Below, piece after piece: positions 1-51,813 of a stretch of DNA of 51,813 nt. Numbering within the stretch: position 1 is the stretch's first letter; every line of letters starts with the position of its first letter. Both the position numbers and the translations under genes were made by a program. The stretch is from Dehalococcoidia bacterium (lineage in GTDB: Bacteria; Chloroflexota; Dehalococcoidia; Lucifugimonadales; GCA-2717565): contig SHYH01000004.1 of assembly GCA_009692865.1 (NCBI GenBank), positions 1 to 51,813 of the forward strand. The letters are read 5' to 3'. Below the pieces are notes generated by a model. It worked only from the letters and a program-made list of their open reading frames with translations, made no database searches and was not told where the DNA came from.

Positions 1-318
1 CAGCCTCATGGCTCCCGTGGCTGAAAGGAAGGCTAAGGAACCTGCCATGAGGAGGGCAGCGGCTGCAATGACGGATGGAGGCGACTGATGAGCGATGGCA
101 ATGACAGCGAGGGCCTTCAAAGGCTGGACGGGCATAGGGATACGGAAATACCAGCCCGCCAGAATGTAGGTTATGCCCACACCAAAAAGAGTGGTGGTGG
201 GGTTCAGGCCGTTCACGGCTACCAGGGCAGCTTCTAGGGGGATAAGAATCCCCAGGTCTCCCAAGCCGCCGCTGAGCTCCTTCGGTGTTAGGAGATACGG
301 CCCAATGCGGAGCTTCAT
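1..318 (-). CDS. Putative molybdate/sulfate transporter, MOT1 family (C-terminus outside window)
   Basis: The minus-strand frame is open for 106 codons from an ATG at 318 to the window edge, so only the N-terminus is present. It begins MKLRIGPYLLTPKELSGGLG and continues with a GDLGILIPL stretch, hydrophobic segments and a MPVQPLKALAVIAIA segment. The early GDLG motif followed by the PxQPxKA segment is typical of the MFS_MOT1 / SulP-related molybdate or sulfate permease family, which are polytopic inner-membrane proteins. No clear Shine-Dalgarno precedes the ATG; a TAGAAT hexamer lies about 10 nt upstream, so a leaderless transcript is possible. The family is recognised from motifs only and the substrate is not determined. 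Confidence 0.7.
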   Translation of the reverse strand, partial: MKLRIGPYLLTPKELSGGLGDLGILIPLEAALVAVNGLNPTTTLFGVGITYILAGWYFRIPMPVQPLKALAVIAIAHQSPPSVIAAAALLMAGSLAFLSATGAMRL

Positions 319-437
319 ATGATCATTCTACAACCGAAAGAGGGGAAAGCACTACATGACCAGCACCGTCAGGGTCGCAGGGCTCGCCTTTCATCCACGC
401 TACGGCAGGTGATGGAGGGCGACGGCTCAGGGTAAAG

Positions 438-1313
438 TCAGGGTGGGGTTGACCCCTGCTCCCGCCTTCCACCGGCGCGTGTCTGTCCGGCGGGACAGAT
501 GTCCAGCAGGCAGCAACCTTCGCAGAGGGGGGTCTTGCGGCAGGTGGCCTTGCCGTGGGCCACCTGCAGGGCGTGGTACTCGTTGAAGAGAGGTGCCTCG
601 CGGGGCAGGGCCCCGTGGAGCAAGTCCTGCCAGTCCTGGTAGGTAAGGCCTTGGGGGGTGATGCCCAGTCGCTCGAAGATGCGGCGGGTGTAGGCGTCCA
701 CCACGAAGAAGGGGTAGCCTGCCGCGTAGAGGAGGATGTCGTCGGCCGTCTCCTTCCCGATGCCGTGGATGGAAAGGAGCTCCTGCCTCAGCAGTTCGGC
801 GGGTTGCCGAAGGAAGGCGTCCAGGTGGTCCTGGTGGCGGCTCCCCAGGTGGCGTCTCCCTCGCTCTGTCGGGGCGTCGGGGAAGAGGGCCACGTCATTC
901 TCGACCAGGGTCACCGACTTGGCCTCGATGAAGCAGCGCCCTCGGTGTTCCGTCAGGAGGAGGTCCAGGCGGCTCTCCCCGAAGGTTACCTCCCGCCGGA
1001 CCGTCTCATACTTGGCGAAGGGAGGCGCCTGGCCCTGGCGGATCGCCTCGGCCAGGACCGCGGGGGGGAGGTGGGCGTCACAGCTCACTAGACGTCCCTC
1101 CGCCTCCACGAGGACCATGTCGAAGGGGGTCTTTCGGGGTCCCGTCTTGGGGGCCAGGAACACCAGGTTGCCGGGCTGCAGGAGCTCACGGAGCCTTCCG
1201 GAGTTGGGAAGGTGTGCCGTCACGGACTGCCCGTTCACCTCCGCCAGGACAGCGAACCGGTTCAAACGGTGCGACAGGACGGCCTTCTGGAGGGGAGAAG
1301 GGAGGAGCACCAT
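438..1313 (-). CDS. Chimera: SfsA-like nuclease N-terminal part fused to endonuclease III-like C-terminal part
   Basis: The 291-residue protein starts at ATG 1313, where an AGAGGT ribosome site lies 8 nt upstream and the sequence matches normal SfsA starts; the frame extends upstream to 1379 without support. Residues about 1-70 resemble the SfsA OB-fold. Residues about 70-155 resemble its PD-(D/E)XK domain, with RLDLLL and FIEAKS giving the D and E-x-K residues. After RGRRHL the sequence changes to the C-terminal half of endonuclease III-type glycosylases: HhH motif SIHGIGKETADDILL, catalytic-Asp motif VVDAYTRR, and iron-sulfur cysteines spaced C-x5-C-x2-C-x5-C near the end. The C-terminal part of SfsA and roughly the N-terminal half of endonuclease III are missing. 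It could be a genuine fusion, an in-frame deletion between neighbouring genes, or an assembly error. It is divergent from pyrF. Confidence 0.75.
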   Translation of the reverse strand: MVLLPSPLQKAVLSHRLNRFAVLAEVNGQSVTAHLPNSGRLRELLQPGNLVFLAPKTGPRKTPFDMVLVEAEGRLVSCDAHLPPAVLAEAIRQGQAPPFAKYETVRREVTFGESRLDLLLTEHRGRCFIEAKSVTLVENDVALFPDAPTERGRRHLGSRHQDHLDAFLRQPAELLRQELLSIHGIGKETADDILLYAAGYPFFVVDAYTRRIFERLGITPQGLTYQDWQDLLHGALPREAPLFNEYHALQVAHGKATCRKTPLCEGCCLLDICPAGQTRAGGRREQGSTPP

Positions 1314-1357
1314 GGCGCGTAGACCTCTCAGCGTGCTGGTATCGTAGCACCACGCCC

Positions 1358-1387
1358 TTGCCCTAGCAACGCTGTGCATTGTAGAGT
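1358..1387 (+). promoter_or_regulatory. Putative sigma70-type promoter of pyrF
   Basis: TTGCCC at 1358-1363 and TAGAGT at 1382-1387 are separated by 18 nt. They sit just upstream of the pyrF ribosome site (GGAGG near 1394). The match is moderate. Confidence 0.35.
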
Positions 1388-1405
1388 AGGGCCTGGAGGT
1401 TTCCC

Positions 1406-2248
1406 ATGGCAGGGTTCTTGGAAAAGCTGGAGCGCGCGTGCCGGACCAACCAGAGCCTGTTGTGCGTCGGGCTGGACCCGGTGCCCGAGCGCATGCCGGT
1501 CCCCGGCATCTACGAGTTCAACCGCCAGATCATCGATGCGACCCACGACCTGGTGTGCGCCTACAAACCCAACCTGGCTTTCTACGAGGCCCAGGGCCTT
1601 GAGGGGCTCCGCGCCTTGGAGAAGACCCTCGCCGCCATTCCCAGCCACATCCCCGTCATAGGGGATGCAAAGCGGGGCGACATCGGCCCCACGGCAGTCG
1701 CCTATGCTAAGGCCATGTACGAGGTGTGGGGCTTTGACGCCGCCACGGTGAACCCCTATCTGGGCCGCGACGCCGTGGAGCCCTTCCTGGCCTACCGAGA
1801 CCGTGGAGTGTTCCTGGTGTGCCGCACCTCCAACCCTGGAGCCCGGGAGTTCCAGGACCTGATAAGCAGTCCGCCCTTCGGCGGGGACCCCCGTCCCCTC
1901 TACGAGTGGGTGGCCCTGAAGGCGATGACCTGGAACGAGGCGGGCAACGTGGGCCTGGTGGCGGGGGCTACGTACCCTGATGAGCTGACCGCTCTTCGGG
2001 AGCTGTGCCCTGATATGCCCTTCCTGATCCCCGGCCTGGGGGCCCAGGGGGGTGATCTGGAGCGGTCTGTGAGGAACGGCGCGGACGGTCGAGGGCTGGG
2101 GGCTGTGTTGAACGTCTCCCGCCAGGTGCTGTACGCGTCCGCGGACCCCGGAAAGTTTGCGGCGGCGGCCCGGGCCGTGGCCCAGGACATCAGGGGCCAG
2201 ATGGTGCAGGTGTTGAGGGAGATGGAGGCGCCGTGGCTGTCGAGCTGA
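1406..2248 (+). CDS. pyrF: Orotidine 5'-phosphate decarboxylase
   Basis: The 280-residue protein decarboxylates OMP to UMP, the last step of de novo pyrimidine synthesis in the cytosol. The active-site signature DAKRGD is at residues 87-92, within GDAKRGDIGPTA. The length and CVGLDPVPERMP beginning fit the longer type 2 PyrF family (about 270-310 residues) rather than the 230-residue E. coli type. The ATG at 1406 is preceded by GGAGG at a good distance. The 3' end overlaps the next gene by 16 nt, so the two are probably co-transcribed and translationally coupled. It ends in TGA, which shows that UGA acts as a stop codon in this genome. No other pyrimidine gene is in the window. Confidence 0.95.
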   Translation: MAGFLEKLERACRTNQSLLCVGLDPVPERMPVPGIYEFNRQIIDATHDLVCAYKPNLAFYEAQGLEGLRALEKTLAAIPSHIPVIGDAKRGDIGPTAVAYAKAMYEVWGFDAATVNPYLGRDAVEPFLAYRDRGVFLVCRTSNPGAREFQDLISSPPFGGDPRPLYEWVALKAMTWNEAGNVGLVAGATYPDELTALRELCPDMPFLIPGLGAQGGDLERSVRNGADGRGLGAVLNVSRQVLYASADPGKFAAAARAVAQDIRGQMVQVLREMEAPWLSS

Positions 2249-2478
2249 GGTTGGGGGAGGTTTTGCGCCTGAAGAAACGCCACCCTTGCGGCAGCGAGGA
2301 GTGGGAGGTGTATCGGGTCGGTGCCGACGTGGGGATCAAGTGCGTCGGCTGTGGCCGACGGGTGTTGTTGCCCCGGTCTCGCCTGGAGCCTCGCATCCGT
2401 GTCGTCAAGCCCCGCACTGCGCCTCGTCTGGTGAAGGGCGAAGGGGCGATGCAGGAAGCGCCTCGCCCGCACCTGTAG
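2233..2478 (+). CDS. DUF951 family protein
   Basis: This small 81-residue protein has a GTG start at 2233 with GGAGG just upstream, overlapping the end of pyrF in another frame. The core LGEVLRLKKRHPCGSEEWEV, then VGADVGIKCVGCGR and VLLPRSRLEPRIR, matches the DUF951 family, typically about 65 residues. The HPCG and CVGCG cysteines may bind a metal ion. The function is unknown; family members are thought to be small nucleic-acid- or ribosome-associated proteins, but nothing here proves it. The C-terminal 20 residues (after about 58) are an extra tail rich in Pro, Arg and Ala. The overlap with pyrF implies the same transcript. Confidence 0.85.
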   Translation: MAVELRLGEVLRLKKRHPCGSEEWEVYRVGADVGIKCVGCGRRVLLPRSRLEPRIRVVKPRTAPRLVKGEGAMQEAPRPHL

Positions 2479-2507
2479 TTGACGGAGATTGTGACTGGGG
2501 GTACAAT
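2479..2507 (+). promoter_or_regulatory. Consensus sigma70 promoter of rex
   Basis: TTGACG at 2479-2484 and TACAAT at 2502-2507 are separated by exactly 17 nt. Transcription is predicted to start near 2513-2515, about 45 nt upstream of the rex ATG. A 7-bp hairpin (CCCCGAT / ATCGGGG, 2516-2534) would form in the 5' leader. Confidence 0.75.
2489..2506. promoter_or_regulatory. Putative Rex operator over the rex promoter (autoregulation)
   Basis: TTGTGACTGGGGGTACAA matches the Rex consensus TTGTGA-N6-TCACAA at 10 of 12 defined positions. It covers the spacer and most of the -10 element of the rex promoter, a position that would block RNA polymerase. Rex autoregulation is common in the family. The assignment is by eye. 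Confidence 0.55.
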
Positions 2508-2557
2508 TGGCACCGCCCCGATGCCCCATCGGGGTAAGCCCTCCCTAGAAAACGCCC

Positions 2558-3295
2558 ATGCTGCCCTTTGCTCAGTCCATGCCGAGAGACCGCCAGGGGG
2601 ACAACCTGCAGGTGGAAGTGCCTGAGGTAGTAGTCCTGCGTCTGCCCCTCTACCTGAGGACGCTCACCTTGGTGACCTCTCAAGGCCTCGATGTCATCAG
2701 CTCTCAGGAGTTGGGCGAGCAGCTCCACATGACCCCGGCTCAAATCCGCAAGGACTTGAGCTACTTTGGGCGTTTCGGCAAGCAGGGCCGGGGCTACAGC
2801 GTCCGCCACCTGGTGAGGGAGCTACGGCGGATCCTCGGCTTGAATCAGGAGTGGGAGGTGGTGTTGGTGGGGGTGGGGCGCTTGGGCCGGGCCGTCCTGT
2901 CCTATCCAGGGTTTAAGCCCGAGGGGTTCAGGGTGGTAGCGGCTTTTGATGATAACCCCAGCAATGTGGGAGAGGTGATCAACGAGGTGCAGGTACACCC
3001 GGTTGAGGCGTTGCCGCAGACGTTGGCCGAGCGCCATGTCCGGATCGCCATTGTGGCGGTGCCCGTCGCCCAGACCCAGCCGGTGGTGAACCTCCTGGTG
3101 CAGAACGGGGTTCAGGCCATCCTCAACTACGCGCCGTACTCGCCTGAGGTGCCGCCGGGGGTGCGCATCAGCAACATCGACCCCGTGCTGGCCCTCCAGT
3201 CCATGACCTTCTACCTCGCTGCTGCAGGGGGCCCTGTACCCAATGCGTCGGCTCCCTTGCGGTCCAGGGGGGAGCCCGTTTCTCCGCGCCGCTAG
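2558..3295 (+). CDS. rex: Redox-sensing transcriptional repressor Rex
   Basis: This 245-residue repressor senses the NADH/NAD+ ratio and releases DNA when NADH is high. The N-terminal winged helix is at about residues 21-80 (VVLRLPLYLR, then SSQELGEQLHMTPAQIRKDL and the wing FGKQGRGY). The Rossmann NADH-binding domain follows, with VGVGRLGRA at about 104-112 and FDDNPSNVG. A C-terminal swapped helix (DPVLALQSMTFYLA) is present, followed by a 20-residue tail of low complexity. Two ATGs (2558, 2579) are possible; neither has a strong ribosome site. It has its own promoter with a Rex-like operator, and a second such site lies at the ATP synthase promoter 9 kb away. Confidence 0.93.
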   Translation: MLPFAQSMPRDRQGDNLQVEVPEVVVLRLPLYLRTLTLVTSQGLDVISSQELGEQLHMTPAQIRKDLSYFGRFGKQGRGYSVRHLVRELRRILGLNQEWEVVLVGVGRLGRAVLSYPGFKPEGFRVVAAFDDNPSNVGEVINEVQVHPVEALPQTLAERHVRIAIVAVPVAQTQPVVNLLVQNGVQAILNYAPYSPEVPPGVRISNIDPVLALQSMTFYLAAAGGPVPNASAPLRSRGEPVSPRR

Positions 3296-3345
3296 CAGGG
3301 CGTGCCCACCCCATCGAGACTTCTTTTTCCGCACTCCTTCAAGGT

Positions 3346-4164
3346 TCAGGGACTGGTCTGGCCTCGTGGGCGCAACACAAGCTGGTAGATAGCGGCACCT
3401 ATAGGTCCGCCTACCAATGGTCCGACGATGTAGACCCAGAACCCCGCCGAGGGCCCCGGTATTGCAACGTCGTCCCAGCCTGCCACAAACGCCACCAGCC
3501 TCGGCCCAAAGTCTCGGGCTGGATTCCACCCGGCCTGGGTCAGCGGTGCAAAGAGGGCGATGAGGCTCGCTATGGTGAACCCGATCAACAACGGGACCAG
3601 GGGGTTGGATGCATGGCGTGGGTTCCGGGAGTCCGTCAGGGCGAAGATCACCAGGACCAGGATGGCGGTTCCAAACGCTTCGATGGTGACGGCGCCAAGG
3701 GGTGAGATGAGGGCGTGGGCCTCGGCGCCGGCGCCGAAGATGGCAGGGTTGGGAAAATACTCTCCAAACACCATGGCGGAGAGCTCGCTTCCCGAAGCCC
3801 CCCTGGTCAGACCCTGCTCCCTCTCAAAGCGCAGGATGAGAGAGCCGAAGGCCCAGAACACGGTAACCCCTGCAAGCACTGCGCCTGCCAGCTGGGACCC
3901 CCAGTAGGCAAACAGTCGTGTGAGGGGAAACTCCTGCCTTCGGAAGAGGGCGAAGGCCAGGCTGACGGCAGGGTTGAGATGGGCTCCGGAAGCGGCCGCG
4001 GTGACGTAGATGGCCAGTGTGGCCCCGAAGCCCCACACGACAGCCACCTGCCACAGCCCCACTAGGGCTCCCGTCAGAACGGCGACGGCTACCGCCCCCG
4101 TGCCGAACAGGACCAAGAGGTAGGTGCCAACAACCTCTCCCATGCAGGCGTAGCGCAGTCTCAT
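3346..4164 (-). CDS. glpF: MIP family channel, glycerol facilitator type
   Basis: This 272-residue inner-membrane channel has six predicted membrane helices and two half-helix NPA loops: SGAHLNPAVSLA (NPA at 64-66) and AGWNPARDFGPRL (NPA at 214-216). The Asp directly after the second NPAR is the hallmark of aquaglyceroporins such as GlpF, so glycerol or small polyols are the likely substrate, although water conduction cannot be excluded. The ATG at 4164 has AAGGAG 7 nt upstream. It converges with rex and lies just downstream of atpC on the same strand. No glycerol kinase gene is nearby. Confidence 0.85.
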   Translation of the reverse strand: MRLRYACMGEVVGTYLLVLFGTGAVAVAVLTGALVGLWQVAVVWGFGATLAIYVTAAASGAHLNPAVSLAFALFRRQEFPLTRLFAYWGSQLAGAVLAGVTVFWAFGSLILRFEREQGLTRGASGSELSAMVFGEYFPNPAIFGAGAEAHALISPLGAVTIEAFGTAILVLVIFALTDSRNPRHASNPLVPLLIGFTIASLIALFAPLTQAGWNPARDFGPRLVAFVAGWDDVAIPGPSAGFWVYIVGPLVGGPIGAAIYQLVLRPRGQTSP

Positions 4165-4258
4165 CAGGATCTCCTTTTACCGTAGTAGGTTGGGTAAGTG
4201 GACAGTTCGAGCGTCTAAAATGACAGCTTGCCGCCAATGGAGTCCAAAGGCAGAGGAG

Positions 4259-4702
4259 CTACGATTGCCCTGAGGGTGGTGGTGCGCCGCCTCCAGGCCT
4301 CCGGCGACGTTGGGCCACCCGGAGGCGCACCTGGGCGTGCCGCAAGGAGGTCATGGCCCGCTCTAGGCCCACGTCGGCGGTGCGGCGCTGCAGCCGCTCC
4401 TGGGCGCGCTGGATGGCCGCCTGGGCACGGGCCTCGTCGATCTCGTCGGCCCGTTCGGCGGCGTCGGCCAGGATCGTCACCTTGTTGGCCAGCACCTCCA
4501 GGAAGCCCCCGGTCACTGCGATGCTGGTCTCCTGGCCCTCCTTGATCACCCGCACCTCCCCGGGCTGGAGGTAGGTCAAGAGAGGAGCGTGGTGGGGAAG
4601 GATGCCCAACTCCCCTTCGATGCCCGGGGCAACGATGGCGTTCACCTCATCGGTGTAGACCACCCGCTCGGCAGTGACGATCTCAAAGCGCATGGTTGAC
4701 AT
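4259..4702 (-). CDS. atpC: ATP synthase F1 epsilon subunit
   Basis: The 147-residue central-stalk subunit of F1 couples rotation to catalysis and can inhibit ATP hydrolysis. The N-terminal beta-sandwich is clear (RFEIVTAERVVYTDEVNAIV, then PGIEGELGILPHHAPLLTYL and the GGFLEV motif). The C-terminal helical hairpin (about 90-130, ARAQAAIQRAQERLQRR) is present, followed by an Arg/Gly/Pro-rich tail of about 15 residues. It is the last gene of the atp operon, 2 nt after the atpD stop. Confidence 0.95.
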   Translation of the reverse strand: MSTMRFEIVTAERVVYTDEVNAIVAPGIEGELGILPHHAPLLTYLQPGEVRVIKEGQETSIAVTGGFLEVLANKVTILADAAERADEIDEARAQAAIQRAQERLQRRTADVGLERAMTSLRHAQVRLRVAQRRRRPGGGAPPPSGQS

Positions 4703-4704
4703 GA

Positions 4705-7007
<2,303 letters not shown>

Positions 7008-7047
7008 GGGCCTTTCTCTCTACAGGGTCTTGCTACCTTTCAAACCC

Positions 7048-8559
7048 TTAGTACGCTACCCGCTGCTTGAACTGGCCAATGGCCTCCTGGAGGGCCTTCT
7101 CCGTCGCGGCGTCCAGGTCGTTGGTCTGAACGATCTTCTGGAGAATCTCCGAGTGGGAGGTGTCCATGAACCGGTGGAAGCTCTCCTCAAAGGCGGCCAC
7201 CTTCTCCATAGGCACATCGTCCATGTACCCGTTGACGACGGCGTACAGGATGGTGACCTGCTTTGGCAGCGACAAGGGCTGGTACTGGAGCTGCTTGAGC
7301 ACGTCGGTAGTCCGTTGCCCCCGCTCGATTTGGCGGCGGGTCGCCACGTCAAGGTCGGCGGTGCCGAACTGGGCGAAGGTGACCAGGGCGCGGTACTGGG
7401 CCAGGTCCAGGCGCAGGCGGCCTGCCACGCGGCGCATGGCGCGGCGCTGGGCGGCCCCTCCCACGCGGGAGACCGAGAGCCCCACGTTCACCGCAGGGCG
7501 AATGCCGGCGTTGAACAGGTCCGGCTCCAGGTAGATCTGTCCGTCGGTGATGGAGATGACGTTGGTGGGGATGTAGGCCGAGACGTCCCCTGCCTGGGTC
7601 TCGATGATGGGCAGAGCCGTCAGGGAGCCTCCGCCGTGCTCGGGCGCCATGTGGGCCGCCCGCTCCAGGAGGCGGCTGTGCAGGTAGAAAACGTCGCCGG
7701 GGTAGGCCTCCCGCCCTGGTGGCCGCCGCAGCAGCAGGGAGAGCTGGCGGTAGGCCCAGGCGTGTTTGGTAAGGTCGTCGTAGATGATGAGGGCATCCTT
7801 CCCCTGGGCCATGAACTCCTCACCCATCGAGCAGCCGGCGTAGGGTGCCAGGTACTGGAGGGGGGCCGGGTCCGAGGAGTTGGCGACCACCACGATGGTG
7901 TGCTCCATGGCGCCTTGCTCCTTCAGGGTCGCCACCACGCGGGCCACCTTCCCAACCCGCTGGCCGATGGCCACGTAGATGCAGATGAGGTCGCCCCCCT
8001 TCTGGTTGACGATGGCGTCCAGGGCGATGGCCGTCTTGCCGGTGGAGCGGTCGCCGATGATGAGCTCCCGCTGCCCCCGCCCGATAGGGATCATGGCGTC
8101 AATGGCCTTGATGCCCGTCTGGACCGGGGTGTCCACCCCCTTGCGGGTGACCACGTTGGGGGCCACCACCTCCACGGGGCGGAACCTGGTGGTCTGAATG
8201 GGTCCCTTGCCGTCCAGGGGTTGCCCCAGGGGATTGACGACACGCCCGATGAGGGCCTCTCCCACGGGCACCTGGGCCACCTGGCCGGTGGTGCGAACCT
8301 CGTCGCCCTCTTTGACCGAGGACTCCTCGCCCAGGATGGCGGCGCCCACGTTGTCCTCCTCCAGGTTCAGGGCCAGGCCCAGGACCCCGTTCTCGAACCG
8401 GAGGAGCTCGGTGTACTTGGCCCCTGCCAGGCCGTGGATGCGAGCGATGCCATCACCCACCTCAATGACGGTCCCCACGTCCGCCGTGGGAAGGCGAGTG
8501 CTGAACTCCTCAATCTGCCTGCGGAGGACGGCGGCGATATCCTGTCCACGAGTAGTCAT
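7048..8559 (-). CDS. atpA: ATP synthase F1 alpha subunit
   Basis: The 503-residue subunit forms the noncatalytic nucleotide sites of the F1 hexamer. The P-loop [13 protein letters not shown] is at about 169-181, and the Walker B region is [20 protein letters not shown]. The arginine-finger segment [10 protein letters not shown] is present. The start ATG at 8559 has GGGAGGAAGAG just upstream. A 114-nt gap separates it from atpH; that gap holds only a 33-codon micro-ORF overlapping the atpH stop, which is not convincing. Confidence 0.97.
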
Positions 8560-8673
8560 TACGCTCTTCCTCCCATCACCCTGATGGCGTCAGCAATGTA
8601 GTGGCCTGTCTTATGAGGTCCGTGGTTCGACTGTAGGGGCGTAGTATGCTATGCCCTTTTGCTATCCGCTCCA

Positions 8674-9213
8674 TCATCCAGTGCCGGCCACCAGGTGACG
8701 GCGCAGCTCCTGGAGCTGGGTGCGAAGGCTGCCGTCGATGAGCCGGTCGCCGATACGGGCGATGAAGCCCCCCAGGATGGAGCCGTCCACCTGGGACTGG
8801 ATACGCACTTCCCTTTCCACCAGCTGGGAGAGCCGGGAGGCGATCCTGGCCCGCTCCTCGGGCTCCAGGGGCACGGCGGTGGTCACCCTGGCCACCTCAA
8901 TGCCCAAAGCGGCGTTGGCCAGGCGCTGGTACTCCTCCAGGATCGCGGGGGCCAGGCGCAGGTGCCCCCGTGAGGTGAGGAGGCAGACCAGGTTCTGGAG
9001 CAAGGGGCTTTGCACCGCCAAAGCCTGGCGGATCAGACCCACCTTCTCCTCCAGGAGGATCTCAGGGGTCTCCAAAACCGTGCGGAGCCCCTCGTTCTGC
9101 ATAAGGTCACCCAGGGCCTGGAGGCGAGGCACCCAGGCCTCCAACTCGCTCCGCTCCCGAGCCAGTTCGAAGATGACCTCTGCGTACCTTTTGGCCGAGC
9201 CTTTCCTGGGCAT
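8674..9213 (-). CDS. atpH: ATP synthase F1 delta subunit
   Basis: The 179-residue peripheral-stalk subunit joins F1 to the b dimer (OSCP family). The six-helix N-terminal domain starts with KRYAEVIFELARE. The C-terminal region contains the conserved LDPELLGGFIARIG-type motif, here SQVDGSILGGFIARIGDRLIDGSL. It is 11 nt downstream of atpF. Confidence 0.93.
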   Translation of the reverse strand: MPRKGSAKRYAEVIFELARERSELEAWVPRLQALGDLMQNEGLRTVLETPEILLEEKVGLIRQALAVQSPLLQNLVCLLTSRGHLRLAPAILEEYQRLANAALGIEVARVTTAVPLEPEERARIASRLSQLVEREVRIQSQVDGSILGGFIARIGDRLIDGSLRTQLQELRRHLVAGTG

Positions 9214-9224
9214 GGGGTTAGGTA

Positions 9225-9728
9225 CTACCTCTTAAGGTCGCCGCTCTCTTCTAGGACCCGCTCGATGACCTGCCGATGGGCGTCCCGGTCTATGGAGCGC
9301 TCCACCACTCGCTCGGCGGCCCGGATGGCCAGGTCGGCGAAGTGGCGGCGCACCTCCTCGACGGCGGCGTCCCGTTCCTGCTGAATCTCCGCCCGAGCCC
9401 TGGTCAGCATCTGCGCCACGGCCTCCCCGGCCCGCTCCTGCTCTTCCTGACGGAACCGGTCTGCTGACTCCCGGGCCTGGGCCATCATCTGTTGCCCCTC
9501 CTGGCGGGCCGCCTCCAGCTGTCGCTGGAGCTCCTGCTGCTGCTGGGCCGCCTCCTGCCGCACCCGGTCCGCCGTCTCCAGGCTCTCGCGGATGCGGCTC
9601 TGGCGCTCATCGAGCATCTTCAGGATGCGCTTGTACCCAACGACGTAGAGGATCCCCACCAGCAGGAGGAAGTTGATCCCGTAGGCGATGAGGCTGGGTA
9701 GGTGAAAGCCAAGCCCTTCTTCTGGCAA
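9225..9728 (-). CDS. atpF: ATP synthase Fo b subunit
   Basis: This 167-residue subunit has one N-terminal membrane helix (about residues 12-30, IAYGINFLLLVGILYVVGY) and a long, highly charged, Gln/Glu/Arg-rich coiled-coil stalk, as expected for the peripheral stator. A single b gene is present rather than b and b'. It is separated from atpE by 129 nt that contain a strong hairpin. Confidence 0.95.
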   Translation of the reverse strand: MPEEGLGFHLPSLIAYGINFLLLVGILYVVGYKRILKMLDERQSRIRESLETADRVRQEAAQQQQELQRQLEAARQEGQQMMAQARESADRFRQEEQERAGEAVAQMLTRARAEIQQERDAAVEEVRRHFADLAIRAAERVVERSIDRDAHRQVIERVLEESGDLKR

Positions 9729-9804
9729 GATAGCCCTCCCTCAGGTGTCTCTCCGCTCAACCAAAGTCTGTAGCACCACCGGGCCCCTCGGCAAGAGGAC
9801 CGTT

Positions 9805-9831
9805 CCGCCAGGGCCTCTGGGGCTCTGGCGG
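9805..9831 (-). other. Intercistronic hairpin between atpE and atpF
   Basis: CCGCCAGGGCC (9805-9815) pairs with GGCTCTGGCGG (9821-9831), an 11-bp stem with one G-T pair and a 5-nt loop, beginning about 26 nt after the atpE stop. No U-tract follows. It may act as an mRNA processing or 3' stabilising element that helps raise c-subunit output. Confidence 0.45.
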
Positions 9832-9857
9832 CCTAAGGGCCCCAGTGCTCGATGGCT

Positions 9858-10124
<267 letters not shown>

Positions 10125-10143
10125 TCAGATGAAAGGGTGGTGC

Positions 10144-10257
10144 CTAGGTGTTCTTGACCCTTGCTCCTGCCGAGTGTACAGGGCGAAGACGACGCCCAAG
10201 GCCGCAGCCGCCAAGCCCTATGGCAACCAGGGAGCACATAAACGATAGTACAGCCAT
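10144..10257 (-). CDS. Small hypothetical ORF between atpB and atpE, possibly frameshifted
   Basis: A 37-codon frame starts at ATG 10257, 18 nt after the atpB stop, with AAAGG upstream. It begins MAVLSFMCSLVAIGL, then becomes GGCGLGRRLRPVHSAG, which is unlike a real protein. A one-base shift after residue 14-15 instead gives LAAAALGVVFALYTRQEQG, completing a typical single membrane helix with a charged end. This suggests a 35-45-residue membrane protein broken by a small indel, or a coincidence. The function is unknown. Confidence 0.3.
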   Translation of the reverse strand: MAVLSFMCSLVAIGLGGCGLGRRLRPVHSAGARVKNT

Positions 10258-10275
10258 GATGACCTTTCTTGGGGT

Positions 10276-11169
10276 TCAGTGATGCTCTTCACTCTCTGTG
10301 CCGGCTACCGCCACTGTGGCAAAGACAAGAGTCAACCCGGCAAAGATGAGGGCTTGAACGAAGCCCACCAGAAGCTCCAGCCCGTAGAAGGGCAGTGTGG
10401 CTACGAAGGCCACCAGAAAGGCCGACACCAACAACAGGATCTCTCCGGCCGTCATGTTGCCAAAGAGACGGAAGCCAAAGCTGATGATGCGGACGAAGTG
10501 GCTTAGGAGCTCGAGAATGCCCACGAAAACGTCTATCAGTCCCATGAACAGGTTCCGGGGGAAGTCGCGGAAGAGGACCTTCACTCGGATGAACTCCCCC
10601 AGGAAGGCGAAGCCGTGGGCCCGGAACCCCCAGGCCTCGATGAAGACAAAGGAGATGAGGGCCAGGGCGAAGGTCATGTTGATGTCGGTGCCCGCGGGCC
10701 GCAGCAGGTGGGCCTTCACGTGCCCGTTTTCGAAGATTGCCAGGCTCTGGTAGATGGGGAGCAGCCCCAGCCAGGCGTTGACCATGACGAAGAAAAAGAG
10801 GGTGGCGATGAGGGGGAAGAATCGGCGGGCGTAGTGCTCCCCCGCCACGCTAATGACAAAGTTGTAGAGGGCCTCCACGGCCAACTCCACCACGTTCTGG
10901 AGGCCCCGAGGCACCGGGCTCATCCGCCGGGTCGCTAGGAAGAAAAGGACGATCAACAGTACGGTGGTGATCCAGGAGGAGAGGAGGGTGTTGGTGACAC
11001 GGAAGGCGCCGAGGCTGGCGATCTGTTCAGCAGGCAGGGCGACATGAGGCTCCGAAAGAAAGGCGTCTTCGGGCCCCTTGAAGATGGCTCCCTCCACAAA
11101 TCCAACGACTACTAAGGCCACCAGGGCCAAGCCGACCAGGAGCAGCAGCCTTTTGTTCCTACTGGACAC
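10276..11169 (-). CDS. atpB: ATP synthase Fo a subunit
   Basis: This 297-residue polytopic membrane protein provides the proton half-channels. The essential stator arginine is Arg234 in FGFRLFGNMTAGEILL. The N-terminus has one hydrophobic helix, followed by a periplasmic stretch (ALPAEQIASLGAFRVTNTL). GTG at 11169 is the start, with GGAGG upstream. It is longer than E. coli AtpB because of the N-terminal and mid loops, but within family range. Confidence 0.95.
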   Translation of the reverse strand: MSSRNKRLLLLVGLALVALVVVGFVEGAIFKGPEDAFLSEPHVALPAEQIASLGAFRVTNTLLSSWITTVLLIVLFFLATRRMSPVPRGLQNVVELAVEALYNFVISVAGEHYARRFFPLIATLFFFVMVNAWLGLLPIYQSLAIFENGHVKAHLLRPAGTDINMTFALALISFVFIEAWGFRAHGFAFLGEFIRVKVLFRDFPRNLFMGLIDVFVGILELLSHFVRIISFGFRLFGNMTAGEILLLVSAFLVAFVATLPFYGLELLVGFVQALIFAGLTLVFATVAVAGTESEEHH

Positions 11170-11220
11170 CAGTGAAGCCTCCAGACGAATGAGGGGTCTG
11201 ACTCGAGTTTAGACCACCGG

Positions 11221-11448
11221 TTACTGGGAGTCGCCGTCGTGGTCCCCCAGGAGGGTACGGACCATGCGGTACATGCCGTAGAAGGCCAGCACCACTCCCA
11301 GGAGAAGCCCCAGAAGGGTGAACAGAGGCACCGTGCCTACACGGCGGTCTAGCCACAGCCCCCCTGCGACGCCGCCCACGATGCAGAGACCGACGTACCA
11401 GCCGATCCCCACCAACTGCGCCACGGTAGCCAGGGTGCGTTTGTTCAC
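11221..11448 (-). CDS. atpZ: AtpZ/AtpI-type ATP synthase assembly protein
   Basis: This short protein of about 75 residues has two membrane helices (VAQLVGIGWYVGLCIVGGVAGGLWL and PLFTLLGLLLGVVLAFYGMYRMV), as in the AtpZ/AtpI family thought to help c-ring assembly or ion uptake. The frame extends upstream to a GTG at 11481, but that codon lies upstream of the -10 element, so it cannot be on the mRNA. The GTG at 11448, preceded by GGAGAGGGAGGA, is the likely start. It is the first gene of the atp operon. Confidence 0.85.
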   Translation of the reverse strand: MNKRTLATVAQLVGIGWYVGLCIVGGVAGGLWLDRRVGTVPLFTLLGLLLGVVLAFYGMYRMVRTLLGDHDGDSQ

Positions 11449-11465
11449 TCCTCCCTCTCCAAGCG

Positions 11466-11483
11466 TTGTGAAGTGTATCACGT
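11466..11483. promoter_or_regulatory. Putative Rex operator over the ATP synthase promoter
   Basis: TTGTGAAGTGTATCACGT (plus strand) matches TTGTGA-N6-TCACAA at 10 of 12 positions. Its central six bases are exactly the -10 hexamer of the atp promoter read on the other strand. The rex gene lies 9 kb away in this window. This implies redox control of the ATP synthase operon, by inference. Confidence 0.55.
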
Positions 11484-11500
11484 ACCCTTGGGCAGGTCAA
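11472..11500 (-). promoter_or_regulatory. Sigma70-type promoter of the atp operon
   Basis: On the minus strand TTGACC (11495-11500) and TACACT (11472-11477) are separated by 17 nt. The predicted transcription start is about 11465, some 17 nt upstream of the GTG at 11448, which settles the atpZ start. Confidence 0.75.
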
Positions 11501-11534
11501 TCTTGGCGGTGAGAAGGGCCGCGCTTTCCCAGGC

Positions 11535-11563
11535 TTGCCAGGCGGGGAGCCCTATGCTAGGAT
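11535..11563 (+). promoter_or_regulatory. Putative promoter of the yjbQ-like gene
   Basis: TTGCCA (11535-11540) and TAGGAT (11558-11563) have a 17-nt spacer. Predicted start about 11570, 31 nt upstream of the ATG at 11601. Confidence 0.5.
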
Positions 11564-11600
11564 GAGTCCTGCGTTTATTCAGTGGGGTGCAGGAGAGAAG

Positions 11601-12044
11601 ATGAACGCCTTGGTTCATCACATTGAGGTACAGACCAACAAAGCTCCTGAGTTCATTGACATCACCGACCGGGTGGCCTCCATTGTCCGCGACTCTACGG
11701 TGCGAGATGGGTGCGTGGTGGTGTTCTCCCGCCACACCACGGCGGCCTTGAAGATCAACGAAAACGAGCCACAGCTCATCAAGGATATGGAGGCTTTTCT
11801 GGAGCGCCTGGCCTCCAAGGATGGGCACTACTACCACAACGACTTCTCTTTGCGCGTCGGCGGCCCGACCGAGGACGAGTGCCCCAACGGCCACGCCCAC
11901 TGTCAGCACCTCCTCCTGGGCGCCAGCGAGACCGTCCCCATCATTGGGGGGATTCTGGCCTTGGGTTCCTGGCAGCGCATCTTCCTGGTGGAGCTGGACC
12001 GGGCCCGGCCTCGTGAGGTGGTGGTCCAGGTGCTGGGCGCCTAA
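11601..12044 (+). CDS. YjbQ/UPF0047 family protein (secondary thiamine-phosphate synthase-like)
   Basis: The 147-residue protein starts at ATG 11601, after GGAGAGAAG; the longer upstream frame crosses the promoter and is rejected. Family features are visible: VVVFSRHTTAALKINENEP, CPNGHAHCQHLLLGASETVPI, and GGILALGSWQRIFLVELD. The clustered His and Cys residues form the presumed active or metal site. E. coli YjbQ has weak thiamine-phosphate synthase activity when overproduced, but its physiological role is unknown. The gene is divergent from the atp operon. Confidence 0.9.
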   Translation: MNALVHHIEVQTNKAPEFIDITDRVASIVRDSTVRDGCVVVFSRHTTAALKINENEPQLIKDMEAFLERLASKDGHYYHNDFSLRVGGPTEDECPNGHAHCQHLLLGASETVPIIGGILALGSWQRIFLVELDRARPREVVVQVLGA

Positions 12045-12168
12045 GGCGGCCACCCCTTTTCCCCGACCGCCCCAAGAGGGCGCCAATCTCTCTCCGTGAC
12101 CCTGCTCGAGGCGTTTCCTTTAAGACGGTGGTAGGCTTTCCTCCGCAGACTCGCGAGGCCCTTGAACT

Positions 12169-12828
12169 ATGAGAAAGCACCCCTGGGATGACGCCCGAGA
12201 GGCGGTGCTGGCCACCGCTCTGGGGACGGTTCGCCTGGGCCTGGTGGTGGGCACCAGTGGGAATGTCAGCGTTCGCCTGGACCAACGGGGAGGGGACCTG
12301 CTGGCCATCACTCCGTCTGGACGGCTTTACTCCACCCTGGATTCGGCGGATATCCTGGTCTGCGGCTTCGATGGGGGCATGGTCCAGGGGGAGTTGCCGC
12401 CCTCCACGGAGCTGCCGACCCACGTGGCCATCTACCGCGCCCGGCCCGACGTTCGGGCGGTGGTCCACACCCACTCCCTCTACGCCACTGTGGCTGCCTT
12501 GGCTGCCCCGGAGATACCACCTATTGTGGACGAGATGGTGGTGGCCGTAGGAGGCGCGGTGAAGGTGGCTGACTACGGGTTCCCGGGGACGGAGGAGCTA
12601 GGGGCCAAGGTGGTGGCGGCTTTGGGGCAGCGTAGCGCCGTGCTCTTGCAGAATCACGGTTTGGTGGCCGTGGGAATAAGCCTTCAGGATGCGTTGGCCG
12701 TGGCGGAGCTGGTGGAGCGGATGGCCCACATCTTCATCATAGCGCGTCTGCTCGGGCCGGTGCACCCTTTGGCGGCCGAGGTTGTGGAGCAGGAGGCGCA
12801 GATCTACCGGCAGCGCCACTCCCTCTAG
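12169..12828 (+). CDS. Class II aldolase/adducin family protein (fuculose-phosphate aldolase-like)
   Basis: The 219-residue zinc-dependent aldolase family protein keeps the catalytic Glu81 (PPSTELPTH) and the zinc ligands His100 and His102 (VVHTHSLYA) and His163 (LQNHGLV), plus the phosphate-binding GTSGNVSVR segment near residue 28. Such enzymes cleave fuculose-1-phosphate, ribulose phosphates or related sugar phosphates, or act in methionine salvage; the substrate cannot be told here. The start ATG has GAGG about 10 nt upstream. It stands alone, with no sugar kinase or isomerase beside it. Confidence 0.85.
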   Translation: MRKHPWDDAREAVLATALGTVRLGLVVGTSGNVSVRLDQRGGDLLAITPSGRLYSTLDSADILVCGFDGGMVQGELPPSTELPTHVAIYRARPDVRAVVHTHSLYATVAALAAPEIPPIVDEMVVAVGGAVKVADYGFPGTEELGAKVVAALGQRSAVLLQNHGLVAVGISLQDALAVAELVERMAHIFIIARLLGPVHPLAAEVVEQEAQIYRQRHSL

Positions 12829-12844
12829 CAGGGCGGAGAGCTGC

Positions 12845-12995
12845 CTTCGCCCATGATGAGCGGCCTCATTATCCCGCTCATAGTGAGCTTGTCGAACTAT
12901 GAACAGGGCAGAGCTTTCTCCCTCACCCTTCGACAGGTCCGATGATGCTTCGCTCATCGCGACTCCGAAGAAGGCGGAGCTCAGGGTGAGCGGCG
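12845..12995. repeat. REP-like palindromic intergenic repeat
   Basis: The stretch between the aldolase gene and the pterin dehydratase gene contains degenerate copies of a CGCTCA..GAGC(T/C)TGTCGAA motif in both orientations (near 12868-12900 and 12925-12985). A related, better-preserved copy is at 37920-37983. This resembles widespread REP-type repeats of the TTCGACAAGCTCA class. Confidence 0.45.
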
Positions 12996-13038
12996 GCCAA
13001 CAAGAAGGCGCCCTCCACCCCAAAGGCGTCAGGTCCTG

Positions 13039-13410
13039 CTAGCGGCGGCCTGCCTTCTCCTGAAGTATCTGGTCGGTCTTGGCCGCCATAATGAAGTCGT
13101 TGCGGTGAAGGTTGCGGATCTTGTGAGTCCACCAAGTGACGCTGACCCTGCCCCACTCGGTCACGATGCGGGGGTGGTGCCCTTCGCTCTCTGCGAGATC
13201 TCCCACGCGGCTGGTGAAGGCCAGGGCTTCGGCGAAGTCCGGGAACCGAAACCCCCTATCCAGTTTAGGGATTCCCCCTTCCTCCACCAAGCGCCATTCG
13301 GTGATCAGGGGGTGAAGCTCGGCGATCTCCACGTTGGTGACACGGGGAGAATCGGCGTTGCAGGCCACGCACTTTTCACGTAGTAGCTGGGTCCGGGTGA
13401 CTTGCGCCAT
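13039..13410 (-). CDS. 4a-hydroxytetrahydrobiopterin dehydratase
   Basis: The 123-residue protein starts at ATG 13410, where GGGAG precedes by 8 nt; an upstream ATG at 13452 has no support. The active-site region EGHHPRIVTEWGRVSVTWWTH (about residues 76-96) matches pterin-4a-carbinolamine dehydratase, which regenerates dihydropterin cofactors. The N-terminal CVACNADSPRV cysteine pair is common in bacterial members. No aromatic amino acid hydroxylase is seen nearby, so the role may be in another pterin, such as molybdopterin, pathway. Confidence 0.9.
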   Translation of the reverse strand: MAQVTRTQLLREKCVACNADSPRVTNVEIAELHPLITEWRLVEEGGIPKLDRGFRFPDFAEALAFTSRVGDLAESEGHHPRIVTEWGRVSVTWWTHKIRNLHRNDFIMAAKTDQILQEKAGRR

Positions 13411-13627
13411 GGGTGATCTCCCTTTGGTTTCGAGTATGGGGCCATCCCCCAAGCTACCGATTCTCTAGCAGGCTGCCCTCATGATACCACGCCCTTGTTG
13501 GTAGGGAAGTCCATGAACGGTGGGCTGCTCTGACGGCCCATCTGGTGGTGCAGGAGGCTCATGGCTGGTACAATCGGCTTGCCCGTGTTCCTTCGGTCAG
13601 GGCACTCCATCGCAAAAGGGGAGGAGT

Positions 13628-14473
13628 ATGACCACTGTCAAGGTTCAAGAACAGTACGTTATCGTTAACAACCTGAAGCTTCGCTATTTGGACTGGGGCG
13701 CCTCAGAGAGGCCCGCCATGGTCTGTCTCCACGGCCACGGCCTGGGCGCCCACATCTGGGACGAGTTCGCCGAGGCCATGGCCCCATACTACCACGTGTA
13801 CGCCCTGGACCAGCGGGGTCACGGCGGCAGCCAATGGGCAGCCGACGGCTATGACCGGGACCGGTTTGTGGAGGATCTAGGCCGTTTTCTGGACGCCTTG
13901 GGGATTTTCAAGGCGACCCTGGTGGGCCACTCCATGGGTGGGTGGAACTCCCTCCTGTACGCCTCCAGCTCCCCGGGGCGTGTGGAGCGGGTCATCCTGG
14001 TGGACATTGGGCCCGAGCCCAGCGAGGCCTCCCGCCGCCAGGTGGGGACCCGCCCACCGAGGCCCCTGGATTTCGATGGCTTTGAGGAGGCCCTTGCCTG
14101 GGCTCGCCAGGGGGACTCCTGGGCCACGGAGCAGCGACTCAGGAGGCACGTGGAGGGAAGTGTCCGGCAGGGGGCCAACGGAAAATGGCTCTGGCAAGCT
14201 GATCCCACCCTCTTATCCACCCCTCTGCGGGACATGCAAACCCCTGAGTCCATCGCCCGCTACTGGCGCTGCTTGGAGACCATCACCTGCCCCATTCTGG
14301 AGGTGCGGGGCAAGGAGAGCGTGGCCGTGGACGATGCGATCCTGGAGCGGATGGCCAGGGCCAACCCGCGCTTCAGCTACGTGGACGTGGCGGGGGCGGG
14401 ACACTCGGTGACTGTGGACAAGCCCCGGGAGTTTATCGCCGCCACGCGGGCTTTCCTGGGTGTGCCGGGCTGA
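13628..14473 (+). CDS. Alpha/beta hydrolase
   Basis: The 281-residue protein starts at ATG 13628 directly after GGGGAGGAGT, in preference to the upstream in-frame ATG at 13520. The nucleophile elbow GHSMGG has Ser102, the oxyanion loop is HGHGLGAHIW, and the catalytic His259 sits in AGAGHSV. The acid is probably Asp235 or Asp236 (VAVDDA). The closest types are haloalkane dehalogenase/epoxide hydrolase-like or carboxylester hydrolases; the substrate is unknown. It is followed by a strong hairpin terminator shared with the convergent thiolase-like gene. Confidence 0.85.
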   Translation: MTTVKVQEQYVIVNNLKLRYLDWGASERPAMVCLHGHGLGAHIWDEFAEAMAPYYHVYALDQRGHGGSQWAADGYDRDRFVEDLGRFLDALGIFKATLVGHSMGGWNSLLYASSSPGRVERVILVDIGPEPSEASRRQVGTRPPRPLDFDGFEEALAWARQGDSWATEQRLRRHVEGSVRQGANGKWLWQADPTLLSTPLRDMQTPESIARYWRCLETITCPILEVRGKESVAVDDAILERMARANPRFSYVDVAGAGHSVTVDKPREFIAATRAFLGVPG

Positions 14474-14501
14474 CAAGTTTTTTGGTGGGTTGAACGAAAG
14501 C

Positions 14502-14534
14502 AAGCGCCCCAGGCTTCTGAAGCCTGGGGCGCTT
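14502..14534 (+). terminator. Terminator between hydrolase and thiolase-like genes
   Basis: A 16-nt arm starting AAGCGCCCCAGG (14502-14517) pairs perfectly with its complement at 14519-14534 around a single central base. The plus strand continues TGTGTT and the minus strand TGCTTTCG, so the U-tracts are weak, but the position between convergent genes supports termination. Confidence 0.65.
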
Positions 14535-14564
14535 TGTGTTACTGGACTATGGGTCTTGTCGTTC

Positions 14565-15725
14565 TTAGAGGGTGTTCTCGGACCCGAGAACTAGAGTGCA
14601 CATGTCACTCATTTGGCCTCCTCAACCGTTCACCATGCCGAGGTCGTTCCTGGCCACCTGTCGCACGCCACCGCGGCCCATGATCTGTCGGGCCGCCTCA
14701 ATGACGTGGCGGAACCCGCCAGCGTCCCTCGGCTGGCCGGTGGAGAGCTGTCCGCCGTCGGTATTGATGGGGAAGGCGCCCTTGTAGGTGGTGTCGGTGG
14801 ACTCGAAGAAGGGCCCGATCTCACCCTTGGGGCAGAAGCCTGCGTCTTCGAGGCACACGGCCTCGAGGATGGTGTATCAATCGTAGAACTGGGCGAACTG
14901 CATGTCCTTGGCCCTGTACCCAGCCATCTTCAGGGCATCGGGCGCGGTCATGCTGACGGCGCTGGTGGTGGTCCTTTCAAGCTGCCATGGGTGGCTTCCG
15001 TGGCTCACACCCACTGCGGCGCCCAGGACGTATACGGGCCGGTTGGGCATGGCCTTGGCCCGCTCGGCGGTGGTGACGATGACCGCTCCGCCGCCCGCAG
15101 CCGGCATAACGCTCTCCAGCATCTTCAGGGGCTCGTTGATGTAGCGGGAGTTCATCACGTCTTCCAGAGTGATGGGCTGACCCTGGAACGCCGAGTTGGG
15201 GTTCTGGAGAGCGTTAAACCGCTGGTTGGCCGCTATGCGGGCAAGCTGCCGCTCGGTGGTGCCGAACTCGTGCATGTGGCGGCGGTAAAGAAGCCCGTAG
15301 CCGTTGTTCGCCCCTGCGGCGGGGCCCAACCAGGACTCCCACTCGCTGCCGGTGCTGGCCCCGGGGCCGCCGGTCTCCAGAGGCATGTACCCCGCGGCCT
15401 CTCGTGCCTGGGTCAAGGTGACCACAATGGTCTGGGCGAGGCCCGCGTTGATGGCCGCCGCCGCGATCTCGATGCAGGCGGCCCCGGTGGCGCCCGCCAG
15501 TTGCACTCCCTGGCAAAAGCGGGGTTTTATACCCATGTACTCGGCGGGACCTCCGGGGAACATCTCGCCGACCAGTCCGTCCACGTCCTCCTTACGCAGG
15601 TGGGCGTCGTCTAGCGCCATCTTCACAGCCTCGGCCATGAGTCCCAGAGTGCTCCGGCCAGGTATGGTGCGGCGCGTTGGAATCTCGCTAATACCCACGA
15701 TAGCTGCCACTCCCCGTAAAGTCAT
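14565..15725 (-). CDS. Thiolase-like (SCP-x/lipid-transfer type) acyltransferase with two in-frame UGA codons
   Basis: One continuous frame of 387 codons runs from ATG 15725 to TAA at 14565-14567. It is interrupted only by TGA at codon 283 (14877-14879) and codon 368 (14622-14624). It matches the thiolase-like lipid-transfer family along its full length (usually 380-395 residues): GRSTLGLMAEAVKMALDDA, GATGAACIEIAAAAINAG with the presumed acyl-accepting Cys, RRHMHEFGTT, then QFYD-UGA-YTI, EDAGFCPKGE, INTDGGQLSTGQPRDAGG, and finally VNG-UGA-GGQMSDMCTLVLG. Relatives usually have Cys at the first UGA (YDCFT). The promoter and ribosome site (AAGGAGGTGG) are near ideal, which argues against a long-dead gene. 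Options are selenocysteine or other recoding, a recent pseudogene, or base errors. If UGA stops translation, the product is 282 residues (14877-15725). Confidence 0.7.
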
Positions 15726-15811
15726 GAAACCACCTCCTTTCCGAATCCCGACGAGGTTGCCTTCCTATCGCACAGCAAAGGGAGACACGGGTCCGGCGCC
15801 CCGTATCCCAG

Positions 15812-15840
15812 AGCATACTCGCCCCTCTGGAACGTGTCAA
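15812..15840 (-). promoter_or_regulatory. Consensus promoter of the thiolase-like gene
   Basis: TTGACA (15835-15840, minus strand) and TATGCT (15812-15817) have a 17-nt spacer. Predicted start about 15805, some 80 nt upstream of the ATG. Confidence 0.7.
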
Positions 15841-15868
15841 CCCGTACGCCGTTGGGTGGTGGGACAGG

Positions 15869-17014
15869 TCAATGGCGATTGTCGATGGTGGCCTGACCTG
15901 CCGAGTGGGGCCCCCGGGCTGATTTCCTCCCTTCCTGGGAGAGCATCCGCCGTCTGGACAGTCGGATCACCTGGCCCAGGAGCCTCTCGGTCTCCACGGC
16001 GAAGGGCGTGATCCTGCGCACCGCCTCCTTGCGCCCCCACAGAATCCACTGTCGGGCCCAGAACCACCACAGCGTGGCTCCTGCTATTGTCGCCAACACA
16101 CCCAGAACGGCGAAGTACCCCCACCGCCACTTTAGCTCCGGCATATGCTCAAAGTTCATACCGTAGATGCCTGTGATGACGGTCATGGGCAAGAAGACAG
16201 CGGCCACGATGGCAATGGTCTTCATGGTCTCGTTCTGGCGGTTGGACGCAGCCAGGAGGTAGATGAAAAGAGCGGTGTCCGTTCTGCTGGCCAAGGAGAG
16301 GTTCATGTCTTCGATCCACACCAGGTGGTCGGCGATGTCCCGGTAGAAGGCCAGGGCCTCGGGCCGCACCAAGGGGAACTCCCCCCTGCTCAGGCGGGAA
16401 ACAAGCTCCCTCTGCGGGGCGATGACCCGGTGGATCCGGTGGGTGGAGCGCTTGAGCCGGAGGATGGCTTCCAGATAGGCGGACTGGGGGCTCTGCAGCG
16501 CCTGATCTTCGATCTCGTCGGCTACGTCCTCCATCTTTTCAATGGTGGGAAGCACGTTCCGCACCAGGGTGTCGATCAGGTCGTAGGCCAGGAAGTCGGC
16601 ACTGCGCCGCATGGGGGCGCCGCTCTCCTCGACTAGACTCTGCACGGCGTCTACGCTGTGGAGGTAGAGGTTGTGGTTGCTGATGACGAAGGAGGGGCCC
16701 AGGAAGAGGTCCAGCTCTGTGGTTTCAACCACCTCTGAAGATGTGGTGTAGTTGATACCGTGGGTCACGATGAAGAGGTGGTCTCCATACTGCTCCACCT
16801 TGGGAGGCACCAGTTGAGGGGTTACGCAGTCCTCCACGGCCAGGGGGTGGAAGTGAAACACCTGCTCCAGGAACTCCCCATCCTTTGGGGTGGTCTCTGA
16901 GACGTCCACCCAGAGGAGGCCCACCTTGGATTCAAAGGCGATGCGGACAGCCCCCTCCGTAAGCCCTTGCTGGAGGTGGCCCTCCGGGGTGAGGTAGTAG
17001 GCTTTGAACGGCAT
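15869..17014 (-). CDS. corA: CorA family magnesium/divalent cation channel
   Basis: The 381-residue inner-membrane channel has a large cytosolic N-terminal domain, a long helix (about 145-265), and two C-terminal membrane helices (about 265-284 and 300-318). The family signature GMN lies at 285-287 in TGIYGMNFEHMPEL. A longer-than-usual, Arg-rich cytosolic tail of about 60 residues follows the second helix. GAGGAGG precedes the ATG. The substrate is probably Mg2+, possibly Co2+ or Ni2+; family members lacking other features cannot be told apart by sequence. Confidence 0.92.
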   Translation of the reverse strand: MPFKAYYLTPEGHLQQGLTEGAVRIAFESKVGLLWVDVSETTPKDGEFLEQVFHFHPLAVEDCVTPQLVPPKVEQYGDHLFIVTHGINYTTSSEVVETTELDLFLGPSFVISNHNLYLHSVDAVQSLVEESGAPMRRSADFLAYDLIDTLVRNVLPTIEKMEDVADEIEDQALQSPQSAYLEAILRLKRSTHRIHRVIAPQRELVSRLSRGEFPLVRPEALAFYRDIADHLVWIEDMNLSLASRTDTALFIYLLAASNRQNETMKTIAIVAAVFLPMTVITGIYGMNFEHMPELKWRWGYFAVLGVLATIAGATLWWFWARQWILWGRKEAVRRITPFAVETERLLGQVIRLSRRRMLSQEGRKSARGPHSAGQATIDNRH

Positions 17015-17197
17015 GAGCAGCCTCCTCGAACGGCTTTGTCCTGCTCTCCATTATGCTCCTTTTTGACCGTTGCCTTGGCCTTCTCTGCCGCACCAGAGTG
17101 GGCATGTTCACTCTGTTCGTCTCCGCCCGCTAGGGCCTTTTCTTCCCGGTCGCAAGCTCCCAGGACGCTAGCCTTCACCGGGATGGTGACGTGGGAG

Positions 17198-17233
17198 AAA
17201 AAGACAGGGCCCCTGGAAAAGGGGGCCCTGTCT
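17198..17233 (-). terminator. Rho-independent terminator after solute-binding protein gene
   Basis: On the minus strand AGACAGGGCCCC pairs with GGGGCCCTGTCT (17202-17233, 8-nt loop), followed by TTTTTC. A classic intrinsic terminator. Confidence 0.8.
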
Positions 17234-17285
17234 GGAGTCCACGGTGGCCTCCTTAGCGCGGTGTCGCTTGGGTAGGAGTATAAAG

Positions 17286-17325
17286 GTTTGCCCCGACGAG
17301 GGGCAATTCCCTCGCCGGGGCAAAC
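17286..17325 (-). terminator. Hairpin directly downstream of the solute-binding protein gene
   Basis: GTTTGCCCCG and CGGGGCAAAC form the outer stem, with CGAGGG/CCCTCG inside after one mismatch and a 6-nt loop. The minus strand continues CTTTATAC. A probable first terminator, about 30 nt after the stop codon. Confidence 0.6.
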
Positions 17326-17353
17326 GGGTCTCTCTAGCCGTCTGTGGTCGTTA

Positions 17354-19180
17354 CTACTTGACCCGCCAGGCGTCGTCAATCCAGGCGGTGATGGTGGCGC
17401 GGTTGCCCTCCGACTGCATTGCGTTGTTGGTGGGCTGGAAGTTCCGCACCCAAGGCTGCGTGACGCCAAAAATGTGCCCGTACTGCCACGGTATTTGATA
17501 CACCTGATCAATCAACCGGCGGCGGATCTGCTTTAGCAGAACCTGGCGCTTGGCATTGTCCTTGTAGGAGACCTTGAACTCCTCGACCAGCGCGGTGACC
17601 ACTGGATCGTTGAGGTTTCCCATGTTGGTGTTCGCCGGGCCTCCAGGGACCAGGGGCGCCACCAGGCTGTCCAGGTTAGATGGGAAGGGGACGATAAAGC
17701 CCCAGCCGGTGAGGTCCGTCCAGGTGCCCTTATCCAGGTTGACCCGCCAGAAGGTGTAGTCCATGACCTTGATCTGACTGGTCACGCCGATGGCCTTCCA
17801 GTAGGCCTGCATCAGCTCATGGGCGTTGGTGTGCTCCGGCCCGTAGACGTTGTACTCCACGGTCATGGTGAAGCCGTTCGGATAGCCCGCCTCGGCCAGG
17901 AGCGCCTTGGCCCGCTTTACGTCAGGCCCCTGGTACCACTCTCCGTAGTTCGCCGGGGTGTTGGCCTCCCCTGTCCAGTACCCGTTGATCATGGTGGACG
18001 GGCTCGCCCCGATCTCATAGACTGTCCGGGACCACTCGTCGTAGTCAATGGCCAGGGAGAGGGCGCGGCGTACCCGCACGTCGCTCCAGGGCTCCTTGTC
18101 CAGTCGGAACCCTACTCCTACATTAGACTGAACACCTATGTGTTCCTGGATGATGATGTTGGGGTTGCTCTTAAGGAGGGCCCGCACCTCCATGGGCGTC
18201 CCTGCGGAAGTGCCCGAGTCGATCTTCCCGGTGCGAAAGGCGGCGGTCCGCGCCGAGGCATCGGGGATGATGACGTGCCGGTAGCTTTCTATGTAAGGCA
18301 GTTGGTTCCCTTGTGCGTCCTTGAGCCAATAGTCTGGGTTTCGGTGGAAGTTGACGCCCACCTTGTACTCGTAGTCACCCTGCATGACGTAAGCCCCTGT
18401 CCCTATGGACGTGAGCTTGCGATTAAACTGCTTGGCTTCCTTGGGAAGGATATACCCCCAGGGAATCACGCTCAGCGTGTCTATGAGAGAGAGGTCCACC
18501 TGCTTCATGCGGTATACCACTGTGTACCTGTCCGGCGCCGTCACGCTGTTCACCGAGGCGAATCTCCCTTTTATGACGCTCCCAGGCTCCGCCATCAGGT
18601 TGTAGGTGAACACCACATCCTCGGAGGTGAACTCCCTGCCGTTCACTGGAGGCGTGTTGTGCCACTTGACTCCCTGGCGCAGATGGAAGGTGTAGGTCAG
18701 CATGTCGTCGGAGATCTCCCACGACTCGGCCAGGCCGGCTATAACTGCCGTGCCGTATACGTCAGTCTCAGGCCCCATGGGGTAGTGAATGAGCCTGTCG
18801 TAGGGGAGGGCGGTCACTGCATAGCTCATGGAGCCAGTGGTCTGCTGGGGGTCCAGGTTGGGGGGGTCTGACTGGATAGCGCGTGTAAAGCTCCCTCCGT
18901 ACTTGGGCTCCCGGGGGTCGGGCGGTACGGTGACTCCGCCGGCCACGTACCCTTTGGGTACAAAGAACGTGAGCCCCGCCCGCTCCACGTAGGTTCCCTC
19001 TTCGGAGGGCTTAACCTCCGCGGCGGTCGCCAGCTCCTCGACAGGGGCCGCTGTTGGAGTCTCCCGTGGAGCCACCACAGCAGGTTCAGCCGTGGGTTGT
19101 GCTGCGGGGGCGCAGGCCAGGGCCACAAGGGCCAACAACGCCAGAATAGGAAGCAGTAGTCTTGACAAGCGGATTCCCAT
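17354..19180 (-). CDS. ABC transporter solute-binding lipoprotein, family 5 (peptide/opine type)
   Basis: The 608-residue exported lipoprotein has a signal peptide with lipobox LVALAC (Cys23), then a Pro/Ala/Thr-rich linker to about residue 70. The family-5 fold follows, with YGGSFTRAIQSDPPNLDPQ, AESWEISDDMLTYTFHLRQGVKW, REFTSEDVVFTYNLM, and VRRALSLAIDYDEW. Such proteins deliver peptides, opines or other small molecules to ABC permeases. No permease or ATPase gene is next to it. It is paralogous to the next upstream gene, and each has its own promoter and terminator. The extra YVERAGLTFFVPKGY segment after the linker is shared by both. Confidence 0.9.
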   Translation of the reverse strand: MGIRLSRLLLPILALLALVALACAPAAQPTAEPAVVAPRETPTAAPVEELATAAEVKPSEEGTYVERAGLTFFVPKGYVAGGVTVPPDPREPKYGGSFTRAIQSDPPNLDPQQTTGSMSYAVTALPYDRLIHYPMGPETDVYGTAVIAGLAESWEISDDMLTYTFHLRQGVKWHNTPPVNGREFTSEDVVFTYNLMAEPGSVIKGRFASVNSVTAPDRYTVVYRMKQVDLSLIDTLSVIPWGYILPKEAKQFNRKLTSIGTGAYVMQGDYEYKVGVNFHRNPDYWLKDAQGNQLPYIESYRHVIIPDASARTAAFRTGKIDSGTSAGTPMEVRALLKSNPNIIIQEHIGVQSNVGVGFRLDKEPWSDVRVRRALSLAIDYDEWSRTVYEIGASPSTMINGYWTGEANTPANYGEWYQGPDVKRAKALLAEAGYPNGFTMTVEYNVYGPEHTNAHELMQAYWKAIGVTSQIKVMDYTFWRVNLDKGTWTDLTGWGFIVPFPSNLDSLVAPLVPGGPANTNMGNLNDPVVTALVEEFKVSYKDNAKRQVLLKQIRRRLIDQVYQIPWQYGHIFGVTQPWVRNFQPTNNAMQSEGNRATITAWIDDAWRVK

Positions 19181-19290
19181 TGGTTCCCTCTCCTCTTTAA
19201 GCGACTTTATGGGCTGTTTATCCTTTGGCTGGACCCTAGGTGGTGTTTGCGCTGCGGTTCAGGCGCTCACCACCTCATTAACGAATACTA

Positions 19291-19319
19291 TGTTTACCGA
19301 GGCCTGGCGATTTTATCAA
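19291..19319 (-). promoter_or_regulatory. Putative promoter of the downstream solute-binding protein gene
   Basis: On the minus strand TTGATA (19314-19319) and TAAACA (19291-19296) are 17 nt apart, leaving a leader of about 100 nt before the ATG at 19180. Confidence 0.45.
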
Positions 19320-19426
19320 GGATGGATTTCGGAGAGTTTGCGAAATTGTAATGTACCACGAATACCGCTGTGCTGTCACCCTCTTCTCTAGGCGTCATGG
19401 TCACTCCGCCCTCACCTGGGACGCCG

Positions 19427-19470
19427 AAAAAGGGCAGGGCGCCGACCCGGGTCGGCGCCCTGCCCTTTTT
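19427..19470 (-). terminator. Perfect bidirectional terminator
   Basis: A perfect 44-nt palindrome: A5 followed by GGGCAGGGCGCCGACCC and its complement ending in T5. The U-tract is provided on both strands. It ends the transcript of the upstream solute-binding protein gene. Confidence 0.88.
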
Positions 19471-19496
19471 GCTGTGGTCCGCTGCTCAGCACTCTA

Positions 19497-21380
19497 CTAC
19501 TGGTTGAAGGCCCAGTCGTTGTCAATCCAGGCGCCCACCGCCAGTCGGTACTCGGCTGTCAAGATGCTGATGATGGGTGTGTAGTTTCGCAGGCGGGGGG
19601 CAAAGGCGCTGTAACTATGCCCCGCAGACCAGGGGACTCCGTATACCTGGTCCAAGACGTAGGCGCGGATCTGCTTGAGCACATTCGTCTGCTTGGAGGC
19701 GTCCTTGTACAACGTGTCGAAGTCCGCCACCAAGGCTGTGAGCTTGGGGTCGAAGACCCAGCCCATGTTGGAGTTCCCCGCCCGCCCCGGCACCACCTGC
19801 GCCACGGCGCCGTACATGGAGGAGGGGTAGGGGAAGATGAAGCTCCATCCGGTGATGTCGGGCCAGGCCCCCTTGTCCAGGTTGGCCCGCCAGATGGAGT
19901 AGTCCATGCTCTTGATCTGGACGGTGACCCCGATCTGCCTCCAGTACTCCGCCAGGAGCTCGGCGTTGGAGGTGTGCTGCTGGCTGTAGATAAAGTACTC
20001 GTAGGTGGTGGTGAAGCCGTTGGGGTAGCCGGCCTCGGCCAGCAATGCCTTGGCCTGCTTCACGTCAGGCCCCTGGTACCAGGGGCAACTGCACTCTTTT
20101 GTCAGGGTCGCGATGGTGTTGTTCGACCCGTACCAAGCGCCGCTGATCATCACAGACCCATCGAAAGGCACCTCGTAGAGCGTCTGGGACAGTGCCTCGT
20201 AGTCGACAGCCAAAGACATGGCCCTTCGGACCCGCACGTCGCTCCAGGGCGCCTTGTCCAGGCGGAAGCCGACGTCCGCCGTGCCAAAGGGCGTTGTTCC
20301 CTCCCGGATCAACGTGGTGGGGTTGGTCCTCAGCAGGGCCTTCGCCTCGGTAGGGTTGCCCACGCTGGCTCCGACGTCAATCTTGCCGGTGCGGAACGCG
20401 GCCGTTCGAGCCGAGGAGTCAGGGATAATTCGGACGAGGAACCTGTCCAGGAAGGGGAGACGGTTGCCGCGCTGATCCGTGGCCCAGTAGTCTGGGTTGC
20501 GGCGCTGGTCGATGCCCACCTTGTACTCGTAGTCCGTCGCAGCGATGAAGGGCCCGGTCCCTATGGCCGTGATCTTTCGGTTGATATTCTCCGAACCCCG
20601 GGGCAGGATGTAGCCTCTTCCCACCTGGCTGAGGACGGAGAGGAATCCAGGGCTGGGTGTCTTCATGTGGTAGATCACGGTGTACTTATCCGGCGTCTCT
20701 ACCTTATTCACGTCCAGGAAAAACCCCTTCTGGACGCTTCCGGCGCTGGTGAACAGGTCGTAGGTGAACAGAACATCATCGGAGGTGAACTCTCGCCCGT
20801 TGACTGGAGGAAGGTTCTGGAACTTCACCCCCTTGCGCAAATGGAAGGTGAAGTTCATGAAGTTCTCGTCAACCTCCCACGACTCTGCCAAGCCAGGGAC
20901 GAACGTTTGAACGGTTGCGTCAACCCCGCCTCCAACGGGCAGGTGGACCAGGCGGTCGTAGAGATGTCCTGTCGGGGTGTATGAGAAGGTTGCCGTTGTG
21001 CTGTAGGGGTCGATGTTCGGTGGGTCCCCAGCCAGGGCCTGGGTCAATGTCCCGCCGTAGCGTGGTTCCCGAGCGTCGGCGGGGATAATCGGTGCGCCGT
21101 ACTCGGACCCCTTGGGGACAAACATGTGTAGGCCTGCCCGGTCTATGTACTTGCCGCCCTCGGGTGCCGCTGGCACTACCGCAGCCACGGGAGCCTCGGC
21201 GGGGGCGGCAGGGGCGGGCGCGGCCACCTCTGCCGGGGCCGGAACCGCTGGTTCTTGAGCGGCCTGGGGCTCCGCCGCGGGGGCGCAGGCCAGGGCCAGG
21301 AGGGCCAGGCCTACAAACACGAGGAACCTCAACGACAACAGCTTTCTCATGGGACTTTCGCTCAAACGGTGGGTCGCCAT
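19497..21380 (-). CDS. ABC transporter solute-binding lipoprotein, family 5 (paralogue)
   Basis: The 627-residue lipoprotein has a signal peptide with lipobox LLALAC (Cys32) and a long Ala/Pro-rich linker to about residue 75. The same architecture as its neighbour follows: GGKYIDRAGLHMFVPKG, YGGTLTQALAGDPPNIDPY, AESWEVDENFMNFTFHLRKG, REFTSDDVLFTYDLF, and VRRAMSLAVDYEAL. ATG 21380 is preferred because AAGGAGGAAGAG directly precedes it; ATG 21350 is possible. The two genes look like a tandem duplication that has since diverged. No membrane or ATPase components are nearby, so partners must be elsewhere. Confidence 0.9.
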   Translation of the reverse strand: MATHRLSESPMRKLLSLRFLVFVGLALLALACAPAAEPQAAQEPAVPAPAEVAAPAPAAPAEAPVAAVVPAAPEGGKYIDRAGLHMFVPKGSEYGAPIIPADAREPRYGGTLTQALAGDPPNIDPYSTTATFSYTPTGHLYDRLVHLPVGGGVDATVQTFVPGLAESWEVDENFMNFTFHLRKGVKFQNLPPVNGREFTSDDVLFTYDLFTSAGSVQKGFFLDVNKVETPDKYTVIYHMKTPSPGFLSVLSQVGRGYILPRGSENINRKITAIGTGPFIAATDYEYKVGIDQRRNPDYWATDQRGNRLPFLDRFLVRIIPDSSARTAAFRTGKIDVGASVGNPTEAKALLRTNPTTLIREGTTPFGTADVGFRLDKAPWSDVRVRRAMSLAVDYEALSQTLYEVPFDGSVMISGAWYGSNNTIATLTKECSCPWYQGPDVKQAKALLAEAGYPNGFTTTYEYFIYSQQHTSNAELLAEYWRQIGVTVQIKSMDYSIWRANLDKGAWPDITGWSFIFPYPSSMYGAVAQVVPGRAGNSNMGWVFDPKLTALVADFDTLYKDASKQTNVLKQIRAYVLDQVYGVPWSAGHSYSAFAPRLRNYTPIISILTAEYRLAVGAWIDNDWAFNQ

Positions 21381-21484
21381 CTCTTCCTCCTTCTGGTTGG
21401 CTTCAGAGTCGGCTCACCACACTACGCACAGCAGGATGTCTAACCTGAACACTTCTCTCGTGAGTCCTGCCCTTACCATTGACA

Positions 21485-21513
21485 TGAATAACATTGGCCC
21501 TTTGATTTGTCAA
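21485..21513 (-). promoter_or_regulatory. Consensus promoter of solute-binding protein gene
   Basis: On the minus strand TTGACA (21508-21513) and TATTCA (21485-21490) are separated by 17 nt. Predicted start about 21478. Confidence 0.7.
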
Positions 21514-21650
21514 GAGGATAGGTGAATAAAAGCAAATGTTACGAAAAACGCAGGAAACAAGGGGTTGATCTCCTGGTCACCGTCAAGCGTGGTGTGAGGC
21601 GGGCGTCAGAGGCTGCGTACCCACTATTCAATGGGGATGGCGGCGAATAA

Positions 21651-21690
21651 AGAAAGAACGACCGCCCTCAGGAGGGCGGTCGTTCTTTCT
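21651..21690 (-). terminator. Terminator downstream of tRNA-Arg
   Basis: A perfect 19-bp stem (21651-21669 with 21672-21690) and a 2-nt loop. Both ends are A/T-rich (AGAAAGAACG... and ...CGTTCTTTCT), so it could work on either strand. It lies 10 nt past the tRNA 3' end. Confidence 0.8.
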
Positions 21691-21699
21691 AGCCAGCGC

Positions 21700-21775
21700 T
21701 GGTACGCCCGGAGGGATTTGAACCCCCGACCATCAGCTCCGAAGGCTGCTGCTCTATCCGCTGAGCTACGGGCGC
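21700..21775 (-). tRNA. tRNA-Arg (anticodon UCG)
   Basis: A 76-nt cloverleaf: acceptor GCGCCCG pairs with CGGGCGT (terminal G-U), D-arm GCTC/GAGC, anticodon loop CTTCGGA giving TCG, T-loop TTCAAAT, and an encoded CCA end. The first anticodon-stem pair appears to be G-A. It reads CGA and, with wobble, other CGN codons. Confidence 0.93.
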
Positions 21776-21788
21776 GCTGAAGAAGGAG

Positions 21789-22961
21789 CTAGGAGGCCAG
21801 GGAGGCCACGAGTTCCTTGAACTTTTCTGTGCCGTGCCACCGGAACTTCCCCTCGGGGGTGACGCTCACGTCCCCCGTGTCCAGGAGCAGCTCCAGGTGG
21901 CTGACTACCTCGGTGACGCCGGCCATGAAGTTGCCGCCTGTCAATTTGCTGCTTGGGAAGGTGGACCGGGTCATCTCCTCCAGGGTCATCTCCTGTTCGG
22001 CTAGCTTTCGTGTCATGCGGCGCAGACGCCGCACATGGTGCCCAGAGATGTCGGCGGCGCGCTTCACGGTGAGGAGGTTAAACCTCCCGCGGTTGTACAG
22101 CCGGTGGGCGGGCAGCACCAGTACCGAAGGGTCGAGCCGGGCAACGGTGTTGAGGGATTTCAGGTAGACCTGGAGGCCGTACTGGTCTTGGGATGGGTAC
22201 GCATGCCGCAGATCGCGCGGCATGTCCTTGGGGTAGTCCATCTCCACCGTGGGGTGAGGCGTTATCTCGGGCAGGACGTGGTCGCCGGTGAACACCACGC
22301 CATCCATGGTGATGGAGAGCTCATCGGGGGAGTGGCCCGGCGTGTGCAGGAAGGTGAGCCCTGCCCAGGTATCGTGACTCTTCAGCGGGCGGCCAACCTT
22401 AAGGTGGCGGCGCATCTCCAGGTAGTCCAGGTGGTGCTGCCACCACTCGGGGGCATCCGTACCGATGCCTGGGGGCCGGTGGCCCTCCTTTTCTTCGGTC
22501 CAGGGCATCAACTGCCGAAGCAGGGGGTTGACGCCGGCGTGAGCACGCCAGGACCCCTGGCTGATGAGGTGGGCGTAGAGCTCGTGGGCCCATACCTCGG
22601 CGCCGCTGGCAGCCAACAGCGCCCCCAGCCCCCCGTCGTGGTCGTTGTGGCCGTGGGTAATGACGATGCGCTGCGCGTCCTCCAGGCGCTTGCCGACAAG
22701 GGGTAGGGCGCTCTGGACAGGCTCCTTGGAGGAGTCACCGCCGGCGTCGATGAGGGTGAGCCCGTCGGCATCGACAACGTAGACCCACGTAGGGCCGGTG
22801 GAGGTGGAGCGGGGTTGGGGCACGCCGATGGCCCACACCCGTTTCCCTGAGGCTGCCGTGATCTCCAGGACCATGCCGTTGCCCTTAGGGTCTCCGGCGC
22901 GGACCACATCAAGGCCCTTGAGGGTTGGGGGAAGGGAAGGCAACACGTCAACAGAAGTCAT
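21789..22961 (-). CDS. MBL-fold metallo-hydrolase
   Basis: The 390-residue protein has the metallo-beta-lactamase fold. Metal motif THGHNDHDGG places His103, His105, Asp107 and His108, with later ligands in LHTPGHSPDEL and VVFTGDHVLP. A C-terminal helical region (about 290-390) resembles the winged-helix-like tail of LACTB2/flavin-free MBL hydrolases. Family members act as thioesterases, nucleases or glyoxalases; no substrate can be assigned. The gene lies between tRNA-Arg and tRNA-His on the same strand. Confidence 0.88.
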   Translation of the reverse strand: MTSVDVLPSLPPTLKGLDVVRAGDPKGNGMVLEITAASGKRVWAIGVPQPRSTSTGPTWVYVVDADGLTLIDAGGDSSKEPVQSALPLVGKRLEDAQRIVITHGHNDHDGGLGALLAASGAEVWAHELYAHLISQGSWRAHAGVNPLLRQLMPWTEEKEGHRPPGIGTDAPEWWQHHLDYLEMRRHLKVGRPLKSHDTWAGLTFLHTPGHSPDELSITMDGVVFTGDHVLPEITPHPTVEMDYPKDMPRDLRHAYPSQDQYGLQVYLKSLNTVARLDPSVLVLPAHRLYNRGRFNLLTVKRAADISGHHVRRLRRMTRKLAEQEMTLEEMTRSTFPSSKLTGGNFMAGVTEVVSHLELLLDTGDVSVTPEGKFRWHGTEKFKELVASLAS

Positions 22962-23033
22962 CAGAAGGTGCTCTCCGTGTCCTCAGTAGGGTTCTCGTAT
23001 CGTTTCATAAGGGACGGCGACCATTTTGGGGTC

Positions 23034-23109
23034 TGGGGTGGGCGAAGGGATTCGAACCCTCGATCTGCTGGGCCACAGCCAGCCGCCCTAACCACTAGGC
23101 CACGCCCAC
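23034..23109 (-). tRNA. tRNA-His (anticodon GUG)
   Basis: Acceptor GTGGGCG pairs with CGCCCAC. An additional G at 23110 would give the typical G(-1), and the discriminator is C73 with encoded CCA, both tRNA-His hallmarks. Anticodon stem GCTGG/CCAGC encloses CTGTGGC (GTG). The T-loop is TTCGAAT. Confidence 0.95.
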
Positions 23110-23235
23110 CACGCGTCCGCCAAATGTAAAGGCTATCACGCTTCTAGTTGAGGGTCAAGAATGATGGGAGTTGTCCAGGGCAGGCTGCTCACGACGTGGA
23201 ACTGGTGCTCGTGTCTCTTGACGGGCCGTGGGCTC

Positions 23236-23976
23236 CTATGCGAACAACCCCTCCACCACGCCGATCTCGTACATCAGGAAGGCCCCAAAGCCGATGCTGG
23301 CGGCCCCTGCAACGCCGGCGATGGCCCGGTTCAGGCGCTCGTACCTGCCTGATAGGGCGAAGGGAATGCCCATGAGGAAGGTCAGGAGGCCCATGGAGAG
23401 GATGGTTCCCACGCCAAAGAGAAAGATGAGGCCGATGCCGGCCCAAAAGGGAGTGGTGGTGAGGAGGGCCAGGAGGACAATGGCGCTCCCTGCCAGGCCA
23501 TGGACCAGCCCTACCAGGTAGGACTTGAGCCGGAAGAAGGGCTTGCCTGCCCCACCCAGGTGGAGGAACCCGTGGTGGCTCTCGGGCTCAACTGGGAGCT
23601 CATGGGTGTGGCGGTGGGCGTGGGCCTCCTGGACGTGGCCGTGCTCGTGGGCGTGGATGCGGCGGCGCCGGAGGCTCCAGAAGACCTGAAGCCCCAGGAA
23701 CACCAGCATCACGCCGACAAGGAACTCAAGGGCCGGCGAGAAGCGCTCAGGTTCTAGGAAAGACCCTCGAAGCAGGAGAATGGCGATGCCCACCACGAAC
23801 AACGGGGTGGTGTGACCCAGGCCCCAGGAGGCGCCCACCCACAGGCCCCGCCAGGCGTTTCGGTACTCGCTGACGATGGTGGAGACGGCCACCACGTGGT
23901 CGGCGTCTGTGGCGTGCTTGAGGCCCAGCAAAAATCCCAGGACCAATGCGGCTACGGGGCCCGACAGGTCCAACAC
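23236..23976 (-). CDS. Nickel/cobalt transporter, NiCoT/UreH-like
   Basis: The 246-residue polytopic membrane protein has the nickel-transporter signature HX4DH at residues 21-27 (KHATDADHV), then LGHTTPLFVVG and LVHGLAGSAIVLLAL. A histidine-rich loop (about 105-130, IHAHEHGHVQEAHAHRHTH) probably gathers metal ions. A GTG start at 23976 is used, after a purine-rich leader. No urease or hydrogenase genes are in the window, so the final use of the metal is unknown. A strong promoter with a palindromic operator-like site lies upstream. Confidence 0.87.
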   Translation of the reverse strand: MLDLSGPVAALVLGFLLGLKHATDADHVVAVSTIVSEYRNAWRGLWVGASWGLGHTTPLFVVGIAILLLRGSFLEPERFSPALEFLVGVMLVFLGLQVFWSLRRRRIHAHEHGHVQEAHAHRHTHELPVEPESHHGFLHLGGAGKPFFRLKSYLVGLVHGLAGSAIVLLALLTTTPFWAGIGLIFLFGVGTILSMGLLTFLMGIPFALSGRYERLNRAIAGVAGAASIGFGAFLMYEIGVVEGLFA

Positions 23977-24072
23977 GACCTTCTTCCTCTCTTCTCTTCT
24001 GTTTCCGATACCAAGGCTCGCATAGGGTGTACATCATTGAGAGCCCCGCGGCCAATGGGCGGGACCACTTTC

Positions 24073-24086
24073 TGCGAACATTCGCA
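24073..24086. promoter_or_regulatory. Operator-like palindrome at the nickel transporter transcription start
   Basis: TGCGAACATTCGCA is a 6-bp inverted repeat with a 2-nt centre, lying from about +1 to +13 of the predicted transcript. A metal-responsive repressor site is possible. Confidence 0.4.
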
Positions 24087-24091
24087 ATTGT

Positions 24092-24120
24092 ATTCTAGTG
24101 CAAGTAGCAACGACTGTCAA
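24092..24120 (-). promoter_or_regulatory. Consensus promoter of the nickel/cobalt transporter
   Basis: TTGACA (24115-24120, minus strand) and TAGAAT (24092-24097) are separated by 17 nt. The leader to the GTG at 23976 is about 110 nt. Confidence 0.75.
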
Positions 24121-24199
24121 GAGCTGGGTGGCCTTCGCGGTTGCGCCGGAAGAGTCGGGGCTCGCAATGACAATTGGGGGCTTTTTCTGGCACGCCCTG

Positions 24200-25063
24200 C
24201 TAGGCGTCGGTGGTCTGCTCTGACAGGGCATGGTCCGCTGCGGTCGTCCGACGCCGGAGGCGGAGGGCGCCCCTGGCCGCCGCCGCCGCAGCCATAAGGA
24301 TGGCCAGGGACACCATCACCACTGCGCCCCCTGCCGGAAGGTCCCAATAGAAAGCAACCACCAGGCCCACGAGGACGGAGAGCACGCCGAAGGCCATGGA
24401 GAGGAGGAGTGTGGCTCGAAACCCGCTGGCAAGCTGCAGGCTCGCCAACACCGGGATGACCGTCAGGGCCCCCACCAGAAGGACTCCCACCACTCGCATG
24501 GACATGGTGACCGTGGCGCCGGTGAGGAGGGCCAGGATGATGTTGACCCGGTCCACCGGCACACCGCTGACCCGGGCCAGGTCGGGGTCGAAGGTGGTCT
24601 GGACCAGCTCGGCGTAGTAGTACAGCACCACCCCCAGGACAACGACGGCCAGGACGCCCATGAGGAGCAGGTCGCCCCTGCCTACCGTGGTGATGCTGCC
24701 GAACAGGTAGGTGAAGAGGTCAACGTTGAACCCCCCAGCCAAGCCGATGAGGATGACGGCCACGCCTAAGGAGCTGTAGAGGAAGAGGGCCAGGGCGATG
24801 TCTCCCGAGAGGCGGCCCGTGGCCCGCAGACGCTCGATGGCCACCGCGGCGGCGGTGGTGGTGACCAGGGCAACGAGGGAGGGAAGGGTTTTCAGCAGGA
24901 AGCCCAGGGCCACTCCCATGAGGGCCACGTGGGAGAGGGAGTCGGCCACCAGGGAGAGGCGGCGCAGGACCAGGAAGGTCCCCAGCGCGGGCGCCAGGAG
25001 GCCCACCAGCAGGCCGGCCAGGAAGGCCCGTTGCATGAAGGCGTAGGTCAGGATCTCAGGCAT
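24200..25063 (-). CDS. znuB: Zinc/manganese ABC transporter permease
   Basis: The 287-residue ABC-3 family permease has about eight membrane helices. The conserved start FMQRAFLAGLLVGLLAPALGTFLVLRRLSLVADSLSHVALMGVALG is typical of ZnuB/MntB-type importers, as is the later DPDLARVSGVPVDRVNIILAL. A His-poor, Arg-rich cytosolic tail ends the protein. It is the third gene of the znuA-znuC-znuB order, separated from znuC by a 190-nt gap that carries a dispersed repeat. Confidence 0.9.
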   Translation of the reverse strand: MPEILTYAFMQRAFLAGLLVGLLAPALGTFLVLRRLSLVADSLSHVALMGVALGFLLKTLPSLVALVTTTAAAVAIERLRATGRLSGDIALALFLYSSLGVAVILIGLAGGFNVDLFTYLFGSITTVGRGDLLLMGVLAVVVLGVVLYYYAELVQTTFDPDLARVSGVPVDRVNIILALLTGATVTMSMRVVGVLLVGALTVIPVLASLQLASGFRATLLLSMAFGVLSVLVGLVVAFYWDLPAGGAVVMVSLAILMAAAAAARGALRLRRRTTAADHALSEQTTDA

Positions 25064-25106
25064 TCGTGCAACGCTCCGTGTTCAAAGGCTACGGTTCTCT
25101 ACTAGG

Positions 25107-25243
25107 TTGGTGAAAAAACCCTTTCGACCATCCCCCTTATCCCCCTTCCTGGAAGGAAGGGGGAGGGATTTGTATCTGGGGGATACCCCTAGACCCCCAC
25201 CAGAGGGACGGAGCCCCTCTGGACTCCCCTTTTTTATCACCCT
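25107..25243 (+). repeat. MITE-like dispersed repeat, copy A
   Basis: An element of about 137 bp between znuC and znuB. It has terminal inverted repeats (GGTGAAAAAA at 25109-25118 against TTTTTTATCACC at 25230-25241) and internal hairpins built from CCCCCTTCCTGGAAGGAAGG and GAGGGACGGAGCCCCTC. Copies B, C and D are at about 34257, 37268 and 39732. No coding capacity. Confidence 0.75.
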
Positions 25244-25256
25244 ACTACGGGATGCC

Positions 25257-25985
25257 CTAGTGGTGGTAGTGCTCAACGAGGCCGATGGGCACCCCGTAAA
25301 GCTGGGACAGGTGAACGTCAGAGAGGTCCGAGGGAGGCCCGTGGAAGACCAGCCGCTGGTTCACGCAGGCCACCCGGGTGGCCTCCTTGAGAATCACGCC
25401 GACGTCGTGGGTGACCAGGAAGATGGTGATGCCCTGGTCGCGGTTGAGTCGGCGCAGGAGGGCGTAAAACCCCTCCTGGAGGGCGGGGTCCACGCCCTCG
25501 GTGGGCTCGTCCAAGACCAGGAGCTGGGGATGGCGCACCAGGGCTCGGGCAATGAGCACGCGCTGCTGCTGCCCCCCCGACAGGGCGCCAATGCGGCGGT
25601 GGCGGTAGGGCCACATGCCCACCGTCTCCAGGGCCTCCCGGACCGGTGGGGTGTTCCAGGGCTGGAAGAAGCTGGACACCGAAGGCCCGCGGTACAGGCC
25701 CTGGGAGACGATCTCCCCTACCGTGCCGGGGAACTGGACGTCAAAGGCTGCCGCCCGTTGGGGCACGTAGCCCATGGCCTTCCACTCCAGGGCTCTCTGG
25801 ACGCGCCCCAGCTGGGGCTGGAGAAGCCCCAAGGCCAGCTTTAGGAGCGTGGACTTGCCGCCCCCGTTAGGGCCCACCACCGCCAGGAACTCCCCCTTCC
25901 CCAGGGTGAAGGTGACGTCCTGGACCACCGGCTCCCCAGTGTAGCCGTAGGTGACGTGCTCGCAGGTGATAACGGGTTCTCCCAT
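25257..25985 (-). CDS. znuC: Zinc/manganese ABC transporter ATP-binding protein
   Basis: An ABC ATPase of about 242 residues that powers metal import. Walker A is VGPNGGGKST, the signature LSGGQQQRVLIARAL, Walker B LLVLDEPTEGVD, and the switch His sits in LVTHDVG. The start is taken as ATG 25985, two nucleotides after the znuA stop; ATG 25997, overlapping znuA, is also possible. Context and sequence fit ZnuC; manganese specificity is not excluded. Confidence 0.92.
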   Translation of the reverse strand: MGEPVITCEHVTYGYTGEPVVQDVTFTLGKGEFLAVVGPNGGGKSTLLKLALGLLQPQLGRVQRALEWKAMGYVPQRAAAFDVQFPGTVGEIVSQGLYRGPSVSSFFQPWNTPPVREALETVGMWPYRHRRIGALSGGQQQRVLIARALVRHPQLLVLDEPTEGVDPALQEGFYALLRRLNRDQGITIFLVTHDVGVILKEATRVACVNQRLVFHGPPSDLSDVHLSQLYGVPIGLVEHYHH

Positions 25986-25987
25986 GG

Positions 25988-26956
25988 CTAGCTGCAACGC
26001 AATCCCTTCCGCAGGGTAGCAAGGTTGTCCCGCATCAGGCCGACGTAGTCCTTGCCTTGGGCCTCCTCCGTAGGGGTCAGCCCTTCGATGGGGTTCAGGA
26101 CCAGCACCTGGGCGCCGATCTCCAGGGCAAGGGTTTCCGCCACGGCTGGGTTCACCAGGGTCTCCGTGTAGACGGCGGTGACCCTCTGGGCCTTGAGATC
26201 TCTCGCCAATTGGGCGAGGCGGCCCGGGCTTGGCTCGGCCTCGGGGGTGAGGCCCGAGATGGCTATAGGGGTGAGGCCGTATCGAGACGCCAGGTAGCCG
26301 AAGGAGGCGTGGGTGGTGACCAGTGTTCGGCTTTCGCAGTTCCGTAGCCCCGCCAGGTACTCCTGGTCGAGCTGGCCCAGAAGGGTAAGGTAGGCGTTGG
26401 TATTCATGTCGTAGCTCTGGGCGTGGTCTGGGTCAAGCTTCTGAAGGGCGGTGGAGATGGCTTGGACCTGCTGCTGAGCCCGCACGGGGTCCAGCCACAC
26501 GTGGGGGTCCAAGGGGCTGTCCTTCAATCCCTCTTCGGCCCTTCGCAAGGCCATCCCCTCCGTAGCGTTGACCACCCTGGGGCCCGTGGCCCCTAGCTCC
26601 TTGATGAGCCTGTCCGCCCAAGGCTCCAGGCCCGCGCTGTTGTACACGAACAGGTCTGCCTGGGAGACCTCGACCACCTCTCGTGGCGAGGGCTCCCAGG
26701 CATGGGGCTCCACTCCCGTGGGCGCCAGTGAGGACACCTTCACCAGATCGTCTCCCACCTGCCGTGCAAACTCATAGAGGGGGTAAAAGCTGGCCACCAC
26801 GCTGAGCTGATTGGCCGAGGAAGGAGGGGTCTGAGTCTGGCAGGCTAGCAGAGCGGCGGCCAGGGCCAGACCCAGACCGAGGGCTGCCCACCTCGATGGA
26901 GGCGTTGAGGCGGCGCTTTTGAGACTCTGTATCACTGTCTTCCACTGTCCACTCAC
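25988..26956 (-). CDS. znuA: Zinc-binding lipoprotein of ABC importer
   Basis: An exported metal-binding lipoprotein of about 322 residues. The signal peptide is seen as ALGLGLALAAALLAC, with the lipobox Cys near residue 39 if GTG 26956 is the start. GTG 26935 is an alternative; the longer frame to 27025 would overlap the regulator gene. Metal ligands match the ZnuA/TroA pattern: GVEPHAWEP, DPHVWLDP, VTTHASFGYL and the acidic ligand in VYTETLVNP. The His-rich loop typical of many zinc-specific ZnuA proteins is absent, leaving manganese possible. The linked Fur-family gene favours zinc. Confidence 0.9.
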   Translation of the reverse strand: MSGQWKTVIQSLKSAASTPPSRWAALGLGLALAAALLACQTQTPPSSANQLSVVASFYPLYEFARQVGDDLVKVSSLAPTGVEPHAWEPSPREVVEVSQADLFVYNSAGLEPWADRLIKELGATGPRVVNATEGMALRRAEEGLKDSPLDPHVWLDPVRAQQQVQAISTALQKLDPDHAQSYDMNTNAYLTLLGQLDQEYLAGLRNCESRTLVTTHASFGYLASRYGLTPIAISGLTPEAEPSPGRLAQLARDLKAQRVTAVYTETLVNPAVAETLALEIGAQVLVLNPIEGLTPTEEAQGKDYVGLMRDNLATLRKGLRCS

Positions 26957-26979
26957 TCTTATGAAAGGTTCCGGGCATG

Positions 26980-27429
26980 CTAGGTGGGAGAGCCGCTGGA
27001 GGTGGTCTCCTCCTGCTCCAGGCACCGGGGGCAGAGGACGTACACCTCCATGCGGTGGCCCAGGATGACCCCCGCTGTCTCAGCGCGGAGGGTCTGCAGG
27101 ATGAGGTCCACGGTGCATCGCTGGAAGTCGGCTGCGGCGCCGCACCGGACGCATAGGGTGTGGTGATGGTGGCCTGCGACCGACAGAGTGTAGCGAGGGG
27201 CGCCGTCCGGCCCGGTCATCTTGCACACGAGCCCCAAGTCGAGGAGCAGCTTCACTGTCCGATAAACGGTGGCCCGGCCCACCTGGGGGAGCTGGGCGCA
27301 CACCTCCTCGGCGGTGAAGCCGTCAGGGTGCTGGGCGACGAGGTCCAGGATGGCCTGTCGAGGGTAGGTGAGGCGATGCCCCGCCTGCTCGATGCCCTCT
27401 TGAAGTGTGTGCGGCTCCGACGTGACCAC
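26980..27429 (-). CDS. Fur family metalloregulator, probably Zur
   Basis: The 149-residue repressor has an N-terminal winged helix (GHRLTYPRQAILDLV, then TAEEVCAQLPQVGRATVYRTVKLLLDLGLV) and a C-terminal metal domain with AGHHHHTLCVRCG and a second CPRC motif; the two CxxC pairs form the structural zinc site. It is the first gene of the znu block, so zinc uptake regulation is likely. It starts with GTG at 27429. TTGAAG-N18-TATCAA lies directly upstream, with the -10 only 6 nt from the start codon, which would make the transcript nearly leaderless. I could not find a clear palindromic Zur box. Confidence 0.88.
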   Translation of the reverse strand: MVTSEPHTLQEGIEQAGHRLTYPRQAILDLVAQHPDGFTAEEVCAQLPQVGRATVYRTVKLLLDLGLVCKMTGPDGAPRYTLSVAGHHHHTLCVRCGAAADFQRCTVDLILQTLRAETAGVILGHRMEVYVLCPRCLEQEETTSSGSPT

Positions 27430-27623
27430 CGTGGTTGATACTCCGTCTCAATAATGCTCTTCAAAGGGGCCTGGAGTGCTGTCCCCAAGCCTGGCTTTAC
27501 CTTACCCCTCGCTCCCGTCGGTGTCAAGGGCAGGGCCAGGGCGGGCCCTGGACCCACGCTTCGGCATGTGCTTGACGGCAACGGTTTTTTCTCGACTCAG
27601 GGGACTAGAATCCAAACCTGTCC

Positions 27624-27652
27624 TTGAGGCCCCACGCCGTTTGTGGTAGCCT
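27624..27652 (+). promoter_or_regulatory. Putative promoter of mnmA
   Basis: TTGAGG (27624-27629) and TAGCCT (27647-27652) are 17 nt apart, 18 nt upstream of the ATG. A modest -10 match. Confidence 0.4.
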
Positions 27653-27670
27653 TCGGCGAGGAGGACTGCT

Positions 27671-28813
27671 ATGAGCCGTGGACGCGTTGTCGTCGCCATG
27701 AGCGGAGGTGTGGACTCTGCCGTTGCCGCTCTCCTCTTGGCCCGGGAGGGGTATGAGGTGATCGGTGTCACCATGCGCCTCTATTCGGTGGAGAACCCGG
27801 ACGCCGCGCCCCTGAACCGGGGGTGTTGCACCCCTGAGGATGTGGAGGATGCCCGCCGCGTCTGCCAGGTCATCGGCGCGCGCCACTACGTTCTCAACTT
27901 CGAGCGCGAGTTCCAGCGCCACGTCATAGACTACTTTGTCGCCGAGTACCAGCGTGGGCGCACGCCCCACCCGTGCCTGGCCTGTAACGATAAGATTAAG
28001 TTCGACTTCCTGCTGCGCCGCGCCCTCTTCCTGGAGGCCGACTACATCGCCACGGGCCACTACGCCCGTCTGGTGGAGCAGGAGGGCGCTTTTCACCTTC
28101 TGGAGGCGTCGGACCCCCGCAAGGACCAGTCCTACGTCCTCTTCACCCTCACTCAGGCGGAGATGCAGCGCCTGCTTCTGCCCGTGGGGTGGTACTCCAA
28201 GGACGCCATCCGCGCTCTGGCCAGGGAGGCTGGGCTGCCGGTGGCCGACAAGCCCGATAGCCAGGAGATCTGCTTCATCCCCTCCAACGACTATCGCTCC
28301 TTCCTGCAGGAGCGTGTTACTCCTACGCCGGGGGAGATCGTGGATACCTCCGGGAGGGTCGTGGGCCACCATCGAGGGATTGAGTTCTTCACCGTGGGCC
28401 AGCGCCGAGGCCTTGGTGTCGCCTCCTCTGAGCCTCGATATGTCGTCTCCCTGGACGCAGAGCGGCGCAGGGTGGTGGTGGGCTCCCTGGAGGAGTTGGG
28501 CCAGCAGGTGGTGTGGGCATCACGAGCGAGCTACCTGGCGGGCGTCGCTCCCGCCAGACCGGTGGAGGTGGCCGCCAAGATCCGCTACAAGTCTACCCAA
28601 GCACCCGCGACCCTGGTCCCCCACGGCGACTGGGCGGAGCTACGCTTTCACCTGCCCCAGCGGGCGGTGACCCCGGGCCAGGCGGTGGTCTTCTATGCAG
28701 GGGAGGAGGTCCTGGGCGGGGGGATCATTGAGGGGGTGGGTGACCGGAACGCTTGCCCAAATGGGGAGATCTGTTCTACCTGTCGTGCGGTCGCCACAAG
28801 TCCTGGTTTGTAG
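27671..28813 (+). CDS. mnmA: tRNA-specific 2-thiouridylase MnmA
   Basis: The 380-residue enzyme puts sulfur on U34 of tRNA-Lys, -Glu and -Gln. The ATP-pyrophosphatase P-loop SGGVDS is at 11-16. The catalytic Cys102 lies in HPCLACN (Cys105 adds a second thiol), the persulfide Cys201 lies in DSQEICF, and GRVVGHHRGIEFFTVGQRRG marks the central domain. GGCGAGGAGG precedes the ATG. It is divergent from the Zur gene. Its TAG stop lies within a strong hairpin (28810-28844). Confidence 0.95.
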   Translation: MSRGRVVVAMSGGVDSAVAALLLAREGYEVIGVTMRLYSVENPDAAPLNRGCCTPEDVEDARRVCQVIGARHYVLNFEREFQRHVIDYFVAEYQRGRTPHPCLACNDKIKFDFLLRRALFLEADYIATGHYARLVEQEGAFHLLEASDPRKDQSYVLFTLTQAEMQRLLLPVGWYSKDAIRALAREAGLPVADKPDSQEICFIPSNDYRSFLQERVTPTPGEIVDTSGRVVGHHRGIEFFTVGQRRGLGVASSEPRYVVSLDAERRRVVVGSLEELGQQVVWASRASYLAGVAPARPVEVAAKIRYKSTQAPATLVPHGDWAELRFHLPQRAVTPGQAVVFYAGEEVLGGGIIEGVGDRNACPNGEICSTCRAVATSPGL

Positions 28814-28844
28814 AGGCGTCCCGATAGCATCGGGATGCCTCTAC
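28810..28844. repeat. Strong hairpin overlapping the mnmA stop codon
   Basis: A 16-bp stem (28810-28825 with 28829-28844, one G-T pair) and a 3-nt loop. No U-tract. It resembles the CCCGAT/ATCGGG palindromes seen elsewhere in the window and could be a repeat-derived terminator or processing site. Confidence 0.5.
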
Positions 28845-28855
28845 GGCAAAGGCCG

Positions 28856-29794
28856 ATGCAAGCAACACCCCTAGCCATCGAGACCCAGGGCCTCACCAAA
28901 TGGTATGGACAGGTGCTGGCTGTGGACCACCTGTCCCTTCAGGTGCATGGGGGGCAGGTTTTCGGGCTGCTGGGGCCCAATGGCTCCGGCAAGACCACCA
29001 CCATGGGTATGCTCCTGGGCCTGGTGCGGCCCACCTCGGGAGCCATGCGTCTGCTGGGCCAGGGCTCCGGCGCCCTGTACCGGGAGGCCCTTCAGCGGGT
29101 GGGCGCCATTGTGGAGGGGCCGACCTTCTTTCCCTACCTTTCAGGCCGTGCCAACCTCCTGTACTTTCAGGGCATCAGCCGTCGGAGAGTGCCTGGTGAG
29201 GTGGACCGTCTGCTGGAGGTGGTGGGCCTATCTGGCCGTGCCAACAGCAAGTTCTCCACCTATTCCTTGGGCATGAAGCAGCGCCTGGGCATCGCCTACG
29301 CCTTGCTGGGAGAGCCCGACCTGGTGTTCCTTGATGAGCCCACCAACGGCCTGGACCCCGCTGGGATGGCTGAAGTGCGCCAGCTCATTCGAGACCTGGG
29401 AAGGGGCGGACGCACGGTGCTCCTCTCCAGCCACCTCCTCTACGAGGTGGAGCAGGTGTGCGATAGTGTGGCCATCCTCTCCAAGGGCCGCCTCATCACC
29501 CAGGGGCGTGTCCAGGACCTCCTCCGGCAGCAAGGCGCCGTTCGGCTCAAGACCACGGACGATGGGAAGGCGTTGCCTCTGCTTGCCGCTCTTCCCTGGG
29601 TGACAGGAGTGAGGAGCGAGGATGGGTGCCTGGTTGCTAATGCACCGCTGGAGCGGTCGTGGGAGATGACGGCTCTTCTTGCAAAAGAGGGCGTCTACGT
29701 CAGCGAAATGGCGCCCCTTCAACTCTCGCTGGAGCGCTACTTCCTGGAGGTGACGGGGGAAGACAGCTCTGTGATTGCTGAGGGGACACGGTGA
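28856..29794 (+). CDS. ABC transporter ATP-binding protein (ABC-2 exporter type)
   Basis: The 312-residue ATPase starts at ATG 28856 after AAAGG; the upstream ATG at 28835 lies inside the hairpin. Walker A is GPNGSGKTTT, the signature YSLGMKQRLGIAYALL, and Walker B LVFLDEPTNGLD. A C-terminal domain of about 80 residues of the CcmA/DrrA type follows. It is translationally coupled to the permease gene by a GTGA overlap. The exported substrate is unknown; such two-gene systems often give antibiotic or bacteriocin resistance or export lipids. Confidence 0.92.
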   Translation: MQATPLAIETQGLTKWYGQVLAVDHLSLQVHGGQVFGLLGPNGSGKTTTMGMLLGLVRPTSGAMRLLGQGSGALYREALQRVGAIVEGPTFFPYLSGRANLLYFQGISRRRVPGEVDRLLEVVGLSGRANSKFSTYSLGMKQRLGIAYALLGEPDLVFLDEPTNGLDPAGMAEVRQLIRDLGRGGRTVLLSSHLLYEVEQVCDSVAILSKGRLITQGRVQDLLRQQGAVRLKTTDDGKALPLLAALPWVTGVRSEDGCLVANAPLERSWEMTALLAKEGVYVSEMAPLQLSLERYFLEVTGEDSSVIAEGTR

Positions 29795-30846
29795 CGGCCC
29801 AGGCGCCAACCCTTGTTCGTTGGGAGTGGTTCAAGCTCCGCCGACGATGGATGCCCTGGGTCCTGCTGGGCATTCTTCTCCTCTTCTCTCAGCTCTTTTT
29901 GTGGGCGAACTTCTTCTCCTATCGCAACCTGGAAAGCACGGGAGGCCGGGTCTTCCTGGGCGGTGCGCCCATAGGCGGCCGTTTAACAGGCGATGCGCCT
30001 GTTGCGGTGAACTGCAACGATCTTCTGGCGGGCCGGACCGAGGGGCTTCCCGCGGGGATAGACCCTCGTCTCATAGAGGGGCTGCAGCAGCAATGCCAGC
30101 AGGCAATGACGAGGCAGCAAGAGCGGCTTGAAGGAAGGCGCAACAGCTTTACCCTCCCCGAGAGCCTCTCGGGCGCTCTGACTGCAGCCCAGGGCATAGG
30201 TGTGATTCTGATGGCGATTCTCACCGCCTCTGTCATAGGAACAGACTTCGGCTGGGGCACGGTGCGGCTGGTCCTGGTGAGGGGCATAGGGCGCTGGCAG
30301 TACCTGGCCGGCAAGCTGGCGGTGCTGGCCCTGGTCTCAGTAGGTGCCCTTGTTGTGGTAACGGCGGCCACCGTGGTGAGCAGCCTCATTGCGGGGGCTC
30401 TGGTGGGCGGCGGGGCAAGCGACTGGGCGGTGCTCAGTGCCTTCACGGACTGGGCCAGGGGTCTGGGCCGTGTCTGGTTCTCCTTCTTGCCCTACGTAGT
30501 TCTGGCGGCCTTGTTCACCGTGCTGACACGCTCGTCGGCGGGGGGTATGGCCATCGCCCTGGCCTACTCCTTCGGCGAGCAGATCGTCGTACTGATCCTG
30601 ATCAACCTCTTTGATTGGTTCCAGAATGTGGCAGACTTCCTTCTGGGGCGGAACATTGCGGGGTGGATGCTTGGCGAACAGCGGGAGGGATTGAGGGGCA
30701 TGATTCTGGGTGGGGGTGTCGGCCTTGGCGAGTTCCCCGATGGGCTGCATGCCTTCCTGGTGCTGGGGGCCTACATTCTGGTTCTGGGTGGGCTGGCCTT
30801 CTGGCTGTTCCAGAAACGGGACGTGCAGGGCGCCAGCGGTGGCTAG
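29791..30846 (+). CDS. ABC-2 type transporter permease
   Basis: This 351-residue permease overlaps the ATPase gene by 4 nt (GTGA). One membrane helix lies near the N-terminus (WVLLGILLLFSQLFLWANFF). A large extracytoplasmic or cytosolic loop (about 45-125) follows, then five hydrophobic segments, with the last at LHAFLVLGAYILVLGGLAFWLF. This matches ABC-2 family permeases with an extended first loop. It forms a full exporter only with its partner, probably as a homodimer. Confidence 0.87.
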   Translation: MTAQAPTLVRWEWFKLRRRWMPWVLLGILLLFSQLFLWANFFSYRNLESTGGRVFLGGAPIGGRLTGDAPVAVNCNDLLAGRTEGLPAGIDPRLIEGLQQQCQQAMTRQQERLEGRRNSFTLPESLSGALTAAQGIGVILMAILTASVIGTDFGWGTVRLVLVRGIGRWQYLAGKLAVLALVSVGALVVVTAATVVSSLIAGALVGGGASDWAVLSAFTDWARGLGRVWFSFLPYVVLAALFTVLTRSSAGGMAIALAYSFGEQIVVLILINLFDWFQNVADFLLGRNIAGWMLGEQREGLRGMILGGGVGLGEFPDGLHAFLVLGAYILVLGGLAFWLFQKRDVQGASGG

Positions 30847-30912
30847 GCAGGACGTGCCCTGCACCCACGCTACGATGCGTGATCCAGGGCAAGCGTTCAG
30901 GTGGTAGGCCAG

Positions 30913-31050
30913 GGTTCTCCCTTCCCCCTTTATGGGGGAAGGCCAGGATGGGGGTGAGGGCTCGGTGGGCCATCCCCACTCTGGCCCTCCCCCATAAGGG
31001 GGGAGAGAATTCATTGCCCTCTCCCTCTGGGAGAGGGCAGGGGTGAGGGC
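30913..31050. repeat. Inverted-repeat cluster (REP-like, CTCCCTCTGGGAGAGGG class)
   Basis: The gap between the ABC permease and rnhB contains a CTTCCCCC/GGGGGAAG hairpin, an inverted second copy (CCCTCCCCCATAAGGGGGGAG), and a CCCTCTCCCTCTGGGAGAGGGCAGGGGTGAGGG-type unit (segment 31017-31049). This resembles repeats common in environmental bacterial genomes. No gene is visible. Confidence 0.55.
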
Positions 31051-31091
31051 TCCCTCCCACCTGTTGTCGAGGTAGAGGCTGCGAGGCTGTA

Positions 31092-31712
31092 ATGCCCATA
31101 TCCCCGTCTTACCAGTGGGAGACGAGACTGCGCCGCCAGGGCTACAGGGCCATCGCTGGGGTGGACGAGGTGGGGCGGGGACCCCTGGCTGGCCCCCTGG
31201 TGGCCGGCGCCGTGATCCTTCTGCCCCAGGTGGACGCTCTGGGGCCCGAGGTGGTGCGCGACAGCAAGCTCCTGACGCCTCGCCAGCGGGAGCAGGCCTA
31301 CGCCCTCATTACGCGCCAGGCCGTGGCCTGGGCCATCGGCGCAGTGACGCCTCACGAGATCGACACCCTGGGAATCACCGCCGCCAACCGGCTGGCCATG
31401 GTGCGAGCCCTTCAGGGCCTTTCTATCCGCCCCGACTTCCTCCTCATCGACGCCCTTAAGCTTCCAGAGGTGGACCTGCCCCAGGAAGGCATCATCCACG
31501 GCGACCGCCTGTGCCTCTCCATCGCTGCGGCTTCGGTGGTCGCCAAGGTCACCCGGGACCGATGGCTCGTGGAGGAGGACGACCGCTACCCTGGCTATGG
31601 CCTTGCCCAGCACAAGGGGTACCCCACACCGGAGCACCTGCGCCGCTTAGCAACCCTGGGGCCTTCGCCTATTCACCGGCGCTCCTTCGCCCCCGTAAGG
31701 GAGCTTCTGTAG
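31092..31712 (+). CDS. rnhB: Ribonuclease HII
   Basis: The 206-residue enzyme cuts RNA in RNA-DNA hybrids and removes misincorporated ribonucleotides. The active-site acids are Asp25 and Glu26 in IAGVDEVGRGPLAGP and Asp120 in FLLIDALKL, with a fourth in the RDRWLVEEDDRYPGYG region. The conserved GYPTPEHL and GPSPIHRRSF segments near the end are intact. It is followed 90 nt later by yraN, the usual neighbour. Confidence 0.95.
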   Translation: MPISPSYQWETRLRRQGYRAIAGVDEVGRGPLAGPLVAGAVILLPQVDALGPEVVRDSKLLTPRQREQAYALITRQAVAWAIGAVTPHEIDTLGITAANRLAMVRALQGLSIRPDFLLIDALKLPEVDLPQEGIIHGDRLCLSIAAASVVAKVTRDRWLVEEDDRYPGYGLAQHKGYPTPEHLRRLATLGPSPIHRRSFAPVRELL

Positions 31713-31802
31713 AGGAAGGCCGGCGCCCGGGGGCCCCTTCAAGAGGGGTCTTTCCCGGCCTCGCGTGCTTCTACCCCTGCCGTCGGTTCCCCTCGCGCCC
31801 AG

Positions 31803-32150
31803 GTGGGCGCCAGGGGTGAAGAAACTGCCGTCGCCTACCTTCGGCAGCAGGGGTATGGCATCGTCCAGAGGAACTATAGGTGCCCCGAGGGTGAGATGGA
31901 CATCGTCGCCAGAGAGGGCGACGCCCTGGTGTTCGTCGAGGTGCGCACCCTGCAGAGCGGCGGGCTGGGGACGCCCGAGGCGTCGGTGACCCCCGCCAAG
32001 GGGAGACGTCTCATCGCCGTGGCCCAGCGGTTCCTCCAGGAGCATCCCGAGAGCCCCCAGGAGTGGCGCATTGATCTCATCGCCCTACGGCCATCAGGAG
32101 GGAGCGGATTTCACATCGAGCACCTGCGCAATGCCGTGGAGGCCGGTTGA
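31803..32150 (+). CDS. yraN: YraN/UPF0102 family putative nuclease
   Basis: The 115-residue protein has a PD-(D/E)XK nuclease-like fold: RGEETAVAYLRQQGY, then EGEMDIVAREGDALVFVEVRT with the D and E-x-V/K type residues, and TPAKGRRLIAVAQRFL. It starts at GTG 31803, which fits the family N-terminus. The family is widespread, lies near rnhB in many bacteria, and has no settled function. Confidence 0.9.
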   Translation: MGARGEETAVAYLRQQGYGIVQRNYRCPEGEMDIVAREGDALVFVEVRTLQSGGLGTPEASVTPAKGRRLIAVAQRFLQEHPESPQEWRIDLIALRPSGGSGFHIEHLRNAVEAG

Positions 32151-32175
32151 GGGTGCCCCAGGCTCGTGCTACAAT
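32147..32175 (+). promoter_or_regulatory. Promoter of the FmdB-like gene
   Basis: TTGAGG (32147-32152) and TACAAT (32170-32175) are 17 nt apart. The -35 overlaps the yraN stop codon. Predicted start about 32182. Confidence 0.65.
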
Positions 32176-32207
32176 TCGTTTAGAGACCCCTTTGCATTGA
32201 GGTCTGC

Positions 32208-32579
32208 ATGCCCATCTACGAGTACCGTTGCCAACGCTGCGGCCAGAAGAGCGACGTCTTCTTCCGCACCTTTTCCGCCGTGACCGATGCTCACTGCCCC
32301 CACTGTGACAGCGAGCAGGTGGATCGGCTGGTCTCCCGGGTGGCCTTCCTGAAGTCCTGGGGCAGCAGCCTGGACTGGATGCCCTCGGGCGAGTCCATGT
32401 TCGACGTTGACCAGGACGACCCCCAGGCCATGGAGGGGTGGCTGCAGAGGATGCGCCGGGAGCAGGGCACGGAGATGGGGGACAGCTTTGCCGATACCAT
32501 GACCAGGATGGACGCTGGGATTGAACCACCCTGGTTTAACGATGCCAGCGCCGCTGGTGACGACTCTGGCGAAGAGTAG
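32208..32579 (+). CDS. FmdB-family zinc-ribbon protein
   Basis: The 123-residue protein has the N-terminal FmdB/CxxC_CxxC_SSSS zinc ribbon: MPIYEYRCQRCG and then HCPHCDSEQVDRLVS, four cysteines in two CxxC pairs. The acidic, Met/Asp-rich C-terminal half (about 60-123) has no recognised domain. GAGGT precedes the ATG. FmdB proteins are putative regulators of unknown target. It has its own promoter. Confidence 0.85.
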   Translation: MPIYEYRCQRCGQKSDVFFRTFSAVTDAHCPHCDSEQVDRLVSRVAFLKSWGSSLDWMPSGESMFDVDQDDPQAMEGWLQRMRREQGTEMGDSFADTMTRMDAGIEPPWFNDASAAGDDSGEE

Positions 32580-32629
32580 CTTGGGGTGAAAACCTACTCT
32601 CTGGAAGCCGTCTCCTCAAGCCTGCATCC

Positions 32630-33580
32630 ATGACCGCCTCCTCCGGGCTTCTGGGCTCTGTGGTCTTCAACCCGGGCCTCCTGGAGCAGGCCGTCCGAGC
32701 CCACCTCTCTCGCTCCGACCTGGTTGAAGCCCTTCAACGCCTTCGTGCGGGACTTTCTTTACCCATCGTGGAGAGCGAAGGTGTAGCGGTTCCTTTGGCG
32801 GCGGCGACCTCTCTGGCGCGGCATCTCCGGGAGATGGTGACCCATCTCCCCCCTGGTTCCCTTGGCCCTGATGCTGCAAAGACCCTTCAATCGGTGGAGG
32901 AGGCCCTGGGCCAGGCCCTTCGCCAGCCTTTGAGGGAGCGCCTACGGGGCCTTTACGTCATCGTGGACCCCCAGGCCTCCAGGGGGCGACCGGTGGTTCA
33001 GGTGGCGGAGGCGGCGCTTCGGGGCGGAGCTCGGGTGCTTCAGCTACGTGATAAGGCCTCGGACAAGGGAGACCTGCTGCCCACGGCCCTGGGCCTGCGG
33101 GAGCTATGCGAGCGGTTCAACGCCCTCCTCATCATCAACGACCACGCCGATCTGGCCGTCGCCTGCGACGCCCACGGCTTTCACGGGGGCCAGCACGATC
33201 TCCCCGTGGCGGCGGCCCGGGCGGTTCTGAGGCCCCACCAGCTGGTGGGGCGCTCCAACGCCCTCCTGGAAGAGGCCCTGGAGGCCCATGCCCAAGGCGT
33301 GGACTATGTGGCGGTGGGGGACATCTTCGGCAGCCTCAGCAAGGAGAACACGCGCCCCGCTGGACTGGAGACGCTGCGCACAGTGCGACAGCGGGTGTCC
33401 CTTCCCCTGGCGGCCATCGGTGGCATTAACGAGGCGAATGTGCAGCAGGTGGTGGAGGCGGGGGCCGACATGGTGTGCGTCATCAGCGCCGTGGTGGGGG
33501 CCGACGACCCCGAGGGCGCGGCGCGGCGATTGATGGAGCGGATCGCGGGGGCCACAAGGGGCCCAGGCCTAGCGAGGTGA
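32630..33580 (+). CDS. thiE: Thiamine-phosphate synthase with extra N-terminal helical domain
   Basis: The C-terminal 210 residues (about 106-316) are the ThiE TIM barrel that joins hydroxymethylpyrimidine diphosphate and thiazole phosphate: RGLYVIVDP, QLRDKASDKGDL, LIINDHADLAVA, then VAVGDIFGSLSKENTRPAG and PLAAIGGINEANV. Residues 1-105 are an extra, mostly helical, Leu/Ala-rich domain of unknown role. The usual GVHLGQEDLP motif is changed to GFHGGQHDLP. No other thi gene is adjacent. It is followed closely by the translin-like gene. Confidence 0.85.
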   Translation: MTASSGLLGSVVFNPGLLEQAVRAHLSRSDLVEALQRLRAGLSLPIVESEGVAVPLAAATSLARHLREMVTHLPPGSLGPDAAKTLQSVEEALGQALRQPLRERLRGLYVIVDPQASRGRPVVQVAEAALRGGARVLQLRDKASDKGDLLPTALGLRELCERFNALLIINDHADLAVACDAHGFHGGQHDLPVAAARAVLRPHQLVGRSNALLEEALEAHAQGVDYVAVGDIFGSLSKENTRPAGLETLRTVRQRVSLPLAAIGGINEANVQQVVEAGADMVCVISAVVGADDPEGAARRLMERIAGATRGPGLAR

Positions 33581-33599
33581 ACTGTATGGAGGCGTACTC

Positions 33600-34262
33600 G
33601 TGATGAACTACACCGACACCATGTCGGTCCTGGCCGAAGAGGCCCAGCAGGTGTTTCAGGCCAAGCACAAGGCCCGGGAGCAGGCACTGGCCCTCTCCCG
33701 CGAGTGCATACGGCTCTCGGCCAACACCATTCGGGCGGCCCACCGCCGGGAGTTTGACCAGGCCCAAGCGTTGCTGCGGCAGGCGGCCCAGCGGGTGCGT
33801 GAGATGAGGGAGGCCCTTCCAAACCACCAGGACCTCTACTACGCCGGCTTTGTCCAGGACGCCCAGAAGGAGTACGCCGAGGCCAGCTTGACCTTAGCCT
33901 TCGTGGCCGAAAGGCCCATGCCCCTTCCCCAAGGGCTTCAGGTGGAGATGGCCGCTTACCTGAACGGCCTTGGGGATGCTGTGGGGGAGTTGCGGCGCTT
34001 CATCCTCGATGCTCTGAGGAGGGATGAGGTGGGCCGATGTGAGGCGGCCCTCGCCACCATGGACGAGGTGTACACTCTCATGGTGACGATGGACTACCCG
34101 GAGGGGGTCACTGGAGGTTTGCGCCGGACGACGGACATGGTGCGCGGCACCTTGGAGCGGACCCGCGGAGACCTGACCCTGGCAGTGCGCCAGCAGGCCC
34201 TGGAGCGTCGCCTGGCGGAGCTTCAGGGGCGTATGACCGACCGGGAAGGTCCAGCATGGTGA
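33600..34262 (+). CDS. Translin family protein
   Basis: The 220-residue, largely helical protein fits the translin/TRAX fold: AKHKAREQALALSRECIRLSANTIRAAHR at the N-terminus, QEYAEAS-like QKEYAEASLTLAF, YLNGLGDAVGELRRFILDALR and DYPEGVTGGLRRTTDMVRGTLERTRGDLTL. Translins bind single-stranded RNA or DNA, and some form RNases; acidic catalytic residues cannot be confirmed by eye. GTG 33600 and ATG 33603 are both possible, with GGAGG upstream. The stop codon lies at the first bases of repeat copy B. Confidence 0.85.
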   Translation: MMNYTDTMSVLAEEAQQVFQAKHKAREQALALSRECIRLSANTIRAAHRREFDQAQALLRQAAQRVREMREALPNHQDLYYAGFVQDAQKEYAEASLTLAFVAERPMPLPQGLQVEMAAYLNGLGDAVGELRRFILDALRRDEVGRCEAALATMDEVYTLMVTMDYPEGVTGGLRRTTDMVRGTLERTRGDLTLAVRQQALERRLAELQGRMTDREGPAW

Positions 34263-34386
34263 TGAAAAACCTTTTCGACCATCCCTCTGCCCCCTTCCTG
34301 GCCAGGAAGGGGGTGAAATTGTATCTGAGGGACACCCCAAGCCCCCTGCCAAAGGGGCTTTGCTCCTCTGGACACCCCTTTTCCCG
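34257..34386 (+). repeat. MITE-like dispersed repeat, copy B
   Basis: Same orientation as copy A, starting TGGTGATGAAAAACC at the translin stop codon and ending in the GGACACCCCTTTTC segment. It contains the shared CCCCCTTCCTGGCCAGGAAG hairpin. It lies between convergent genes. Confidence 0.7.
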
Positions 34387-34394
34387 CAGCCGGA

Positions 34395-34940
34395 CTACGG
34401 TTGGAGGGCTCGACGCCTCCGCCCAGCGCTCCACGCCACGTAGAGTCCACCCAGGACAAGCACCAGCACTACTATGGCAAAGCCTATTGTGCCCACCCAC
34501 GGGTTTCGAGGCATCTCCCGCGCCTCCAGGTCGAGGGTAGTCGTTGCTTCGCCCAGGGGGCTGGTGATCTGAAAGGCGAGGAGCCAGGTCCCCGGCTGGT
34601 CTAGGTTGATGCCTGCCACGTAGGTCCCGGGCGCCGAGGGGGAGTGCACTACCAGGGCACGTCCTTCCGGGGTGTCTATGGACCGTTGGGCCAGGATGCT
34701 CACCTGGGCATCGGTGACGGGCTGGGCCGTGGCGGCGTCCGCCAGGCTGACCCACAGGTACAGTTCCCCCACGTAGGGCTTGGCGGAGCTGGCGGCAACG
34801 GCAATACTGTATGCGCCCACCTGCTGGCGCAGGATCTCCTCGGCGCGTCCCAGGGCCTGGGCGTGGGCAGACGTGGCGTTCCCTGCCAGGGCCACGGCGA
34901 GCAGCGCGAGGGCCCACACAGCGAGAAGAGACAGCTTCAC
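34395..34940 (-). CDS. Exported membrane-anchored protein with YtkA/FixH-like domain
   Basis: The 181-residue protein has an N-terminal signal peptide (MKLSLLAVWALALLAVALAG), an extracytoplasmic beta-rich domain (about 40-140) with PVTDAQVSIL, GTYVAGINLDQPGTWLLAFQI and a final beta stretch resembling YtkA/FixH-like domains, then a C-terminal membrane helix (about 148-170) and a short Arg-rich cytosolic tail. A role in envelope, respiratory or copper biology is possible for such domains but not shown here. It overlaps the PIG-L gene by 4 nt. Confidence 0.65.
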   Translation of the reverse strand: MKLSLLAVWALALLAVALAGNATSAHAQALGRAEEILRQQVGAYSIAVAASSAKPYVGELYLWVSLADAATAQPVTDAQVSILAQRSIDTPEGRALVVHSPSAPGTYVAGINLDQPGTWLLAFQITSPLGEATTTLDLEAREMPRNPWVGTIGFAIVVLVLVLGGLYVAWSAGRRRRALQP

Positions 34941-35665
34941 CTCAGCCTGAGGTAGCGGAAGGCTTCGGCGTACTGCATGCCTCGCTCTCCCGCCGTCCGG
35001 CGAGCCCCCTCCTTCACACGCTCCTCCAAGCCGTCGGTGTTGGTGAACTGGCTCTTATGCTGCCGCACCGCTTCGATCTTCTGGTCAATGCTCTCGCTGA
35101 TGTCGATCCAGAGGTTGGCCTCGTCGCCACCGCCCATGCCGACCAGCACCTGAAGGGCCTTGTGAGGCATGAACCCCTCGGCGATAAGCTCGGGGAAGGC
35201 GTGGTAGTCGCGGGCCGATGGGAAGACGGCGTCCAGGGTGGCGTCACCCGCGTTGCGATGATCAGGGTGGTTCAGGAAGCGACCCGTCAAGTGACGCACG
35301 GGGTCCTGGCAGATGACCACGTCGGGGCGGAAGCGACGGATCTGCCGGGCGATGTCGCGCCGCAGCTCCAGGGTGTTCTGCAGGTACTGGTCGGGGTATT
35401 CCAGGAACACCACGTCGGAGACCCCCAGGGCGGCGCAGGCAGCTCGCTGCTCGGCCTCCCGGATCGTGGCCAGGCGGGCAGGAACCATCTCGGGGTCTGA
35501 GCTCCCCTTGTCACCGTTGGTGCACACCACGTACACCACCTGCTTTCCCTGCCGGGTCCACGTGGCCACGGTGCCCGCGGCCATGAACTCGGCATCGTCA
35601 GGGTGGGCTATCACTACCATGGCCCGCTCGAAAGGTTGCAGCTCGTTCACCGGTTCCTGCATCAT
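34937..35665 (-). CDS. PIG-L family deacetylase
   Basis: The 242-residue LmbE/PIG-L zinc hydrolase has the metal motif VVIAHPDDAEF (His, Asp, Asp) and a third ligand in NHPDHRNAG. The family removes acetyl groups from N-acetylglucosaminyl compounds, as in mycothiol, bacillithiol or glycolipid synthesis. The actual substrate is not clear. The start is ATG 35665 or 35662, since the frame opens with two Met codons. It is in the same operon as the YtkA-like gene. Confidence 0.88.
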   Translation of the reverse strand: MMQEPVNELQPFERAMVVIAHPDDAEFMAAGTVATWTRQGKQVVYVVCTNGDKGSSDPEMVPARLATIREAEQRAACAALGVSDVVFLEYPDQYLQNTLELRRDIARQIRRFRPDVVICQDPVRHLTGRFLNHPDHRNAGDATLDAVFPSARDYHAFPELIAEGFMPHKALQVLVGMGGGDEANLWIDISESIDQKIEAVRQHKSQFTNTDGLEERVKEGARRTAGERGMQYAEAFRYLRLR

Positions 35666-35735
35666 TGTTGGCTTGCACCTCGCGGGAGTTTACAGGGTAG
35701 TGTACCGCCTTGCGGGCCTTTGCGCCAGTCGGGTG

Positions 35736-35859
35736 CAGGGCGTGCCACCGACACGTCGAGTGTCTTCGACCCCGATGCGGGGATATGGGGCCTACGGTCT
35801 GCACCCACGCTCAGTAATGTCCTTCGCCGCTGTCAGGTGCTGGCGATGGTCAACGTGGG
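35736..35859. repeat. Dispersed repeat R2, copy 1
   Basis: The unit CAGGGCGTGCCACCGACACG, followed by TCGAGTGTCTTCGACC, then TGCACCCACGCTCAGTAATG and GGTGCTGGCGATGGTCAACG, matches copy 2 at 44974-45070 with about 85-90% identity by eye, except that copy 1 has 28 extra bases after position 35771. Confidence 0.7.
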
Positions 35860-35919
35860 TGTCCCGATGAATTGGGACTGCACCCTCCTGATGCCTCTAC
35901 CTGGGCGTTTGCCCTAAAT

Positions 35920-35973
35920 CAGCTCCCGTAATGTGGGTGCAGGGCGAACCCTGCACCCACATTACGGGAGCTG
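35920..35973 (-). terminator. Perfect 25-bp hairpin at the end of the peptidase gene
   Basis: Arms 35920-35944 and 35949-35973 are perfectly complementary around a 4-nt loop. The peptidase stop codon (35962-35964) lies inside one arm. The minus strand continues ATTTAGGGC. Probable terminator made from repeat sequence (TGCACCCAC motif shared with R2). Confidence 0.6.
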
Positions 35974-37257
35974 CGCCTCCAGCAGCGGGCACGGCACGAT
36001 GAGGTAGACGCCCCAGGCCTGCGGCAGGAGATGGTTGGCGGTGTTGCTGAGGGTGGTGCTCAGCCTGAAGAGGCGGTTCCCCGTCAAGAAGTCGCCCTGG
36101 CTATAGCTTTCCAGGGCCTCGTTCCACCAGGCGACGCTGTTCGCATAGGTGGCGCGAATCTCCTCCACCAAGGTGTCAGCGGGCAGGCCATCGAGGTCGG
36201 CGGCGAGGAGTTGCAGCCACGTTTGGAACCCCAGGTAGACGGGCGTTGGGCTGTCCACCATCTTGTCCCACGCATCTGTCGCCTGATCCTTCAGGGCCAG
36301 AAAGCGGTTTAACCCGCACAACACCAGGGCGGCTTGCTCCTCGGGGAGTGGGGTGTTCAGCCAAGGCTGGAGGGTCTGTCGCAGCAGGGCGTCCACGGGC
36401 GTCTCGGCTCCTCGGCTGGCCACCAGGCGCCTGACGCCGTCCTCTTGCTGCTGCCCGGCCACTGCCTGGACGATGAGGGCGCTCACGTCGTAAAGGAGGT
36501 GCAGGTCGGCCTCTCCCTGGGCGTCTGTGGCCCAGTTTGGGGAGGCGAGTTGGGCCGCGGTGGGGAGCAGGCCGGCGATCATGGCCGCCCTCAACTTGTA
36601 CCTTCGCTGCAGGAGGAGCCTGGCTGCGGACTCCGGAGGGGCCATCTTGGCCTCCACGTACTGCGCCAGCCCCTCGTCCAGCCAACGGGGCAGCCGGTGC
36701 TCCCGGAGGGCCAGGTGGGTGAGTTCGTGGGCCGTGATCATCTGGGTGATCTCCTTGATGTGCAGGCCCAGCCAGCCCTGGCGCTCCTCCTCGGGGACCG
36801 ATTCGTCCCAGATGAGGCTGGGCGCTCTATTGATGTACGCCTCCCCCTCGCGGAAATAGCCCTGGGTCCACTCGGGATGGTTCCCGCCTATGATCTGGGT
36901 GTAGGCCTCCTGGTCCAGGAGGTAGACGGTGGCCTCGGTCAGCGGGACGGCAAGAGTGGTGGGGAGGAGTTCTTTGGCCCTTGCGTAGGTGTCCACCACC
37001 CATTGGACCTGGATGGGGGCCGTGGTGGGGGCATAGTGTAAGGTCAGCCCCTGGGTCGTTGCCGACGTCAGGTCCAATCGCTGAGCCAGGGTTGGGGTGG
37101 GGGTTGCAGAAGGGGATGGTGGCGCCACGGTGGGACTGGGGCTAGAGGCTGGAGCCCCCGTCGGCTGGGGAGCGCTGCAGGAGGCCAGGATGGACAGCAA
37201 AACGACGGTTCCAGCAAGCCGTCGCAGAAGAGAGTTGAACAGGCTTTGCACGAAAAC
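35962..37257 (-). CDS. Lipoprotein metallopeptidase, MA (gluzincin-like) type
   Basis: A protein of about 431 residues. GTG 37257 is the likely start, because upstream codons of the open frame lie in repeat copy C. The signal peptide ends in lipobox ILASC (Cys27), then a Pro/Ser/Thr-rich linker follows. The zinc motif HELTH is at 177-181 (ITAHELTHLAL), with the third ligand Glu195 in LPRWLDEGLAQYVE; this H-E-x-x-H plus downstream E pattern is that of peptidase MA-like lipoproteins. The C-terminal 200 residues are helical with no known domain. An extracytoplasmic peptidase is likely; the target is unknown. Confidence 0.8.
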   Translation of the reverse strand, partial: VFVQSLFNSLLRRLAGTVVLLSILASCSAPQPTGAPASSPSPTVAPPSPSATPTPTLAQRLDLTSATTQGLTLHYAPTTAPIQVQWVVDTYARAKELLPTTLAVPLTEATVYLLDQEAYTQIIGGNHPEWTQGYFREGEAYINRAPSLIWDESVPEEERQGWLGLHIKEITQMITAHELTHLALREHRLPRWLDEGLAQYVEAKMAPPESAARLLLQRRYKLRAAMIAGLLPTAAQLASPNWATDAQGEADLHLLYDVSALIVQAVAGQQQEDGVRRLVASRGAETPVDALLRQTLQPWLNTPLPEEQAALVLCGLNRFLALKDQATDAWDKMVDSPTPVYLGFQTWLQLLAADLDGLPADTLVEEIRATYANSVAWWNEALESYSQGDFLTGNRLFRLSTTLSNTANHLLPQAWGVYLIVPCPLLEAQLP

Positions 37258-37267
37258 CCCCGAAGTG

Positions 37268-37375
37268 GAGGAGCTCAGAGGGGACGGAGTCCCCTCTGAC
37301 GGGGGTATGGGGGTGTCCCCCATAGCTAACCCCCCCCCTTCCTGGAAAGAAGGGGGCCAGGGAGATGGTGAAACC
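37268..37375 (-). repeat. MITE-like dispersed repeat, copy C
   Basis: Inverse orientation relative to copies A and B. It has GAGGGGACGGAGTCCCCTCT, GGGGGTGTCCCCCAT and CCCCCCTTCCTGGAAAGAAG segments and ends GGGAGATGGTGAAACCG. The outer end is truncated compared with copy D. Confidence 0.65.
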
Positions 37376-37486
37376 GCAGAGTTAGCCGTGGACTACAGAG
37401 CTGTACAGGACTTTTTGTGCAAAGCCGATTGGACATGCGTGTGATTGTAGAGAGCAGGTCGTGGAGAAGGCAATGCCTCGGTTCGA

Positions 37487-37515
37487 TTGACAGGCCCCAG
37501 GGCGCCACCTACCAT
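37487..37515 (+). promoter_or_regulatory. Consensus promoter of SRP RNA
   Basis: TTGACA (37487-37492) and TACCAT (37510-37515) are 17 nt apart, with a predicted start near 37522, 4 nt upstream of the mapped RNA 5' end. Confidence 0.75.
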
Positions 37516-37525
37516 GGAACCTGGA

Positions 37526-37793
37526 GGCTGTGCTAGATGGGGAGCTAGCGGTGCCCTGAACCCGCAATCCGCTTTAGCGGGGTTGAATTCCCCTTTGAGG
37601 TTGCAGTTTGGAGCCTCTACCTGGATGCGGTGGGCGTTGAGGGTTGGGCCCTGCGCGGCGGTAGCCCGTGAACCCCGTGAGGTCCGGAAGGAAGCAGCGG
37701 TAAGCGGAAGCTTCCGGGTGCCGCAGGTCTACCTGGCCCGAGCCCGCCCCTTCAGGCACGCCACAGGTTGTCATCGAGGAGGGGTGCACAGTC
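37526..37793 (+). ncRNA. ffs: Signal recognition particle RNA, bacterial large type
   Basis: An RNA of about 268 nt. The domain IV core (37666-37715) has the Ffh-binding signature GTGAACCCCGTGAGGTCCGG, then AAGGAAGCAGCGGTAAGC. The 5' part carries the Alu domain as in Bacillus scRNA: GGCTGTGCTAGATGGGGAGC, then GGTGCCCTGAACCCGCAATC and GGGGTTGAATTCCC. The 5' end GGCTGTGC pairs with GCACAGTC at 37786-37793, and the inner stem GGGCC (37646-37650) pairs with GGCCC (37735-37739). A pyrimidine-rich run (TCTCCTCTCTATTTTC) follows. The RNA works with Ffh (not in the window) and with FtsY, encoded 8 kb downstream. Confidence 0.93.
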
Positions 37794-37916
37794 TCCTCTC
37801 TATTTTCTACGAGCATCTCTCCTGCTGCCCAGCGGAGCATGGAGAGCAAGCGAACTTCGAGGTGACGGGTCCAGTACTCGATTGCGTAAGTTCGCGTGCA
37901 TAAGGTCCGCCCCCTC

Positions 37917-37984
37917 CCCGCTCACTCTGAGCCTGTCGAAGGGCGAGTCCCGACAAGTCGGGATTCGACAAGCTCACCATGAGC
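37917..37984. repeat. REP-like palindromic repeat
   Basis: CGCTCACTCTGAGCCTGTCG, then GTCCCGACAAGTCGGGAT and TTCGACAAGCTCACCATGAG form nested inverted repeats. The same class as the degenerate unit at about 12845-12995. Confidence 0.6.
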
Positions 37985-38021
37985 GGCTGTTCCTATCGCG
38001 CTTTTTTCCAGAGAGGGTCCA

Positions 38022-38837
38022 GTGGTAGAGCTCCGAAGCAGAACAAGAGGCCATAAGGCCCTGGGGCAGCACTTTCTCCAGGACCGTCGCTATCTGGGTC
38101 CCATGCTCCGAGCGGCATCCCTGACCGCCGAGGACACGGTGGTCGAGGTGGGGCCAGGCACCGGCGTGCTGACGGAGGCGCTGATCGGTCAGGCTCGCAG
38201 GATTGTAGCGGTGGAGCTGGACCCCAACCTTGCCGAGGCGTTGCGCCAGCGGTTCCAGGGGGTTAGGAACCTGGAGGTGGTAGTGGGTGACGCTCGGGAG
38301 GCTACTCCAGAGGATCTGTTGGGGGGCCGCGAGCCCTACAAGGTGGTGGCCAACCTGCCCTACTACGCCGCCACGCCCATCCTCCGGAGGTTTCTGGAGG
38401 CCTCCCACAAGCCACAGCTCCTGGTGGTCATGCTCCAGAGGGAGGTGGTCCAGCAGATGGTGGCGCCTCCTGGCAAGCGATCCCTTCTGTCGGTGGCTAT
38501 CCAGTTCTACGGCCAGCCTCGCGTGGTGGGCCTGGTGCCTCCTCGGGCCTTTCGCCCTCCTCCCAAAGTCACCTCGGCCATCGTGAGCATTCGAGTGCTG
38601 CCTCAACCTGCGGTCGAGGTCGACAGTGTCGAGGGGTTCTTCGGCGTGGTCCGAGGGGGGTTCAGCGCGCCCCGCAAACAGCTGCGGAACGCCTTGCACT
38701 ACGGGCTGGGGCTCTCGCCCTTGCAAAGCGAGGCCCTTCTGCTCAAAGCTGGAGTGACCCCCACTCGCCGGGCCGAGACCCTGACCCTGGAGGAGTGGGC
38801 AGGCCTCTATCGGGCGTCCCGATCGGGATCGGGATGA
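38022..38837 (+). CDS. rsmA: 16S rRNA (adenine-1518/1519-N6) dimethyltransferase
   Basis: The 271-residue KsgA/RsmA enzyme dimethylates two adenines near the 3' end of 16S rRNA during small-subunit assembly. The N-terminal KALGQHFLQD motif, the SAM motif VEVGPGTGVLTEAL (42-54) and the catalytic NLPYY (111-115) are intact, and the C-terminal helical domain is complete. It starts at GTG 38022 with GAGAGG upstream. The stop overlaps the ispE start (ATGA), so the two are coupled. Confidence 0.95.
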   Translation: MVELRSRTRGHKALGQHFLQDRRYLGPMLRAASLTAEDTVVEVGPGTGVLTEALIGQARRIVAVELDPNLAEALRQRFQGVRNLEVVVGDAREATPEDLLGGREPYKVVANLPYYAATPILRRFLEASHKPQLLVVMLQREVVQQMVAPPGKRSLLSVAIQFYGQPRVVGLVPPRAFRPPPKVTSAIVSIRVLPQPAVEVDSVEGFFGVVRGGFSAPRKQLRNALHYGLGLSPLQSEALLLKAGVTPTRRAETLTLEEWAGLYRASRSGSG

Positions 38838-39718
38838 TAATCTTTCAGGCCTACGCCAAGGTCAACCTGACCCTGGAGGTCCTGGGGGAGCGCACCGACG
38901 GCTATCACGACGTCGCCACGGTGCTCCAGCCCGTTGACCTGAGCGATACCCTCACCTTCGAGCCCGCATTGAGCCTCAGCCTGGAGTGCTCCCTGCCGGA
39001 GTTGCCGATGGAGGCCAACCTGGTCTATCGGGCGGCACGACTCCTCCAAGAGGAGACGGGTCAGAAGGCGGGCGCCCGAATCCGTCTGGAGAAGGGCATC
39101 CCCGTGGCGGCGGGCCTGGGTGGGGGCAGCAGCGACGCCGCAGCGACCCTGCGAGGGCTGAACCAGCTTTGGGGCCTGGGCCTGGAGGCTTCCCAGTTGC
39201 ACGAGTTGGCGGCTCGGCTGGGTTCGGACGTGCCCTTTTTCCTGTATGGGGGCACGGCGCTGGTGGAGGGAAGGGGAGAGCGGCTGACCCCTTTGCCAAC
39301 CCCTCAGGGTGACCTCGGTGTGGTGTTGCTGCACCCTCCCATCACGCTCGCAAACAAGACGGCGGCCCTGTACAGGGCTTTGCCCCACAACGCGTATACT
39401 CGTGGGGAGGCCACGGGCGCCCTGGCCCACTGCCTGAGGGACGGTAAGCCTCTGAAAGCAGAGGCCTTGTTCAACGCTTTTGCCGCCGTCGCCTTCACCT
39501 CCTTTCCCTGTCTGGAGCACTACTGGAGCGTCTTTGAGGAGGCGGGGGCCCAGGGCGTCCACCTGGCGGGTACGGGGCCTACGCTGTACATCCTGGCCCC
39601 TTGGGCGGAAGGCCAGGACATCGAGCGCAGGCTCCTGGGACAGGGGTTTGAGGTCTACCTGGTGAAGATGGTGGAGCTCCAAGCATCTTTGTCCGTCAGC
39701 AGGGGCTTGCTTCATTAG
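38834..39718 (+). CDS. ispE: 4-diphosphocytidyl-2-C-methyl-D-erythritol kinase
   Basis: The 294-residue GHMP kinase is the fourth step of the non-mevalonate (MEP) isoprenoid pathway. FQAYAKVNLTLEVLG at the N-terminus, the ATP-binding GHMP motif PVAAGLGGGSSDAAA (90-104), the Asp132-containing GSDVPFFLYGG, and the C-terminal LAGTGPTLYIL are all present. The ATG at 38834 overlaps the rsmA stop; the longer frame from 38795 lies inside rsmA and is rejected. This shows the organism uses the MEP route. Confidence 0.95.
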   Translation: MIIFQAYAKVNLTLEVLGERTDGYHDVATVLQPVDLSDTLTFEPALSLSLECSLPELPMEANLVYRAARLLQEETGQKAGARIRLEKGIPVAAGLGGGSSDAAATLRGLNQLWGLGLEASQLHELAARLGSDVPFFLYGGTALVEGRGERLTPLPTPQGDLGVVLLHPPITLANKTAALYRALPHNAYTRGEATGALAHCLRDGKPLKAEALFNAFAAVAFTSFPCLEHYWSVFEEAGAQGVHLAGTGPTLYILAPWAEGQDIERRLLGQGFEVYLVKMVELQASLSVSRGLLH

Positions 39719-39731
39719 GGGAGTGCCGAAA

Positions 39732-39855
39732 TATGGGGAGTGCAGAGGGGCGAAGCCCCTTTGCCAGGGGTATGGGGGTGTCCCCCATATCTAAAAACTC
39801 CCCCTTCCTGGCAGGAAGGGGGTCAGGGGGATGGTCGAACGGGTTTTTCATCACC
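39732..39855 (-). repeat. MITE-like dispersed repeat, copy D
   Basis: Inverse orientation. It runs from the GGGGAGTGCAGAGGGGCGAA segment through a GGGGGTGTCCCCCAT hairpin and CCCCCTTCCTGGCAGGAAGG to the terminal GGGTTTTTCATCACCC, which is the complement of the start of copy B. It sits between ispE and the dinG-like gene. Confidence 0.72.
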
Positions 39856-39935
39856 CTGCTAAGGCTACTGGACTAGATCCTCAACGCACGAGCGGTAGAA
39901 AGGTCACCGTGTTGCAACAGATCCCTGGCGGACAC

Positions 39936-42725
39936 ATGTCCCCCTGGGGCCAGCCCTTTGTGGCTCTGGACCTGGAGACCACGGGCCTGAGCTCCTCCGT
40001 TGATGAGATCATCGAGGTGGGGGCCGTGAAGTTCCAGGGCGACCGAGTGCTGGGCACCTATCAGACCCTGGTCAACCCCTACCGCCCTCTCTCCTCGGTG
40101 GTGCGCCGCCTCACGGGCATCACGCAGGAGGACCTCCAGGGAGCGCCTCCCTTTGCCGCCATCGCTGGAGAGATCGAGGCCTTCGTGGGTGACGCTCCCC
40201 TGGTGGGCCACAACGTCCCCTTCGACGTGGGGTTTCTCACCCAGAAGGGGGTCCGACTGTCTGGTCTGGCCTACGACACCTGGGACCTCGCCACCATCCT
40301 CTTCCCCAAGCGCAGGAGCTACTCCCTTGCCCCGCTGGCTGCCTCGGTCGGCGTTGCTCACCCGCGACCCCATCGCGCCCTTCCCGATGCTCAGGTGACG
40401 CACCTCCTCTTCATGGCGCTCCTGGGCCTGGCGCAGGAGCAGGAGCCGGAGACCCTGGCGGAGTTCGGGCGTCTCGCGTCCCATGCGCAGTGGCCCCTGG
40501 GGGGCCTGCTGGCAGGTCTGAGCGCGTCGGGCAGCGCCGGTAGGGTGACCCCTGCCCTGTGGAAGGGCGGCGGCATAGACCTCGAGGCCCTCCAGCGGCG
40601 GTTGGGCGGGTCCAGACCCTTGCGCCAGGGCACGGTGGCTACGCCGGTGGAGGAGGAGGCGCTGGAGGCTCTGGTTGGCGCTGAGGGACCTCTGAGCCAG
40701 GCCCTTCCAGGCTACGAGCGCCGCGAGGAGCAAGTCCGCATGATGAAGCAGGTGGCCACCGCCCTGAACGAAGGGCACCATCTGATGGTGGAGGGCGGAA
40801 CGGGCATCGGCAAGTCCCTGGCCTACCTGATTCCAGCGGCCCTCTTTGCCCTGCGGAACAGGGTGCGAGTGCTTGTCTCCACCAACACCATCAACCTCCA
40901 GGAGCAGCTCGTCACCAAAGACATCCCCGCAGCCCTTCAGGCCCTGGGTCTCCAGGACGGCGACTCGCCCATCCGCGTGGCCCACCTGAAGGGTCGGACC
41001 AACTATCTCTGCATGCGTCGCTGGTCCCAGGCGCGGGCCGCCGAGACCCTCAGCCCAGAGGAGGCTCGCTTCTTTGCCAGGACCCTCCTGTGGCTCCAGT
41101 CCACTGCCACGGGAGACAGGTCTGAGATGAGCCTGCTGGCCGTGGAGGAGCGGTTGTGGGACGGCCTTTCGTCCCGGGGGGCCAAGGAGTGCATTGGCGC
41201 AGAGCCCGCCTGCTTTCTGCGGGCCGCTCGAGAGCGGGCCGAAGCCGCCCACATCCTCATTGTGAACCACGCCCTCCTCTTGGCCAATGCCGCCGCGGGC
41301 GGCGCCCTGTTGCCGGAGTACGAGCACCTCATTGTGGACGAGGCCCATCACCTGGAGGAGGAGGCCACTGAGCAGTTTGGCTTTCGCGTCCCCCAAAACG
41401 CCCAACTGGAGGCCCTGGAGGGTTTGCGGGGCCTGCTGCAACGGGTACGGGTCTTCTTGGGCCGCCGAGGCGTGCCGCCCCTGCGACGCGAGCGTTTGGA
41501 GCAGGAGCTGGTTCAGCGGGAGCAGGAGATCGGCGCGGTGCGGGGTCACTTGGAGCGGTTGTATCAGGTCCTTGGGGTGCTGGTGAGCGGCTGGGCAAAG
41601 GACGGCGACGGCCCGAATCGCCAGCTTTGGGTGACCGCCGGCACCCGGGCCCAGCCCGACTGGTCGCAGATGGAGGTCCTCTGGGAGGAGGCCCATCGGG
41701 CCTTGGGTGTGCTCGCCCAGGAGATGGAGGAGCTTGAGGCGGTGGTGAGAGAGTTCGCGGTGGTGGACCCTCCCTTGTCAGACGCGCTGCAGACGGACAT
41801 GGCCACCCGAGTCCAAGACCTCCGGGAGGTCCGAGGCCACCTCCGTGAGGCCCTGGCCGAGCCTCAGCAGGGGATGGTGTACTGGATGAGCCAGCAGGGC
41901 CGTGAGTCCGCCCTGCTCCTGCAAGGTGCGCCTTTGGAGGTGGGCCCCCTTCTGCAGGAGCGGCTCTACAAGGACAAGAGGAGCGTGATTCTCACGGGCG
42001 CCACCCTGACCACGGAGGGCAGCTTCGACCACCTCCGCCGTCGGGTGGGCCTGGAGGAGGCCGTCGAGCACCGCGAGGGGTCTCCCTTCGACTATCGGCG
42101 CGCTGCCCTCCTCCTGGCGCCCAATGACATGCCCGAGCCCAGCGCCCCAGGCTACGCTCAAGCCCTGGCGTCGGCGGTGGCGGAGTTGGCCCGGGCGGCT
42201 CAGGGGCGAACCATGGTGCTCTTCACCTCCTACGCCTCTCTTCGAGCTACCCACCGGTCCCTTCTGGGCCTGCTGGAGGCAGAGGGGATCCGTGTCCTGG
42301 CCCAGGGCGTGGACGGCCCGCCCAATCGGCTCATGGAGGCCTTCCAGGCGGAGCCCCGCAGCGTGCTTCTGGGCACCAGCAGCTTTTGGGAAGGTGTGGA
42401 CATGAGCGAGGGTGCGCTGAAGGTGCTGGTTCTGGCGCGCTTGCCCTTCGCGGTGCCCACCGAGCCGGTGTTCGCGGCCCGGTCTCAGCTTTTCGACGAT
42501 CCCTTCACCCAATACACCGTGCCCCAGGCGGTGCTTCGCTTCCGTCAGGGGTTTGGCCGGCTCATCCGACGCCGCGACGACCGGGGCGTCGTCGTGGTCT
42601 TGGATCGGCGCCTCGTCTCTCGGGGCTATGGGGCCAGCTTCCGCAACTCGCTCCCTCCGTGCGACTTCAAGACGCCCTCTCTCGCGAAGCTGGCAGAAGA
42701 AGTCAGGCGTTGGATCGGGGGATAG
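39936..42725 (+). CDS. dinG: DinG-type helicase with N-terminal DnaQ-like 3'-5' exonuclease domain
   Basis: A protein of about 929 residues. ATG 39936 is chosen because the upstream part of the frame lies in repeat copy D. The exonuclease domain (about 1-165) has FVALDLETTGL (DxE), HNVPFDVGFL and HRALPDAQVT with the late catalytic His/Asp. The XPD/DinG helicase follows: Walker A EGGTGIGKS, IVDEAHHL (DEAH), and motif VI GFGRLIRRRDDRG. The iron-sulfur region shows NYLCMRR, then ECIGAEPACFL, so only three of the usual four cysteines are visible. It probably unwinds damaged or structured DNA; the exonuclease fusion is known from Gram-positive DinG. The next gene starts 1 nt after its stop. Confidence 0.9.
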   Translation: MSPWGQPFVALDLETTGLSSSVDEIIEVGAVKFQGDRVLGTYQTLVNPYRPLSSVVRRLTGITQEDLQGAPPFAAIAGEIEAFVGDAPLVGHNVPFDVGFLTQKGVRLSGLAYDTWDLATILFPKRRSYSLAPLAASVGVAHPRPHRALPDAQVTHLLFMALLGLAQEQEPETLAEFGRLASHAQWPLGGLLAGLSASGSAGRVTPALWKGGGIDLEALQRRLGGSRPLRQGTVATPVEEEALEALVGAEGPLSQALPGYERREEQVRMMKQVATALNEGHHLMVEGGTGIGKSLAYLIPAALFALRNRVRVLVSTNTINLQEQLVTKDIPAALQALGLQDGDSPIRVAHLKGRTNYLCMRRWSQARAAETLSPEEARFFARTLLWLQSTATGDRSEMSLLAVEERLWDGLSSRGAKECIGAEPACFLRAARERAEAAHILIVNHALLLANAAAGGALLPEYEHLIVDEAHHLEEEATEQFGFRVPQNAQLEALEGLRGLLQRVRVFLGRRGVPPLRRERLEQELVQREQEIGAVRGHLERLYQVLGVLVSGWAKDGDGPNRQLWVTAGTRAQPDWSQMEVLWEEAHRALGVLAQEMEELEAVVREFAVVDPPLSDALQTDMATRVQDLREVRGHLREALAEPQQGMVYWMSQQGRESALLLQGAPLEVGPLLQERLYKDKRSVILTGATLTTEGSFDHLRRRVGLEEAVEHREGSPFDYRRAALLLAPNDMPEPSAPGYAQALASAVAELARAAQGRTMVLFTSYASLRATHRSLLGLLEAEGIRVLAQGVDGPPNRLMEAFQAEPRSVLLGTSSFWEGVDMSEGALKVLVLARLPFAVPTEPVFAARSQLFDDPFTQYTVPQAVLRFRQGFGRLIRRRDDRGVVVVLDRRLVSRGYGASFRNSLPPCDFKTPSLAKLAEEVRRWIGG

Positions 42726-42726
42726 G

Positions 42727-43593
42727 GTGTTGCTGCGGACAAGCCAGCCGCTGGACATGGCCCTCACCCTCGAGGGGGGCCAGGCCTTTCGATGGCGGAG
42801 GGAAGGCAACGGGTACCAGGGCATCTTGGGGCGGCATCAGCTTCAGGTCAGGAAGTCCCCCAGCGGTGTCCGTTTCCACGCCCTGACCTCGGAAGACGCC
42901 GGCGGGAAGCCCGGTCGGCCCTATCGTGCCTTGCGGGAGGCGCTTTGGCGGTACCTCCGCCTGGACGACGACCTGGAGGCCATCCATTGGGAGCTTGGCA
43001 AGGATCCCGTGATGGCCCAGGCGCTTCAGGCCTGCCGGGGGCTTCGCCTGCTGCGCCAGGAGCCCTGGGAGTGCCTGGCCTGTTTCATCTGCTCGGTGGA
43101 CTCCAACATCCCTCGCATCATCGGGACCGTGGAGCGCCTGGCCCAAACTTTTGGTGCGCCCATTGCCACGGGCCAGGGGGCCGTCCATGCCTTTCCCACG
43201 CCCCAGGCGGTTGCCGAGGTGGGCGAAGGGGCGTTACGCCGATTGGGGCTGGGCTTTCGCGCCCCGTATCTCTGGCGCTCCGCCCGCATGATCGCCGACG
43301 GCGAGGTGAACCTGGAGGGCCTGCGGTCGCTCCCCTATGCGGAGGCGAAGCGGGCTCTCGTGACGCTTCCAGGGGTGGGCGAGAAGGTGGCCGACTGCGT
43401 GCTGGCCTTCTCCCTGGACAAGCTGGAGGCCTTCCCCATCGACCGGTGGGTGCGCCGGGCCCTCATCGAGGAGTACCTGGGCGGCCAACGCTGGACGGAC
43501 CGGGCGCTGCGAGAGTGGGCCCAGGAGCGCTTCGGCTCCCTGGGCGCCTACGCCCAGCAGTACCTCTTCCAGTGGAAGCGGGGAAGGGCCTAA
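42727..43593 (+). CDS. ogg: 8-oxoguanine DNA glycosylase/AP lyase (OGG1 type)
   Basis: The 288-residue base-excision repair enzyme has the HhH-GPD motif TLPGVGEKVADCVLAFSL, with the catalytic Lys220 and later Asp239 (FPIDRWVRR), typical of bifunctional OGG1-type glycosylases rather than AlkA (which has no Lys). The N-terminal TBP-like domain has LTLEGGQAFRWRREG. The start is GTG 42727, 1 nt after the helicase stop; the longer frame from 42553 lies inside dinG and is spurious. The pairing with DinG suggests a DNA-repair operon. A perfect long palindrome follows. Confidence 0.9.
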   Translation: MLLRTSQPLDMALTLEGGQAFRWRREGNGYQGILGRHQLQVRKSPSGVRFHALTSEDAGGKPGRPYRALREALWRYLRLDDDLEAIHWELGKDPVMAQALQACRGLRLLRQEPWECLACFICSVDSNIPRIIGTVERLAQTFGAPIATGQGAVHAFPTPQAVAEVGEGALRRLGLGFRAPYLWRSARMIADGEVNLEGLRSLPYAEAKRALVTLPGVGEKVADCVLAFSLDKLEAFPIDRWVRRALIEEYLGGQRWTDRALREWAQERFGSLGAYAQQYLFQWKRGRA

Positions 43594-43628
43594 GAAGCGT
43601 TCGAGCCACCACTTCAGCTTTGGAGCAG

Positions 43629-43694
43629 GTTCTTTCGGAGAGGCATGGGGAACCTTTCTTGCAAGAAAGGTTCCCCATGCCTCTCCGAAAGAAC
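43629..43694. terminator. Perfect 66-nt palindrome between ogg and cca
   Basis: Left arm 43629-43661 (starts GTTCTTTCGGAGAGGCATGG) is exactly complementary to right arm 43662-43694 with no spacer. It lies between convergent genes and could end both transcripts, but lacks a strong U-tract. It may also be a mobile or repeated palindromic unit. Confidence 0.65.
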
Positions 43695-43711
43695 ACTCAC
43701 CCTTTAGTTTC

Positions 43712-44947
43712 CTACCCCACCAACCGCCGCACCAGCGCCACCTCCTCCTCCCTTGAGGTGGTCTCCCCGTTCAGCCGGGCGCGATGAAGGGCGTCCAGGA
43801 TCCTCCCCAGGAAGGGGCCAGCGGGCACGCCCTGGGCCAGCAGGTCGTCCCCCGTAAGCAGAGCCCGGACGTACCGCAGGCGAGTCAGGTACTCCTGAAG
43901 CCACCGTTGGGCGTGGGCGCGGTGCTCCAGCGCCAGGGCCGCCTCCAGGGCAGGCGGGGCGTACTCCTTCAGGACCGCCTCCACCTCACTGGGCCGCAGT
44001 CCTGGGTCATCCAGGAAGGAGAGGGCCCCGCGCAGACGACCCACGTCCTCCACCACACGCCGCCAGTCTACTGGCGCGTTAAGGCGGGCCACCAGACCCT
44101 TCGCCTCCTCGTCGGTGAGGGAGTGGGCCAGGAGGGACAGGTAGGCCAGGGGGTGGGCTTCCCTGCGCTGCCGTAGCCTCAGGGTGGCTTCCTGCAGGCC
44201 TGGCTCCCAGCGGAGAGGCCGGTGGATGGCCGAGAGGACGCCCAGCTCCTGGGCCCGGCGGAAGACCCGCTCCGGGGCGGGTTCGTCGAGGATGCGCTCC
44301 ACCTCATGGCGCAGGCGGTCGGGGCTGATGGCGGCCAGGAACGAAACGTCTCGGCGGAGCAGGCGTTCGGTGCCCTCCTCCAGGCGGAGGCCTAGGCGCT
44401 GCTCGTAGCGGAGCCCGCGCAGGATGCGAGTGGCGTCGTCTTGGAAGTTGCGGTCGTGGAGCGCCCGCACCAGCCCCCGGGCCAGGTCCTCCTGCCCTCC
44501 AAGGGGGTCCAGCAACTCGCCCCATCGCTGAGGCGACAGGGCAACGGCCATGGCGTTGATGGTGAAGTCTCGTCGCCCCAGGTCCTCGGCGATGGGGGCT
44601 GTCTCCACCTGAGGCAAGGCCCCTGGAGAGGCGTATCGCTCTCGGCGGGCCGTGGCCAGGTCAACCTCGATCCCTGCGATCCGCAGCTTGAAGGTCAGGA
44701 ACTGAGACCGCATCAGCACCTCGGTCTCCCCGGCGGCTGCCAGCCGTGACGCCAGTGCAGAGGCATCGCCCTCCACCGCCAGGTCGAGCTCCCTGGGGGG
44801 CTTGCCCAGCAGGAGGTCTCGGACGGGCCCGCCGACCAGGTAGGTTTGGATGCCAAGTTCGAAGGCCGTCCTCCCTAGCCGCTGCGCCAGGGCAAGGGCG
44901 GCGGGCGCCAGGTGGGCTTCCAAGAGGGGGGCTACGTTAGGGGCCAT
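43712..44947 (-). CDS. cca: CCA-adding tRNA nucleotidyltransferase / poly(A) polymerase family
   Basis: The 411-residue class II nucleotidyltransferase has YLVGGPVRDLLLGKPPRELDLAVEGD (GGxVRD at about 39-44 and the DxD-type acids), RRDFTINAMA, and the C-terminal RRAQELGVL-type helical tRNA-binding part. CCA-adding or A-adding activity cannot be separated by eye. Both tRNA genes in this window already encode CCA, so the enzyme is probably used for repair or RNA tailing. GAGAGG precedes the ATG. It converges with ogg. Confidence 0.92.
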   Translation of the reverse strand: MAPNVAPLLEAHLAPAALALAQRLGRTAFELGIQTYLVGGPVRDLLLGKPPRELDLAVEGDASALASRLAAAGETEVLMRSQFLTFKLRIAGIEVDLATARRERYASPGALPQVETAPIAEDLGRRDFTINAMAVALSPQRWGELLDPLGGQEDLARGLVRALHDRNFQDDATRILRGLRYEQRLGLRLEEGTERLLRRDVSFLAAISPDRLRHEVERILDEPAPERVFRRAQELGVLSAIHRPLRWEPGLQEATLRLRQRREAHPLAYLSLLAHSLTDEEAKGLVARLNAPVDWRRVVEDVGRLRGALSFLDDPGLRPSEVEAVLKEYAPPALEAALALEHRAHAQRWLQEYLTRLRYVRALLTGDDLLAQGVPAGPFLGRILDALHRARLNGETTSREEEVALVRRLVG

Positions 44948-44973
44948 GACAAGAGGCCTCTCCTACGCGGGGC

Positions 44974-45070
44974 CAGGGCGTGCCACCGACAAGTCGAGTG
45001 TCTTCGACCTGCACCCACGTCCAGTAAGGTCTTTCACCGCTGGGCCGGTGCTGGCGATGGTCGGCGTGGG
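44974..45070. repeat. Dispersed repeat R2, copy 2
   Basis: Matches copy 1 at 35736-35859 in the same orientation, without its 28-bp extra segment. Both copies lie just upstream of a minus-strand gene start. Confidence 0.7.
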
Positions 45071-45167
45071 TTCCCTTCTCAAGAGAGGTCTAACCTGAAG
45101 ATAGCGTCTGCAAGGAGTTCGCTGCGACGGCGGTAGTATAGCACAGGCGTCCTGGGGGTGTTTTGCT

Positions 45168-45196
45168 TTGACACGCCTCTCGGTCCCTCTTACAAT
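45168..45196 (+). promoter_or_regulatory. Near-perfect sigma70 promoter of rnc-ftsY
   Basis: TTGACA (45168-45173) and TACAAT (45191-45196) are separated by 17 nt, one base from full consensus. Predicted start about 45203. Confidence 0.85.
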
Positions 45197-45233
45197 GGGT
45201 TCGCTGTTGCTAGACTGAGGGGTGGTGGGCATC

Positions 45234-45944
45234 ATGGACCTGGCGGCTTTGGAAGCGTCTCTGGGTGTCTCCTTCAAGGACCGGGGGCTCCTGCGCTTGG
45301 CGTTGCTGCATGCCTCCTACGCTAATGAGCATCCCGACCAGGTTGAGGGGTCCAACGAGCGCCTGGAGTTTTTGGGCGACGCCGTGCTAGAGTGCGTCGT
45401 TACGGAGGAGCTCTACCGACGACAGCCGGGGCTGTCGGAAGGCGACATGACCGTTCTCCGGTCCGCCCTGGTCAGCGGCCAACGTCTGGCCCAGGTGGCC
45501 CGGGACCTGGGGCTGGGCGCCTACCTTGTCCTGGGGATTGGTGAGGAGCGAAGCGGGGGCCGGGAGCGGGAGTCGAACCTAGCGGCCGTCTTTGAGGCGG
45601 TCCTAGGCGCTCTCTTCCTGGACCAGGGGTACCGCAAGTGCTGTCAGGTGGTGCGTCGTCCCCTTGGCGTGGAGCTGCGGCGGCTGGGCCGCCAGGGTGC
45701 GCCCGCCGACGCCAAGACCCAGCTCCAGCAGCTCCTGCAGACTCGCGGAGGCTCTCCCCCTCGCTACCGGACCGCGGAAGAGACGGGCCCTGATCACGAC
45801 CGCCGTTTCACGGTGGAGGTGTGCGCCGGAGACCAGGTGCTGGGGACCGGCTGGGGGCGGCGCAGGGCTCTCGCCGAGCAGCAGGCAGCCCGCCAGGCCC
45901 TCGTGGGGCTACAAGAGCGGGCGTCCGTGCTTTCCACCTCGTAG
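45234..45944 (+). CDS. rnc: Ribonuclease III
   Basis: A dsRNA endonuclease of about 236 residues for rRNA and mRNA processing. The signature NERLEFLGDAVLECVVTEEL is at about 41-60, followed by the second acid region ESNLAAVFEAVLGALFLDQGY. The C-terminal dsRNA-binding domain (about 155-230) reads DAKTQLQQLLQ to AEQQAARQAL. The start may be GTG 45222 or ATG 45234; GAGGGGTGG fits ATG 45234 better. It is 30 nt upstream of ftsY. Confidence 0.95.
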   Translation: MDLAALEASLGVSFKDRGLLRLALLHASYANEHPDQVEGSNERLEFLGDAVLECVVTEELYRRQPGLSEGDMTVLRSALVSGQRLAQVARDLGLGAYLVLGIGEERSGGRERESNLAAVFEAVLGALFLDQGYRKCCQVVRRPLGVELRRLGRQGAPADAKTQLQQLLQTRGGSPPRYRTAEETGPDHDRRFTVEVCAGDQVLGTGWGRRRALAEQQAARQALVGLQERASVLSTS

Positions 45945-45974
45945 TAGCCTTGGTAGGGCAGCGGAAAGGAGCTC

Positions 45975-46949
45975 ATGCCCCTCTTCTCGTGGTTGCGTCG
46001 AGGCCCTGAGGACCAGCGGCGGCTCACCGATGCCGTGGCCAAGACCCGTGAGGGGTGGTTGGGCCGGGTGGCGAGCCTCTTCCGCCAGGGCGAGGTGGGC
46101 CAGCCCTTCTGGGATGAGCTGGAGGAGCGCCTTCTCGCCGCCGACGTTGGCGTCCCCACGACCCAGCGCCTTCTGGAGGCCCTGAGGCAGCGCGCGCGAC
46201 AGGAGGGGTGGGCCCAGGCTGGCCAGCTCTTGGAGACGTTGAAGGCGGAGATGGTCTCCGTGCTCTCGGTGCGCAGCGGCAGCGCCCTCCTCAACGCTGA
46301 CGATGGAGACCTTCCGAAGCCCCTGGTCCTGCTGGTGGTGGGCGTGAACGGGGTGGGGAAGACCACCAGCATCGCCAAGCTGGCCGCTCGCCTCAAGGCC
46401 CAGGGCCGCTCGGTGCTCCTGGGCGCGGGCGACACCTTTCGGGCCGCTGGGATCGAGCAGCTTCAGGTGTGGGCCCAACGGGTGGGGGTGGAGGTCATTG
46501 CCCACCAGGCGGGCAGCGATCCCGCTGGGGTCGCCTTCGACGCCGTGAGCGCGGCGCGCTCACGCGGCAGCGATGTGGTGATCCTGGACACCGCGGGGCG
46601 CCTGCACACCAAGCATAACCTGATGGAGGAGATGCGGAAGGTGTCGCGGGTGATCGGGAGGCTGGTGGAGGGGGCGCCCCATGAGGTGCTGCTGGTGCTG
46701 GACGGCACCACGGGGCAGAACGGCCTGACCCAGGCGAGGAGCTTCACCGAGGCCATCGGCTGCACGGGGGTGTTTCTGGCCAAGATGGACGGCACCGCAA
46801 GAGGAGGCATCGTCCTGGCCATCGGCCATGAGCTGGGCCTGCCGGTGCTCTTTGTCGGCACGGGCGAGGGCCTTCAGGATATGGCCCCCTTCGCGCCGGA
46901 GGAGTTTGTGGAGGCCCTTTTTGCTGCTCCTTTCCCTGCATCACGGTAG
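45975..46949 (+). CDS. ftsY: SRP receptor GTPase FtsY
   Basis: The 324-residue membrane-associated receptor of the signal recognition particle has an N domain (about 15-100) and a G domain with P-loop VVGVNGVGKTTS (122-132), DTFRAAGIEQL, VILDTAGRLHTK, the G4 motif AKMDGTARGG (usually TKLDGTAKGG), and FVGTGEGLQDMAPF. The acidic A domain of E. coli FtsY is absent, as in many bacteria. GGAAAGGAG precedes the ATG. Co-transcribed with rnc. Confidence 0.96.
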   Translation: MPLFSWLRRGPEDQRRLTDAVAKTREGWLGRVASLFRQGEVGQPFWDELEERLLAADVGVPTTQRLLEALRQRARQEGWAQAGQLLETLKAEMVSVLSVRSGSALLNADDGDLPKPLVLLVVGVNGVGKTTSIAKLAARLKAQGRSVLLGAGDTFRAAGIEQLQVWAQRVGVEVIAHQAGSDPAGVAFDAVSAARSRGSDVVILDTAGRLHTKHNLMEEMRKVSRVIGRLVEGAPHEVLLVLDGTTGQNGLTQARSFTEAIGCTGVFLAKMDGTARGGIVLAIGHELGLPVLFVGTGEGLQDMAPFAPEEFVEALFAAPFPASR

Positions 46950-46952
46950 CCT

Positions 46953-46981
46953 GTGACCTCCATCGCCGATCTGCCTATAGT
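46953..46981 (+). promoter_or_regulatory. Putative promoter of the surface-glycosylation block
   Basis: GTGACC (46953-46958) and TATAGT (46976-46981) are 17 nt apart. The predicted start lies about 30 nt before the ATG at 47017. Confidence 0.45.
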
Positions 46982-47016
46982 TACCCTGGCCGCAACCAGG
47001 GCGTGGTCACTGCATC

Positions 47017-49362
47017 ATGGCTGACGTTCTGCTCTGGCTCATTGCCGTGGAGGTTGTGGGCCTGGCTGCGTGGCCGGTGGCCTACACCCTCCTCCCGTTC
47101 CTCAAGGATCGAGGCTACGCCCTCAGCAAGCCCCTGGGTCTGCTCCTGCTGACCTATCCGGTCTGGCTCCTGGGAAGCTTGCAGCTTCTCCCCGCCACTC
47201 GTGTCACCGTGTTTGGCGTGTTGGGCCTTCTGGTTGTGGGGGGTGGGGTTCTCTTTTGGCGACGCCGGCAGGAGTTCCTGGCCTACGTCCGTCGAGAAAA
47301 AGGCACCCTCCTCGTCACCGAGGCCGTTTTCATCGCCCTGTACCTGGCGTGGGTGGGGTACCGCCTGTTCGACCCCGCCATTAACATCACCGAAAAGCCC
47401 ATGGACTTCGCCTTCCTCAACGCCTCCCTCCGGGCTCACTACTTTCCACCGGAGGACCCGTGGCTGGCAGGACAGCCCCTCAGCTACTACTACCTGGGCC
47501 ACCTGATGATGGCCACCCTGGCGAAGCTCACGCGGATCCTTCCCGCTGTTGCATACAACCTGGCCCTGGCCCTCCTGACGGCCTTGGCGGGGGCGGCTGC
47601 CTTTAGCCTCGTGGTCACCCTGGTGACGGGCGTCTCCCGCGAGGTGGCTGCCAGGAGGGCGTGGGTCTACGGCCTCTTGGGCGTCGTGCTGCTGGTGGTC
47701 GTGTCCAACTTGTTGGGGGTCTTCGAGGGGTTGCGGCTATCGGGTGTGGGGTCGTCGGGCTTCTGGGGGTGGCTCCAGGTCAAGGGGCTGGAAGGCCCCA
47801 ACCCCACCGAAAGCTGGGTCCCCCAGGAGCACTGGTGGTGGTGGCGCTCCACCCGCATCATCGATACCCTGAAAGACGGCCAGAGCCTGGACTACACCAT
47901 CAACGAGTTCCCCTTCTTCAGCTTTCTCCTGGGCGACTTGCACGCCCACGTCATGTCCCTCCCCTTCGTGCTCCTGGTGCTGGGCTACTGCCTGAACTTC
48001 CTGCGAGACCCCACGGCGGAGGACCGGCCCTACTCGTGGCGGCGATTGCCCTTCCTGGGCACGTTGGCCCTGGCTTTGGGGGCTTTGGGTTTCATAAACC
48101 TCTGGGACCTGCCCATCTTCGCCCTGGTGGTGGCGGGGGCTCTCTTCCTTCGATTCCTGATGGCTAACCCTCAAGGCGCCCTCCTCCGCACCGGCCTGCG
48201 GGCCCTCCCGCTTATGGGGCTGGTGCTGCCCTTGGCCTGGCTCCTCTACGCCCCTTTTTACACCTCTTTCAGCAGCCAGGTTTCCGGCCTGTGGCCTGTT
48301 CAAGGCCCGACGACTCGTTACGTCCACTTTCTCATCATCTGGGGCCTGTTTCTGGCCCCCGTGGCGGCCATGACCCTCGGCCACCTGGCGTCTCTCCTGC
48401 GACAGGACCGGCGGCTGACCTTCAACGCCGTGGTTGTCTTGGGGGTGGTGGCGGCGCCATTTCTCGTGTGGGCGCTGGCCAACGTGCTTGTGGGGGAGTC
48501 GCCGGCCTGGGTCGCCTCACGGCTAGCGCATCTTCTCCCGTTCCTGGCTCTGGGGTGGGCCTCCCTCTACGGGGTGCTGGAAGGGGCGCGGCGCCAGGCC
48601 CCGGTCTCGTTGCTCGTCACCCTGGGGCTGGTGTTCACGGCGACCATCCTGCTGATGTTCCCCGAGCTTTTCTACGTCGGGGACCTTTTCAACAATCGTA
48701 TGAACACGGTGTTCAAGCTCTCCTACCAGGCGTGGGTGCTCCTTGCTCTGGCTAGCGCCAGCGCCCTATACTACTGGCAAGGACAACTCCAGCAGGCGCC
48801 GTGGGGATGGAAGCTGGCCCATAGTGGTGCGTGGGCCCTGTTCTTTCTCTTGCTGGCGGGCTCTCTCTACTATCCGGCGGCGGCGGCCTACTCCAAGGCA
48901 GGCGGGTTTCAAGGCTCGCCGACCCTGGATGGCCTCGCCTACGTGAAGGAGGAGATTCCGGGGGAGTACGAGGCCATCCAGGAGCTCCAGGCCAAGGCGC
49001 CGTTAGGTGCTCGCATGATAGAAGCGGTGGGCGACGACTACTCCTCGTACGGCCGGGTGTCGGCGAGCACGGGGATCCCTACGCTCCTGGGCTGGGAGGG
49101 GCATGAGCTCCAGTGGCGCGGATCCAGCAAGCCCCTGGAGGGACGAAAGGAGATCGTGGACCGCATCTACCGCACCCTGGATGCCGCCCATGCCGAGGCT
49201 CTACTGGCCCAGGAGGGCATTGAGTACGTTGTCGTCGGGCCGCGAGAGGTCTCCCGGTACGGCCTGATGGGCATGGAGAAGTTCGACGCCTTTATGGACC
49301 GTTTCTTCAGCCAGGACGGGTTCATCGTGTATCAGAGGCGGCCTGCTGGAGGTGGCAAGTGA
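47017..49362 (+). CDS. DUF2298 family polytopic membrane protein
   Basis: The 781-residue protein has at least twelve predicted membrane helices. The family signature region follows the first helices: EKPMDFAFLNASLRAHYFPP, then EDPWLAGQPLSYYYLGHLMM, FPFFSFLLGDLHAHVMSLPF and LFNNRMNTVFKLSYQAWVL. This family (Chlor_Arch_YYY) is found in Chloroflexota and archaea and resembles multi-span lipid-linked glycosyltransferases; the acidic residues near the first loop could bind a metal. The biochemical activity is not known. The stop overlaps the next gene by 4 nt (GTGA). Confidence 0.87.
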   Translation: MADVLLWLIAVEVVGLAAWPVAYTLLPFLKDRGYALSKPLGLLLLTYPVWLLGSLQLLPATRVTVFGVLGLLVVGGGVLFWRRRQEFLAYVRREKGTLLVTEAVFIALYLAWVGYRLFDPAINITEKPMDFAFLNASLRAHYFPPEDPWLAGQPLSYYYLGHLMMATLAKLTRILPAVAYNLALALLTALAGAAAFSLVVTLVTGVSREVAARRAWVYGLLGVVLLVVVSNLLGVFEGLRLSGVGSSGFWGWLQVKGLEGPNPTESWVPQEHWWWWRSTRIIDTLKDGQSLDYTINEFPFFSFLLGDLHAHVMSLPFVLLVLGYCLNFLRDPTAEDRPYSWRRLPFLGTLALALGALGFINLWDLPIFALVVAGALFLRFLMANPQGALLRTGLRALPLMGLVLPLAWLLYAPFYTSFSSQVSGLWPVQGPTTRYVHFLIIWGLFLAPVAAMTLGHLASLLRQDRRLTFNAVVVLGVVAAPFLVWALANVLVGESPAWVASRLAHLLPFLALGWASLYGVLEGARRQAPVSLLVTLGLVFTATILLMFPELFYVGDLFNNRMNTVFKLSYQAWVLLALASASALYYWQGQLQQAPWGWKLAHSGAWALFFLLLAGSLYYPAAAAYSKAGGFQGSPTLDGLAYVKEEIPGEYEAIQELQAKAPLGARMIEAVGDDYSSYGRVSASTGIPTLLGWEGHELQWRGSSKPLEGRKEIVDRIYRTLDAAHAEALLAQEGIEYVVVGPREVSRYGLMGMEKFDAFMDRFFSQDGFIVYQRRPAGGGK

Positions 49363-51503
49363 GGGAGGCGGGCATGGGCGACCCTCTCCTAGCGGGCGCT
49401 TCCCAGGAGACCATCGGGGAGGAACCCAAGTCCGAGGAGCCTAAGGCTGTCCAGGCCGCGCCCTGCGCCTTCGTGCTGCCGTCGCGGGTGGAGTTGGCCC
49501 TCTACGCGGGCCTTGTCCTCATTGCGTTGGTGATGCACCTGTGGGGCCTGGGCTCCCGGGCCATGCACCACGACGAGAGCCTTCACGCCGTGTACGGGTG
49601 GTACCTCTACGAGGGCCGTGGGTACGTCCATGACCCCATGATGCACGGCCCCTTTCAGTTCCACGGCATCGCCTTCATGTATTTCCTCTTCGGCGACAGT
49701 GAGTATACTGCCCGCCTGCTCCCCGCCCTCTTTGGGACCGTCTTGGTGGCCCTGCCCTACTTCCTGAGGAGCAGGCTTGGGACTCTGGGGGCGCTCTTCA
49801 CGGCAGGCTTGTTGGCTTTCTCTCCTGCCATCCTCTACTTCAGCCGCTTCGCCCGCGAAGACATCTATATGGCTGTGTGGGCTCTTGGGCTGGTCATCGC
49901 CGTGTGGAAATACCTGGATACCCAGCAGCACCGCTATCTGTATCTCACTGCCGCCCTTTTGGCCCTGGCCTTCGCCACCAAGGAGACCGCCTATCTTACC
50001 ACCTTTGTCGTGGGAAGCTACCTGTTCATCCTGGCTACTCCTGACCTGGTGGCCTGGGCCCGGGGCCGACTGAAGCCCGCTCAGGCCGATCCTGCTGCCC
50101 GTCTCTTCATCCTGATGCTTGCCCTGACCATTCCTCTTGCGGCTTCAGCCGTGGCTCTGGTGAACTCCTCCCTGGCCAACCCCGATTTCACCCAGGGACG
50201 TGTGGGTCTGCCATCGGGGCTGGCGGCGGGTGTGGTGGCGGCGACGACGGTGCTCGCCCTGTTTTGGGCGGCGTTCCTGCTGGGGCACTCCTGGTGGCGA
50301 GGGGCATGGTGGCGCAGCGCGGCCCTCTTCTGGGGCATCTGGCTGGTCCTCTTCACCGCCCTTTTCACCAACTGGGGAGGCGTCGTCACGGGCCTGTGGC
50401 AGTCCCTGGGCTACTGGATCGCCCAACAGGACGTGGCCCGAGGGGGCCAGCCCTGGTACTACTACTTCGTCATCGGCTTCGTCTATGAGTTCCTGCCCCT
50501 GCTCTTCGCTGCCATCGGGGGGGTGTATTACGCTGTTAAGGGCGATCGCTTTACGCGCTTCCTCGCGTACTGGGTATTGCTGACGCTGCTCCTCTTCTCC
50601 GTGGCCGGGGAGAAGATGCCCTGGCTACTGGTGCAGGTGATGCTGCCCATGATTGTCCTGGCGGGGAAGTTCCTGGGCGATGCGGCCCAGGCCGTCCCCT
50701 GGCGCATGGTGATGGCCCGAGGCGGTTGGATGGCGGCGCCTCTGGTGCCCCTTTTCATTCTTTTCGCCGTGCGGCTGGCGCTGTTCCCCCGGTCCGTTGG
50801 GGGAGCTAACGCCCTCCTCGCGCTGGGCCTGCTTTCGGTGGCGGTGGCGGGGATTCTCACGGCGTTCGGCCTTCTCGCCAGTCGCGTCGGCGTGGGCCCC
50901 GTGCTACGGGTGGCGGCCCTCTCGTTGGCGGGGGTCCTCTTTCTTTTCACTGTACGGGCTGGATGGATTGCTACCTACCGGCACGGTGACACCCCTGTGG
51001 ATATGATGGTGTACACGCAGACCTCTCCCTCCATTCCGCGCATCGCCAAGGAGTTGGACGAGTTGCGTCGGCGCAACGGGGGCAGCCTGAGCATCACGGT
51101 AGACTCCACCGATGGCTACTCATGGCCGTGGGCATGGTACCTGCGGAACACTGAGGGCGTCTCCTACCCCTGCCTCAGCGCCGACCCGGGGTGTACCAGT
51201 ATGAAGACGCCCCCCGACGGTGACGTGGTGTTGCTGGCGTCGCGGAACGAGCCCCTGGCTGTGGGGAAGATGGACGGCTACACCAGGGTGGAGCAGTACC
51301 CCCACCGGTGGTGGTTCCCCGAGTTCTCCACCATGAACTATCGGGGAGTCACCCCCGCCAGCTTCCTCGGCGGCCTCACCAGCCGCGACTCGTGGCGCAC
51401 GCTGTGGGACTACTGGCTGTACCGCAAGATCAAGGGCGAGCTCGGCTCCTCGGACGCGGTGGTGTACTACGGCACCGAGGCGATCCGGCTGGTGCGGCCG
51501 TAG
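49359..51503 (+). CDS. TIGR03663 family membrane protein (GT39/Agl23-like)
   Basis: The 714-residue polytopic membrane protein has about twelve helices. The first loop carries MHHDESLHAVYGWYLYEGRG and HDPMMHGPFQFH, where the HDE/DP acids match the catalytic loop of GT-C glycosyltransferases such as PMT/ArnT. LYFSRFAREDIYMAVWALGL is the family core. The C-terminal 150 residues form a soluble domain. The GTG start at 49359 has GGAGG at the right distance; ATG 49374 is also possible. It is likely involved in moving a sugar from a lipid carrier to an acceptor, by inference. Confidence 0.85.
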   Translation: MREAGMGDPLLAGASQETIGEEPKSEEPKAVQAAPCAFVLPSRVELALYAGLVLIALVMHLWGLGSRAMHHDESLHAVYGWYLYEGRGYVHDPMMHGPFQFHGIAFMYFLFGDSEYTARLLPALFGTVLVALPYFLRSRLGTLGALFTAGLLAFSPAILYFSRFAREDIYMAVWALGLVIAVWKYLDTQQHRYLYLTAALLALAFATKETAYLTTFVVGSYLFILATPDLVAWARGRLKPAQADPAARLFILMLALTIPLAASAVALVNSSLANPDFTQGRVGLPSGLAAGVVAATTVLALFWAAFLLGHSWWRGAWWRSAALFWGIWLVLFTALFTNWGGVVTGLWQSLGYWIAQQDVARGGQPWYYYFVIGFVYEFLPLLFAAIGGVYYAVKGDRFTRFLAYWVLLTLLLFSVAGEKMPWLLVQVMLPMIVLAGKFLGDAAQAVPWRMVMARGGWMAAPLVPLFILFAVRLALFPRSVGGANALLALGLLSVAVAGILTAFGLLASRVGVGPVLRVAALSLAGVLFLFTVRAGWIATYRHGDTPVDMMVYTQTSPSIPRIAKELDELRRRNGGSLSITVDSTDGYSWPWAWYLRNTEGVSYPCLSADPGCTSMKTPPDGDVVLLASRNEPLAVGKMDGYTRVEQYPHRWWFPEFSTMNYRGVTPASFLGGLTSRDSWRTLWDYWLYRKIKGELGSSDAVVYYGTEAIRLVRP

Positions 51504-51543
51504 TTGCAAGCGTTGCTCCAGACCGGTGGGCAAGAGGTATGTT

Positions 51544-51813
51544 GTGGCAAAAGCGGGGCGTCTGTGGTTTGGCGTCGTCGTCACCCTTCTGTTCCTGGCC
51601 CTCTTCCTGTACAAGGTGGACTGGCGGGAGGCAGCGGTCCACCTGCGGCAGGCTAACTACCTTTACGTCGTTCCGGCCATCGTCGTTTACTTCCTGTCGG
51701 TGTACTTCCGCACCCTCCGGTGGCAGTTCCTCCTGGGGCCTATGAAGGCCCTGAGCATTGCCCGGCTCTACCCTGTGGTGGTGGTGGGCTACATGGCCAA
51801 CAACCTGCTCCCC
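51544..51813 (+). CDS. UPF0104/AglD-like lysylphosphatidylglycerol synthase TM-region protein (truncated by window end)
   Basis: A frame of 90 codons runs from GTG 51544 (AAGAGG 6 nt upstream) to the window edge. It begins VAKAGRLWFGVVVTLLFLAL, then VDWREAAVHLRQANYLYVV, FRTLRWQFLLGPMKAL and VVVVGYMANNLLP. The RxxRWxxLL segment and the GYMANNLLP motif are the hallmarks of the UPF0104 / LPG_synthase_TM family, membrane proteins seen as putative flippases in glycosylation and lipid modification. It completes a three-gene block with the two preceding membrane proteins. Confidence 0.8.
   Translation, partial: MAKAGRLWFGVVVTLLFLALFLYKVDWREAAVHLRQANYLYVVPAIVVYFLSVYFRTLRWQFLLGPMKALSIARLYPVVVVGYMANNLLP

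Follow-up and report, generated by a model that had tools for sequence, protein, structure and literature searches.

The window analysed here is the whole stretch of 51,813 nucleotides of contig SHYH01000004.1, from an assembly of a Dehalococcoidia bacterium (GCA_009692865.1). It contains a gene for a thiolase-like protein, read on the minus strand from an ATG at 15725-15723 to a TAA at 14567-14565, with UGA at codons 283 and 368. Scanning the frame over the whole gene revealed no stop and no frameshift beyond these two codons. The preliminary description, made from the sequence alone, had claimed a single frame spanning a full thiolase-like protein and interrupted by UGA at these positions only, and this is confirmed. 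It gave no strand and counted 387 codons; we count 386 codons and the TAA. The features are as follows.

14565-15725, minus strand: gene for a thiolase-fold (SCP-x/Ltp2/Sal-like) protein, very likely a selenoprotein, of 386 codons plus TAA with two in-frame UGA codons
14877-14879, minus strand: UGA codon 283 (proposed Sec283), motif YD-U-YT, aligned with the catalytic Cys304 of CtSal, the bile-acid C5 side chain aldolase of Comamonas testosteroni, and with the Cys of the HDCF motif of SCP2-thiolases
14622-14624, minus strand: UGA codon 368 (proposed Sec368), motif VNG-U-GG, with the oxyanion-hole glycine two residues on
15812-15840, minus strand: promoter-like TTGACA-17-TATGCT, a consensus match
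15733-15739, minus strand: ribosome binding site AAGGAGG, read from the sequence; a paralogue is preceded by the similar AAAGGAG
14848-14866, minus strand: SECIS-like hairpin of UGA283, 7-bp stem TCGAGGC/GCCTCGA, loop CGUGU, 17 nt past the UGA
14574-14591, minus strand: SECIS-like hairpin of UGA368, 7-bp stem GTTCTCG/CGAGAAC, loop GGUC, 37 nt past the UGA
14502-14534, minus strand: terminator-like 15-bp hairpin, a consensus match, separating the gene from a convergent alpha/beta-hydrolase gene

The promoter and the ribosome binding site had both been claimed before and are both present; the pattern TTGACA-N17-TATGCT is observed once, for 0.2 occurrences expected from shuffles. As for stop codons, TAG is by far the commonest among the Pfam-supported genes of the window (12 of 18), with TGA used by four genes and TAA by two.

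The C-terminal half of the predicted protein is recognised by Pfam as Thiolase_C_1 (140.8 bits). No specific NCBIfam model applies, the protein remaining below all cut-offs. Its AlphaFold2 model has a pLDDT of 91.7 and a pTM of 0.92, and the blocks past both UGA codons mostly score 92-98. The nearest solved structure by sequence is that of CtSal (PDB 9MYR, 271 bits), which is also the best Foldseek match (9myr_A, TM 0.89, E 5.8e-45, 41% identity in the alignment). In the alignment with 9MYR, gapless in this region, Tyr302, Cys304, Gln352, Thr389 and Gly391 correspond to Tyr281, Sec283, Gln331, Sec368 and Gly370, respectively, of the window protein. Over the family, Tyr281 and Gly370 are invariant and Gln331 is kept. 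In CtSal, Tyr302 and Cys304 of the YDCY motif form a catalytic dyad, the C304A, C304S and C304H variants being dead, and the backbone N of Gly391 has been proposed to form the oxyanion hole (PMC12329534). From the same alignment and from general knowledge of the superfamily, the Sec368-Gly-Gly stretch occupies what we take to be the Cys-x-Gly position of classical thiolases. The cysteine of CxG is catalytic in the latter, and SCP2-thiolases rely on the HDCF cysteine instead (PMC7682436).

The window protein does not qualify as a true thiolase (acetyl-CoA acetyltransferase), which would require a nucleophilic Cys and the His of the GHP motif. The former is replaced by Gly, with Gly or Ala found at that site in the family, and the latter by Gln331. 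It does have the features of Ltp2/Sal-type enzymes, namely a thiolase fold nearest to 9MYR and 6OK1, the catalytic Tyr of YDxF/Y and no nucleophilic Cys. Nearly every gene of the family, tandem copies included, is directly followed by a gene for a DUF35/ChsH2-type OB-fold protein. The paralogue in the same genome has its own directly downstream (L100:1030-1458, minus strand), and no DUF35 gene was found adjoining the window gene. It is possible that the window enzyme works alone or that it borrows a DUF35 partner in trans. Enoyl-CoA hydratase genes were also observed near two family genes.

We searched 400 genomes from the phylum and 393 from the class for homologues and read their genes codon by codon. 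The paralogue (L100, G000:C50:18026-19177) is 68% identical to the window protein and has UGA at the same two codons. UGA at codon 368 was found in 51 distinct homologues from 29 genomes of Chloroflexota. One of these genes (L018) belongs to a named public record, Chloroflexi bacterium SB0661_bin_43, so that the group can be assigned to this phylum. A scan of public contigs with peptide patterns taken from the window protein reaches close relatives only, and the spread outside Chloroflexota was not properly covered. At codon 283, the same 51 genes have UGA in 15 cases and Cys (TGC or TGT) in 36, in keeping with the earlier proposal that UGA stands there for a Cys codon. The supposed YDCFT motif of relatives held only in part, as the closest ones have YDCYT and Phe occurs only in more distant ones. 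We looked for further inactivating mutations in the homologues and found none; in particular, none of the 51 genes has another in-frame TGA. All but two of the 51 genes end in TAA or TAG, whereas the relatives without UGA mostly end in TGA. A UGA position conserved among homologues, with conserved flanks, is a criterion for selenoproteins that is met here.

Another such criterion, the existence of Cys homologues, is met at codon 283 but not at codon 368. The 111 homologues without UGA mostly have Asn, Thr or Ser at codon 368, and never Cys. The preliminary description had doubted the second UGA because it matches no known Cys. It indeed has no Cys counterpart, yet it is the better conserved of the two sites. 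Furthermore, Sec368 is always paired with Cys or Sec at position 283 (51 of 51), whereas Cys283 is present in only 24 of the 111 other homologues. On the tree, the Sec/Sec state requires seven changes, which indicates that Cys and Sec have been swapped repeatedly at codon 283. Two genes inside the Sec clade (L159 of genome G560 and L163 of G415) have Asn (AAC) at codon 368, and both genomes keep tRNA-Sec; Asn probably reflects a loss of Sec in these cases. Tandem pairs of UGA-containing thiolase genes are present at six loci (L166, L167, L168, L170, L171 and L172), mostly with one DUF35 gene per copy. In the pairs of L168 and L170, codon 283 specifies Cys rather than Sec in one copy or in both.

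Selection on the sequences downstream of both UGA codons was estimated from substitution rates. Between the two paralogues of the genome, dN/dS falls from 0.28 upstream of UGA283 to 0.21 in the stretch separating the UGAs and to 0.18 downstream of UGA368. In L166 and L167, a closely related pair, both the part upstream of the first UGA and codons 284-367 have a dN/dS of 0.04. Such purifying selection past both UGAs indicates that the protein is translated through both codons. Tests for reduced synonymous change gave mixed results from pair to pair. The reduction at the second site is significant in some pairs (p 1e-4, 1e-3) and absent in others, and it is borderline at codon 283 for the pair formed by the window gene and its paralogue (p 0.046).

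The genome has what is needed to decode UGA as selenocysteine, since the criterion of SelA, SelB, tRNA-Sec and SelD is met in the assembly to which the window belongs (75 contigs totalling 1.41 Mb, 83% complete). The tRNA-Sec gene scores 70.5 bits and has the anticodon UCA, and SelB, SelA and SelD score 370, 558 and 384 bits, respectively. Of 46 tRNAs detected, none but tRNA-Sec carries UCA; the anticodons of tRNA-Cys and tRNA-Trp are GCA and CCA. The selD gene (L016/L219, G000:C74:24934-25857, minus strand) also encodes a selenoprotein, having a UGA in frame within CAG-U-ASK, and this UxxK site is known in SelD (PMC13188914). Seventeen other Pfam-supported genes of the window were checked for their stop codon, and UGA is the ordinary stop of four of them. 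Counted by hand, selA is present in 26 of the 29 genomes with UGA genes vs 255 of the 393 genomes of the class at large. The three without detected selA (G464, G493 and G676) all have tRNA-Sec. It is absent from G227 and G147, two near-complete genomes that carry the Asn form. In the window's own genome, a thioredoxin-like gene (650-988, minus strand) lies just upstream of tRNA-Sec (479-576) on the same strand (L001, G000:C22). The preliminary description had called for a search for these sel genes and for an alignment of codons 283 and 368 in close homologues. The former are all present, the latter are Cys or UGA and UGA, respectively, and each of its checks that was run favoured selenocysteine.

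Both hairpins proposed in the preliminary description exist. The first is present as claimed, with its loop 17 nt past UGA283, and the second has a stem of 7 bp rather than 8. In isolation, they have minimum free energies (MFE) of -11.6 (z -4.9) for UGA283 and -9.8 (z -4.1) for UGA368. Both sites of the window gene satisfy a published bSECIS model, which calls for a stem of 4-16 bp, a loop of 3-9 nt with G in its first two bases, a distance of 16-37 nt from the UGA and an MFE of -7.5 kcal/mol or lower (PMC13188914). Compared with synonymous-codon shuffles of the window gene alone, the UGA368 hairpin is significant (P 0.017) and the UGA283 hairpin is not (P 0.15). Over the family, a hairpin fitting the model at -7.5 kcal/mol or better follows codon 368 in 36 of the 51 UGA368 genes, vs 3 of 12 genes without UGA368. 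The downstream folding has a mean z of -1.87 relative to synonymous shuffles in UGA368 genes, vs -0.25 in non-UGA genes. At codon 283, hairpins of -5 kcal/mol or lower are found in 11 of 15 UGA283 genes vs 6 of 53 genes with Cys or Ser instead of UGA, and five of the 15 pass the strict limit of -7.5. No hairpin fitting the simple model was found after UGA368 in L158, L181, L182 and L184. Two adjacent, competing hairpins, with loops at about 17 and 37 nt, follow UGA368 in several genes (e.g. L145, L156 and L166). The stronger of the two differs by subfamily, and the distal loop is often GGUC or GGUUC. Covariation in these two candidate hairpins is no more than suggestive. Both hairpins of the window gene are thus plausible SECIS elements, with support that comes mainly from the family rather than from the single gene.

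Altogether, conserved UGA positions, the Sec machinery, selection through both UGAs, the fold and the motif positions are established by comparison. The best explanation is very likely that the window gene encodes a selenoprotein of the Ltp2/Sal branch of DUF35-associated aldolases, with both UGAs read as Sec. On this comparative evidence Sec decoding is nearly certain; it has not been addressed by experiment, and Sec insertion itself is inferred in the absence of peptide or selenium data. In this scenario, the tRNA-Sec and SelB of the same cell would read both UGAs, each directed by the stem-loop located just downstream in the coding sequence. Sec283 would take the place of Cys304, the catalytic acid of CtSal, and protonate the enolate. 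Sec368, at the CxG position, would be a second catalytic group beside the oxyanion hole, with Gly370 as the counterpart of Gly391 of CtSal. No nucleophilic cysteine would be used, Gly being present as in CtSal, and the selenols would give or take a proton or stabilise the enolate. On balance we favour a reaction in which a C-C bond is cleaved, or formed, next to an acyl-CoA thioester, but this is inferred without activity data and the substrate is unknown. What each selenium does, and whether a DUF35 partner is required, are likewise matters of inference. The strict pairing of Sec368 with Cys or Sec at position 283 suggests that the two sites cooperate, although common descent could also account for it. 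If they do cooperate, proton transfer and a reversible Se-S or Se-Se pair are both possible and cannot be separated on present evidence.

The second of these possibilities leads to a different view of the enzyme. The two selenols might form a redox pair, through a diselenide or, in the Cys283/Sec368 members, a selenosulfide, in which case the protein would not be an acid-base aldolase but an oxidoreductase or a redox-switched lyase. The pairing of the two positions described above is in its favour, as are their location within active-site motifs and the fact that known prokaryotic selenoproteins are mostly redox proteins (PMC13188914). However, both fold and motifs are of the kind found in C-C bond enzymes, with Tyr281, Gln331 and the oxyanion glycine all kept, and the coupling of 283 and 368 may only reflect ancestry. 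This alternative remains possible, if less likely than the acid-base reading, and we have no data on the Se-Se distance. One might also envision that UGA368 is a regulated stop. Sec would then be inserted at position 283 and part of the product would end at codon 367, yielding two forms, perhaps according to selenium supply. Bacteria usually recode UGA with less than full efficiency, and only 18 residues lie beyond codon 368. Nevertheless, this short tail contains the invariant oxyanion glycine Gly370, purifying selection acts on it and synonymous change there is reduced in several pairs, and UGA368 is kept in 51 genes, which makes a regulated stop unlikely.

Alternatively, the UGAs might be read as Cys, Trp or Gly by a suppressor or reassigned tRNA. 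Cys would suit codon 283, given the Cys of relatives. Against this, UGA is confined to codons 283 and 368 in the 51 genes. Its use as a stop elsewhere in the window, together with the tRNA set, in which tRNA-Sec alone has the UCA anticodon, argues against a reassigned code or another suppressor, and we consider this hypothesis very improbable. As for a decaying gene or sequencing errors at the TGAs, which the preliminary description had left open, two stops in one gene of a metagenome-assembled genome would be ordinary if seen alone. The paralogue in the same genome, the occurrence in 29 genomes, the lack of any other lesion and the purifying selection after both UGAs all but exclude this explanation, without inspection of the raw reads.

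Selenocysteine at both positions thus remains the preferred reading. With the known prokaryotic selenoprotein families (PMC13188914), the window protein shares an in-frame UGA, a bSECIS-like hairpin downstream, a genome with SelA, SelB, SelC and SelD, and Cys homologues, in this case at position 283. In contrast, these families include no thiolase-fold or acyl-CoA C-C bond enzyme, and the second Sec of the window protein has no Cys homologue. No thiolase is present among the 119 families and subfamilies of the 2026 catalogue of prokaryotic selenoproteins (PMC13188914) or in the deep-Sep paper. The full-text literature searched mentions no selenocysteine thiolase, although an earlier computational listing in a groundwater MAG survey (Deng et al.) is not excluded. 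Given this absence from the catalogue and the literature searched, the family is probably new among selenoproteins, and its active site of a new type within the thiolase superfamily.

With few exceptions, the selenoproteins known so far are redox enzymes or related to such enzymes, and selenocysteine was previously unknown in the class of C-C bond cleavage enzymes. The present family is widespread; its catalytic residue has repeatedly switched between Cys and Sec, and its second Sec is without a Cys precursor in the relatives seen. The question of why selenocysteine is used instead of cysteine can thus be put to the test in a non-redox reaction, one for which homologous structures have been solved. 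It is tempting to speculate further that this is a C-C bond cleaving family with two active-site Sec residues, the first in place of the known catalytic Cys and the second without a Cys ancestor in those relatives, in which selenium does what sulfur does not, through acid/base or nucleophilic chemistry specific to selenium or through a diselenide switch. For now we incline slightly against this bolder reading. In practical terms, many genomes of Chloroflexota would have such enzymes truncated by standard gene calling, at codon 282 or 367.

Among the enzymes of the superfamily, CtSal (Sal-Shy(DUF35), 9MYR) shares with the window protein its fold and length, the YDxY motif, a Gly where thiolases have their nucleophile and a Gln in place of the second Tyr of Ltp2. 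Most family members also have a DUF35 partner, unlike the window gene with no such gene adjacent. CtSal has Cys304 and Thr389 where the window protein has Sec283 and Sec368, and a steroid substrate has not been shown for the latter. The Ltp2-ChsH2(DUF35) aldolase of Thermomonospora curvata (6OK1) likewise shares the fold and the catalytic tyrosine (Tyr294, equivalent to Tyr281) and, with most of the family, the DUF35 association. It differs by its YDHF motif, with His in place of Cys or Sec, and by Tyr344, which is Gln331 in the window protein. As for the SCP2-thiolases (HDCF) and the classical thiolases (CxG), they differ from the window protein by their nucleophilic Cys in the N-terminal domain and their GHP histidine, replaced by Gln331. 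The sites of their second catalytic Cys coincide with the two Sec positions of the window protein.
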